DNA from: Oscillospiraceae bacterium
GTDB lineage: Bacteria > Bacillota > Clostridia > Oscillospirales > Acutalibacteraceae
Assembly (NCBI GenBank): GCA_022508845.1
Contig: JAFLUL010000010.1
Location: 1 to 39,544, forward strand
Length of the DNA stretch: 39,544 bases
Direction of reading: 5' to 3'
Shown: positions 1-39,544 of the stretch, piece by piece
Layout of the letters: each line of letters starts with the position of its first letter
Position numbering within the stretch: the first letter of the stretch is position 1
Notes under the pieces: model-generated
Seen by the model: the letters and a program-made list of their open reading frames with translations, nothing else
What the model was told of the DNA's origin: nothing
Database searches by the model: none
Position numbers and translations under genes: made by a program

Positions 1-129
1 CTTAAAGACCTTGAACAGAACGGCGGAGCCGACAGCGTTAAAGAGGAATATGAATATCCAACAAACCGCGACGCTTTCAACGCCGCATGCGATGCTTTCC
101 ACAGCGTTCTGAAAGAGGCACTGAAATAA
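1..129 (+). CDS. C-terminal end of an unidentified protein (5' truncated)
   Basis: An open frame enters from the left edge and ends at TAA 127-129, leaving only 42 residues that finish FHSVLKEALK. No domain can be assigned from so short a piece. The layout of a tyrosine-proline followed by an amphipathic helix is loosely like the end of FGGY sugar kinases, but that is a guess. It is followed by a short AT-rich hairpin and a palindromic element, so it probably ends its transcription unit. Confidence 0.6.
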   Translation, partial: LKDLEQNGGADSVKEEYEYPTNRDAFNAACDAFHSVLKEALK

Positions 130-162
130 AGATTTTAATAAAATCATACAAGAACTAATGCA

Positions 163-308
163 TAATTCGGGATTCGAAATGCGGAATTTCGGAAAATCGT
201 AAACGATTTTTGATTATTTAAATGCAGCTTTTTTAAGTTTCATTTACCGGCGGAAACAGAAAAATAAATTTCTTTAATTCCGAATTACGCATTACGAATT
301 CCGAATTG
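163..308. repeat. MITE-like palindromic element
   Basis: The two ends (about 163-192 and 276-308) are inverted copies of one another: AATTCGG, ATTCG, AATGCG and AATT blocks occur in the same order, with about 26 of 30 positions matching. The roughly 85 nt between them include a small hairpin (AAAATCG 193-199 with CGATTTT 204-210, followed by T-rich sequence) that may end transcription of the upstream gene. No transposase is encoded, so it looks like a decayed non-autonomous miniature element or dispersed palindromic repeat. Its right arm ends just before the ribosome binding site of the next gene. Confidence 0.6.
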
Positions 309-327
309 TTTTTTTGGAGTGATAATT

Positions 328-876
328 ATGTCATACATACCTATGACCGAATATGACGGAGCAAGCGAAGAAGTAAAGCGCGAATACGACGACCAGACGT
401 TAAAACACGGCAGAATAACAAATATGAAGCGAACTCTTTTGCATAATATCCCTTCATTTAAGGCATATATGGAGTGGTACACCCTCTTTGACGAGCTGAA
501 ACCCGTTTTAGGGGAGCGCGCTCTGCAAATTTTTTCGTATGCAATTTCAAACGGAAACGACTGCGAAATCTGCGGATCATTTTTTAATAAAATACTCAAA
601 GATAACGGTGATGATCCGGATGATCTTAAGCTTAACGAAACCGAAGAGCTGCTCTACACCCTCGGCACCGCCATATCCGTTGACCCCCACGACATTCCCA
701 ACTTTATTTACGACGGGCTTAAAAAGCATTTCTCCGATGAGGTTATAGTAACTATTTTTGCTTTTGCGGGGCTTATGTACGCCACAAATCTTTTTAACAC
801 CGTTTGTAAGGTTGATCTTGACGAAGTTTTATACGACTATAACATTTTTAAAAAGGAGAAAAAATCAAATGGCTGA
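328..876 (+). CDS. Carboxymuconolactone decarboxylase/AhpD-like protein
   Basis: A 182-residue all-helical protein of the carboxymuconolactone decarboxylase/AhpD superfamily. The redox motif C-E-I-C lies at residues 79-82 (GNDCEICGSFF), in the usual CxxC position, although the downstream His of classical AhpD is not obvious. I chose ATG 328 because GGAG at 316-319 is 8 nt upstream; a GTG at 319 lies on that site. Members are thiol-dependent peroxidase-like or ring-opening enzymes, and the substrate here is unknown. The end overlaps the next gene by 8 bp, so it is translationally coupled to the SDR and the two may act on the same compound. Confidence 0.8.
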   Translation: MSYIPMTEYDGASEEVKREYDDQTLKHGRITNMKRTLLHNIPSFKAYMEWYTLFDELKPVLGERALQIFSYAISNGNDCEICGSFFNKILKDNGDDPDDLKLNETEELLYTLGTAISVDPHDIPNFIYDGLKKHFSDEVIVTIFAFAGLMYATNLFNTVCKVDLDEVLYDYNIFKKEKKSNG

Positions 877-1672
877 TTTTATAAATAAAACAGCGTTTAT
901 AACCGGCGCCGCTCACGGACAGGGCAGGGCAACGGCGATAGCTCTTGCGAAAGAGGGAGCGGACATCGCCGCTTTTGACGTTGCAAAGCAGATAGAATAT
1001 CCGAAATATGAGTTCGGCACCTCAGATGAGCTTAAAACTCTTAAAGAGGAAATTGAGGCTCTCGGAAGAAAATGCGAAATTTTTGCAGGAGACGTAAGAG
1101 ACGATAAAGCCGTTTCAGCCGCGGTTGAGGGAACCATATCCGCATTCGGCAAAATTGACATACTCTTCAATAACGCAGGCATCTGCGCCTACGCAAGAGT
1201 TCACGAGATGACCGACGAAGAATGGGACGCGATGATAGACATAAACCTTAAAGGTCCGTTTATCGTTACCCGCAGAGTTGTTCCCTATATGATGGAGAAA
1301 AAGAGCGGCGTTATAATCAACAATTCATCCGTTATGGGACTTCGCGGAGGAAACCGCCTTTCGCACTACACCGCCTCAAAATGGGGACTGACGGGACTTA
1401 CAAAGGCTTGGGCAATAGAACTTGCTCCGTATAATATCAGAGTTCTCTCAATTCATCCAACCGGCGTAAACACTCCGATGAACGACGGCCTTGCAGCTAT
1501 GGAGGGCAAAACCCCCGAGGAAATAGCCGAAGCCAGCGCAGGAAATCTTCTTCCGGTGCCGTGGATAGAGCCTGAGGATACAGCAAATCTTGTTCTCTAT
1601 CTCGCAAGCGATAAGGCTCGCTTTGCAACAGGATCGCAGTTTGTTCTTGACGCGGGTCTATTGTCTGTATAA
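869..1672 (+). CDS. Short-chain dehydrogenase/reductase, mycofactocin-coupled SDR type
   Basis: A 267-residue classical SDR. The cofactor-binding motif GAAHGQG is at residues 13-19, NNAG at 101-104, a catalytic Ser at 154, and YTASK with Tyr167/Lys171. The pattern GQGR, then EGADIAAFDV, ELAPYNIRV, HPTGVNTPM and a late VPWIEPED is typical of the mycofactocin-coupled SDR subfamily (NAD held tightly). ATG 869 has AAAGGAG 8 nt upstream; an in-frame extension further upstream would run into the preceding gene. It overlaps the AhpD-like gene and is followed 16 bp later by the GH106-like gene. No mycofactocin biosynthesis gene is visible in the window, so the electron acceptor is unknown. Confidence 0.88.
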   Translation: MADFINKTAFITGAAHGQGRATAIALAKEGADIAAFDVAKQIEYPKYEFGTSDELKTLKEEIEALGRKCEIFAGDVRDDKAVSAAVEGTISAFGKIDILFNNAGICAYARVHEMTDEEWDAMIDINLKGPFIVTRRVVPYMMEKKSGVIINNSSVMGLRGGNRLSHYTASKWGLTGLTKAWAIELAPYNIRVLSIHPTGVNTPMNDGLAAMEGKTPEEIAEASAGNLLPVPWIEPEDTANLVLYLASDKARFATGSQFVLDAGLLSV

Positions 1673-1688
1673 TCATCGGGAGGGATTT

Positions 1689-4600
1689 ATGCTTTATAAA
1701 AAAAATAACGAAAACACTCTAAGCGACTCTCTTTTTAAAAATCCCACCTCTGAATACAGAGGCACACCCTTTTGGGCCTGGAACTCTTTTTTAACGAAAG
1801 AAGAGCTTTGCCGTCAGATAGACGTTTTTAAGGAAATGGGGCTCGGAGGCTTTCATATGCACGTCCGAACCGGCCTTGAAAACAAATACCTTGACGAGGA
1901 CTTTTTAGAGCTGGTTAAAGCGTGTGTTAAAAAAGCAAAGGACGAGGATATGCTCGCCTGGCTCTATGATGAGGATCGCTGGCCTTCCGGCGCGGCAGGA
2001 GGAATTGTTACAAAGGACGAAAAATACCGTGCCCGCTGCCTGCTTTTTACAAATCAAAAACAGGGAGAAATATGGAATGTTGTTGATTCACGCTCAGAGG
2101 GCGGCAGAAGCGGCAAGGGAAAAACAATAGCCTGCTACGATGTTAAATTAAACGCGGACGGCCTTTTGACCGAATATAAGAGAATAGACGAAAACGCAGA
2201 TGCCGAGGGCGAAAAATGGTTTGCTCTTCTCGAGATCCATCAGTCCTCATCCTGGTATAACGGCGAAACCTACGCCGACACTCTGAGCGAGGAAGCAATA
2301 AAGCGTTTTGTTGAGGTGACGCACGAGAGCTATAAAAAGACGGTGGGTAGCGAGTTTGACAAAACAGTTCCCGCTATTTTCACCGACGAGCCTCAGTTCA
2401 CCCGCAAAAAAACGCTTGAAAGAAGCCTTGCCGAAGGCAGAACGGACGTAACTCTCCCCTGGACGGACAGCGTTCCGAAGGGATATATGGATACCTACGG
2501 CGAGGATATTCTAGACTATCTTCCCGAACTTTTCTGGGAAAAAGCCGGCAGCGGCGTTTCAGTTCACCGCTACCGCTACCACGACTATATTTCAGAGCTT
2601 TTTGCCCGTTCTTTTGCCGACACCGTTGGAAAATGGTGCAGAGATAACAAAATAGCTCTAACCGGTCATATGATGGAGGAGCCAACCCTCAAATCGCAAA
2701 CAGCGGCTCTCGGAGAGGCTATGCGATCCTATCGGGGCTTTGACATACCCGGCATTGACCTTTTATGCAATCGCCACGAGTTTACAACGGCAAAGCAGGC
2801 ACAGAGCGCGGCACATCAGTTCGGCAGAGAGGGAGTTCTCTCAGAGCTGTACGGCGTTACGGGCTGGGACGCGGATTTCAGAACCTACCGCCATCAGGGC
2901 GACTGGCAGGCAGCCCTCGGAATAACCGTCAGAGTGCCGCATCTTTCCTGGTATGCCATGCAAGGAGAAGCAAAGCGCGACTATCCCGCGTCCATAAGCT
3001 ATCAATCAGCCTGGTATAAGGAATTTTCGGAGATTGAAAACCACTTTGCAAGGGTAAACACCGCGCTTACAAGGGGAAAACCCATTATCAGAGCTGCAGT
3101 CATCCATCCCGTTGAGAGCTACTGGCTCCACTGGGGACCAAACGACAAAACCGCCGCTGTTAGAAACGATATGGACGAGCGCTTTCAGTCGCTCACCGAA
3201 TGGCTGGTTTCGGGACAGATAGACTTCAATTTTATAAGCGAAGCTCTTCTCCCATCTCTTTGTGATAAAGGGTCAGCGCCCCTTAGGGTTGGAGAAATGG
3301 AATATGACGCCGTTATCGTTCCCGCCTGCGAAACGTTGAGGAAAACAACACTTGATCGCCTTGAAGAGTTCAAAGCTGCGGGAGGAAGGCTCATCTTTCT
3401 TGACAGCGCGCCTGCTTATGAGGACGCCCTCCCTTCGGACAGGGGTGAAAAGCTTTATAATATCAGCGAAAAGGTGAATTTCTCCCGCTCAGCGGTGCTC
3501 GGCGCCCTCGAGGACTTAAGAGAGGTTCGCATAAGCTATACGGACGGCTCGCCTTCTTATGAGTTTCTGACCCAGTTAAGGCAGGACAACAACTGCCGAT
3601 GGCTGTTTATAGCTCACACCTATGAGCCTTGGAACAAGCATCTCTATTCGGGCAGACGCGTTTTTATAACCGTAAAGGGTGAATATTCTCCCTTGCTCTA
3701 TAACACATCAAACGGCGAAATAAGCCCCGTAGGAGCGGACTACATAAACGGAAACACAGTTATAAAAACAGTAATTTTCGGTTATGATTCCGTGCTGTTA
3801 AAGCTCACACCTGGCAAATCGGACAAAAAAGCCGCTTTCCCCGCCGAAACTAAGGGAGAGCGAGCGTTTGTAACCCGACCTGAGAGCTTCTCGCTCAGCG
3901 AAGAAAACGTTTTGGTGCTCGACAAGGCAGAGGCGAGCGTCGACGGCGGCGATTTCCTCCCCGAAGAGGAGATACTGCGGCTTGATAATATTTGCCGCGA
4001 CGTTCTCGGACTGAAGCACAGAGGAGGGCATGTTAAGCAGCCGTGGGCTATGGAAAAAGAAACTCTTACCCACAGCGTTACCTTAAAATTCCGTTTCAGG
4101 AGCGAAATAAGCGTTTTGGGTGCGTCCCTTGCCCTTGAAAGCGCAGACAAGGCAAAAATAAGCTTTAACGGCAAAGAAGTGCCAAACAGCAAAACAGGCA
4201 ATTTCATTGATATTGCAATAGATAAAATTAAGCTCCCCGAAATAAAGCAGGGCGAAAACGAGCTTATAATAACCTACCCGTTCGGGAACACCTTCGGACT
4301 TGAAAACGTTTTTATAACAGGCGATTTCGGAGTTCGTACCGAAGGCGAAAGAGCCGTTATAACCGAAATGCCGAAAGAGCTTTATTTCGGCGATCTAACG
4401 CGCCAGGGACTTCCCTTCTACGGCGGAGAGGTTCGCTACCGCTTTAAGGCAAAGGCGGTAAACGGCGGACTCACAATTCGGGTTTCAGACTATTTCGGAG
4501 CGGTAATAAAGGTAAAAATAGACGGCAAACAGGCAGGACATATAATCTACCCGCCGTATGAGCTGAAAGCCTCCGCTCTTGAGGACGGCGAGCACGAAAT

Positions 4601-4781
4601 TGAGCTTATACTCTATCTCCACCGCTACAACACTTTCGGACCTCTTCATCTCGTAAACGAGGGGGATGCATACCACGGCCCCGACGCCTGGAGAACCGAA
4701 AACGAAAACTGGAGCTATCAGTATGTTCTCAGACGCACGGGAATCCTGAAGTCGCCGGAAATTTTTATTGATAAAAAATAA
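1689..4781 (+). CDS. GH106-like glycoside hydrolase (putative alpha-L-rhamnosidase)
   Basis: A 1030-residue protein without a signal peptide. The N-terminal block (SEYRGTPFWAWN, then a GGFHMHVRTGLE stretch and WLYDEDRWPSGAAGG) matches the conserved start of GH106 and related large glycosidases. FTDEP and LTGHMMEEP carry candidate catalytic acidic residues. After residue about 650 it becomes beta-rich, as expected of C-terminal beta-sandwich domains. The start is ATG 1689 with GGGAGGG 5 nt upstream; a longer frame from 1590 would overlap the SDR. GH106 enzymes release alpha-L-rhamnose from plant glycans or glycosides. Being cytoplasmic, it would act on imported oligosaccharides or glycosides. 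A rhamnose operon lies at 21917-25334. The family call is good; the exact substrate is inferred. Confidence 0.75.
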   Translation: MLYKKNNENTLSDSLFKNPTSEYRGTPFWAWNSFLTKEELCRQIDVFKEMGLGGFHMHVRTGLENKYLDEDFLELVKACVKKAKDEDMLAWLYDEDRWPSGAAGGIVTKDEKYRARCLLFTNQKQGEIWNVVDSRSEGGRSGKGKTIACYDVKLNADGLLTEYKRIDENADAEGEKWFALLEIHQSSSWYNGETYADTLSEEAIKRFVEVTHESYKKTVGSEFDKTVPAIFTDEPQFTRKKTLERSLAEGRTDVTLPWTDSVPKGYMDTYGEDILDYLPELFWEKAGSGVSVHRYRYHDYISELFARSFADTVGKWCRDNKIALTGHMMEEPTLKSQTAALGEAMRSYRGFDIPGIDLLCNRHEFTTAKQAQSAAHQFGREGVLSELYGVTGWDADFRTYRHQGDWQAALGITVRVPHLSWYAMQGEAKRDYPASISYQSAWYKEFSEIENHFARVNTALTRGKPIIRAAVIHPVESYWLHWGPNDKTAAVRNDMDERFQSLTEWLVSGQIDFNFISEALLPSLCDKGSAPLRVGEMEYDAVIVPACETLRKTTLDRLEEFKAAGGRLIFLDSAPAYEDALPSDRGEKLYNISEKVNFSRSAVLGALEDLREVRISYTDGSPSYEFLTQLRQDNNCRWLFIAHTYEPWNKHLYSGRRVFITVKGEYSPLLYNTSNGEISPVGADYINGNTVIKTVIFGYDSVLLKLTPGKSDKKAAFPAETKGERAFVTRPESFSLSEENVLVLDKAEASVDGGDFLPEEEILRLDNICRDVLGLKHRGGHVKQPWAMEKETLTHSVTLKFRFRSEISVLGASLALESADKAKISFNGKEVPNSKTGNFIDIAIDKIKLPEIKQGENELIITYPFGNTFGLENVFITGDFGVRTEGERAVITEMPKELYFGDLTRQGLPFYGGEVRYRFKAKAVNGGLTIRVSDYFGAVIKVKIDGKQAGHIIYPPYELKASALEDGEHEIELILYLHRYNTFGPLHLVNEGDAYHGPDAWRTENENWSYQYVLRRTGILKSPEIFIDKK

Positions 4782-4810
4782 GTCCGACCGAATAAGACAG
4801 ACTTTGCAGA

Positions 4811-4843
4811 AAAAAAACGCTATCATAACGGTAGCGTTTTTTT
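4811..4843 (+). terminator. Rho-independent terminator after the GH106 operon
   Basis: A perfect 12-bp stem (4811-4822 with 4832-4843) around a 9-nt loop. The 3' arm is itself a run of seven T. It separates the GH106 operon from spoIIA. Confidence 0.9.
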
Positions 4844-4883
4844 GCGCATAAAAGAAGAATGAAAAAATAACGGAGGTCAAATT

Positions 4884-5183
4884 TTGAATATAGCAACCGA
4901 AAATGATAAAATGACCGTTATTCTTACCGGAGAAATAGACCATCATACGGCAAGACCCATTCGGGAGGAAATTGATTTTGAACTGATAAAAAAGAAACCT
5001 GCAAAGCTGATACTCGATTTTTCGGGCGTTACTTTTATGGACTCCTCGGGCGTTGGGCTTGTTATGGGCAGATATAAGGCCGCAAGGGCTATAAACTGCC
5101 GAACGACAGTTTCTGGACTTAAAGAGCGCGACAAAAAAATAATGCAGATGTCGGGGCTGATTAACGTTATAGAATTTATTTAA
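4884..5183 (+). CDS. spoIIAA: Anti-sigma F factor antagonist SpoIIAA
   Basis: A 99-residue STAS-domain protein. It releases sigma F from SpoIIAB in the forespore. The motif MDSSGVGL (residues 52-59) holds the phosphorylation serine, by comparison with Bacillus subtilis Ser58 most likely Ser55. It then reads GRYKAAR and MSGL, as in other SpoIIAA proteins. The start is TTG 4884, placed by GGAGG at 4872-4876; the rare start may keep expression low. It is first of three genes in the conserved order spoIIAA-spoIIAB-sigF. I looked for a sigma-H promoter between the terminator (ends 4843) and the gene and found no clear one. Confidence 0.95.
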   Translation: MNIATENDKMTVILTGEIDHHTARPIREEIDFELIKKKPAKLILDFSGVTFMDSSGVGLVMGRYKAARAINCRTTVSGLKERDKKIMQMSGLINVIEFI

Positions 5184-5204
5184 CGGGTTGGGAGGAAAAC
5201 AAAA

Positions 5205-5633
5205 ATGAAGAAATTAAATTATTTTAAACTTGCAATTCCTGCAAAATCGGTAAACGAAGGCTTTTCACGCGCCGCTGTTTCGGCATTTGCCGCGCTTTTC
5301 GATCCAACGGTTGAGGAATTAAGCGACATAAAGACCGCCGTCAGCGAGGCGGTAACAAACTGCATAGTCCACGCCTATAAGGAAAAGGACGGAGTTATCT
5401 ACATAGACGCGAGCGCCTACGACAACGGGAGCGTTAAAATTAAAATACGCGATAAGGGCTGCGGAATAGCGGACATAGAAAAGGCGCGCGAGGCTCTCTT
5501 TACAACCTCGGGCGATGAACGCTCGGGTTTGGGCTTTACGGTGATGGAGAGCTTTTCCGATAAGCTTTCCGTGCGCTCAAAGATAGGAATTGGAACAACC
5601 GTAACAATAACAAAACTCATAAAATCCCGCTGA
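5205..5633 (+). CDS. spoIIAB: Anti-sigma F factor / serine kinase SpoIIAB
   Basis: A 142-residue GHKL-type ATPase/kinase. The N box is EAVTNCIVHAY with Glu49 and Asn52. The G1 box is DKGCGI (residues 83-88) and the G2 box is ERSGLGFTVM (105-114). It binds and silences sigma F and phosphorylates SpoIIAA. The GGGAGG ribosome site at about 5189-5195 precedes ATG 5205. It sits 21 bp after spoIIAA and 11 bp before sigF. The length agrees with the family (about 146 residues in B. subtilis). Confidence 0.96.
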   Translation: MKKLNYFKLAIPAKSVNEGFSRAAVSAFAALFDPTVEELSDIKTAVSEAVTNCIVHAYKEKDGVIYIDASAYDNGSVKIKIRDKGCGIADIEKAREALFTTSGDERSGLGFTVMESFSDKLSVRSKIGIGTTVTITKLIKSR

Positions 5634-5644
5634 AAGAAGAAAAA

Positions 5645-6298
5645 ATGACTCTTACTGCTGAACAAAAAAAGCTGGTTGAGGAGAACCTGGGGCTTGTTCA
5701 CTCCTGCGCAAACCGCTTTCGTGGGCGGGGAACCGAATATGAAGATCTTTTTCAGGCGGGAAGCGTTGGGCTGATAAAAGCGGCGATGGGCTTCAACAGC
5801 GAGCTGGGCTTTAAATTCTCAACCTACGCCGTTCCGGCGATACTCGGAGAAATCAAGCGGATATTTCGGGACGGCGGCGACGTTAAGATCGGAAGAGCAT
5901 CAAAGGAAAAAGCCCTTTTACTGCTGAAAATAAAGGACGAGCTTTCAAACGACCTCGGAAGAGAGCCGAGCATCGGCGAAATAGCAAAAAGGGCGGAACT
6001 TGACATAAGCGAAGCCGCCTGTCTTATTTCGGCCTGTATGCCGGCGGTGTCGCTCACCGATGATGAAAACGGCGAAAACGACATTCCCATTGATCCTCCG
6101 GATGAAAAGCTGACCCTCAGTCTTGATCTCAGAAACGCAATAGGAAAACTGAACGAAAATGACCGCCTGCTATTGTCGCTGAGATATTATAAAGGACTTA
6201 CTCAGAGCGTTACCGCAGGCATTCTGGGTATGACGCAGGTGCAGGTCTCGCGCAAAGAAAAGCAAATTTTGAATAAACTGAAAACTTTACTCAATTAG
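5645..6298 (+). CDS. sigF: RNA polymerase forespore-specific sigma factor SigF
   Basis: A 217-residue sigma-70 family protein. Region 2 spans roughly residues 15-75 (EYEDLFQAGSVGLIKAA, then FSTYAVPAILGEIKR), region 3 about 85-135 (ELSNDLGREPSIGEIA) and region 4 about 150-215, with a helix-turn-helix ending TQVQVSRKEKQIL. Gene order after spoIIAB identifies it as sigma F rather than sigma G or E. It is about 35 residues shorter at the N terminus than B. subtilis SigF. It directs early forespore genes; the SpoIIQ-like gene at 16258-17022 is a plausible target. Stop TAG 6296-6298 abuts a strong promoter for the next operon. Confidence 0.95.
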   Translation: MTLTAEQKKLVEENLGLVHSCANRFRGRGTEYEDLFQAGSVGLIKAAMGFNSELGFKFSTYAVPAILGEIKRIFRDGGDVKIGRASKEKALLLLKIKDELSNDLGREPSIGEIAKRAELDISEAACLISACMPAVSLTDDENGENDIPIDPPDEKLTLSLDLRNAIGKLNENDRLLLSLRYYKGLTQSVTAGILGMTQVQVSRKEKQILNKLKTLLN

Positions 6299-6299
6299 C

Positions 6300-6328
6300 G
6301 TGACAAAAAAAATAATATATGCTATAAT
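6300..6328 (+). promoter_or_regulatory. Sigma-A promoter with extended -10
   Basis: -35 GTGACA (6300-6305), a 17-nt spacer, and -10 TATAAT (6323-6328) preceded by TGC (extended -10). It starts right after the sigF stop and would drive the operon 6460-9940. Confidence 0.8.
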
Positions 6329-6329
6329 T

Positions 6330-6376
6330 ATACCCTATCGAATAAATTCTCATTGCTTTTGCATTCGATGGGGTAT
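6330..6376 (+). promoter_or_regulatory. Hairpin at the start of the 5' UTR
   Basis: ATACCCTATCGAAT (6330-6343) pairs with ATTCGATGGGGTAT (6363-6376): 14 bp with one wobble and a 19-nt loop. It begins almost at the predicted transcription start. It is followed by AT-rich sequence without a clean T run. It could be a weak terminator for sigF read-through, an mRNA-stabilising hairpin or an operator. Confidence 0.6.
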
Positions 6377-6386
6377 TATCATATTA

Positions 6387-6421
6387 TTTATACAATTTAT
6401 TTATACAATAAGATTGTATAA
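6387..6421 (+). promoter_or_regulatory. Three-copy repeat TTATACAAT (operator-like)
   Basis: TTTATACAAT occurs at 6387-6396 and 6400-6409. The inverse ATTGTATAA is at 6413-6421, forming a perfect 9+3+9 inverted repeat with the second copy. It lies between the promoter and the ribosome site of the zinc-ribbon gene. Confidence 0.55.
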
Positions 6422-6459
6422 TAATACACGGTAAAATAACTAAAATAAGGATGGATTTT

Positions 6460-7248
6460 ATGGCAAAATGCGCAAACTGCGGATATGCGCTGAAATTTAC
6501 CGACTGGAAACCCGAATGTCCTAAATGCGGCGTCAACCTGAACTACTTCAAGGCCAACGAGATTCTTTTGGCGGAATCGGAAAAGGCCGAAGCAGAACAC
6601 GCGAAATTCCAACCCAAGGTAGACAGAGCAAAAGCTGCCTACGCCGGTTCGATATTTGCAATTCTCAGAATTATTTTTACTCTTCTGCCGATAGCAGGTC
6701 TGTTTTTACCTCTTTGCAGATATAACGGCGAAAGCGTTAATGCTCTCTGGCTGTATAATTATCTGTCAAAAGCCGATATAGGAGCTCTTTTCGGAAAGAT
6801 CCCGGTTGCAGTTTGCCTTGTAACTTTGCTTCTTTCGGCGGTAATGATGATAATTTGCCTTGTATTTATCGTTATGTCTCTCGGCAAACACGGCAAAGGC
6901 AGAACAATAGCTCTTTATGCGGTTATGCCTGTTTGCGCGGTTATTTCCGCTGTGTGCTATACCGTTATCTCCTCGGATATGGCGGATTCGGCTGTTTCCT
7001 ACGGAGCATTTGTTTACATAGCTCTTCAGCTTTTCAGCTTCGGTTGGAATCTGTTTGTGGTTAAAAAGGGTATCCCCGTTAAGTATACCCCCTGCATCGT
7101 AGGCGGACTGCCGAGCGATGAATACTTCGGCTATGTTAACAGCGGTATGCCGCTCAGCGAAATTCGCCGCAAAATGCTTGTTGCACTCACAAAGCTTCAG
7201 ATTGAAGCAGAGGCAAAAGAAGAAGCAACTGAGGAGGCGGCAGTATGA
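6460..7248 (+). CDS. Zinc-ribbon membrane protein of unknown function
   Basis: A 262-residue protein. A two-CxxC zinc ribbon (CANC and CPKC, residues about 4-22) is followed by a charged helix and about four hydrophobic segments (roughly residues 63-85, 105-135, 145-165 and 175-195). It ends in a Glu/Ala-rich tail. I prefer ATG 6460 to ATG 6451, because AAGGATGG immediately precedes 6451 and gives about 7 nt spacing to 6460. The stop overlaps the transporter start by 4 bp (ATGA), so the two are coupled. It may be a regulatory or assembly partner of the transporter; no family name is recognised. Confidence 0.75.
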   Translation: MAKCANCGYALKFTDWKPECPKCGVNLNYFKANEILLAESEKAEAEHAKFQPKVDRAKAAYAGSIFAILRIIFTLLPIAGLFLPLCRYNGESVNALWLYNYLSKADIGALFGKIPVAVCLVTLLLSAVMMIICLVFIVMSLGKHGKGRTIALYAVMPVCAVISAVCYTVISSDMADSAVSYGAFVYIALQLFSFGWNLFVVKKGIPVKYTPCIVGGLPSDEYFGYVNSGMPLSEIRRKMLVALTKLQIEAEAKEEATEEAAV

Positions 7249-8822
7249 GCAGATATTCACTTCCCGAGGCCCAAAGAATTTCCCAAACCGGAACCGATAA
7301 TGAGGTAAACAGAAAAATAGAAAAGCTTGTTAACGTTGACAGGCGCGTTGTTTCAAGAAAAGAAACCATAGGATATATGCTCTTTGACGCAAACAACGGC
7401 TTTAACATTGACGGACACAAGAGCCTGTTTGTAGACAGTATACTTAAAATCGACCTCAAAAAACAGTCGCTTTTTAACGCCATAGGCGGAGTATGGGATA
7501 TTGTTGACGACTTTGCAATAGGCAGCCTTATTGAACGCACACGCACCCGCTGGGGAAAGTTTGTTCCCTATATCTTCGCAGCAGGTATTCCCTACGCATT
7601 TTTTGCCACCATCTATTGGCTCCTGCCAACAATTTTCTCTCAGGAACACATAGACAACTTAAACTACATTCCCAAGTTCATTGCCTTTATGCTTTTGGAA
7701 ATGGTAATGGAGGCATTCTCAACCTTTAAGAGCATAGCGGTAAGCGGTTATCTTTCAACAATAACGCCCTATCCGTCTGACAGACGGCGGCTGCTGGCAA
7801 TATCAAAATATTTCACCATCATCTATTCGCGCATTCCCGATATGATAATTGAGTTTATGCTTGACTTTATAACAAACGGCGTAATATTCAAAAACCAGGA
7901 CAGCGCAGAGATGATAAAGCTTTCGCTTATGATTGTAGGCCCGCTCACAGTTATAATTTCGGGTGTTGTTGTAACCTGGTATTCAACCATTGCCAAAGAA
8001 CGCGTTCACCAGAGCATAGAGCGTCCCTCCATCAGTCAGAGTCTTAAGGTGGTGTTTGCAAACCGCCCGGTTCTTGCCTATATGATATCAAGTTCTTTAG
8101 GCTCGTTCGGAACAGGTATCTCAACAAACAACTACTACCGCTGGGTTCTGTTTATGACAACCTTTGAAACCATTGCCGGTATTCCCTCGTTCTTCTTCCA
8201 GCCCATAGGTTTTTCACAGTATAACAAGCTCTCACAAAAATATTCAACAAAATCGCTGTTTATGGTGGGTCAAACCTTTGCGAAAACACTGTATATCCCA
8301 CTTTGGTTCTACGGTATGTTTATAAAGGGCAAGGACGGCAAGCCCCTCTTCACAAACCGCTGGGCAATGCTTCCGCCAACAGCCGTTTGGGAGATATGCT
8401 ACGCCATATTCTGGGGTGTAAGAAGCGTTTCGCAGGATGAGATAAAAAATGAACTTAACGACTATATCGAATGGAAATACGGCTATCGAAACGAGGCAAC
8501 TCTGTCAATGGCGTCAACCATCTTCGGTAAAATACCCGGCAGGATCAACGGTATTCTGGAGCCTATGTATAAAGAATGGATAGGCTACGATCAGACCGCC
8601 TACCCCGAAAAGAGACCCCAGCCCGAAAAGGCTCAGAAATGGATATTCTCAATGGCAACGATTATAACAGCCATTGTTGTTTTGATAGGCGTTATGCCCA
8701 TGTTTTTCTATAACATAGACAAAACTATGAGAGATAAAATGTATTCCGAATTAAACGCTCGCCGCGCCCTCACCGCTGAGCAGATAAACGATGAATACGA
8801 TGCAGAAAAGGCAGAAGACTGA
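7245..8822 (+). CDS. MFS/GPH-type glycoside-cation symporter
   Basis: A 525-residue polytopic membrane protein. The motif WDIVDDFAIGSLIERTRTRWG, then KFVPY, corresponds to the signature between TM2 and TM3 of the glycoside-pentoside-hexuronide (MelB/LacS) symporters, including the cation-site Asp residues. The N-terminal 60 or so residues are hydrophilic, and the C-terminal tail after the last TM is long and charged. It likely imports a sugar or glycoside with Na+ or H+. It sits between the zinc-ribbon gene (4-bp overlap) and the phosphoesterase (1-bp overlap). The substrate is unknown; the neighbours do not include a glycosidase. Confidence 0.82.
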   Translation: MSRYSLPEAQRISQTGTDNEVNRKIEKLVNVDRRVVSRKETIGYMLFDANNGFNIDGHKSLFVDSILKIDLKKQSLFNAIGGVWDIVDDFAIGSLIERTRTRWGKFVPYIFAAGIPYAFFATIYWLLPTIFSQEHIDNLNYIPKFIAFMLLEMVMEAFSTFKSIAVSGYLSTITPYPSDRRRLLAISKYFTIIYSRIPDMIIEFMLDFITNGVIFKNQDSAEMIKLSLMIVGPLTVIISGVVVTWYSTIAKERVHQSIERPSISQSLKVVFANRPVLAYMISSSLGSFGTGISTNNYYRWVLFMTTFETIAGIPSFFFQPIGFSQYNKLSQKYSTKSLFMVGQTFAKTLYIPLWFYGMFIKGKDGKPLFTNRWAMLPPTAVWEICYAIFWGVRSVSQDEIKNELNDYIEWKYGYRNEATLSMASTIFGKIPGRINGILEPMYKEWIGYDQTAYPEKRPQPEKAQKWIFSMATIITAIVVLIGVMPMFFYNIDKTMRDKMYSELNARRALTAEQINDEYDAEKAED

Positions 8823-9940
8823 TGCTTAATTTCAAAAACGGCAAATTCACCGTCCTTCAGGTGAGTGATCCGCAGGATCTGCAGATAGTAAGAAAAACTA
8901 TGCTCAGAATGCTTGACACTGCCTATGATAAAATTCAGCCGGATCTCATTTTGCTCACGGGCGACAATACCCTCGGAAACCACTTTGTTGACGCCGTTCC
9001 TGTTTACAGCCGCCTTACTGTTAAAACAAAGTCGGATGAATTAAAGCAGATGAAAAAAGCCCTTGCCTATGTTCTTGACCCGATCGCAAAACGCAATATC
9101 CCCTTTGCGATGATCTACGGCAACCACGACAATATGAACAAGGTGAGCAAAGACGAGCAGGCGGATATTTATCGCTCATACAAAAACTGCATCGGGCTTG
9201 ATAATACGGATAAAAGCGTTGATTGCGACACCTATAACATCCCCATATATTCGGAGGATAAAAGCAGAATAGCCTTTAATATCTGGATGCTCGACAGCGC
9301 GGGTTATGATAACGTTAAAAAGCAGGGCTATGTTCACGTCCTTCCCGAAACGGTGGCGTGGTATAAAAGAGCAAGCGCCGCTCTGAAAGAACAAAACGGC
9401 GGCATTCCGATTCCCTCAATTATGTTCCAGCACATTCCTATGAGGGAAACATTGAAGCTTATTGAGGAATGCGACAAAAAACATGGCAGTGTTTTGAAAG
9501 AGGGAAAATACTACCGCCTTAAAGACGGAGTTAGCGGGGTTATGGGCGAATATCCCAGCGTCTGCTCCGAAGAAATCGGGCAGTTTGAGGCTATGAAAAA
9601 GGCCGGAGACATAAGGGCCGTCGTTTTCGGTCACGACCACATTAACCGCTTTGAAGGCAATATTGACGGCATAGACTTCATTCAAACGGCCGGCGCCTCA
9701 TTCAGATCCTACGGCAGCAAGATAAGAGGAGTAAGATCGTTTACTTTATATGAGGACGGCAGCTACAAAACCGAATATTTCACCTATTTTGATTTATGCG
9801 GCAAAGCTCCGTTATCATTATTAAGATACTTTAAGGATGCCGATGAATTATGGAAAGCGAGAGTTGCGCTTGCCGGGGCGGCGCTTACCGCAGCGGCAGC
9901 CGGAACAGCCGTTAAAATCATAAAATCAAAGCATAAATAA
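8822..9940 (+). CDS. Calcineurin-like metallophosphoesterase
   Basis: A 372-residue protein with the five metal motifs in order: VSDPQD (residues 14-19), GDN, YGNHDN, FQHIPM and GHDHIN. In the first block the usual D-x-H is D-P-Q, so one metal-binding His is replaced. A hydrophobic Ala-rich segment near the C terminus (about residues 345-362) followed by KIIKSKHK looks like a membrane anchor. It starts with a TGATG overlap with the transporter gene, so translation is coupled. Relatives hydrolyse phosphomonoesters or diesters; the substrate cannot be told here. It is the last gene before a bidirectional terminator. Confidence 0.85.
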   Translation: MLNFKNGKFTVLQVSDPQDLQIVRKTMLRMLDTAYDKIQPDLILLTGDNTLGNHFVDAVPVYSRLTVKTKSDELKQMKKALAYVLDPIAKRNIPFAMIYGNHDNMNKVSKDEQADIYRSYKNCIGLDNTDKSVDCDTYNIPIYSEDKSRIAFNIWMLDSAGYDNVKKQGYVHVLPETVAWYKRASAALKEQNGGIPIPSIMFQHIPMRETLKLIEECDKKHGSVLKEGKYYRLKDGVSGVMGEYPSVCSEEIGQFEAMKKAGDIRAVVFGHDHINRFEGNIDGIDFIQTAGASFRSYGSKIRGVRSFTLYEDGSYKTEYFTYFDLCGKAPLSLLRYFKDADELWKARVALAGAALTAAAAGTAVKIIKSKHK

Positions 9941-9950
9941 AGCAACAAAA

Positions 9951-9990
9951 AACGCGGTAAAGATTTCTCTTTGCCGCGTTTTTCTTTTTT
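9951..9990 (+). terminator. Rho-independent terminator, usable from both sides
   Basis: AACGCGGTAAAG (9951-9962) pairs with CTTTGCCGCGTT (9969-9980), 12 bp with one T-G pair, then a long T tract. An A tract upstream gives the reverse gene (HAD, minus strand) a terminator as well. Confidence 0.9.
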
Positions 9991-9998
9991 TCAGGCGC

Positions 9999-10595
9999 TC
10001 AGAATAGATTTTCGACTTCAGCCCTTACCTCATCAAGAGAGGTGAAAAGAACTGAATGAATGCCAAATTCCCTTGCCGCCTCAACGTTTATTTTATTGTC
10101 GTCAATAAACACAGTCTCTTCGGGTATCAGGGAATAACGGCTTATCAGGGTCTTATATATTTTTGCCTCGGGCTTGCAGCAATTTTCCTGATATGAAAAC
10201 ACTCCGCCGTCAATAAGCGAAAAAAACGGGTATTTTGAAATAAATTCATAGCTCTCAACTGAAAGATTTGAGAGAATAAATATTTTATATCCCCGACCCT
10301 TAAGCTCAAAAAGATAGTCTGCCGTATCAGTCTTCAAATAATGGATTTTAACCCAATCACCCGTTAAAACTGTTTCAATATCCTTTTTTAATGAAGGGTA
10401 TTTTTTTATGAGGGCGGCTGAAAGGTCATCAACGGTTTTATAGTCTCCCCTGTCGTGCAGATTCCAGTCCTCTCCGAAAATAACGCCCAAAAGGGTTTGC
10501 ACCTTTTCGTCGGAAAAACCGAACGAACGAAGATATGCAGCAGGATCAAACTCAACAAGCACCCGTCCGAGATCGAAAACAACGTTTTTTATCAT
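9999..10595 (-). CDS. HAD-superfamily phosphatase, HAD-IA type
   Basis: A 198-residue HAD hydrolase. Motif I is FDLGRVL with nucleophile Asp8; the second acidic position is Gly10, as in YihX-like enzymes. Motif II is ILSNLS, motif III the Lys of CKPEAKIY, and motif IV FIDDNKINVEAA. A helical cap occupies residues about 15-85. The layout resembles E. coli YihX (alpha-D-glucose-1-phosphatase), but the substrate is not proven. AGAGGGG lies 8 nt before ATG. It is last of a four-gene minus-strand operon, 22 bp after the PstS-like gene. Confidence 0.85.
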   Translation of the reverse strand: MIKNVVFDLGRVLVEFDPAAYLRSFGFSDEKVQTLLGVIFGEDWNLHDRGDYKTVDDLSAALIKKYPSLKKDIETVLTGDWVKIHYLKTDTADYLFELKGRGYKIFILSNLSVESYEFISKYPFFSLIDGGVFSYQENCCKPEAKIYKTLISRYSLIPEETVFIDDNKINVEAAREFGIHSVLFTSLDEVRAEVENLF

Positions 10596-10617
10596 ATATA
10601 AACCCCTCTAATCTATT

Positions 10618-11547
10618 TTACTCCTTAACCAGTTTTACAGGATAGTTTTCAGAAACAACAAGCTGCTGTCCCTGCTCCGAGCATATCCAGTTATAAAGAA
10701 TGCGCTCTGGGCTGTTCTTTTCGGCCGACGCTCGTATAACAACATAAAAATCGTTTGAAAGCGGGTAACTGCCGTTGCCTATTGTCTGATTAGAGGGAGC
10801 AATGCCGTCAACAGCCAATATTTTTGCGGTATCGAGCTTATCGCTCTCCATATTCGTAAGGTAATAATAAACGGTATAGCCGAGAGCGTTTTCGCTGTTT
10901 TCATACTCGGCAACTGCCTCAAGAAGGCCAATCATAGTGCCGATACGGTTGCCTTCGGGCGGATCCATCAGCTCATCGCCCAGATTTATGAGCTTATCAA
11001 AGAGAGTCTGGCTGCCGCTGTCGGGATTGCGCTGATAGGCTATTATATCCGCATCTTTTCCGCCCAAATCCTTCCAGTTTGTTGTTTCTCCTTTATATAT
11101 GCTCTTTATCTCGTCCGTTGAAAGAGATTGAACGGAGTTGTCTTTTGAGCAGATAAAAACAAGGGCGTCGATTCCGATTGGCGTCATTTCAAGCTCTTCG
11201 CCGGAATTCTTTATATATTCCTTTGCCTCTTCGCTTGGCTCATAGGCAAGAAGAATATCAAAATCACCATCAATAATGGCCTTATAGTTGTCGGTAGTTG
11301 AGCCGGCAAAGGTGATGAGGCTGTCCGCCTCCTCGCGGCTTATGCCGAGAACGGTTGCCGTTACCGCCTGTCCGAGAGGCAGATTTGCAAGAGAGCCGCC
11401 CATTTTTGGGTAGTTTTCTTTTGTAAAGGTGAATTTGCCCTGCGGATTTTCGGGATCGGTGTTTTCGGGCTTTTTCCCAACGCACGAGGCAAGGGTGAAG
11501 ATAAATGCCAGAGCAAGAACGATTGATATAATTTTTTTCAGTTTCAT
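10618..11547 (-). CDS. PstS-like phosphate-binding lipoprotein
   Basis: A 309-residue exported lipoprotein. The signal peptide ends with LASC, making Cys22 the lipid anchor. The mature part shows PBP-like features of PstS: FAGSTTDNYKAI, then LVFICSKDN, TDEIKSIYKGETTNWKDLGG and RNPDSGSQTLF, the last matching the phosphate-binding S-G-T loop region. No pstC, pstA or pstB gene is nearby, so it may be a sensor-type or orphan binding protein, or serve a transporter encoded elsewhere. It is co-transcribed with a second lipoprotein (25-bp gap) and a HAD phosphatase. Confidence 0.82.
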   Translation of the reverse strand: MKLKKIISIVLALAFIFTLASCVGKKPENTDPENPQGKFTFTKENYPKMGGSLANLPLGQAVTATVLGISREEADSLITFAGSTTDNYKAIIDGDFDILLAYEPSEEAKEYIKNSGEELEMTPIGIDALVFICSKDNSVQSLSTDEIKSIYKGETTNWKDLGGKDADIIAYQRNPDSGSQTLFDKLINLGDELMDPPEGNRIGTMIGLLEAVAEYENSENALGYTVYYYLTNMESDKLDTAKILAVDGIAPSNQTIGNGSYPLSNDFYVVIRASAEKNSPERILYNWICSEQGQQLVVSENYPVKLVKE

Positions 11548-11572
11548 TTGTTGTTCCTCCTAAAGTCAGCTT

Positions 11573-13345
11573 TTATGCAAGTCCGCCGAGGGGAAGGCGG
11601 ATAATTTCTTTTCCGGAGCTGTTTAAAACAGCGGTAAAGGTTTTTTCGGCAACAAGATACACTTCTCCAAACCTTGTCCAGGAAATTAAATCGTTATAAA
11701 GAACGCTGCCGTCTTCAAGGCTTATTACACACAGGTTATTTTTAGTGTCGCTGTAAAAGCCCAAAACCGCGATGCTATCGTTAAAATTCGATATATAAAA
11801 TCGGTCATAGCCGTCAACAAGCCCGCTTATATCCGCCTCGGCGCATTTTTCTCCGTTAAACGAATAAACATAAAGCTTTCTGTTTTCGGTTACGCAGCAA
11901 ACATAGTTTCCTCTTATGAATAAATCAACGCCATAATAGCTGTCGCTGCCCGGAGGCGCATTAAAGTTTTTCGGCTGCTCGGTTTCGCAAATAAGCTCGC
12001 CGTTCAGAGTGCATAAAAGGCATCTGCCGTCTTTTGTAAACACGCCGAAATAATAGCATTCAATGTCATCCACTCCCTCATAGTTATAATCGAGGGAATA
12101 AACGGTCATTATGCGCCTTATTTCGCTCTTTGGCACCGGAAACTCTACCGGCTCGGCAAAAAACTTATAGCTCAAAAAGCTCGCATCATCAAAAAATACC
12201 GATCCATTCGGAGCTTCAACGGGGTAGTTGTCCTTAAAAAGATAATATGCCTCATCTTTTTCATTCAAAATTATTTTGTCCGTCAGTTCGGCGCGCTCAT
12301 TAAACCAGCTCAAAAACAGCTCGCCCGCGCCTTCCTTAACCCCGAGAACGGCTTTATCCGCATCGCTGTAGAAAACCGAATCATAGCTGCTCTCAGAGAG
12401 CCTCTCGCCCTTCGGATTCATCAATACGCATTCATTTGTTATGTAGTCCTCGCAAACAAGCATTCCGTTTCCGAGATATCTCAATCCCGTATTTTCGAGG
12501 GTAAAGCTGTATAGCTTCTCACCGCTGTGCGAGAGGGCAACATATTCGCCGCTGTCGTAAACTATTAAACCGTCGTCATCCTCCCGACCTTCTGAGGGAA
12601 CTTTGATCAAAAACAATTCATCATCGGCATAAACAATTTCGGGGCAATAATAGAAAACTTCGGTTTTGTTTTCCTCGCCGTCATCTTCTTCAGAATAAAC
12701 GTAGACTTTTTCGCTCCTCATATACTGCGAAACATCAAGAACCTCGCTGCCGTCCAGCGAATATATTTTACTTTTATCGCCGTCCCCTAGAACAAACATC
12801 GGAAGCCCGAACTCAAAAAGCACATATAGTCCGTTCACGCTCTTCGCCTCAATTTTCCATGATCCGTCGGCGCTGATAATATCCGTTTTTCCGCCGTTGT
12901 CATTGGTGGGTCTGAGTAAATAAAAAATGCCCGAATTTTTATCAAAACCGTAATACTGATATACCGACCACAGGGACCCGGTTATTATTTTTCCCTCTCC
13001 GTTCATAAGGCCGTAGGAGCATCTGTAGTCGGTCAAAGGCTCATAATCCGTCCAAGAGGAAGCAATGTCTTCATCTATTACTTCGGAATAAAAATCAATA
13101 CCGGCAAAATACGGAAGAACCGAGCCGTAGTCCCCGCGCGGCTCAAAAGTGTTTTGAGCGCCGTCCTCAAAAAAGTATTCCGCTTTTTTCTGCGATACGA
13201 ATTCGCCTATATCCGGCAAGCTCTCAAGCTGAAAAAAAAGCCCGCTTTGCGAAACTTCGGGATCGGTTTCTGAAAGCTGCTTACAGCCCGAAAGGGCTGT
13301 AAACGTTAAAACAAAAACTAAAATAAGCGTGATTACTTTTTTCAT
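11573..13345 (-). CDS. Large lipoprotein, beta-propeller-like, unknown function
   Basis: A 590-residue lipoprotein with signal peptide and lipobox LSGC (Cys21). The rest is made of repeated short beta units with patterns such as ITGSLWSVYQY, KIYSLDGSE, LYSFTLEN, LYVYSFNGE and LCVISLEDGS. These are typical of WG-repeat or propeller-like cell-surface proteins. No catalytic motif is seen. Its start overlaps the end of the upstream permease gene by 4 bp, so it is translationally coupled to it. It is acidic and tyrosine-rich. Confidence 0.72.
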   Translation of the reverse strand: MKKVITLILVFVLTFTALSGCKQLSETDPEVSQSGLFFQLESLPDIGEFVSQKKAEYFFEDGAQNTFEPRGDYGSVLPYFAGIDFYSEVIDEDIASSWTDYEPLTDYRCSYGLMNGEGKIITGSLWSVYQYYGFDKNSGIFYLLRPTNDNGGKTDIISADGSWKIEAKSVNGLYVLFEFGLPMFVLGDGDKSKIYSLDGSEVLDVSQYMRSEKVYVYSEEDDGEENKTEVFYYCPEIVYADDELFLIKVPSEGREDDDGLIVYDSGEYVALSHSGEKLYSFTLENTGLRYLGNGMLVCEDYITNECVLMNPKGERLSESSYDSVFYSDADKAVLGVKEGAGELFLSWFNERAELTDKIILNEKDEAYYLFKDNYPVEAPNGSVFFDDASFLSYKFFAEPVEFPVPKSEIRRIMTVYSLDYNYEGVDDIECYYFGVFTKDGRCLLCTLNGELICETEQPKNFNAPPGSDSYYGVDLFIRGNYVCCVTENRKLYVYSFNGEKCAEADISGLVDGYDRFYISNFNDSIAVLGFYSDTKNNLCVISLEDGSVLYNDLISWTRFGEVYLVAEKTFTAVLNSSGKEIIRLPLGGLA

Positions 13346-14517
13346 GATTCTTCCGCTTTCTGCGGATTTTTGTCCGCATTTATTTTTTCAGAACGTTTTT
13401 TAAGCCTTGGAATTATGCTTTCGTTATACAAAATAACAAAAACGGCCGCAGCTGGAACCGCAAGGATAATGCCGAGCATTCCCGCGATTTTTCCTCCCAG
13501 AGTTATCAAAACCAGAGTCCAAACGCCGGGTATACCCAGAGATCCTTTGAAAAGACGCGGCTTTATCACCATGCCGTCTATGCTCTGCCACACGCAGATA
13601 AAAATAAAAAACCACAGCGCGTTCAGAGGCTTGTCTAACACAAGGAAAAACATCACGATAACCGAACCAATCATGGGGCCAAAGGTGGGGATGATGTTTG
13701 TTATACCCACAACAAAGGCAATGAGGCCGGCATAGGGAAAGCGCATTATCAGAGCGAAAACAAAAGTTACTCCTCCGATAATACAGGCGTCAATGAGAGT
13801 GCAGCCGATATACTTAAAAAATATGCTGTTGAAGCGTCCTAAAAGCTCGTTGTTTTTTTCTAAACGCTTTGTTTTTATCACCGCGCGGCGCATATTGTCA
13901 AGGAACGACAGAAGCTGTTTTTTTGCCGTGAGAAAGCAAACGCCGAAAACTATTCCGATAAAGAAATTTGATATGCTTGCTCCAACGCTCCCCAGAGCGT
14001 TCATTATTGCAGAGCTGTTTTCTTTGAGCATATTAACAGCCCTTGTCATCAAAGAGCTTACAGCCGATTGCAAATTTGAAAAATCGAAGTTGAGATTAAG
14101 CTTTTGAGTTATATCAATTGCCCGCTCGAGCAATGAGTTTATTTTTCCTGTATAAACGTCCCAGTTTGAAACAATTGACGAAACGCTTTTAACAAGCGAT
14201 GGTATAAGCGCAACAAGAAACAGCGCAAGAACGAGAACAAGGCAGAAAACCGTTGCAATAACGGACCAGATATGCCTCGCTGACTCCTTTTTTATTTTGA
14301 AGAACAGCTTAGTGTTAAAGAAATCCGCAACGGGATTTAAAAGATAGGCAACTATAAGGCCTAAAACCACAGGCGAAATAAACTTCCATACGGAGCCGAT
14401 AAAAAGCTTTATTGAATCAAAATTATTAAGAAAAAACCAAAGCAGCACTGCACAGCACAGTGCAAAAGTATAATAAAACCAGGGTTTTGAAAACAAACCT
14501 GAAAATTTTTTTGACAT
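13342..14517 (-). CDS. AI-2E family transporter (TqsA/YtvI/PerM type)
   Basis: A 391-residue membrane protein with the AI-2E family layout: two N-terminal TM segments, a long amphipathic region (about residues 110-200), and a C-terminal TM bundle containing GVTNIIPTFGPMIGS and LGIPGVWTLVLITLGGKIAGMLG. Members export autoinducer-2, other small solutes or Na+; the cargo here is unknown. In spore formers, YtvI is a family member made during sporulation, so a role there is possible. GGAGGGG lies 6 nt before ATG 14517. It is first gene of a minus-strand operon that continues with two lipoproteins and a HAD phosphatase. Confidence 0.88.
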   Translation of the reverse strand: MSKKFSGLFSKPWFYYTFALCCAVLLWFFLNNFDSIKLFIGSVWKFISPVVLGLIVAYLLNPVADFFNTKLFFKIKKESARHIWSVIATVFCLVLVLALFLVALIPSLVKSVSSIVSNWDVYTGKINSLLERAIDITQKLNLNFDFSNLQSAVSSLMTRAVNMLKENSSAIMNALGSVGASISNFFIGIVFGVCFLTAKKQLLSFLDNMRRAVIKTKRLEKNNELLGRFNSIFFKYIGCTLIDACIIGGVTFVFALIMRFPYAGLIAFVVGITNIIPTFGPMIGSVIVMFFLVLDKPLNALWFFIFICVWQSIDGMVIKPRLFKGSLGIPGVWTLVLITLGGKIAGMLGIILAVPAAAVFVILYNESIIPRLKKRSEKINADKNPQKAEES

Positions 14518-14558
14518 TCTATCCCCTCCGAACTCACTTTATAACAATATCTTAATCA

Positions 14559-14671
14559 CGTCAATGAATATGTCAAATATGTCAACACATATGTCAAAAC
14601 TGTTAACTATGAAAACAAAGATGTCCGCTATGTTAAATATGCCGATGAAATTGTAAAGATGAAATTGTAAA
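14559..14671. repeat. Array of short repeats in a divergent promoter region
   Basis: ATATGTCAA occurs at 14568-14576, 14577-14585 and 14589-14597, with CGTCAA at 14559-14564. A perfect 14-bp tandem pair, GATGAAATTGTAAA, is at 14644-14657 and 14658-14671. Degenerate relatives (TATGTTAAATATG) lie between. On the minus strand the first group reads as four TTGACA/TTGACG boxes in front of the AI-2E gene. The array may be a binding-site cluster or slippage products. Confidence 0.7.
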
Positions 14672-14679
14672 CATTGTTA

Positions 14680-14707
14680 TTGATTTTTTTGCTTAAAGCT
14701 ATATAAT
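14680..14707 (+). promoter_or_regulatory. Sigma-A promoter for thrH
   Basis: -35 TTGATT (14680-14685), a 16-nt spacer, and -10 TATAAT (14702-14707), 35 bp before the thrH start. Confidence 0.7.
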
Positions 14708-14741
14708 AAAATATAACATAGTTTTTTTGGAGAGAAATGAA

Positions 14742-15353
14742 ATGAATGAAATGTATATAACCTGTTTGGATATGGAAGGCGTTCTTGTACCGGAAATATG
14801 GATAGAGTTTGCCGAAAAAAGCGGTATACCCGAGCTTAAAAGAACAACCCGCGACGAGCCGGACTACGACAAGCTGATGAAATACCGCCTTGATATATTA
14901 AAGGAACATTCGATAGGACTTAAAGAAATTCAGGATACGATCGAACAAATTGAGCCGATGGACGGCGCAAAGGAATTTTTGGATGAACTTCGCTCTTTTT
15001 CGCAGGTAATTATCCTCAGCGACACATTTACTCAGTTTGCATCCCCGCTGATAAAAAAGCTCGGAATGCCCACCATTTTCTGCAATACTCTTGAAGTAGG
15101 CTACAGCGGCGAAATCACAGGCTACAAAATGAGAGTTCCGAAATCGAAATATTCAACCGTTAAGGCATTACAATCAATAGGCTTTGAAACGATAGCCTCC
15201 GGTGACAGCTATAACGATCTCGGAATGATTCAGGCGAGCAAGGCGGGATTTCTGTTTAAGAGCACAGAGCAGATAAAAAAAGACTATCCTGAAATACCTG
15301 CCTACGAAACCTATACCGAGCTGCTCAACGCCATTAAAAGGGTTATTTTTTAA
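14742..15353 (+). CDS. thrH: ThrH-like phosphoserine phosphatase/homoserine phosphotransferase
   Basis: A 203-residue HAD protein that tracks Pseudomonas ThrH closely along its whole length. It has CLDMEGVLVPEIWIEFAEK at the N terminus (nucleophile Asp in D-x-E-G), TTRDEPDYDKLMKYRL in the cap, ILSDTF as motif II and ASGDSYNDLGM as motif IV. ThrH moves phosphate from phosphoserine to homoserine, linking serine and threonine metabolism. I prefer ATG 14742, with GGAGAG 7 nt upstream, over TTG 14727, which overlaps that site; ATG 14751 is also possible. A DMT exporter follows 3 bp later, which suggests amino-acid export or balance as a shared theme. Confidence 0.9.
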   Translation: MNEMYITCLDMEGVLVPEIWIEFAEKSGIPELKRTTRDEPDYDKLMKYRLDILKEHSIGLKEIQDTIEQIEPMDGAKEFLDELRSFSQVIILSDTFTQFASPLIKKLGMPTIFCNTLEVGYSGEITGYKMRVPKSKYSTVKALQSIGFETIASGDSYNDLGMIQASKAGFLFKSTEQIKKDYPEIPAYETYTELLNAIKRVIF

Positions 15354-15356
15354 GCT

Positions 15357-16286
15357 ATGAAAAAAACTCAGTTCAGAGGTATAATTATTCTGTTTGCGGC
15401 GGCCTTTATATGGGGCTCCTCGTTTGTTGCGCAGAGCATAGGAATGGAAATAATTGAGGCGTTTACCTATAACGGCATACGCACTCTTATGGGCGCGGCG
15501 GTGCTGCTGCCGATAGTTGCCTCAAAGGAGATAAAGGAACTACGATCGGCACTCCCCGAAAAACGCAAAGATATAAAAAGAAAAAACCTTTCTCAATGGA
15601 AATACGGCGTTCTTCCGGGGCTTGCTCTTTGCGTTGCCTCAAATTTTCAGCAGTTCGCATTTATTTACAGTACTCCCGGGAAAATAGCCTTTATAACCGC
15701 CCTATATATGCTGTTTGTTCCGATAATCGAGCTGTTTCTCGGAAAAAGAGCTCCTAAGCTGATGTGGATATGCGTTGCGGCAGGAGCGGCAGGACTTTAT
15801 TTTTTGAGTTTACCTTCCGGACAATTTACAGGGCTCAACCTCGGGGATGTCTTATCGCTCATTTGCGCGGTTTTCTTCGCGGTGCATATTATTTTAATTG
15901 ACCGCTATTCCGCTGATATCGACCCTGTTAAGCTATCCTTCATGCAATTTACAACCTCAGGCGTTATATCCTGCGTTCTTATGTTCATTTTTGAAACTCC
16001 GAACACAGAAGCGATAAATTCGGCAATTTTGCCGCTGCTCTATTCGGGACTGCTCTCGTGCGGAATAGCCTATACCTTCCAGATTATAGGACAAAAACAC
16101 ACCGAACCAACGCTTGCCTCCCTTATAATGTGTATGGAAAGCGTGTTCGGTGTGCTTTCAGCAGCCGTTGTTCTTCATCAGATACCAACGTCCCGCGAAG
16201 TTTCGGGCTGCGTGTTGATGTTTGCCGCGATAATAGCGGCGCAGTTTTCAGACAAATTTAATCCTCGTCGGAAACAAAACCCATAA
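15357..16286 (+). CDS. DMT-superfamily (EamA) transporter
   Basis: A 309-residue protein with ten predicted TM segments in two EamA repeats. The first repeat begins AAAFIWGSSFVAQSIG and the second DVLSLICAVFFAVHIIL. Late motifs are LASLIMCMESVFGVLSA and a basic C-terminal tail. Family members export amino acids, nucleotides or other metabolites. It lies 3 bp after thrH with no clear ribosome site, so it is probably translated by coupling. The last 29 bp overlap the end of the oppositely oriented SpoIIQ-like gene. No terminator follows until 17084. Confidence 0.88.
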   Translation: MKKTQFRGIIILFAAAFIWGSSFVAQSIGMEIIEAFTYNGIRTLMGAAVLLPIVASKEIKELRSALPEKRKDIKRKNLSQWKYGVLPGLALCVASNFQQFAFIYSTPGKIAFITALYMLFVPIIELFLGKRAPKLMWICVAAGAAGLYFLSLPSGQFTGLNLGDVLSLICAVFFAVHIILIDRYSADIDPVKLSFMQFTTSGVISCVLMFIFETPNTEAINSAILPLLYSGLLSCGIAYTFQIIGQKHTEPTLASLIMCMESVFGVLSAAVVLHQIPTSREVSGCVLMFAAIIAAQFSDKFNPRRKQNP

Positions 16287-17022
16287 CTTCCATAGGGTCG
16301 GCAATTTTGTTGTCCACCCTTATTTCAAAGTGAATATGGCTGCCGTCCGCGTTTTCAACCGGTATTTCGCCAACAACGCCTATAACCGTGTCGGAATATA
16401 CCTCGGCGCCATTTGCTATAATCCCCTCGTCGGCAAGACCCGATATTTTTGAAACTATACCCTGACCGTGGTCGATATATACGCTGTTGCCCCAGAGAGG
16501 ATCAGCGGACACTTCTATAACCTTTCCTTCGGCAATCGACTTAACTCCCATTCCCTTTTCGGCAACAAAATCAATTCCGTTATGGGTGCGGTAATCTTTC
16601 ATCGTTTCGGAAAAAACAGGGATACCCATGCTGTAGTCCTTGCTCATTGATGTGCTGAGAGGAAGGGAGAAGCTTATCTCCTCAGTCTTTGTTTCACTCT
16701 CCAGGGGGTCTGCGAAATTATCAAAAACCGCCTGACTTGAAGGTTCTGTTACGCTCGGTGCTTCGCTTTGCGGCGCTTCGGTTGTTTCTTCAACAGGCTC
16801 GGGATCAAGAGTTGTTTCATCCGGCAAAACCCGATCATTGATGTTTATGTGAGTTGAAATTGGCTCAGTGGTTGAAATCGACACCTGTTTTTTGAAATTT
16901 GAGCTTACTGAAGTATAGCTGATAATTCCGGCTGCGAGCACGCAAACGCCCAACGCTATATAAAGCGCTCTTCCACGCAGCATCTTTTTAAGTTCTTCTC
17001 TGTTTTGGTCATTTATCATCAT
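16258..17022 (-). CDS. spoIIQ: M23/LytM-domain protein, SpoIIQ-like
   Basis: A 254-residue protein. It has a short cytoplasmic N terminus, one TM segment (residues about 19-38), a Thr/Glu/Pro/Ser-rich linker (50-115) and a C-terminal LytM domain. The zinc motifs are intact: H147-x3-D151 (THNGIDF) and H229-x-H231 (SHIHFEI). One TM plus LytM at this size fits SpoIIQ, the forespore membrane protein that meets SpoIIIAH across the intermembrane space. Clostridial SpoIIQ keeps the zinc ligands, unlike B. subtilis. GGAGGG is 9 nt before ATG 17022. It follows the FkbM gene on the same strand. Another M23 endopeptidase is the alternative. Confidence 0.75.
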   Translation of the reverse strand: MMINDQNREELKKMLRGRALYIALGVCVLAAGIISYTSVSSNFKKQVSISTTEPISTHININDRVLPDETTLDPEPVEETTEAPQSEAPSVTEPSSQAVFDNFADPLESETKTEEISFSLPLSTSMSKDYSMGIPVFSETMKDYRTHNGIDFVAEKGMGVKSIAEGKVIEVSADPLWGNSVYIDHGQGIVSKISGLADEGIIANGAEVYSDTVIGVVGEIPVENADGSHIHFEIRVDNKIADPMEVMGFVSDED

Positions 17023-17064
17023 TAAAACATCCCTCCGAGTAAATTTTACCCGAGAGAGATGATT

Positions 17065-18096
17065 TTATACAAAAATAAACTCCGTATCCCACGCCGGGAT
17101 ACTTTTTTTATGTCTTATATACATTTTATAATCGCCGTTCAGCTCAAAAACCTTTTGAGGAAGAGAAAAAATATCCTCACTCCTGTGATAGCAGGAAACA
17201 ATCAGCTTAGGCTTACAATTTTTTATTGTATTCTGCGCGCCGATGAGAGCTTTCAGCTCATTTCCCTCAACGTCCATTTTTATAAGCCCCGCGTCCTTCC
17301 CGCAGAGAAGGCTGTCCACCGTAACGGAGGGAATTTCATCCCCTGCTTTTTCCTCTCTGCTGCCTCTGCCCCGGTTGCCGGCATGCAAAAACGAAATCCC
17401 GTTTTTATCGCTTATAAGGGCGTTTACAGCTCTTACGTTTCTCATATTCTCAGATTTAGCTACGAGCTTAATAAAGCTCTTTTTGTTTGGCTCAACGGCT
17501 ATTATTTCGCCGTAGGACGGATAAAGAGAGGCAAATTTTTCGGCTGTGTCGCCTGTGTATGCTCCGAGGTCAAGAATTCGTGCGCCGGCATCCGGAGTCA
17601 GAATATCATCATACCTGTTTTCGTCCGTTTCGGCGGCAAAAAGAAATTCGGGTCTCCCGGTCAGCTTAAAGTTCACTATATTTTGATAAGCGCGTCTGCT
17701 CTCTTCATCACATAGCATTTCTCCGACCTTTTCTATTTCGTTCTTATTTTTATTATAGAAGCTTTCATCAAAAATATTATCCCCTGCAACTGGCACATCG
17801 GCTATATAAAACTCCTGCTCGGCAGCGATTTTTTTAACATTTTGAAAAACCTCTTCCCTGCTGCTGCCAAAGCACATAATAACGATAAATGAAGACAGCT
17901 CCCGCTTTATTTCTTCATAGCTCTTCACCTTAAAGCCTCTGAAAAACCTCTCCCTTACAAATCCGGAGGAGGCAAAAACGCCGTAAACGCTTACACCGTC
18001 CTTATTAAGCCGGTCTAGAACCTTATCGGCTCCGTTTCCGGTGCCGTAGAGAACTGTTTTTTTATTTGAAGCTTTAAGATAAGACCAAATATCCAT
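17065..18096 (-). CDS. FkbM-family methyltransferase with N-terminal Rossmann-like domain
   Basis: A 343-residue protein. Residues about 15-60 (TVLYGTGNGADKVLDRL) form a nucleotide-binding-like fold, as in polysaccharide-associated two-domain proteins. The C-terminal FkbM methyltransferase domain starts near residue 165 with ILDLGAYTGDTAEKF (SAM motif I) and continues with IIAVEPN, then IKMDVEGNELKAL. The enzyme would O-methylate a glycan or secondary metabolite; the acceptor is unknown. I chose ATG 18096 because GAGGGG sits 7 nt upstream; ATG 18111 lies on that site. Its 3' end carries a plus-strand terminator hairpin on the antisense strand. Confidence 0.85.
   Translation of the reverse strand: MDIWSYLKASNKKTVLYGTGNGADKVLDRLNKDGVSVYGVFASSGFVRERFFRGFKVKSYEEIKRELSSFIVIMCFGSSREEVFQNVKKIAAEQEFYIADVPVAGDNIFDESFYNKNKNEIEKVGEMLCDEESRRAYQNIVNFKLTGRPEFLFAAETDENRYDDILTPDAGARILDLGAYTGDTAEKFASLYPSYGEIIAVEPNKKSFIKLVAKSENMRNVRAVNALISDKNGISFLHAGNRGRGSREEKAGDEIPSVTVDSLLCGKDAGLIKMDVEGNELKALIGAQNTIKNCKPKLIVSCYHRSEDIFSLPQKVFELNGDYKMYIRHKKSIPAWDTEFIFV
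17084..17109 (+). terminator. Plus-strand intrinsic terminator inside the antisense FkbM gene
   Basis: GTATCCC (17084-17090), loop ACGCC and GGGATAC (17096-17102), followed by seven T (17103-17109). On the minus strand it lacks a good T run. It is the first convincing terminator for transcripts leaving thrH/DMT. Confidence 0.7.
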
Positions 18097-18140
18097 TTTC
18101 CATCCCCTCATCCCTTATGCTCGGGCAAACCAAAAAGGAA

Positions 18141-18169
18141 TTGACAAATAAATAATATAGTGGTAAACT
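18141..18169 (+). promoter_or_regulatory. Sigma-A promoter for the lipase gene
   Basis: -35 TTGACA (18141-18146), a 17-nt spacer, and -10 TAAACT (18164-18169). The same -35/-10 pair with the same spacing recurs at 20186-20214. Confidence 0.75.
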
Positions 18170-18201
18170 AAATATGAATAAAATGTAAACGGAGGTTTTT
18201 T

Positions 18202-19356
18202 ATGGCGATCATTTCAAAAATAGTTGCATTTTTTATGAGCATTATTATGTTTATCTGTCCGTCTCTCAACATTCCCGAGAACAACTTTGATAAAGAGAGT
18301 ATGACCACCGACTATACCTATGTTTTTGTACACGGGCTTTCAGGCTGGGGAGAATACGATTTTTATTATAAATTATTCCCGTATTGGGGCGTTTTGGGCG
18401 GCGACCTTATGACATATCTCAGATCCAGAGGTATTGACGCTCACGGCGCAAGCGTTGGGAAAACAACAAGCGCGTGGGACAGAGCCTGCGAGCTTTACGC
18501 CCAGCTCACGGGAACCGTTGTTGACTACGGCAAAGAGCATTCCGAGCGTGCAAAACACTCCCGCTACGGCACAGACTACACGGGCAAGGCGCTTATCGAC
18601 AGCTTCAGCAGTGAAGATAAAATAAATATTCTCGGACACTCCTTCGGCGGAGCCACCGTTCTCACATTCGTAGAACTTATGGCAAACGGAAGTGAAACCG
18701 AAAGGGAGGCAACCGATCCCGCGGAGCTTTCCGGGCTCTTCACCGGAGGAAAGGCCGACTGGATCTACAGCGTTACAACGCTTGCCGCCCCCTTAAACGG
18801 AACAACAGCCTATGAAATAGACACCGAGAACGGTAAGTTGGACGTTGAAATGACCGGCGACTTTTTCAACACGGCTTCAGCAGCACCGAACGACGGCAGA
18901 GCCGACTTTGACACCGCCGCCTACGATATGCACATAGATAACGCTATGAGGCTGCTCGAAGGCATTGAAACTCTTGAAAACGTATATTATTTCTCGGTTC
19001 CCTGCTGTATGACCGATTTAGACGAAAACGGCTTCTATGTTCCCGATACCGATCATATGGAGACCATATTCCACGTTTCGTCGAGGGAAATGGGCAAGTA
19101 TACCGGAACAACAGCCGGCGGCTATGTTATTGACGAAAAATGGCTTCCGAACGACGGACTTGTTAACACCATCTCCGCAAGAGCCCCGTTTAACGCCCCG
19201 CAGAAGGATTATGACGAAAACAGCGTCCAAACGGGAATCTGGAACATAATGCCCACCTACAGAGGCGATCATATGTCGCTTGAAGGCGGGCTGCTGAAAA
19301 CAAATAATGTTAGACAGCTCTATGTTGATTTAATCAACATTATAAACAATCTCTGA
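18202..19356 (+). CDS. Secreted triacylglycerol lipase, family I.5-like
   Basis: A 384-residue alpha/beta hydrolase. The N-terminal hydrophobic stretch (residues 3-22) is a signal peptide or anchor. VHGLSGWG (43-50) gives the oxyanion loop, and GHSFGG holds nucleophile Ser147. LPNDGLVNT and YRGDHMSLE give likely Asp318 and His357. The PYWGG-like segment, the VDYG block and KHSRYG match the staphylococcal/Geobacillus I.5 lipases, which bind Zn2+ and Ca2+. A GGAGG site (18191-18195) precedes ATG 18202. The gene stands alone behind a strong promoter and meets another hydrolase gene tail to tail with a 4-bp gap. Confidence 0.88.
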   Translation: MAIISKIVAFFMSIIMFICPSLNIPENNFDKESMTTDYTYVFVHGLSGWGEYDFYYKLFPYWGVLGGDLMTYLRSRGIDAHGASVGKTTSAWDRACELYAQLTGTVVDYGKEHSERAKHSRYGTDYTGKALIDSFSSEDKINILGHSFGGATVLTFVELMANGSETEREATDPAELSGLFTGGKADWIYSVTTLAAPLNGTTAYEIDTENGKLDVEMTGDFFNTASAAPNDGRADFDTAAYDMHIDNAMRLLEGIETLENVYYFSVPCCMTDLDENGFYVPDTDHMETIFHVSSREMGKYTGTTAGGYVIDEKWLPNDGLVNTISARAPFNAPQKDYDENSVQTGIWNIMPTYRGDHMSLEGGLLKTNNVRQLYVDLINIINNL

Positions 19357-19360
19357 TAGC

Positions 19361-20101
19361 TTATTTATCTCCGAATGAGCTTACAAGCGAAGAACTGAAG
19401 CTTATCGAAGCGCTGCCGTTTTTAATTCCGAGAGCATCGTAGCTTCCCCAAACGTCGCTTCTCATATAGGAGAGATTATGAGCCCCGTCGGGGTTGAAGA
19501 GATATCCGCCGTCCTCACGGGTGGCGGTTTTTATTTGCTTTGAGAAGCAGAAAAGAGTTGCGGGAGAAAGAAGAGGAATCAAATCAAACTTATCGCAGAG
19601 ACGAACAAGACCGCCCTCGGTTTTTGCAGAGCCGGTGAGGATAAGGGGCGAACCGGAGGTTACTGTGTGAACAATTTCATAGTTTTCTATCAAATCCGCG
19701 TCCGCTCTGAGGTGCTGAGCTATCATACCGCCCATAGAATGTCCGGCAAAAACAACCGAGCTGCCCTCGGGGATATTTTCAAAGATGACATCTTTAACGA
19801 AATCGGAATAAGGGTTATCCATATTAAAAGCGGCCGCAAAGAGATTGGCGCTGCTGTTTACCTGAGCGATGTTGCTCTTAACGCCCATAAGCGAAACAAG
19901 ATAAATCTCCGTTTCTTCTCCGTTTTCGCTCAGAACCGCCGGAACTATGCGAACGGGGGTGGTAAACTCCTTGCTCACCAAAACAAAGCTCATAAGCTCA
20001 GCGGCGTTTTCAAACACCTCAAGCTCTTCGGCTGACGTGGCAAAAACAAAACACGACATCATTATAACAGCACATAAAATAACACTTAAAACTTTTTTCA
20101 T
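19361..20101 (-). CDS. Secreted alpha/beta hydrolase, lipase class 3-like
   Basis: A 246-residue exported protein. The signal peptide ends around ATSAEE (residue 24). GHSMGG contains nucleophile Ser122. TSGSPLI, a CDKFDLIPLL acidic segment and a late His (PDGAHNLSYM) fit the order Ser-Asp-His of lipase class 3/Mbeg1-type hydrolases. The substrate is unknown. AGGAGG is 8 nt before ATG. It is convergent with the family I.5-like lipase, and both are predicted to act outside the cell. Confidence 0.8.
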   Translation of the reverse strand: MKKVLSVILCAVIMMSCFVFATSAEELEVFENAAELMSFVLVSKEFTTPVRIVPAVLSENGEETEIYLVSLMGVKSNIAQVNSSANLFAAAFNMDNPYSDFVKDVIFENIPEGSSVVFAGHSMGGMIAQHLRADADLIENYEIVHTVTSGSPLILTGSAKTEGGLVRLCDKFDLIPLLSPATLFCFSKQIKTATREDGGYLFNPDGAHNLSYMRSDVWGSYDALGIKNGSASISFSSSLVSSFGDK

Positions 20102-20130
20102 TTTACATTCCTCCTGAAATTCGTGTTTTC

Positions 20131-20158
20131 AGTATACCACAATTTTGAATTTTGTAAA
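20131..20158 (-). promoter_or_regulatory. Sigma-A promoter for the minus-strand hydrolase
   Basis: Read on the minus strand: -35 TTTACA (20158-20153), a 16-nt spacer, and -10 TATACT (20136-20131). Confidence 0.7.
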
Positions 20159-20185
20159 GCAAAATCTCGGCAAAGGTAATTAAAC

Positions 20186-20214
20186 TTGACAAAAAACCTC
20201 CGTTATGTTAAACT
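20186..20214 (+). promoter_or_regulatory. Sigma-A promoter placed at the start codon
   Basis: -35 TTGACA (20186-20191), a 17-nt spacer, and -10 TAAACT (20209-20214). ATG 20221 is only 7 nt after the -10 box, so the transcript would start at or near the A of the ATG. Confidence 0.72.
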
Positions 20215-20220
20215 TCCAAT

Positions 20221-20946
20221 ATGAAGAAACTGAATAAAATTAACAAGGTTCCGATGCCGCAGCTTGTGTTATGGTGGATCATTCGCGCAATGCTCCTTTC
20301 CTTTAGCATATATGGCATTTTAAACGGGGACACAACCAAATTTTTAATGGGGCTGTTTGCCATAGCCTTTACTCATATGTGGGATATGTGGCAGCTTTTC
20401 GGCGGGCGCAGCTTTATAACACGGGTGGGCTATTTTCCCCAAACGCTGCTCAATATATTTATCTGCTTTGGTGTTGTTGTTGGATATATTGTAAACACCA
20501 AAACCAATTTTCAGTATATCGATATTATCGAGCATTTTATGGCAGGTCTTGTTGCGGCGTTTTTTGCCTATGATTTTGCCTGTGTTTTTCAGGGGCGTTC
20601 GCGCCATTTAAGCCCTGCTCTGGCCGCAATGTTTTCTCTTATGTTTGCGGTTTTTATTTCCGTTGCATGGGAATTTTATGAATTTACAATGGATCGGCTT
20701 TACGGCTACACCCTTCAGCGTTCGTTTATTCTTGACGAGGGCGGCCTCGTTGACACGATGATGGATCTCATCCTGTCGGGAGCCGGCGCGCTTATCGGTA
20801 TGTTTTTTGTTGCCTTTTCAAAAAACGGCATAATAGGAAAAAACAGAAAAGAGCTCCGGGCAAAGGTTAAGGCTCAGTCAAAAGCGGACAAAGAAGAAGA
20901 GCTTAAATATAATTCCGAAAGAAACGAAACAGGTTCGGAGTTTTAA
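20221..20946 (+). CDS. DUF2238/YjdF-like membrane protein
   Basis: A 241-residue protein with about six TM segments. The conserved part near the fourth and fifth segments (VAWEFYEF, then a GGLVDTMMDLILSGAGALIG region) resembles the DUF2238 (YjdF) family, for which no function is established. The C-terminal 35 residues are charged and cytoplasmic. ATG 20221 coincides with the predicted transcription start, which would make the mRNA leaderless. The next in-frame ATG at 20254 has AAGG a few bases upstream and is the main alternative. A ChbG-like gene follows 17 bp later in the same operon. Confidence 0.75.
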   Translation: MKKLNKINKVPMPQLVLWWIIRAMLLSFSIYGILNGDTTKFLMGLFAIAFTHMWDMWQLFGGRSFITRVGYFPQTLLNIFICFGVVVGYIVNTKTNFQYIDIIEHFMAGLVAAFFAYDFACVFQGRSRHLSPALAAMFSLMFAVFISVAWEFYEFTMDRLYGYTLQRSFILDEGGLVDTMMDLILSGAGALIGMFFVAFSKNGIIGKNRKELRAKVKAQSKADKEEELKYNSERNETGSEF

Positions 20947-20963
20947 TAAAAGGAGACTGCTAT

Positions 20964-21839
20964 ATGGGAAAGAAATATCTTATAATCAACGCCGATGACT
21001 GCGGCTTATGCCATTCCGCAAACGCAGCGGTTTTTGATCTTTTTGAAAGCGGCTGCATAAAATCGTCAACCATAATGGCTCCCGCCCCCGGAGCGGACGA
21101 GGCAATAGAATTTGCAAAAAACCATCCTCAGTATGCCTTCGGCGTTCATCTTACCCACACAAACGAATGGAAAGAGCGTTGGTCCTGGGGGCCGCTTACA
21201 GACGGAAAGAGCATTCAGAATGAATTCGGAAGAATGTGGCCCGAGAGCGAGGACTTTGAAGCCCACTGCGACATAAACGAAGCCGTTGCAGAGAGCCTTG
21301 CCCAGATAGAATACTGCGAAAAAAGAGGTATGCATCCTTCTCACGTTGACTCTCATATGGGCGCGGTTTACGGACTTAACGGCAAATTAAAGCTCCTGCC
21401 TATGACAATAAAGCTCTGCGGACAAAAGGGTTATCCTTTCCGTATGTTCTCCAAGCCCCTTGATTCGCAGTGCCCCGAGGGAACTCCCATCCCGCTGTAT
21501 AGAGCGGCAACCTATTATTCAGCCTTTTTATCAAAGATAAATCGCGTTCCTATGCCGGACTATCTCATATTCCCCGAAAAAATTAAAAAGGGAAACAGCT
21601 ATGAGGAGTTTAAGAATAATTTTATTGAATATCTAATAACCATTCCGGAGGGAATAAGCGAGACCTATGTTCACCCCGCTCTCTTAACCGACGAAATGAA
21701 ACATATAGCCGGTTCCTGGGAAAGACGCTATTGGGAATACCTTGTTATGAAGGATCCCGAAACCCACGCGGCCTTCAAGGCAAACGGAATTCATCTGATA
21801 AGCTATCGAGAGTTAACGGCAATGAGACTTAATAAGTAA
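20964..21839 (+). CDS. ChbG/HpnK (YdjC-like) family deacetylase
   Basis: A 291-residue protein of the YdjC/ChbG fold, a TIM-barrel-like carbohydrate deacetylase. LIINADDCG at residues 5-13 gives the metal-binding Asp pair. FGVHLTHT and HVDSHMG supply the His/Asp ligands, and YVHPAL a late His. Members remove acetyl groups from chitooligosaccharides or related N-acetylated sugars in the cytoplasm. AAGGAG is 8 nt before ATG. It ends 77 bp before rhaB with a hairpin between, so it may be partly co-transcribed with the rhamnose genes. Confidence 0.86.
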   Translation: MGKKYLIINADDCGLCHSANAAVFDLFESGCIKSSTIMAPAPGADEAIEFAKNHPQYAFGVHLTHTNEWKERWSWGPLTDGKSIQNEFGRMWPESEDFEAHCDINEAVAESLAQIEYCEKRGMHPSHVDSHMGAVYGLNGKLKLLPMTIKLCGQKGYPFRMFSKPLDSQCPEGTPIPLYRAATYYSAFLSKINRVPMPDYLIFPEKIKKGNSYEEFKNNFIEYLITIPEGISETYVHPALLTDEMKHIAGSWERRYWEYLVMKDPETHAAFKANGIHLISYRELTAMRLNK

Positions 21840-21850
21840 GCAGTTAATTT

Positions 21851-21898
21851 AAGCGGCGTTTACCGGCATTGGGAACGCCGCTTTACTGATTTATATTT
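21851..21898 (+). terminator. Hairpin between chbG-like and rhaB, probable terminator
   Basis: AAGCGGCGTT (21851-21860) pairs perfectly with AACGCCGCTT (21874-21883). The T run is interrupted (TTACTGATTTATATTTTT), so termination is likely partial. No convincing separate rhaB promoter is seen. Confidence 0.6.
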
Positions 21899-21916
21899 TT
21901 TTCGAGGGGGATTCCA

Positions 21917-23290
21917 TTGAATTCATATTATCTTGCAATAGACATAGGCGCGTCGTCCGGGCGGCACATACTGGGACATATCGAAAACGGAAAGATAGTT
22001 TTAGAGGAAGTCCACCGCTTTGAAAACTTTATAGTTAATGAAAACGGAACGCTCACCTGGGATATAGAGCACCTTGCAAATGAAGTTATTTCCGGCATAG
22101 CGAAATGCAAGGAGGCGGAAAAAATTCCTTCCACCGTTGCCATAGACACCTGGGGAGTTGACTATGTTCTTCTTGACGAAAACAAAAAAGAAATACTTCC
22201 CGCGGTATCTTACAGGGATGAAAGAACCTTCAGCGCAATGGAAGAGGTTGAGAGCATTGTTCCGGCTGAGGAGCTTTATTCAAGAACGGGCATACAGCGC
22301 CAGCATTTTAATACGGTGTATCAGCTTTTCTGCGATAAAAAGAGCGGCAAGCTGCAAAAAGCGGCCTATCTTTTAATGATGCCGGAATATCTTTCGTTTA
22401 AGCTGACGGGAATAATAAAAAACGAATATACAGAGGCAACAACCGGCGGACTTGTTAACGCCAAAACAAAAGAATGGGACACTTACTTATTCGATAAGCT
22501 CGGTTTTCCAAAGAGCATTGTTCATCCGCTGAGCGCGCCGGGCGAGACTGTTGGAGAGTTTTCTGAGGAAACGCAAAAAAAGGTCGGCTTTAACGCAAGG
22601 GTGGTTTTCGCTCCATCCCACGACACCGCCTGCGCCGTTGCAGCCTGCCCCATTGACGACAGCTGCGTATATATATCCTCCGGCACCTGGAGCTTGATAG
22701 GAACAGAAAACCTGTCTCCAACGCTGAGTGAGGAAGCAAGGCTTGCCAATTTTACAAACGAGGGCGGAGCTGAATACCGTTACCGTTTTCTTGAAAATAT
22801 TATGGGGATGTGGCTGTTTCAGAATATCAGAAGAAATCTTGATAAGAAATACAGCTACGATGAGATGATGCTTCTTGCGAAAGGCAGCGGATATAATAAA
22901 ACCTTCAACTGCGGCGACAGCAGCCTCAACGCCCCGGATAATATGATAGACGCTATAAAAGAGCTGCTTAAAGAGGACTTATCTCTGCCCGACCTTTTAT
23001 CGAGCGTATATTATTCTCTGGCAAATTCATATAACAGCGCGGTTAGAACCATAGAACGCCTGAGCAATAAGGAGATAAAAAGTATTCTGATAGTAGGCGG
23101 CGGCAGCAAGGACGCTTATCTGAACGAGCTAACCTCTCGCGTTACCGGCAAAAAGGTTTTAACAGGCATAACCGAAGCAACCGCCAGCGGGAATATTTTA
23201 TCGCAGATAATGGCAGACAAAAAAATAACGCTTGCCGAGGGAAGAGAGATCATAAAAAACTCATTCAACATAGAGGAGATCAATATATGA
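21917..23290 (+). CDS. rhaB: Rhamnulokinase RhaB
   Basis: A 457-residue FGGY kinase that phosphorylates L-rhamnulose to L-rhamnulose 1-phosphate in the cytoplasm. It has DIGASSGR (phosphate-binding loop 1), DTWGVDYVLLD, a GIQRQHFNTVYQL substrate segment, FAPSHDTACAV, SSGTWSLIG and VGGGSKDAYLNEL (adenosine loop). These are the RhaB-specific forms of the FGGY motifs. The start is TTG 21917, placed by GAGGGGG at 21905-21910. It overlaps rhaA by 4 bp. Confidence 0.95.
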   Translation: MNSYYLAIDIGASSGRHILGHIENGKIVLEEVHRFENFIVNENGTLTWDIEHLANEVISGIAKCKEAEKIPSTVAIDTWGVDYVLLDENKKEILPAVSYRDERTFSAMEEVESIVPAEELYSRTGIQRQHFNTVYQLFCDKKSGKLQKAAYLLMMPEYLSFKLTGIIKNEYTEATTGGLVNAKTKEWDTYLFDKLGFPKSIVHPLSAPGETVGEFSEETQKKVGFNARVVFAPSHDTACAVAACPIDDSCVYISSGTWSLIGTENLSPTLSEEARLANFTNEGGAEYRYRFLENIMGMWLFQNIRRNLDKKYSYDEMMLLAKGSGYNKTFNCGDSSLNAPDNMIDAIKELLKEDLSLPDLLSSVYYSLANSYNSAVRTIERLSNKEIKSILIVGGGSKDAYLNELTSRVTGKKVLTGITEATASGNILSQIMADKKITLAEGREIIKNSFNIEEINI

Positions 23291-24519
23291 GCAGATTTGA
23301 AGAAGCAAAAAAAATTTACGCCTCTCTCGGCGTTGACCCGGAAAAGGCCCTTGATGCCCTCAAAGACGTTGCTGTTTCGGTGCACTGCTGGCAGGGCGAC
23401 GACGTTATAGGTTTTGACTGCAAAGAGAGCCTTTCGGGCGGAATTCAGGCAACCGGCAACTATCCCGGCAGAGCAAGAAACCCCGAGGAACTCATGGCGG
23501 ATATTGACAAGGCTTTTTCGCTGATACCGGGCAAAAAAAAGCTGAACCTTCACGCAAGCTACGCGATTTTTGACGGAGAAAATCCCGGAAGAGATAAGCT
23601 TGAGCCAAAGCACTTTGAAAAATGGGTGAAATTTGCAAAGGAGAGAAATATAGGTCTTGATTTTAACCCAACCTTTTTCTCTCATCCTATGGTGAAGGAC
23701 AATCTAACTCTCTCCTCCCCTGATGAAAAGGTTAGAGCTTATTGGGTAGAACACGGAAAAGCGTGCGTTAAAATAAGCGAGTATTTCGCTCAGGAGACGG
23801 GCTATCCCTGCCTTTTGAACATATGGATCCCCGACGGCTATAAGGATATCCCCGCCGACAGACTGGGCCCGAGGGCAAGATTTAAGAAGAGTCTCGATGA
23901 AATACTGAGCGTTCCTTACGACAAGAGCAAGGTATACGTTACTCTCGAGAGCAAGGTTTTCGGCATTGGCCTTGAGAGCTACACCGTTGGCAGCGCGGAA
24001 TTCTGCCTCTCCTATTCAGCAAAAAAAGGCATTACCCCGCTTATGGATAACGGTCATTACCACCCCACCGAGATGGTTAGCGATAAAATATCGTCGCTGC
24101 TGCTGTTTAACGAGAAAATAGCTCTTCATATAACCCGCGCCGTCCGCTGGGACTCCGACCACGTTATACTGTTTGACGATGAAACAAGGGAGATAGCAAA
24201 AGAGATAGTGAGAAACGACGCACTCGACAGAGTTTTTATAGCCACCGACTATTTTGACGCTTCCATAAACCGCATTTCGGCTTGGATAACCGGAGTAAGA
24301 AACGTTCAAAAGTCTCTGCTTTTCGCGCTGCTCGAGCCTAAAAGCTTTAAAGAGCTTCAGGAAAAAAGCGATTTTACTTCTCTTATGGTTTTGAGCGAAG
24401 AGCTGAAAACCGCCCCCTTCGGCGATATATGGAACGAATTTTTAAGCCGCGAGGGCGTTTCAAGGGACTATCTCTCAGAAATAAAAGAATATGAAAAGAA
24501 AGTTTTGGTGAACAGATGA
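23287..24519 (+). CDS. rhaA: L-rhamnose isomerase RhaA
   Basis: A 410-residue TIM-barrel isomerase converting L-rhamnose to L-rhamnulose with divalent metal. Clear RhaA blocks are VSVHCWQGDDV, GGIQATGNYPG, KLNLHASYAI, LNIWIPDG and MDNGHYHPTE, the last with metal-site residues. The length is close to that of E. coli RhaA (419). It is joined by ATGA overlaps to rhaB on the left and rhaD on the right, so the three are made in step. Confidence 0.96.
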   Translation: MSRFEEAKKIYASLGVDPEKALDALKDVAVSVHCWQGDDVIGFDCKESLSGGIQATGNYPGRARNPEELMADIDKAFSLIPGKKKLNLHASYAIFDGENPGRDKLEPKHFEKWVKFAKERNIGLDFNPTFFSHPMVKDNLTLSSPDEKVRAYWVEHGKACVKISEYFAQETGYPCLLNIWIPDGYKDIPADRLGPRARFKKSLDEILSVPYDKSKVYVTLESKVFGIGLESYTVGSAEFCLSYSAKKGITPLMDNGHYHPTEMVSDKISSLLLFNEKIALHITRAVRWDSDHVILFDDETREIAKEIVRNDALDRVFIATDYFDASINRISAWITGVRNVQKSLLFALLEPKSFKELQEKSDFTSLMVLSEELKTAPFGDIWNEFLSREGVSRDYLSEIKEYEKKVLVNR

Positions 24520-25334
24520 TGAAAGATATTTTTACCGCTCCGTTTGTTAAGGAAATGGAGGCAACAACAGCCAATATGTACCGCCTCGGCTGGGATGAGA
24601 GAAACGGCGGCAACATAAGCTATATGCTCGATGAAAAAGAAGTTGCCGAGTATCTTGACCTCAGCAAGGTTATAAGGACTATTCCAACGGGCTTTAACGC
24701 AAAAGAGCTTATCGGCAAAATTTTTATTGTTACCGGAACAGGAAAATATTTCAAAAATGTTGAAAACGACCCCGAGAATAATCTCGGAATTATCCGTATA
24801 GCTGAGGACGGCGAGACTGCAGAGCTTTTATGGGGCTATAAGGACGGAGGAAAATTCACTTCCGAGCTTCCTGCGCACCTTATGAGCCATTTGGAACGTC
24901 TTAAAATAGACCCCGCAAACCGAGTTATTATGCATTGCCACCCCGACTACACCCTTGCATTAACCCAGGCTCACGAAATGACCGAAAAAGCCCTTACAAG
25001 AACTCTCTGGCAGGTTATGACCGAGAGCATAGTTGTTTTCCCAGAGGGCGTTGGAGTTTTGCCGTGGATGGTGTGCGGAACAAATGATATAGGCATGGCA
25101 ACCGCCGAAAAAATGAAGCAGTACCGACTGGTTGTTTGGACGCTGCACGGAATTTACGGCTGCGGCAAGGATATGGACGAGGCCTTCGGTCTTATTGAAA
25201 CTGTTGAAAAGGCTGCAAAGATGTTCCTTCTCGCCTCCCACATGCCGCAGATAAACCGCATAAGCGATGAAGAGCTGAAGGCAGTTGCCGAACGCTTTAA
25301 CGTTAACTACAGAAAAGATTTTCTTGAGATATAA
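24516..25334 (+). CDS. rhaD: Rhamnulose-1-phosphate aldolase RhaD
   Basis: A 272-residue class II aldolase that splits L-rhamnulose 1-phosphate into dihydroxyacetone phosphate and L-lactaldehyde. The zinc ligands His140, His142 (MHCHPDY) and His211 (TLHGIYG) and catalytic Glu117 (FTSELPAH) fall at nearly the same positions as in the E. coli enzyme. NGGNISY near residue 31 is the phosphate-binding segment. No lactaldehyde reductase (fucO) or rhamnose transporter follows in this window. Confidence 0.95.
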   Translation: MMKDIFTAPFVKEMEATTANMYRLGWDERNGGNISYMLDEKEVAEYLDLSKVIRTIPTGFNAKELIGKIFIVTGTGKYFKNVENDPENNLGIIRIAEDGETAELLWGYKDGGKFTSELPAHLMSHLERLKIDPANRVIMHCHPDYTLALTQAHEMTEKALTRTLWQVMTESIVVFPEGVGVLPWMVCGTNDIGMATAEKMKQYRLVVWTLHGIYGCGKDMDEAFGLIETVEKAAKMFLLASHMPQINRISDEELKAVAERFNVNYRKDFLEI

Positions 25335-25345
25335 ATAATTAAAAC

Positions 25346-25373
25346 GCCGTCCGATCGCACAAAACCGGACGGC
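25346..25373. terminator. Bidirectional hairpin between rhaD and the TetR gene
   Basis: GCCGTCCG (25346-25353) pairs perfectly with CGGACGGC (25366-25373) around a 12-nt loop. The minus-strand flank (GTTTTAATTATTT) is the better U tract, so it mainly serves the TetR gene. Confidence 0.7.
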
Positions 25374-25399
25374 ATTAATATTTATGTTATAACCGCATT

Positions 25400-25990
25400 T
25401 CATTTCTCGCTGCCGCGTATCATTCCCGATATGCCGCCGGAGGAAATGCGGTTTATCATTTGCGCTATCTCCGCCGGAGGCATCATCATATCCTCTGCCG
25501 TCCATCTTCTGAGAATGGCGATGCTCCCGTTTACAATAAAAGTAAAGAGCATCTCCATATCTTCCTCCGTCATCCCGATGCCGCTTTTTTTCCACGAACT
25601 TACAACCGGAGCCTTGCCCATTGATATAACATTTTGAAGAAATGCCGGGTCGCCGTTTTCGGAAAGGAGAATTTTGCAAAAATCTTTTTTATCGTAAATT
25701 ATTCGGCAAAGCTCATCCAGCAGTGCATCCGAATTCGTTTCGGAGAGCTTTTTATCGAGCGATGCTATTATTTCATTTGAAAATTCCTCCTCTATCTCCA
25801 GCAAAACATCTCTCGGAGAATAATAATGAGTGTAAAACGTGTTTCTGTTTATCCCCGCGTGGCGGCACAGCTCCGTGGGGTTTATTTTATCAACGGGCTT
25901 TTCCTTCATAAGCTCCAAAAGACTTTCCTTGAGAAACATCTTGGTGTAAAGAACTCTTCTGTCGGTCTTTGTTTCGTTTTTTTTAACCAT
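25400..25990 (-). CDS. TetR/AcrR-family transcriptional regulator
   Basis: A 196-residue regulator. The helix-turn-helix lies at about residues 35-58 (INPTELCRHAGINRNTFYTHY), and the ligand domain looks like the TetR_C_8/DhaS-type C terminus. AGGAGG sits 7 nt before ATG. It is divergent from two SDR genes across a 227-bp region that holds a TACAAATTGTA palindrome over their promoter, so it probably represses them and itself. The inducing ligand would be a substrate or product of the SDRs; this is inferred from position only. Confidence 0.88.
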   Translation of the reverse strand: MVKKNETKTDRRVLYTKMFLKESLLELMKEKPVDKINPTELCRHAGINRNTFYTHYYSPRDVLLEIEEEFSNEIIASLDKKLSETNSDALLDELCRIIYDKKDFCKILLSENGDPAFLQNVISMGKAPVVSSWKKSGIGMTEEDMEMLFTFIVNGSIAILRRWTAEDMMMPPAEIAQMINRISSGGISGMIRGSEK

Positions 25991-26021
25991 ATTTTAACCT
26001 CCTGTAAAATAAGATTTAAGC

Positions 26022-26146
26022 GATTGTAACTATCGAACTCTTCATTTTTATTGTGTTAAAAAGCGGTGCGCCACCCCTGAAAACCGTTCGGGAAACACAC
26101 AAAACACTGCGCTTGTGTTCGCTTACAATCAGAAAGATATCGAACT
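26022..26146. repeat. Paired short repeats between TetR and SDR genes
   Basis: GATTGTAA (26022-26029) faces TTACAATC (26123-26130). TATCGAACT is repeated directly at 26031-26039 and 26138-26146, so each end of the region carries the same two words. They may be secondary regulator sites. Nothing else is recognised in this gap. Confidence 0.45.
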
Positions 26147-26151
26147 GCCTG

Positions 26152-26191
26152 TTGATTATTTTACCGTTTTATCAGTATAATACAAATTGTA
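26152..26191 (+). promoter_or_regulatory. Promoter with overlapping palindromic operator
   Basis: -35 TTGATT (26152-26157), an 18-nt spacer, and -10 TATAAT (26176-26181). The 11-bp palindrome TACAAATTGTA (26181-26191) shares a base with the -10 box. This is the typical place for a TetR-family operator. Confidence 0.6.
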
Positions 26192-26217
26192 AAAAAAGTC
26201 AATCAAGGAGAAAAAGT

Positions 26218-27213
26218 ATGTCTGAAAGATTAAGCGTTATAACAGGCGGCACAGGCTATGTTGGGCTTGCTCTGGTAAAATATCTTGTCCAAAAGGGCGA
26301 GAAGGTTCGCCTGCTGCTTTTGGAGGATCATAAGTGTCTTGACGGCATTGAATGCGAAAAAATATACGGAAATATATGCAACCCGGAGGATCTCAAAAAA
26401 GCTTTTGAAGGGGCGGACACGGTCTATCACATCGCAGGCGTTGTTGATATATCGGGCAAAAAAGAAAAGCTTATGTGGAACGTAAATGTTTACGGCACGA
26501 AAAATGTTGTTGAGTGCTGCAAAGAACAGGGAGTTAAAAATCTTATCTACGTTTCGTCGATAGACACCTATCCCGATAAATTCTCAACCGGAGTTATAAG
26601 CGAAAGAAGCCGCTACAGCGAGGTTGGACTCCACAGCCCATATGCAATAACAAAGGCTCTCGCAACGCAAATTGTTCTTGACGCAAAAGACGACCTAAAG
26701 GTTTGCTGCGTTCAGCCGACGGGCGTTATAGGCCCCGACGACTATATGGGTTCAAGCGTAGGAGCCATGGTGGATTTGTTTATAAAAGGGCTCTTCCCCG
26801 TTTCAATGAATTTCGGAGAATATAATTTTGTTGACGCAAGAGATATGGCAGTTGCAATGCGCAACGCTGTTGATAAGGGAAGAAGCGGAGAATGCTATAT
26901 TTTGGGCGGCTACAGAGTTACCGTTGATGAGCTTATGGGCTATATGGCAAAAACGCTCGGCAAAAGAAAGCCTAAGATAAAGATTTCAAAAAAGCTGATA
27001 CTTCCCTTTGTTCCGCTTGTTTCAAAGGCTATGGATATTGCAAAACTCCCGCCTATGCTCAATGCTTTCTCGCTTAGCAAGCTTGAAGAAAACTGCAACT
27101 TCTCAAACGAAAAGGCAAAAAATGAGATAGGCTTCTCGCCCCGTCCCGTTGAAGATACCATAAGGGACACCGTTTTATGGCACAAGAAAAAGCTTGAAGG
27201 AGGACTTGCCTGA
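26218..27213 (+). CDS. Extended SDR, NAD-dependent epimerase/3beta-HSD-like
   Basis: A 331-residue extended SDR. TGGTGYVG (residues 9-16) is the cofactor loop, VYHIAGVV the middle motif, and YVSSIDTY with YAITK the catalytic Ser/Tyr/Lys. ILGGYRVTVDEL and a C-terminal basic helix follow. It resembles 3beta-hydroxysteroid dehydrogenase/dihydroflavonol reductase-type proteins more than sugar epimerases, but the substrate is not known. ATG 26218 has AAGGAG 7 nt upstream; a frame extending back to 26053 would cross the promoter. It is coupled to a second SDR and probably controlled by the TetR protein. Confidence 0.85.
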   Translation: MSERLSVITGGTGYVGLALVKYLVQKGEKVRLLLLEDHKCLDGIECEKIYGNICNPEDLKKAFEGADTVYHIAGVVDISGKKEKLMWNVNVYGTKNVVECCKEQGVKNLIYVSSIDTYPDKFSTGVISERSRYSEVGLHSPYAITKALATQIVLDAKDDLKVCCVQPTGVIGPDDYMGSSVGAMVDLFIKGLFPVSMNFGEYNFVDARDMAVAMRNAVDKGRSGECYILGGYRVTVDELMGYMAKTLGKRKPKIKISKKLILPFVPLVSKAMDIAKLPPMLNAFSLSKLEENCNFSNEKAKNEIGFSPRPVEDTIRDTVLWHKKKLEGGLA

Positions 27214-27214
27214 T

Positions 27215-28030
27215 ATGAAATACGTTTTATTTACCGGTGCAACCGGCGACCTCGGCAAATGCTGCATTGAAAATATCGTAAAGCTCGGAGATTGGACTGT
27301 TTTTGCCGGAGGCACAAACAAAACAAGACTTGAAGAGCTTGGAAGGATCAATAATGTTATTCCCGTTGAGCTGGACGTTACAAGCGAGGAAAGCATTGAA
27401 AACGTTTATAAAACCGTTAGAGAACATACCTACACTCTTGACGCAATTGTGAATTTTGCGGGAATAAACGTGTTCACCTCCATGGTGGAGGGAGACTGCG
27501 TTGAGGCGATAGAAAGATCATTAAATATCAACGTTATGGGTATGGTGCGTGTAAACAAGCGCTTTTTCGAGATGGTACGCATAGGCCACGGGCGCATAAT
27601 AAACTGCTCGTCCGAGAGCGGCTGGATGACGCCCCAGCCCTTCAACGGCCCGTATACAATGACTAAATATGCCGTTGAAGCATATAACGATTCACTTCGC
27701 CGTGAGCTTATGTATTTGAACATTCCGGTTATAAAAATTCAGCCCGGATCGTTCAAAACCCAGCTCACCGATAAAATTTACCGTGATTTTGACAAGGTTA
27801 TTGAAACCACGAACTATTATAAAAAAGTGCTCACCACAATGAAACCGATGATGACAATGGAGCTCGGGCTCGACCATGATCCGAACAAGCTTGCAAAAAA
27901 GGTAATTTTGGCTCTCACAAGCAAGCTGCCGCGAACAAAATATAAGGTGTGTACAGGAAAGCTGCTGATGACGCTTGAATTTTTACCCGATAAGGTAGTT
28001 GATATAGCGTATAAGGCGATAGTGAGATAA
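27215..28030 (+). CDS. Classical SDR oxidoreductase
   Basis: A 271-residue SDR. TGATGDLG (residues 8-15) binds cofactor. NFAGI, INCSSESGW and YTMTK give the Asn/Ser/Tyr/Lys tetrad. The C-terminal third is long and helical, ending with KYKVCTGKLLMTLEFLPDKV, as in retinol dehydrogenase/11beta-HSD-like enzymes acting on lipophilic substrates. ATG 27215 lies 1 bp after the previous stop, with AAGGAGG at 27197-27203. The two SDRs may carry out successive oxidations or reductions on one molecule. Confidence 0.85.
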   Translation: MKYVLFTGATGDLGKCCIENIVKLGDWTVFAGGTNKTRLEELGRINNVIPVELDVTSEESIENVYKTVREHTYTLDAIVNFAGINVFTSMVEGDCVEAIERSLNINVMGMVRVNKRFFEMVRIGHGRIINCSSESGWMTPQPFNGPYTMTKYAVEAYNDSLRRELMYLNIPVIKIQPGSFKTQLTDKIYRDFDKVIETTNYYKKVLTTMKPMMTMELGLDHDPNKLAKKVILALTSKLPRTKYKVCTGKLLMTLEFLPDKVVDIAYKAIVR

Positions 28031-28048
28031 AAATCAAAGACATTTTAC

Positions 28049-28146
28049 AGAGTTTAGATATTAGAGTTCAGAGTTTAGTTTAGGAATAATATATTGCTGA
28101 CAGCAGATTCCTTTATCTAATCTCTTAACTCCAAGCTCTAAACTCT
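28049..28146. repeat. Imperfect palindromic element (MITE-like or large hairpin)
   Basis: The left arm 28049-28087 begins AGAGTTTAGA and holds GAGTT, AGAG, TTAG and GGAAT. The right arm 28107-28146 is its inverted copy with about 32 of 40 positions matching. The loop is 19 nt. It lies 18 bp after the SDR operon and could end transcription as a hairpin. It is unrelated in sequence to the element at 163-308. Confidence 0.55.
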
Positions 28147-28164
28147 TTTATTATTAAAATATGC

Positions 28165-28193
28165 TTGAATAACAACCATCAAAGCTGTATAAT
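28165..28193 (+). promoter_or_regulatory. Sigma-A promoter for the ThuA-like operon
   Basis: -35 TTGAAT (28165-28170), a 17-nt spacer, and -10 TATAAT (28188-28193). Confidence 0.75.
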
Positions 28194-28207
28194 AAAGTTA
28201 ACTTTAT
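28192..28207 (+). promoter_or_regulatory. Perfect 16-bp palindrome at the transcription start
   Basis: ATAAAGTTAACTTTAT is fully self-complementary. It begins inside the -10 box and covers the expected transcription start. This is the expected site for a repressor operator. Confidence 0.6.
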
Positions 28208-28223
28208 AAAGGAGACCGAAAAA

Positions 28224-28937
28224 ATGATTCGCGTTACTGTTTTTAATGAATATAAACACGAAAAAGAGGACGGCGAAGTTAAGGCTATTTATCCCGAAGG
28301 CATACACACCGCAATAAAAAACGCCATTGAGGACGAAGAGATAAGCGTTAACACCGTAACTCTGGACGATCCCGAATGCGGACTTACAAAAGAAGCGTTA
28401 AACAACACCGACGTGCTTCTATGGTGGGGGCATATGGCGCATCATTTGGTGTCCGATGAGGTAGCCGAAAGAGTGCGCGATGCCGTTCAGGAGGGAATGG
28501 GCGCGGTGTTTCTTCATTCAGGACACCATTCAAAGCCTTTCAGGCTGCTGATGGGAACCTCCTGCAACCTAACCTGGCGGGAGGACGGCGATTATGAGCT
28601 TGTTTGGGTTACGAAGCCATCTCATCCGATTGCCGAGGGCATAGGCAGATTTATTAAACTCGAACACGAAGAGACCTACGGCGAGCCTTTTGCAGTACCC
28701 GAACCCGAAGAGACTGTTTTTATCGGGAGCTTTGAGGGCGGAGAGGTTTTCAGAGCGGGCTGCTGCTGGAAGAGAGAAAACGGAAAAATTTTCTATTTTC
28801 AGCCGGGGCATGAGAGCTTTCCAACCTACTATAATCCCGATGTAATAAGAGTTCTGAAAAACGCGGTGCACTGGGCAAATCCGACATACAGAACAAAAAT
28901 AACCTGCCCGCATGTTAAAAAACCGCTTGATATATAA
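28224..28937 (+). CDS. ThuA-like (trehalose utilisation) domain protein
   Basis: A 237-residue ThuA-domain protein with a class I glutamine amidotransferase-like fold. VTVFNEYKHE at the start, DVLLWWGHMAHH, FLHSGHHSKPF, WVTKPSHPIAEGI and IFYFQPGHESFPTYY are typical. ThuA proteins help convert disaccharides to 3-keto forms, probably as 3-ketoglycoside hydrolases or partners. AAGGAG is 8 nt before ATG. The next gene, a sugar isomerase-like protein 12 bp later, is a usual companion in such pathways. Confidence 0.88.
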   Translation: MIRVTVFNEYKHEKEDGEVKAIYPEGIHTAIKNAIEDEEISVNTVTLDDPECGLTKEALNNTDVLLWWGHMAHHLVSDEVAERVRDAVQEGMGAVFLHSGHHSKPFRLLMGTSCNLTWREDGDYELVWVTKPSHPIAEGIGRFIKLEHEETYGEPFAVPEPEETVFIGSFEGGEVFRAGCCWKRENGKIFYFQPGHESFPTYYNPDVIRVLKNAVHWANPTYRTKITCPHVKKPLDI

Positions 28938-28949
28938 GGAGAGAAAAAA

Positions 28950-29768
28950 ATGAAAAAATTTCCGATAGCATTACAGCTTTATTCCGTCAGAGACGATATG
29001 GAAAAGGATTTTGAGGGTACGCTCAAAAAGGTTAAGGCTTTAGGCTATGACGGCGTTGAATTTGCCGGACTTTTCGGCAAGAGCGCAGCAGAGGTTAAAA
29101 AAATGTGCGCCGAAATAGGTCTTATACCCATCTCTGCTCACGTTCCGTTTGCCGATATGATGGCAGATATGTCGGTTATTGACGACTATGCCGAAATCGG
29201 CTGCGAGGCAGTTGTTATACCCTATCTCACCGAGGAATACCGTCCCGGCAACGAGCGCTTTAATGAAGTTATTGAGGGCGCTAAAAAGCTCGGCGAAAAG
29301 GCAAACAGCCTTAATATGATCCTTGCCTATCACAACCATGATTTTGAGTTTACAAAGCTCGGAGAGGACTATGCAATAGACATACTCTACCGTGAAGTCC
29401 CCGCTTCCCTTTTACAGGCGGAATTTGATTCCTGCTGGGTGAGCGTTGGCGGAGAAAACCCCGCCGAATACGTAACAAAATACGCCGGCAGGGTCAATAT
29501 ACTTCATCTTAAGGATTATTCGGGAAGCAAGAGCGAGAATATGTATGCCCTTATCGGCTTAGACGAAAACGAAGAAAAAGAAACAAAGGGCGATTTTGAG
29601 TTCAGACCCGTCGGTTCGGGCAAGGTGAACTTCCCCGAGCTGCTCTCAGCCGCAGAAAAAGCGGGAACAAAATGGGTCGTTGTTGAACAGGACGAACCCA
29701 GCATGGGACTTACTCCCATTCAGTGCGCCGACAAGAGCATAAACTATCTTAAAACGATCATAGGCTAA
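28950..29768 (+). CDS. Sugar phosphate isomerase/epimerase (xylose isomerase-like TIM barrel)
   Basis: A 272-residue AP endonuclease 2/xylose isomerase-like barrel. It begins PIALQLYSVRDDM and has GYDGVEFAG, LAYHNHDFEF, AEFDSCWV, ILHLKDY and a late VEQDEPS, the usual order of metal-binding Glu/Asp/His residues. Together with the ThuA-like protein it probably handles an oxidised or 3-keto sugar. The usual third member, a Gfo/Idh/MocA oxidoreductase, is absent here. AAGGAGAG precedes ATG 28950. Confidence 0.87.
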   Translation: MKKFPIALQLYSVRDDMEKDFEGTLKKVKALGYDGVEFAGLFGKSAAEVKKMCAEIGLIPISAHVPFADMMADMSVIDDYAEIGCEAVVIPYLTEEYRPGNERFNEVIEGAKKLGEKANSLNMILAYHNHDFEFTKLGEDYAIDILYREVPASLLQAEFDSCWVSVGGENPAEYVTKYAGRVNILHLKDYSGSKSENMYALIGLDENEEKETKGDFEFRPVGSGKVNFPELLSAAEKAGTKWVVVEQDEPSMGLTPIQCADKSINYLKTIIG

Positions 29769-29828
29769 GTAATATTATTTTATAAAAAAGCGAGCGGCAA
29801 CAATACTTGGTGAGGTAATGCGATTTTT

Positions 29829-30464
29829 ATGAAAAAAGCAGTAAAGATAATTGTTTTTATTATCATCAATATTATACCGATTTCGGTATTTGGCTTTTTT
29901 AAAAATCAAAAGACCGCCTGTGCCATTATTTTGGTGTATTCCATGGCCCTTGTATGTTTTAATATAGCTGCACATATTATTGAAAAATTACATAGTTATC
30001 AATATTTTTCTTTACCGGTCGGACTCGTAATATTATTCATAGCAAGCGGATATAAAAGAACGTTATGCGGGAATTTGTATTTCCTGCCGATAATACTGAT
30101 AATTACATCAATTATCATTTTAAGCACATATTTTCTCAGCAAAAAAACTTTGACGCTTTCTAAATGTGCGCTTTTATTTGTTTGCATTTTTATAATATTA
30201 ACCGAGCAAACTCTATATTTAAATGAATCATTTGATACAAGTGAAGTTGTTCCGATCAGAGCATCGGTAGTTGAAAAGTATGCTAACGGCAATTGGTGCG
30301 GCGGCTTCTCTTTTTCATCATTTGATGTTCAAACAGATACTATGGGTGTTGTTCGTGTTTTTGCTCCCGGTGAAATAAACAAGAATACCGATATAGGTGA
30401 TTTCGTTGAACTGAGTGTAAGAAATGGTTTTTTAGGGATAAAATACTGCTATTTGGATAAATAA
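29829..30464 (+). CDS. Hypothetical membrane protein with atypical composition
   Basis: A 211-residue protein with about five TM segments in the first 130 residues, then a hydrophilic extracytoplasmic C-terminal domain of about 75 residues with beta-type alternation (VVRVFAPGEIN, then DFVELSVRNG). No family is recognised. Its codon use is more AT-rich than that of the neighbours, and the ribosome site (GAGG, about 14 nt upstream) is weak. Both suggest recent acquisition or low expression. It stands alone, with no visible terminator before the convergent esterase gene. Confidence 0.65.
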   Translation: MKKAVKIIVFIIINIIPISVFGFFKNQKTACAIILVYSMALVCFNIAAHIIEKLHSYQYFSLPVGLVILFIASGYKRTLCGNLYFLPIILIITSIIILSTYFLSKKTLTLSKCALLFVCIFIILTEQTLYLNESFDTSEVVPIRASVVEKYANGNWCGGFSFSSFDVQTDTMGVVRVFAPGEINKNTDIGDFVELSVRNGFLGIKYCYLDK

Positions 30465-30526
30465 TCAAAAAAAGTCTGTGATTTTCCCAACACCTAAACT
30501 CTAAAAACCAAAGTCGGTAATAAATA

Positions 30527-31357
30527 TTAGAATATAAGCTTAAGCCATTTTTTAACGGCGGGCAGCCATGCGCTAACATGGGCGGTGTTTTGGTCCGTAT
30601 TGTCAAGCGTTTGGTTGTCGGAAGTTGCAAGACCGTGATTCCCGTGGGGGTAGATATGTACCTCAACGGGAATTTTATATTTTGTTAAAGCCTCGGCATA
30701 GAGCAGAGTGTTTATAACAGGCACTGCGCTGTCATCGGAGGTGTGCCACAAAAATGCGGGCGGCGTTGTGCTTTTAACAAGCCTGTCGCACGAAAAAACT
30801 TTAAGCTCTTCTTCGGTTTCGGGATAGTGTCCCAAAAGATTTTGGAAGCTGCCCATATGGGCTTTTTCGGGGTCGGCAGTTATAACAGGATAGCATAAAA
30901 CCGATGCGTTTACGCTCTTGCTCTCGGGGAATACTTTTCGCACCTCGGCGCAGTCAAATGCGGTGGAATAGTGCGCTGCAAGGTGTCCGCCGGCAGAAAA
31001 GCCCATAATGGCAATTTTATTTATATCGCAGTTCCATTCTTCGCTGTTTTTATAAATAAGCTCTACAGCAGCCGCAACCTCTGTTATTTGAGTTGGGAAA
31101 CGGTGGGGCGCAACGGAATAATAGAGCACAAACACGTTATACCCCTCGGGAAGAAAATGCAGGGCTATCGGCTCTGCCTCACGCTGGGAACACATACCGT
31201 AGCCTCCGCCGGGGCATATGAGCATGCATGGGCGCTTTTGCTGTTCGCGGTGCATTTCCGTCATATTATAAGGAAAATACATATCCAATACAGGATCAGC
31301 TCCGTTTGACGAGAGCTGCTCAAAGCATTCATTGAGCCTTATTCTTTCAAAACGCAT
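30527..31357 (-). CDS. Alpha/beta hydrolase, BD-FAE/acetyl-xylan-esterase-like
   Basis: A 276-residue cytoplasmic esterase. ICPGGGY (residues 47-53) is the oxyanion loop and GFSAGG holds nucleophile Ser121. Asp209 (HTSDDSAVP) and His241 (YPHGNHGL) complete the triad. The layout fits the BD-FAE/Axe2-type esterases that remove acetyl or other acyl groups from sugars. It is the second gene after the aldo/keto reductase (13-bp gap), and GGAG precedes its ATG. Confidence 0.85.
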   Translation of the reverse strand: MRFERIRLNECFEQLSSNGADPVLDMYFPYNMTEMHREQQKRPCMLICPGGGYGMCSQREAEPIALHFLPEGYNVFVLYYSVAPHRFPTQITEVAAAVELIYKNSEEWNCDINKIAIMGFSAGGHLAAHYSTAFDCAEVRKVFPESKSVNASVLCYPVITADPEKAHMGSFQNLLGHYPETEEELKVFSCDRLVKSTTPPAFLWHTSDDSAVPVINTLLYAEALTKYKIPVEVHIYPHGNHGLATSDNQTLDNTDQNTAHVSAWLPAVKKWLKLIF

Positions 31358-31370
31358 ATTATTTTCTCCT

Positions 31371-32486
31371 TTATTCCAAAATTTCCGCGGCTGCTTTAAG
31401 CTGGGCAGTTATGTCTATATGCTGAGGACAAACGCCCTCACACCTGCGGCAGGTAATGCAGTCGGACGCTCTGCCCTTCCCCTGCGTTACTTCGGCTATG
31501 TTTTCGCGCGCGGCTTCGGTTTGGCCGTTTGAGAGGTGCATATTAAGAGCGGTGAAAATATCGGGTATCGGTATGTTCTTCGGGCAGCCTTCAATGCAAT
31601 AGCGGCAGGAGGTACACGGGACGGTTACAGATTTTCCGAAAATCTCCTGCGCAGAACGTATTATTTCCTGCTCCCGGGCGTTCAGCGGCTTAAAATCCTT
31701 CATATAAGAAATATTATCCTTAACCTGGTCGAGGTTTGACATACCCGAAAGCACCGTGATGATACCGTCAAGAGACGCGGCAAAGCGAATAGCCCACGAA
31801 GCGTAAGACATATCGGGCGAATAGTCGGAAAACAGTTTTTTAACCTCCTGAGGCGGATCAGCCAACTTACCGCCCTTAACGGGCTCCATAACAACAATAC
31901 TCTTATTATGCTTTCTTGCAACCTCATAGTTTCTGCGGGAAAGTATTTTTTTGTTTTCCCAGTCGGCATAATTTAGCTGAAGCTGAACAAAATCAACTTC
32001 CGGGTGTTCGGTTAAAACAGCATCGAGAAGTTCAGGGCCGTCGTGGAATGAAAAGCCGATATGCTTAATAAGCCCCTTTTGCTTTTGCTCCTCGGCAAAC
32101 TCCCATATATGCAGCTTTTCATATCTTTTATAGTTGCTCCGGAGAAGATTATGCAAAAGATAGTAGTCAAAATATTCCGCGCCGGTGCGCTTCAGGCTGG
32201 TAACAAACTCTGATTTTGCAGCCTTTTCGGTCATACCCGGAATGCCGGCGTTCAGCTTTGTTGCAAGAGTAAAGCTCTCGCGCGGATAACGGCTGACAAG
32301 CGCTTTTCCCGTTGCTTCCTCGCTCCCGGGATATATAAACGCGGTATCAAAATAGGTAAACCCCGCCTCCATAAATAAGTCTACCATCGCCTTGGTCTGC
32401 TCTATATCAATGGCCAACATCTTTCTCGGCAGACGCATCATACCAAATCCGAGCTTTGGGGTATCCTTTCCGAAATAATCCGACAT
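31371..32486 (-). CDS. Aldo/keto reductase with C-terminal [4Fe-4S] ferredoxin domain
   Basis: A 371-residue protein. The AKR barrel shows GFGMMRLP, YFDTAFIY (catalytic Asp and Tyr), TLATKL (Lys) and YYLLHN (His). The C terminus adds two cysteine clusters, CTSCRYCIEGCP and CITCRRCEGVCP, each with a CxxCxxCxxxCP spacing for one [4Fe-4S] centre. This AKR class is common in anaerobes, and its electron partner is likely ferredoxin. I chose ATG 32486 because GGAGG lies just upstream; a start at 32528 would overlap the promoter. Confidence 0.9.
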   Translation of the reverse strand: MSDYFGKDTPKLGFGMMRLPRKMLAIDIEQTKAMVDLFMEAGFTYFDTAFIYPGSEEATGKALVSRYPRESFTLATKLNAGIPGMTEKAAKSEFVTSLKRTGAEYFDYYLLHNLLRSNYKRYEKLHIWEFAEEQKQKGLIKHIGFSFHDGPELLDAVLTEHPEVDFVQLQLNYADWENKKILSRRNYEVARKHNKSIVVMEPVKGGKLADPPQEVKKLFSDYSPDMSYASWAIRFAASLDGIITVLSGMSNLDQVKDNISYMKDFKPLNAREQEIIRSAQEIFGKSVTVPCTSCRYCIEGCPKNIPIPDIFTALNMHLSNGQTEAARENIAEVTQGKGRASDCITCRRCEGVCPQHIDITAQLKAAAEILE

Positions 32487-32516
32487 ATTTTTTCCTCCGT
32501 ATTCAATAATAAATAC

Positions 32517-32545
32517 ATTATACAGCACTTAACTATAAATAGCAA
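32517..32545 (-). promoter_or_regulatory. Sigma-A promoter for the aldo/keto reductase operon
   Basis: On the minus strand: -35 TTGCTA (32545-32540), a 17-nt spacer, and -10 TATAAT (32522-32517). Confidence 0.72.
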
Positions 32546-32621
32546 ATATAATTTTTTTATATCTCATTGTGAAATAAATACAAAATTTTTTGAAAAACTT
32601 AAAAAATTTTATTAAAAACTG

Positions 32622-32650
32622 TTGACATTTTGTTTTTTAAATGCTAATAT
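32622..32650 (+). promoter_or_regulatory. Strong promoter of the putative long non-coding RNA
   Basis: -35 TTGACA (32622-32627), a 17-nt spacer, and -10 TAATAT (32645-32650) preceded by TGC, an extended -10. It is one of the best promoters in the window, yet no normal gene follows for 490 nt. Confidence 0.8.
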
Positions 32651-33052
32651 TTAGATGCAAAGAGAAATAAAGCTAAAGCAAAAAGAAAAAAGGCGCAAAC
32701 CGAATGCATGGTTCAATGCAAAACAAAAAACGGCGCAGAAAAATCAAAAAGAGCTTTAGTTTAAGGAGGCTGGTACCGATGTTCTGAGAATACGCAAACG
32801 ATCCGCGGTAAAGTGATCGCAGCAGGCAGACCAAAAATAAAAAAGGAGAAAACTCCAATGACCTGAAAAAGCGCGAGGTTCAGCGTGAAAATAAAAAGAA
32901 CCGTTAAAACGAATTAAAACGCTCCCGATTGAAGAATGAATTGTTGCTATAAGAGAATAATGGTGGATAAAAATTGCAGCGTGATGCGTTAAAAAGCGTT
33001 TCGAAAATTCGTTATATATAAAAGATAAATAAAATAGGAGGTTTCCCTAAAA

Positions 33053-33073
33053 ATGAAAGAACCCGTTGATTAA
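33053..33073 (+). CDS. Six-residue leader peptide MKEPVD
   Basis: ATG 33053 is preceded by AGGAGG (33036-33041, spacing 11). It encodes M-K-E-P-V-D and ends at TAA 33071-33073, the base before the terminator stem. A tiny ORF ending at a terminator, followed by a regulator gene, is the arrangement of attenuation leaders. Translation is not proven. Confidence 0.4.
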   Translation: MKEPVD

Positions 33074-33117
33074 CGGCCGTCGGCAATCAGATTGATTTGA
33101 CCGGCGGCTGTTTTTTT
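33074..33117 (+). terminator. Rho-independent terminator before the XRE pseudogene
   Basis: CGGCCGTCGG (33074-33083) pairs with CCGGCGGCTG (33101-33110), 10 bp with two wobble pairs. An inner CAAT/ATTG helix sits in the loop, and seven T follow (33111-33117). Confidence 0.88.
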
Positions 33118-33143
33118 GTTATGAAATATACGGAGGATATGCT

Positions 33144-33355
33144 ATGGATTATTCTCAAAAATATGGGAACTGATAGGCATTCTTTGCAAAAAAGCGCGGT
33201 ATTTCTGTAAACAAACCGGGAACGATGAGCGGGGTAAAGCAATCAACCTGATAGAATTACGGAGAGGACTTACGCAAAATCCGCACGTTAAAACGCTGCA
33301 TATGATTTCTGCCGCGTTTAATATTACACTCTCGCAGTTTCTTGATTTTGAATAA
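33144..33355 (+). pseudogene. Frameshifted XRE-family (Cro/C1) HTH regulator
   Basis: GGAGG (33132-33136) and ATG 33144 start a reading frame that is lost after nine codons. Joining three frames restores a 70-residue XRE protein: MDYSQKIWELIG, then CKKRGISVNK, VKQSTLIELRRGLT and ITLSQFLDFE. The repairs needed are one extra A near 33162, one A fewer in the A6 run near 33190, and one extra C near 33252. All are one-base changes in short runs. The order of segments matches the HTH_3 fold, with NPHVKTLHMISAAF as its fourth helix. It is either a true pseudogene or affected by sequencing indels. Confidence 0.75.
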
Positions 33356-33418
33356 ATAAACAGTTTTTCTTTTTACGGCAACACGAAAATAACGTCTTTA
33401 AATAACATACAATTTTCT

Positions 33419-33447
33419 CAAAAACGCATTTAGGGTTATCGTTTTTG
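33419..33447 (+). promoter_or_regulatory. Inverted repeat upstream of the small-ORF promoter
   Basis: CAAAAACG (33419-33426) and CGTTTTTG (33440-33447) are perfect inverses around 13 nt and lie 9 bp before the -35 box. It could be an operator for the LytTR or XRE protein, or a weak terminator. Confidence 0.45.
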
Positions 33448-33456
33448 CATTTTGGC

Positions 33457-33485
33457 TTGACAAAAACCGTTTGTTGTATTATTAT
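33457..33485 (+). promoter_or_regulatory. Sigma-A promoter for the 32-residue ORF and LytTR module
   Basis: -35 TTGACA (33457-33462), a 17-nt spacer, and -10 TATTAT (33480-33485). Confidence 0.75.
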
Positions 33486-33522
33486 GTCAAACACAATAAA
33501 AAATGAAAGGATGGTGAATAAA

Positions 33523-33621
33523 ATGACAAAGGTAAGGTTTGTTTCTTACGCCCGTGAACAGAAAAATTATAATTTAAAACCGCAAAAGCGGAGGCTCGTT
33601 TTATTCGCCTTATATATATAA
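33523..33621 (+). CDS. Small basic protein, 32 residues
   Basis: ATG 33523 is preceded by AAAGGATGG (33506-33514, spacing about 8) and ends at TAA 33619-33621. The peptide starts MTKVRFVSYAREQK and ends LVLFALYI: a basic, tyrosine-rich N-terminal part and a short hydrophobic tail. It has its own consensus promoter and is followed 21 nt later by a strong terminator, so it is transcribed as a short message. No family is recognised. It could be a peptide signal, a small membrane-binding peptide, or a leader ORF controlling read-through into the LytTR gene. Confidence 0.55.
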   Translation: MTKVRFVSYAREQKNYNLKPQKRRLVLFALYI

Positions 33622-33642
33622 ACGGCAAAATAATAAAATTAC

Positions 33643-33674
33643 GGCATCTCCGGCGGCGGGAGATGCCTTTTTTT
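33643..33674 (+). terminator. Rho-independent terminator abutting the LytTR ribosome site
   Basis: GGCATCTCC (33643-33651) pairs perfectly with GGAGATGCC (33659-33667), followed by seven T (33668-33674). GGAGG of the LytTR gene begins two bases later, so LytTR expression from the upstream promoter needs read-through. Confidence 0.92.
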
Positions 33675-33686
33675 ATGGAGGAAATT

Positions 33687-34022
33687 ATGGACACAAATGA
33701 AACTATAACGCTAAAATGGAAAAATCTGCGATGGCGGGTGGCTAAATCGGACATAATTTATGCCGAGAGCTACGCTCGCCACGTTACAGTACACACCGCC
33801 GAAAGAAATTATGAGGTTGTCGGAAAGCTGAGCGACTTCTACAGAGAGCTTGAGAACAGCGGCTTTGTAAGGATTCATCAGAGCTTTATTGTTAACATAA
33901 GACATATAAAATGCTTTTCGTATGACAGCGTAACGCTCAAGGACTCAACCGTTCTGCCGGTGAGCGAAAGAAAAAAAGCCTCCGCCAGGGCGAAGGTGGA
34001 TGAACTGAATTCGCTTTTTTAA
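33687..34022 (+). CDS. Stand-alone LytTR DNA-binding regulator
   Basis: A 111-residue protein made almost entirely of a LytTR domain: ITLKWKNLRWRVAKSDIIYAES, RHVTVHTAERNYEVVGKLSDF, then GFVRIHQSFIVNIRHI and a late VLPVSERKKASARAKV. There is no receiver domain, so it is controlled by abundance or by a partner rather than by phosphorylation of its own domain. ATG 33687 has GGAGG 6 nt upstream; an in-frame start at 33663 would lie in the terminator. LytTR proteins control competence, bacteriocin and quorum genes. Stop 34022 faces a convergent lipoprotein gene 5 bp away. Confidence 0.9.
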   Translation: MDTNETITLKWKNLRWRVAKSDIIYAESYARHVTVHTAERNYEVVGKLSDFYRELENSGFVRIHQSFIVNIRHIKCFSYDSVTLKDSTVLPVSERKKASARAKVDELNSLF

Positions 34023-34027
34023 TAAGC

Positions 34028-34948
34028 TCAGCTCCAGTCAAATTCGGTAAATTCCGTTTTGCTGATAACAGTACCGTGAGCTTCAATAAGGTTTGAAACA
34101 AAGAAAAACAGATCAATATCGAGATTTATATCAACCTTGATTATCATTTTCTGAGTAAGCGATTTGATTCTGCCGGACTCCCTGTCAATAACGCAGGTTA
34201 TCTCATTTCCGGTATAATTAAAATCAAAGAGGTATTTATCGAGATCAAGCTTTGTAAGATATGAAGCAATTCCCCCGGCAACATTTTCCCTGTTAACGGG
34301 ATTCAGAATTTTGCCGAAATCGGAGGTAACAGGCCTCGGATTTATGGTATTTGCAACAGTAATAACAATTCTATCCTGAACTCCGTCGGTATAGCATACG
34401 GCGGAGTCAATTATTGATAAGTCGGTTAAATCGCAGGCATAGCTTTGGTTATAGATGGGAAATTTCTCTATTACCTCAATATCGCTGTGAGGCTGCACGG
34501 TTTGAACTGAGCTGCCGCCCTCCCCGAGAAGCTCGCTTGCAACAAGAGAGAGAATGCGATTTGCCAGCTGCAGGCCTGAATTTGCGGACGTCTCTTCAAA
34601 GGTCTGATAGTCCGTTCTCTTAAATCCGGGACATCTTATTTTTACTTCATTAACCGTTTTAGTATAAAGCTCAATAACTCCGGCCTTATCGAGAGCCACC
34701 TCGCGAAAACTGTTCACCTCGGTAAAACCGCCTGCCGCGGTGCTCTCGGGCTCATCGGAAACATCTGAAACTCTCTGCTCGTCCGAAGTTGGCTCCTCTG
34801 TAAAGAGAGCTTCGCTTGAGGTAGGCTCAGAGCTCTCCTCGGTTTCGGGATCCGGGCCTGAATGAGGCAGTGTAAAATTGCAAGAAGAAAAAACCGCGCT
34901 CAGCAGTGAAACAGCAAGTATTCCTGCAAGCAGCGGTTTTATTCTCAT
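34028..34948 (-). CDS. Lipoprotein of unknown function with acidic disordered linker
   Basis: A 306-residue lipoprotein. The signal peptide ends with the lipobox FSSC (Cys23). Residues about 30-72 are a Ser/Glu/Pro/Thr-rich disordered linker. The C-terminal domain of about 225 residues alternates beta strands and helices (DRIVITVAN, EITCVIDRESGRIKSL), which suggests a ligand-binding or assembly role outside the membrane. No family is recognised. GGAGG is 6 nt before ATG. It lies 17 bp after the radical SAM gene and is probably co-transcribed with it. Confidence 0.72.
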   Translation of the reverse strand: MRIKPLLAGILAVSLLSAVFSSCNFTLPHSGPDPETEESSEPTSSEALFTEEPTSDEQRVSDVSDEPESTAAGGFTEVNSFREVALDKAGVIELYTKTVNEVKIRCPGFKRTDYQTFEETSANSGLQLANRILSLVASELLGEGGSSVQTVQPHSDIEVIEKFPIYNQSYACDLTDLSIIDSAVCYTDGVQDRIVITVANTINPRPVTSDFGKILNPVNRENVAGGIASYLTKLDLDKYLFDFNYTGNEITCVIDRESGRIKSLTQKMIIKVDINLDIDLFFFVSNLIEAHGTVISKTEFTEFDWS

Positions 34949-34965
34949 AGTATTCCTCCAAAAGA

Positions 34966-36381
34966 TTACTGTCTTACGCCCTTTTCACCGTCACGGTAAT
35001 ACTGCGTGTGGGTAATGGGGTGTTTAGTTGTTTTCCATATCTCATCGGCAACCCCGGCCCACTGAAGGGCAAAATCATCGCAGCGGCCGCAGAGGGTGTC
35101 AACATCCTCTTCGATTATAAGGTTTGTGGATTTCGCACCGGTGGTGTGAATTATCTCTCTGAGCTTATCGGGATTTTCAAGCATCGGACAGGGACGCAGA
35201 TGATTATCGTTAAAGGGCTGACCCTTATGATACGCCATAAACAGCGGATTTTGAAGAGCCTCTAAAAGAGTGTGGGTGCGGATATTTGCATCGGAATAAT
35301 GAATAAATACGCAAGGCTCCATATCGCCGGCAGAATTAACGTGGAAATAATTTCTGCCGCCTGCTATGCACCCGCCCACATACTCGCCGTCATCCTGAAA
35401 ATCAATAACCATCATCGGCTTGCCTGTTGCAGAATTGCGCATTTTGTGAATCCAGAAATACATAGTCTTTCTCTGTGCGGGAGTTGGTATAAGCTCCTTA
35501 TCGGCGGTGTGGCCAACGGGCATATAATTGAAATACCACGCAAACTTAACTCCGCAGCTTATCATTTTATCAACAAATTCATCGGATATAACCTTATCGA
35601 GATTCTGCCTGGTGTAACACACCGAAATTCCGAAAAGACACTTATGTTTTTTTAGTATCTCCATAGCGCGCATGGTGTCTTTATAAGCGCCCTCGCCCCT
35701 ACGAAAATCATTGCTCTCCTCGCTCCCCTCGATGCTGAGGGCAAAGGCAAGATTGCTCACTCGCTTTGTTTCCTCGCAAAAAGCGTCGTCTATAAGAGTT
35801 CCGTTGGTATAGGCCATAAAAGCGCAGTCGGGATTATTCTCACACAGCTTTATTATATCGTCTTTTCTGATAAGCGGCTCGCCGCCCGTCATCATGTAAA
35901 AGTGTGTTCCAAGCTCCCTGCCCTGAGAGATTATGCTCTGCATTTCATCATACGTCAAACTCTGAAGGTGGCCGTATTCGGCAGCCCAGCAGCCCTTGCA
36001 CCTGAGGTTACAAGCGCTTGTTGGGTCAAAAAGAATTTGCCAGGGAATGTTGCAGCCGTATTTTTCGCGGTTGGCTCTGACTTCTTTTGTGCCAAAATAA
36101 CCCGCCTCAATGCCGAGAGATATGAGCATATGTTTAAGTATGCCCCTGTCGATATCCGTTAACATTCCTTTGGCAAGGATGGTGTAAATATTATTCGGGT
36201 CAGCTGCTCCGTCTCTGAGCTTTTTGAAGTTTTCCGCCGGAAACAGATTATCGCCGATGAGTTTTTCGGCGTGCTCTATAATTTTAACAAGATTCTTTTC
36301 AGGATCTTTATCAATGTATTTGAAAATTCCGTCAAGCGTTACCGCCGCAAAAGACGTTACCGCTTTCTTTTTTACAGACAT
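34966..36381 (-). CDS. Radical SAM protein with SPASM-like C terminus
   Basis: A 471-residue protein. An N-terminal helical region of about 115 residues precedes the radical SAM cluster motif C124-x3-C128-x2-C131 (SACNLRCKGCW). MMTGGEPLI is the SAM-binding GGE motif. C-terminal cysteines in GGCIAGG, MEPCVF, LRPCPM and TLCGRC look like auxiliary-cluster (SPASM-like) ligands. Such enzymes modify peptides or act as maturases. No precursor peptide is seen beside it, and the neighbour is a lipoprotein. GGAGGAG precedes ATG 36381. Confidence 0.9.
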   Translation of the reverse strand: MSVKKKAVTSFAAVTLDGIFKYIDKDPEKNLVKIIEHAEKLIGDNLFPAENFKKLRDGAADPNNIYTILAKGMLTDIDRGILKHMLISLGIEAGYFGTKEVRANREKYGCNIPWQILFDPTSACNLRCKGCWAAEYGHLQSLTYDEMQSIISQGRELGTHFYMMTGGEPLIRKDDIIKLCENNPDCAFMAYTNGTLIDDAFCEETKRVSNLAFALSIEGSEESNDFRRGEGAYKDTMRAMEILKKHKCLFGISVCYTRQNLDKVISDEFVDKMISCGVKFAWYFNYMPVGHTADKELIPTPAQRKTMYFWIHKMRNSATGKPMMVIDFQDDGEYVGGCIAGGRNYFHVNSAGDMEPCVFIHYSDANIRTHTLLEALQNPLFMAYHKGQPFNDNHLRPCPMLENPDKLREIIHTTGAKSTNLIIEEDVDTLCGRCDDFALQWAGVADEIWKTTKHPITHTQYYRDGEKGVRQ

Positions 36382-36420
36382 ATCTCCTCCGATAAAATTG
36401 GCATAGATTTTTTCATTTTA

Positions 36421-36449
36421 ATTTTAACACATAATTCTTCCTTTGTCTA
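36421..36449 (-). promoter_or_regulatory. Sigma-A promoter for the radical SAM operon
   Basis: On the minus strand: -35 TAGACA (36449-36444), a 17-nt spacer, and -10 TAAAAT (36426-36421) preceded by TGT (extended -10). Confidence 0.68.
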
Positions 36450-36504
36450 CTTTGAATTTTATCACGGAAAAAGACTTTTTATTCCTTAATTGTAAAAATT
36501 GGGC

Positions 36505-36533
36505 TTGTTTATGTAATTTTTATATGTTAGTAT
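36505..36533 (+). promoter_or_regulatory. Sigma-A promoter for the GDPD-like/YhhN operon
   Basis: -35 TTGTTT (36505-36510), a 17-nt spacer, and -10 TAGTAT (36528-36533) preceded by TGT (extended -10). Confidence 0.62.
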
Positions 36534-36563
36534 ATCTATGAGTATGCGATAGGAGACAAAACT

Positions 36564-37763
36564 TTGAAAAAATTAAAGCTTTTTTTTATAGTGACAATAA
36601 TCGCGGTTCTGACGTGCGCCTTTGCCGTGTCCTGCTTTGCGGCGTCTTTTAGCGACTCTGACGGCGGGATAATAGGAATTGCAAACAGGGGACTTTGGAC
36701 AGAATATCCAGAAAATTCGCTTGAGGGGATCCTTGCCGCGGCAGATACCGGCATAGGATATGTTTTGGCGGATGTAAGCGAAACTGCCGACGGCGTTCCG
36801 GTTCTTATGGAAAAAAAATCGGCAAAGAGGATGCTGGGAACCGAAAAAGAAAACGTTTCCGTATATTCATATTCCGAGCTTGCCGCCCTGCCGCTCAAAA
36901 ACCGCGTTGGCGGAAAGGGAAATGAAACAACCGAATATCATATCTCAACGCTGGAAAATGCTTTAAATGCCTTATCCGGATTTAAACTTGTTTTAAAATT
37001 TGACTGCTCGCTGACGGATAAAATAGTTTCCGCAGTTGACGAACCGGACAATATTATTCTTTATATCACGGGAAAAACGAAGGAAGTTCTCTCAAAGGCG
37101 TCCGAATACGGCGAAAACTTCAATATTATTGCCGAAAAACAGAGCAATATTATTTTTTCGGTAATGTCATTTATAGATAGTATGAGCGAAGCGGGAGCAA
37201 AGGGCGCGGTCCTTAAAACATCAAACAGATACGGAGTTATTTTTTATAATTCAACTCTAAATAAATGCCAATATCTCAGAGCCGTTTCGGACACGGGAAG
37301 CCCTGAAACAGCCGGCTACAGAGAAGATACCGTTAAATGGTGGGATGACCTCATTTCCCGCGGATATTCCGCCGTTATAACTAACGACCCCGAGGCTTTT
37401 GTCCGCTATATTGATGATAACAACACCGCAAGAGAGAGGCTCTCATATCTTTACGGCGAGGTTCAGAAAATGAATATTCCGGACTTCGGCTCATCAATGC
37501 TTAGCGATTATAAAAAGGCATATAACGACAGTATGACTAAGGCCTCTCAGCTATTAGAAGATAATTCAAGCTCTCTCGGTGATATGCTTGACTGCTACGC
37601 GTCCCTTAGCAAGGCGGTTAAAGACATACAGATGAATTTTGAAGAAATAGAAAACGGAACCGCCGGGGTTACGGTCACAATTCCGAGAATAGTTATTTGC
37701 GTTATTGCCGCCGCGGTCGTTATAATAGTTCAGATATACTTTTATAAAAGGAGAAAAAGCTGA
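36564..37763 (+). CDS. Membrane-anchored GDPD-like protein, probably catalytically inactive
   Basis: A 399-residue protein with an N-terminal signal/TM (residues 5-27), an extracytoplasmic domain and a C-terminal TM (about 372-393) followed by KRRKS. The domain starts like glycerophosphodiester phosphodiesterases (HRG, PENT, E-x-D, DG-V-V-HD). Here Asn41 replaces the first catalytic His (NRG), Leu68 replaces Glu of E-x-D, and Met-Glu (82-83) replaces the His-Asp pair. The fold seems kept and the chemistry lost, so binding or scaffolding is more likely. The start is TTG 36564, placed by AGGAGA. Its stop overlaps the next start by 1 bp. Confidence 0.75.
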   Translation: MKKLKLFFIVTIIAVLTCAFAVSCFAASFSDSDGGIIGIANRGLWTEYPENSLEGILAAADTGIGYVLADVSETADGVPVLMEKKSAKRMLGTEKENVSVYSYSELAALPLKNRVGGKGNETTEYHISTLENALNALSGFKLVLKFDCSLTDKIVSAVDEPDNIILYITGKTKEVLSKASEYGENFNIIAEKQSNIIFSVMSFIDSMSEAGAKGAVLKTSNRYGVIFYNSTLNKCQYLRAVSDTGSPETAGYREDTVKWWDDLISRGYSAVITNDPEAFVRYIDDNNTARERLSYLYGEVQKMNIPDFGSSMLSDYKKAYNDSMTKASQLLEDNSSSLGDMLDCYASLSKAVKDIQMNFEEIENGTAGVTVTIPRIVICVIAAAVVIIVQIYFYKRRKS

Positions 37764-38485
37764 TGCTGTGGATAATTCTTTTTATTATCGTTTTTATAGC
37801 AGTAAACGTTATTGATCCGTTTTTTGTTAAAGAGCAGATGAACGGAGCAAGCGTTAAATCGCTGGCGCTTAAAATGGCAGGAGCAACCGGCTATCTCATA
37901 ACCGGGCTTCTCGCTATGAAAATAGGAGAAAACTTTTCAAAATTTTCGTGGCTGCTCTTTACCGCTCTTGTGCTTTGCTGGATAGGCGATCTGTTTCTGC
38001 ATCTCTGGCAGTCAAAAATTTTTCCCGTTATAGGCTTTTTGGGATTTTTATCGGGGCATTTTGTGTTTATTGCCGCCTTCCTCACAAAAATAAAAGAAAT
38101 CAGCCCCGAGCGAAGCTTTTTCTCTGTTCCCGAGGTTATTGCCGTTTTGCTTTTTTGCGTGTTCTTTCTTGTTTTCTCGGCAAAAATCGGAACGAATATC
38201 AAGGGGATCATTGCCGTTCCGCTGCTTATTTACGCCGCAGTTATAACAACAATGCTCTGCAAGGCATCGGTTATGGGAATACACGCCTTATTGGGAGCAT
38301 CGTCCGGAATATTCGCCGCAATTATAGCTATTTTGGGCGCACTGCTGTTTGTTGCATCCGACTTTTCAATTGCAATACTCATGTTCAACGAGAAATATAA
38401 AAAGAACTATCCCCTTAAGATGTTTAATATGACAACATATTTTCTCGCCGTGCTGCTGCTGAGCGCACTTCCGGCGGTGATATAA
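37763..38485 (+). CDS. YhhN/TMEM86-like protein, putative lysoplasmalogenase
   Basis: A 240-residue protein with about eight TM segments. The YhhN family signature residues are present in LCWIGDLFLHL (Asp in the third segment) and FVASDFSIAIL (Asp in a late segment). Characterised relatives cleave the vinyl-ether bond of lysoplasmalogens to an aldehyde and a glycerophospho-base. Clostridia often contain plasmalogens, so the activity makes sense here. It is coupled to the GDPD-like gene, whose family acts on the glycerophosphodiester product. That functional link is inferred. Confidence 0.82.
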   Translation: MLWIILFIIVFIAVNVIDPFFVKEQMNGASVKSLALKMAGATGYLITGLLAMKIGENFSKFSWLLFTALVLCWIGDLFLHLWQSKIFPVIGFLGFLSGHFVFIAAFLTKIKEISPERSFFSVPEVIAVLLFCVFFLVFSAKIGTNIKGIIAVPLLIYAAVITTMLCKASVMGIHALLGASSGIFAAIIAILGALLFVASDFSIAILMFNEKYKKNYPLKMFNMTTYFLAVLLLSALPAVI

Positions 38486-38510
38486 ACACAATAATTAGAA
38501 GGATATATCA

Positions 38511-39170
38511 ATGAATGCTGTTTTATGAAGCTTTTGACCGCTTTTTCGGCGTTTCTTATGCTGTTTTTAAGTCCGAGGCAATATCAGACAGCCCCTTGTT
38601 TCAAAAAAATGCCCTGCCTATTACGGCCATCCTGCCACAGCAAATTACATCGGAGAAATTGAGGGCCTTGATCACCCCTATCTCGTCCCCGAGGGAACAA
38701 ACGGAATGCACGGCAATTCCTACAATACGGGCGCATATCCCTATTCGGGTCCTCTCGGCATTGATCCGGTTATAAGATCACGCTCCATAAACGTATTCGG
38801 CGGGCTTGTGACAACGCTGATGTTTGATTCACAGGGCAGAATTATGTGCATAAGCGGAAATGTTGTGGGCTTCAGACTGCTTCTGCCTAACGCCGATTCG
38901 TTGGAGACACTTGCCGAAACAAGGCTTCCGAAAAGAGCCTCCTCAATTGAGTTTTTTTAACTCTCGATTTTGATAAAATATCAAGCGATACCTCCGGCGG
39001 AGCCTACTGCCACCTTCTTGAAGGGAAAAGACCTATCATCGGAAATTCGGACAATATTATTCAGATATATTCATTGAAGAATCCTCCGAGTAGTTTACAA
39101 CAGAGAAACGGGTGAAGCTATTGTCACCCAGCCTGTTTTTGAATCGGGACACAAAGTGAGATCAGAATAA
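38511..39170 (+). pseudogene. Multiply frameshifted gene remnant, unrecognised family
   Basis: AGAAGGATAT and ATG 38511 start a frame that stops after five codons. Good coding sequence then continues in different frames: about 38622-38960 (with GHPATANYIGEIEGLDH and GNSYNTGAYPYSGPLG), about 38960-39090 (LTLDFDKISSDTSGG), then about 39090-39170 (VVYNRETGEAIVTQPVF), ending at TAA 39168-39170. At least three one-base shifts are needed. The order suggests an original protein of about 215 residues. The 5' frame is ambiguous. No known family is recognised. It lies 25 bp after the YhhN gene and ends just before a terminator. Confidence 0.65.
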
Positions 39171-39178
39171 AAAGCAAC

Positions 39179-39225
39179 TATACAGAAAAAACGCCTCGTT
39201 TTTTACGGGGCGTTTTTTCTGTATA
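39179..39225. terminator. Bidirectional Rho-independent terminator
   Basis: The arms 39179-39198 and 39206-39225 pair over 20 bp with one wobble pair. The A6 and T6 runs lie inside the stem, giving a U tract in both directions. It separates the pseudogene from peptidase T. Confidence 0.92.
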
Positions 39226-39236
39226 CAAGTTCGAAT

Positions 39237-39544
39237 TCAGCACAGATTCAATATAACTTCAACCATTTTTTTCATATCATCCACGCACACGAATTCGTGA
39301 ACGCCGTGGAAATTTTCTCCGCCCGTTGAAAGATTCGGGCAAGGAAGCCCTTTATAAGTCAGCATTGCGCCGTCGGTACCTCCCCTTATAGCAACTATTT
39401 TGGGTGAGACGCCGGCGTTTTTCATTGCGTTTTCAGCGTTTTCAACGAGCCACATACTTCCCTGTTCGATTATTTCGCGCATATTATAATAGCTGTCCTT
39501 AATTTCGGCAAAAAAGCTTTCGCCGTAAACATAGTTCATATAAT
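39237..39544 (-). CDS. pepT: Peptidase T, C-terminal part (5' end beyond window)
   Basis: About 102 residues are visible. The frame stays open to the right edge, so the Met near the edge is internal. It has DSYYNMREIIE, then IRGGTDGAMLTYKGLPCPN and STGGENFHGVHEFVCV, which are diagnostic of PepT, the zinc aminotripeptidase of the M20 family. The His in NFHGVHE is a metal ligand of the catalytic domain. PepT removes the N-terminal residue of tripeptides in the cytoplasm. Confidence 0.92.
   Translation of the reverse strand, partial: YMNYVYGESFFAEIKDSYYNMREIIEQGSMWLVENAENAMKNAGVSPKIVAIRGGTDGAMLTYKGLPCPNLSTGGENFHGVHEFVCVDDMKKMVEVILNLC

What the first reader, a model, noticed from the sequence alone, without database searches (positions are those of the whole stretch)
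32600..33120. Strong promoter feeding about 460 nt of folded, gene-free sequence
TTGACA-N17-TGC-TAATAT is close to the best possible promoter, yet no gene of normal size follows. The transcript has several complementary arms, including a long-range 8+6 bp helix (32908-32922 with 32996-33013), and ends at a strong terminator. High expression plus structure plus no ORF suggests an abundant non-coding RNA. I know of no family that it matches.
Basis: partly seen in the sequence, partly recalled or inferred. Interest (0 to 1): 0.78.

Follow-up and report, generated by a model that had tools for sequence, protein, structure and literature searches.

The report
Conserved RNA with tiny ribosome sites
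A gene-free stretch of a Clostridia-type bacterium looks like a real, conserved free-standing RNA whose best-kept parts are very strong ribosome landing sites that each open only a two- to six-codon reading frame, so it may hold ribosomes or be stabilised by them rather than make protein; it has not been tested at the bench here.

Summary
The region is real and conserved: promoter, structured 5' domain, intrinsic terminator, no gene-sized ORF, no Rfam family. Six of 26 genus genomes carry it (patchy). Homologues keep pairing through some compensatory changes: an outer helix, one pseudoknot stem, a hairpin. After the 5' domain lies a Shine-Dalgarno (SD) site whose predicted pairing with the 16S rRNA tail (-17.0 kcal/mol) beats all 37 larger window ORFs tested, opening a two-codon ORF (Met-Phe-stop; stop kept as TGA, TAG or TAA). 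A second two-codon ORF follows, and a six-codon ORF abuts the terminator. A kindred extended SD plus two-codon ORF is over-represented across the order (21 places against 5 for a frame-shifted control, 157 genomes). In other genera and one other family it sits, sometimes as an array, in gene-free transcripts divergent from DUF1292-6S RNA. My reading: a free-standing RNA built to dock ribosomes (stabilising itself, titrating ribosomes, or both). The mechanism is inferred, about 0.4; the RNA being real and conserved, about 0.9. Homology of the window's RNA with the 6S-linked arrays is likely but unproven.

The parts
32622..32650 (+). sigma-70 type promoter, TTGACA-N17-TAATAT with TG
   Evidence: aligned in 5 homologues; promoter plus start pattern found in 10 of 398 family genomes (window included), 0 reversed-pattern controls
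32653..32660 (+). AGATGCAA at the inferred transcription start
   Evidence: kept in G024, G016, G007 and in other genera, varied in G023 and G005; the start site itself is inferred
32672..32760 (+). 5' domain: outer helix P1 32672-32679/32753-32760, inner helix P2 32693-32696/32733-32736
   Evidence: P1 paired in 5 of 5 sequences, one of 8 pairs changed on both sides; P2 almost invariant, so little evidence
32698..32720 (+). H-type pseudoknot: AACC 32698-32701/GGTT 32710-32713 crossed with TGCAT 32705-32709/ATGCA 32716-32720
   Evidence: second stem: 2 of 5 pairs changed on both sides, its last pair unpaired in 3 of 5; first stem invariant but for one mismatch, so it neither supports nor refutes
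32763..32777 (+). extended Shine-Dalgarno site AAGGAGG-c-UGGU-a-CC
   Evidence: predicted duplex with the 16S tail -17.0 kcal/mol; strongest of 37 larger window ORFs -14.0
32779..32787 (+). two-codon ORF, Met-Phe-stop
   Evidence: present in 6 of 6 genus sequences, stop TGA (3), TAA (2), TAG (1); TTG start in G005
32799..32819 (+). hairpin CGATC/GATCG just after the two-codon ORF
   Evidence: 2 of 5 pairs changed on both sides among 6 sequences
32843..32866 (+). second SD and two-codon ORF (32858-32866, Met-Thr-stop)
   Evidence: Met-Phe-stop at the same place in G023 only; SD energy -11.5, not exceptional
   Evidence: present; partly kept in G023, 3' arm absent in four others
33036..33073 (+). 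third SD (33036-33041) and six-codon ORF 33053-33073, Met-Lys-Glu-Pro-Val-Asp
   Evidence: ORF in 5 of 6 genus sequences; SD energy -14.8; with the terminator 70/78, 63/74, 56/74 and 57/76 identical columns in four homologues, 24/54 in G005
33076..33118 (+). intrinsic terminator, 11 pairs here (12 in four homologues) with a bulged A, then T-run

Best explanation
The region makes a free-standing RNA of about 460 nt (about 32656-33117). Its 5' end folds into a helix-bound domain with a pseudoknot. Immediately after it the RNA offers an extended SD that can pair with nearly the whole single-stranded tail of 16S rRNA and places the ribosome on AUG-UUC-stop. A second two-codon ORF and a six-codon ORF next to the terminator give further ribosome landing sites. 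I think the RNA works by capturing 30S subunits or whole ribosomes at these sites: initiation is very strong but almost no peptide is made, so ribosomes are parked near both ends. The likely consequences are that the RNA is shielded from 5'-3' decay and that it ties up ribosomes (or initiator and Phe-tRNA) when abundant. Shown: the anatomy, its conservation, some covariation, and the order-wide excess of the SD/two-codon combination. Inferred: transcription level, ribosome binding, and both consequences.
For: Homologues in 6 of 26 genus genomes, the window's included, with no common downstream gene in those read. Stop of the two-codon ORF kept through three stop codons. Covariation in P1, one pseudoknot stem and the post-ORF hairpin, with slid controls far lower. 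SD-16S tail energy -17.0 here and -15.0 to -21.6 at one site each in 11 homologues and kin tested (a second site in G023 -11.0), against -14.0 for the best of 37 larger window ORFs; 1.2% of 1099 window ATGs reach -13. In 157 genomes of the order GTGAKTCCRATG is followed by a two-codon ORF (TAA or TGA) at 21 places (13 genomes), with one extra base at 5 places (5 genomes); reversed-pattern controls 2 and 1; GTGAGTCC subset 16 against 1. Arrays in free-standing transcripts: L149 has six motif copies, three with two-codon ORFs; L165 has five ORFs of two or three codons between promoter and terminator. Some copies lack AUG but keep the motif, as expected if docking matters more than peptide.
Against: No expression or ribosome-profiling data. 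The 16S tail was recalled, not read from this genome, and the starts of the 37 ORFs are the first possible ones, which may understate their SDs. The motif is also an ordinary strong ribosome site: of 17 places read among 22 found, 2 start normal genes and 6 are mini-ORF leaders ahead of genes that look secreted by eye, so docking need not be the RNA's purpose. Patchy: 10 of 12 near-complete genus genomes lack it by this search. First ORFs at the motif in five other genera of the family are 8-24 codons, not two. The number of pairs changed on both sides is itself reached by 99 of 500 and 299 of 500 shuffles; only the cell-based and covariation measures stand out. The window RNA and the 6S-linked arrays share SD type and mini-ORF habit (some also the promoter start) but I found no alignable body.
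Confidence: 0.4

Rival explanations
1. A structured regulatory small RNA that acts through its 5' pseudoknot domain or by base-pairing or protein binding; the SD/two-codon sites only stabilise it against 5'-3' decay, as STAB-SD sites do for some Bacillus mRNAs.
For: Covarying 5' domain lies directly before the first site; 30S binding at an SD-like site blocks RNase J1 on cry3A mRNA (PMC4113751, passages); a two-codon minigene raised txe expression, possibly by protecting mRNA (PMC8708949, passages).
Against: No target known; a STAB-SD does not start translation whereas here start and stop codons are kept; arrays of up to six motifs exceed what 5' protection needs; I did not recognise the pseudoknot domain by eye in the g67 relatives.
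Confidence: 0.27
2. A minigene RNA: two-codon translation with strong SD releases peptidyl-tRNA and ties up tRNA (here tRNA-Phe), as phage lambda bar minigenes do (bar recalled).
For: Two-codon frames are the most toxic minigenes and a strong SD increases toxicity (PMC8708949 passages); 10 of 10 first sites read in the genus (6) and in genus g67 (4) use UUC, and in g67 the RNA is divergent from T-box leaders, with pheS behind them in the two tested.
Against: Second codon is not constant elsewhere: Thr at the window's own second site, and Tyr, Thr, Arg, Gly, Ile in relatives; no growth inhibition was seen for the axe-txe minigene.
Confidence: 0.12
3. An mRNA for very short functional peptides.
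For: The 3' ORF keeps Met-x-Glu/Asp-Pro/Thr/Ser across two genera; ORFs of 16-24 codons start at the motif in other genera.
Against: The most widely kept frame in the genus has only two codons; the middle of the RNA has non-triplet indels and no conserved frame.
Confidence: 0.09
4. An orphaned leader or attenuator, or a decayed gene.
For: Mini-ORF leaders with the same motif stand before secreted-looking genes elsewhere; a broken HTH-like gene follows at 33144.
Against: Promoter, domain, mini-ORFs and terminator are conserved in homologues with different neighbours; no ancestral frame found.
Confidence: 0.07

Closest known systems
Two-codon minigenes in leaders (axe-txe; LEE1/ler)
   Same: AUG-NNN-stop after a strong SD (PMC8708949, abstract and passages)
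   Different: Those act in cis on a downstream gene; here a terminator follows and no common downstream gene was seen
STAB-SD of cry3A-type mRNAs
   Same: SD-like site near the 5' end that can bind the 16S tail (PMC4113751, passages)
   Different: STAB-SD does not start translation and serves an mRNA; here start and stop codons are kept and the RNA has no gene
Phage lambda bar minigene RNA (recalled; search listing only)
   Same: two-codon ORF with strong SD
   Different: no phage context found; structured 5' domain; several sites
CsrB/RsmZ-type sponge RNAs (recalled)
   Same: in relatives, one motif repeated along a gene-free RNA and also present in mRNA leaders
   Different: motif resembles the complement of the ribosome's own anti-SD; the window RNA has only three sites
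6S RNA
   Same: in six relatives the mini-ORF RNA lies divergent to DUF1292-6S
   Different: the RNA itself has no Rfam match to 6S

Membership tests
any Rfam 15 family | covariance-model score at gathering threshold | tested here: not met
   0 in window; lax search of 32600-33140 best E 0.89; in five genus loci with flanks only a T-box beside the RNA in G005 (83.9 bits, gathering 93), the rest E 0.58 or worse
tmRNA / tRNA | ARAGORN match | tested here: not met
   0 genes in the window
leader minigene | two-codon ORF with strong SD | tested here: met
   32779-32787, -17.0 kcal/mol
leader minigene | regulated gene directly downstream on the same transcript | tested here: not met
   terminator at 33076-33118 and differing neighbours
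STAB-SD | extended complementarity to the 16S 3' end | tested here: met
   16S tail recalled
STAB-SD | does not direct initiation | tested here: inconclusive
   start and stop codons are conserved; initiation itself not testable
lambda bar-type minigene | peptidyl-tRNA drop-off and tRNA depletion | not testable with these tools
   needs bench work
CsrB-type sponge | many copies of one protein-binding motif | tested here: not met
   three SD sites in the window; six motif copies in L149; no binding protein known
phage- or plasmid-borne RNA | occurrence in phage, plasmid or viral collections | tested here: not met
   no match in phages or plasmids; 0 viral contigs for the specific pattern

The most novel reading that the evidence does not exclude
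This is one branch of an order-wide class of free-standing RNAs that hold ribosomes through extended anti-SD pairing and two-codon ORFs, the translational counterpart of 6S RNA, next to whose gene (divergent, with DUF1292 between) the class sits in six genera of two families: 6S parks RNA polymerase, this RNA parks ribosomes.
Probability: 0.2. Interest if true: 0.88.

Novelty: new variant of a known kind. Interest (0 to 1): 0.62.

Why it matters
If right, two-codon ORFs, which I met in the papers seen only as leader elements, are also the working parts of RNAs with no gene at all, and an RNA could tune ribosome availability by pairing with the 16S tail. The class is easy to test: it predicts 30S footprints at named sites. 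Even without that mechanism it is a conserved RNA family with covarying helices that matches no Rfam model.

Tried and rejected
Known RNA family: no match to the RNA itself. Protein gene on either strand: rejected; + strand ORFs at most 47 codons in six sequences, minus-strand ORFs (52-82 codons) explained by composition and not in a common frame. Phage or plasmid element: no support; the bare motif occurs in 4 viral contigs, and the one read, L187, shows it as an ordinary gene start.

Family-wide model searches: R2 gave 29 of 300 genomes at E up to 1, the window's included; of the 28 others I read 4: G238 not a member, G209 a member, G027 and G308 plausible. R1 gave 65 of 300; of the 64 others I read 3 (G022, G186, G099), none a member. 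Promoter pattern: 10 of 398 genomes, all ten read; G122 looks like a type I antitoxin RNA opposite a small hydrophobic ORF and was dropped. Relaxed promoter pattern: 10 of 245; of 9 besides the window I read 6 and only G453 shows the motif; G265, G461, G594 not read. A narrow pattern, KGAKWCCRATGTTCTRA, hit 3 of 14 chosen genomes and missed the window's own site. Weaker DNA hits (for example G045, read) are not members or were not pursued. A guess, also written in note 3, that the small gene beside 6S was zapA was wrong; it is DUF1292. A T-box-like reading of UGGUACCG was set aside because other genera have UGAGUCC.

Literature: nine completed searches, 112, 113, 117, 119, 120, 124, 125, 130, 138 (held open-access library only). 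Passages seen in PMC8708949, PMC4113751 and PMC8632094; other listed papers seen as listing and start of abstract only. None of the titles and abstract starts listed describes a free-standing array of two-codon ORFs, but subscription papers are not held.

Full report
What was checked. The stretch 32600-33140 holds a TTGACA-N17-TAATAT promoter with TG before the second hexamer, about 460 nt without a gene-sized frame, and a GC-rich stem with a T-run at 33076-33118. Taken alone none of this beats chance: 6 promoter-like sites were found against 5.4 in shuffles and the fold has z = -1.37, with 8 of 100 shuffles as stable. Rfam gives nothing at gathering thresholds in the whole window and nothing better than E 0.89 on this stretch. 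ARAGORN finds no tRNA or tmRNA.

Homologues. A DNA search of 59 genomes (the window's included) found one near full-length relative at 75% identity (G023) and partial ones in G024, G007, G016 and G005; weaker hits were not members where read (G045) or not pursued. A covariance model of the 5' part finds 6 of 26 genomes of the genus, the window's included, and 2 of 12 of the near-complete ones; the RNA is therefore patchy or diverges fast. A scan of named genome contigs with a promoter-to-Met-Phe-stop pattern found four, all titled Clostridia, two of them from goat omasum. Flanking genes differ: aldo/keto reductase here, MatE in G023, CorA in G024, and in G005 a T-box with a class II tRNA synthetase of the D/K/N type. 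After the terminator the sequences hardly align (9 of 25 columns with G023), while the six-codon ORF plus terminator keep 70 of 78 columns with G023 and 63 of 74, 56 of 74 and 57 of 76 with three others; G005 (24 of 54) lacks a recognisable 3' module.

Structure. On five sequences, a structure of 22 pairs (outer helix, inner helix, two crossed stems of an H-type pseudoknot) forms 96.3% of pair cells, against 24-41% when slid by 1-3 columns; three pairs change on both sides, a number that 99 of 500 shuffles reach, while the covariation score is reached by 4 of 500. Support comes from the outer helix and the second pseudoknot stem; the first pseudoknot stem and the inner helix hardly vary, and the last pair of the second stem is unpaired in 3 of 5. 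Three inner-helix cells of the window are lost to an alignment gap. G005, not used there, shows AGCAA/TTGCT for the second pseudoknot stem by direct reading. A hairpin just after the two-codon ORF forms 93.1% of cells in six sequences, two of five pairs changed on both sides (299 of 500 shuffles reach that number; 18 of 500 reach the covariation score). I chose these helices by eye on the same sequences, so the slid controls are favourable by construction, and few sequences are involved.

Mini-ORFs. All six genus sequences have a strong SD followed by A/TTG-TTC-stop, the stop being TGA (three), TAA (two) or TAG (one). G000 and G023 have a second two-codon ORF (Met-Thr in the window, Met-Phe in G023). 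Five of six have a six-codon ORF (MKEPVD twice, MKEPVV twice, MLEPTA) that ends a few bases before the terminator stem. The 25 nt before the window's first mini-ORF pair with the 16S tail at -17.0 kcal/mol, the third site at -14.8, the second at -11.5; the best of 37 larger window ORFs, taken at their first possible start, has -14.0, and 1.2% of 1099 window ATGs reach -13. Of 61 ATG-NNN-stop triples in the window, both strands, six have an SD of -8 or better by a narrower measure, and two of these are in this RNA, including the strongest (-14.0). The 16S tail used is the textbook Firmicutes form, recalled.

Wider kin. The promoter plus start string AGATGCAA occurs in 10 of 398 family genomes, the window's included, and in none as the reversed control; one of the ten, G122, looks like a type I antitoxin RNA instead. 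In the same-family genus g67, G209 and G436 have the two-codon Met-Phe ORF about 140 nt from the inferred start and MIDPV... before the terminator; G348 and G288 have a longer RNA of about 1.2 kb with Met-Phe-stop about 560-590 nt in and MIESMM or MIETMM before the terminator. All four lie divergent to a T-box leader; the gene behind it is pheS in the two tested. From these and others I took the consensus AAGGRGTGAKTCCRRTG, found at 22 places in 19 of 295 genomes of the order with no reversed control. The window's own site (AAGGAGGCTGGTACCGATG) does not match this consensus; it is a variant of it. I read 17 of the 22 places: nine lie in stretches that look gene-free by eye (G171, G095, G578, G469, G484, G539, G556 and two in G453), six are mini-ORF leaders ahead of genes with signal-peptide-like starts (G172, G541, G583, G555, G511, G058), two start ordinary genes (G530, G557) (gene kinds by eye, not searched). 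The motif is close to the complement of the 16S tail (AAGGAGGTGATCC, recalled).

Two-codon excess. GTGAKTCCRATG followed by a two-codon frame (TAA or TGA stop) occurs at 21 places in 13 of 157 genomes of the order; with one more base in between, 5 places in 5 genomes; the reversed-pattern controls gave 2 and 1. For GTGAGTCC alone the counts are 16 and 1. Nine of the 16 come from one genus (G447, G507, G556: the same three sites), so independent events are fewer than places. I read 8 of the 21 places: three in L149, one in L165, and G535 lie in gene-free transcripts; G555 is a leader; G508 and G452 lie between or after genes.

Position. Of 18 loci scanned with Rfam together with their flanks (5, 8, 5), six have 6S RNA divergent to the mini-ORF RNA (G087, G166, G027, G171, G556, G495), and in all six the gene between is DUF1292: six genera, two families. 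Five have a divergent T-box (G348, G288, G209, G436, and G005 below gathering), seven neither; several loci reach only 1.5 kb out, and the sets were not drawn at random. G556 and G495 are the arrays: promoter, a first ORF of about 17-20 codons, then a chain of SD/mini-ORF units up to a terminator. The window's RNA itself is not beside 6S: one search found none in the 39.5-kb window.

How it most likely works. Shown here: conservation, some covariation, the SD/mini-ORF anatomy, the order-wide excess. Inferred: that ribosomes bind these sites in vivo and that this is the point of the RNA. A two-codon frame after a very strong SD lets a ribosome assemble, make one peptide bond and stop; PMC8708949 (passages) reports from earlier work that with a strong SD upstream the ribosome reinitiates without dissociating. 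Such parked ribosomes would shield the RNA, as described for STAB-SD on cry3A mRNA (PMC4113751 passages), and, if the RNA is abundant, would tie up ribosomes. Copies of the motif without AUG in L110 and L149 fit docking better than peptide making. Against this, the motif is also used as an ordinary start, first ORFs in several genera are longer, and the window's RNA has only three sites.

Novelty. In the nine completed paper searches (listed in Tried and rejected) no listed title or abstract start describes a free-standing RNA made of such units; subscription papers are not held. I rate it a new variant of known kinds (minigene, STAB-SD, small RNA); it would be categorically new if ribosome holding is its function.

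Noticed in passing
33144-33355: A broken small helix-turn-helix-like gene (by eye) follows the terminator: start, early stops, then a frame ending ...LSQFLDFE. Described only; pieces not joined or searched.
   Followed up: no
33457-33667: A second promoter (TTGACA-N17-TATTAT, 11 of 12) leads into a 32-codon basic ORF (33523-33621) and a strong terminator-like hairpin 33643-33667 just before a LytTR-domain gene (33663-34022); looks like a leader-peptide attenuator.
   Followed up: partly
L107 about 2905-3097 and L108 about 2890-3080, minus strand: A GTCGTAAAGAAGGC element is repeated three times in each of the 1.2-kb RNAs of G348 and G288, between the promoter and the two-codon ORF; unexplained.
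   Followed up: no
L126 and L152 (G453): One genome carries two such RNAs whose 3' ORFs both hold EDGP (MGRLMRRLELKASEDGPKK and MKLMVAKRMNPMKDEDGPTIR), suggesting selected peptides.
   Followed up: no
L101 (G122): The promoter/start string also heads what looks like a type I antitoxin RNA opposite a small hydrophobic, holin-like ORF (by eye).
   Followed up: no
L144, L147, L148, L141, L140, L132: Mini-ORFs (MG, MG, MVHL, MGS, MATQNQKKYTI, MNLKSSKGS) with the same extended SD stand ahead of genes with signal-peptide-like starts in several families: a possible leader type for secreted proteins (by eye).
   Followed up: partly
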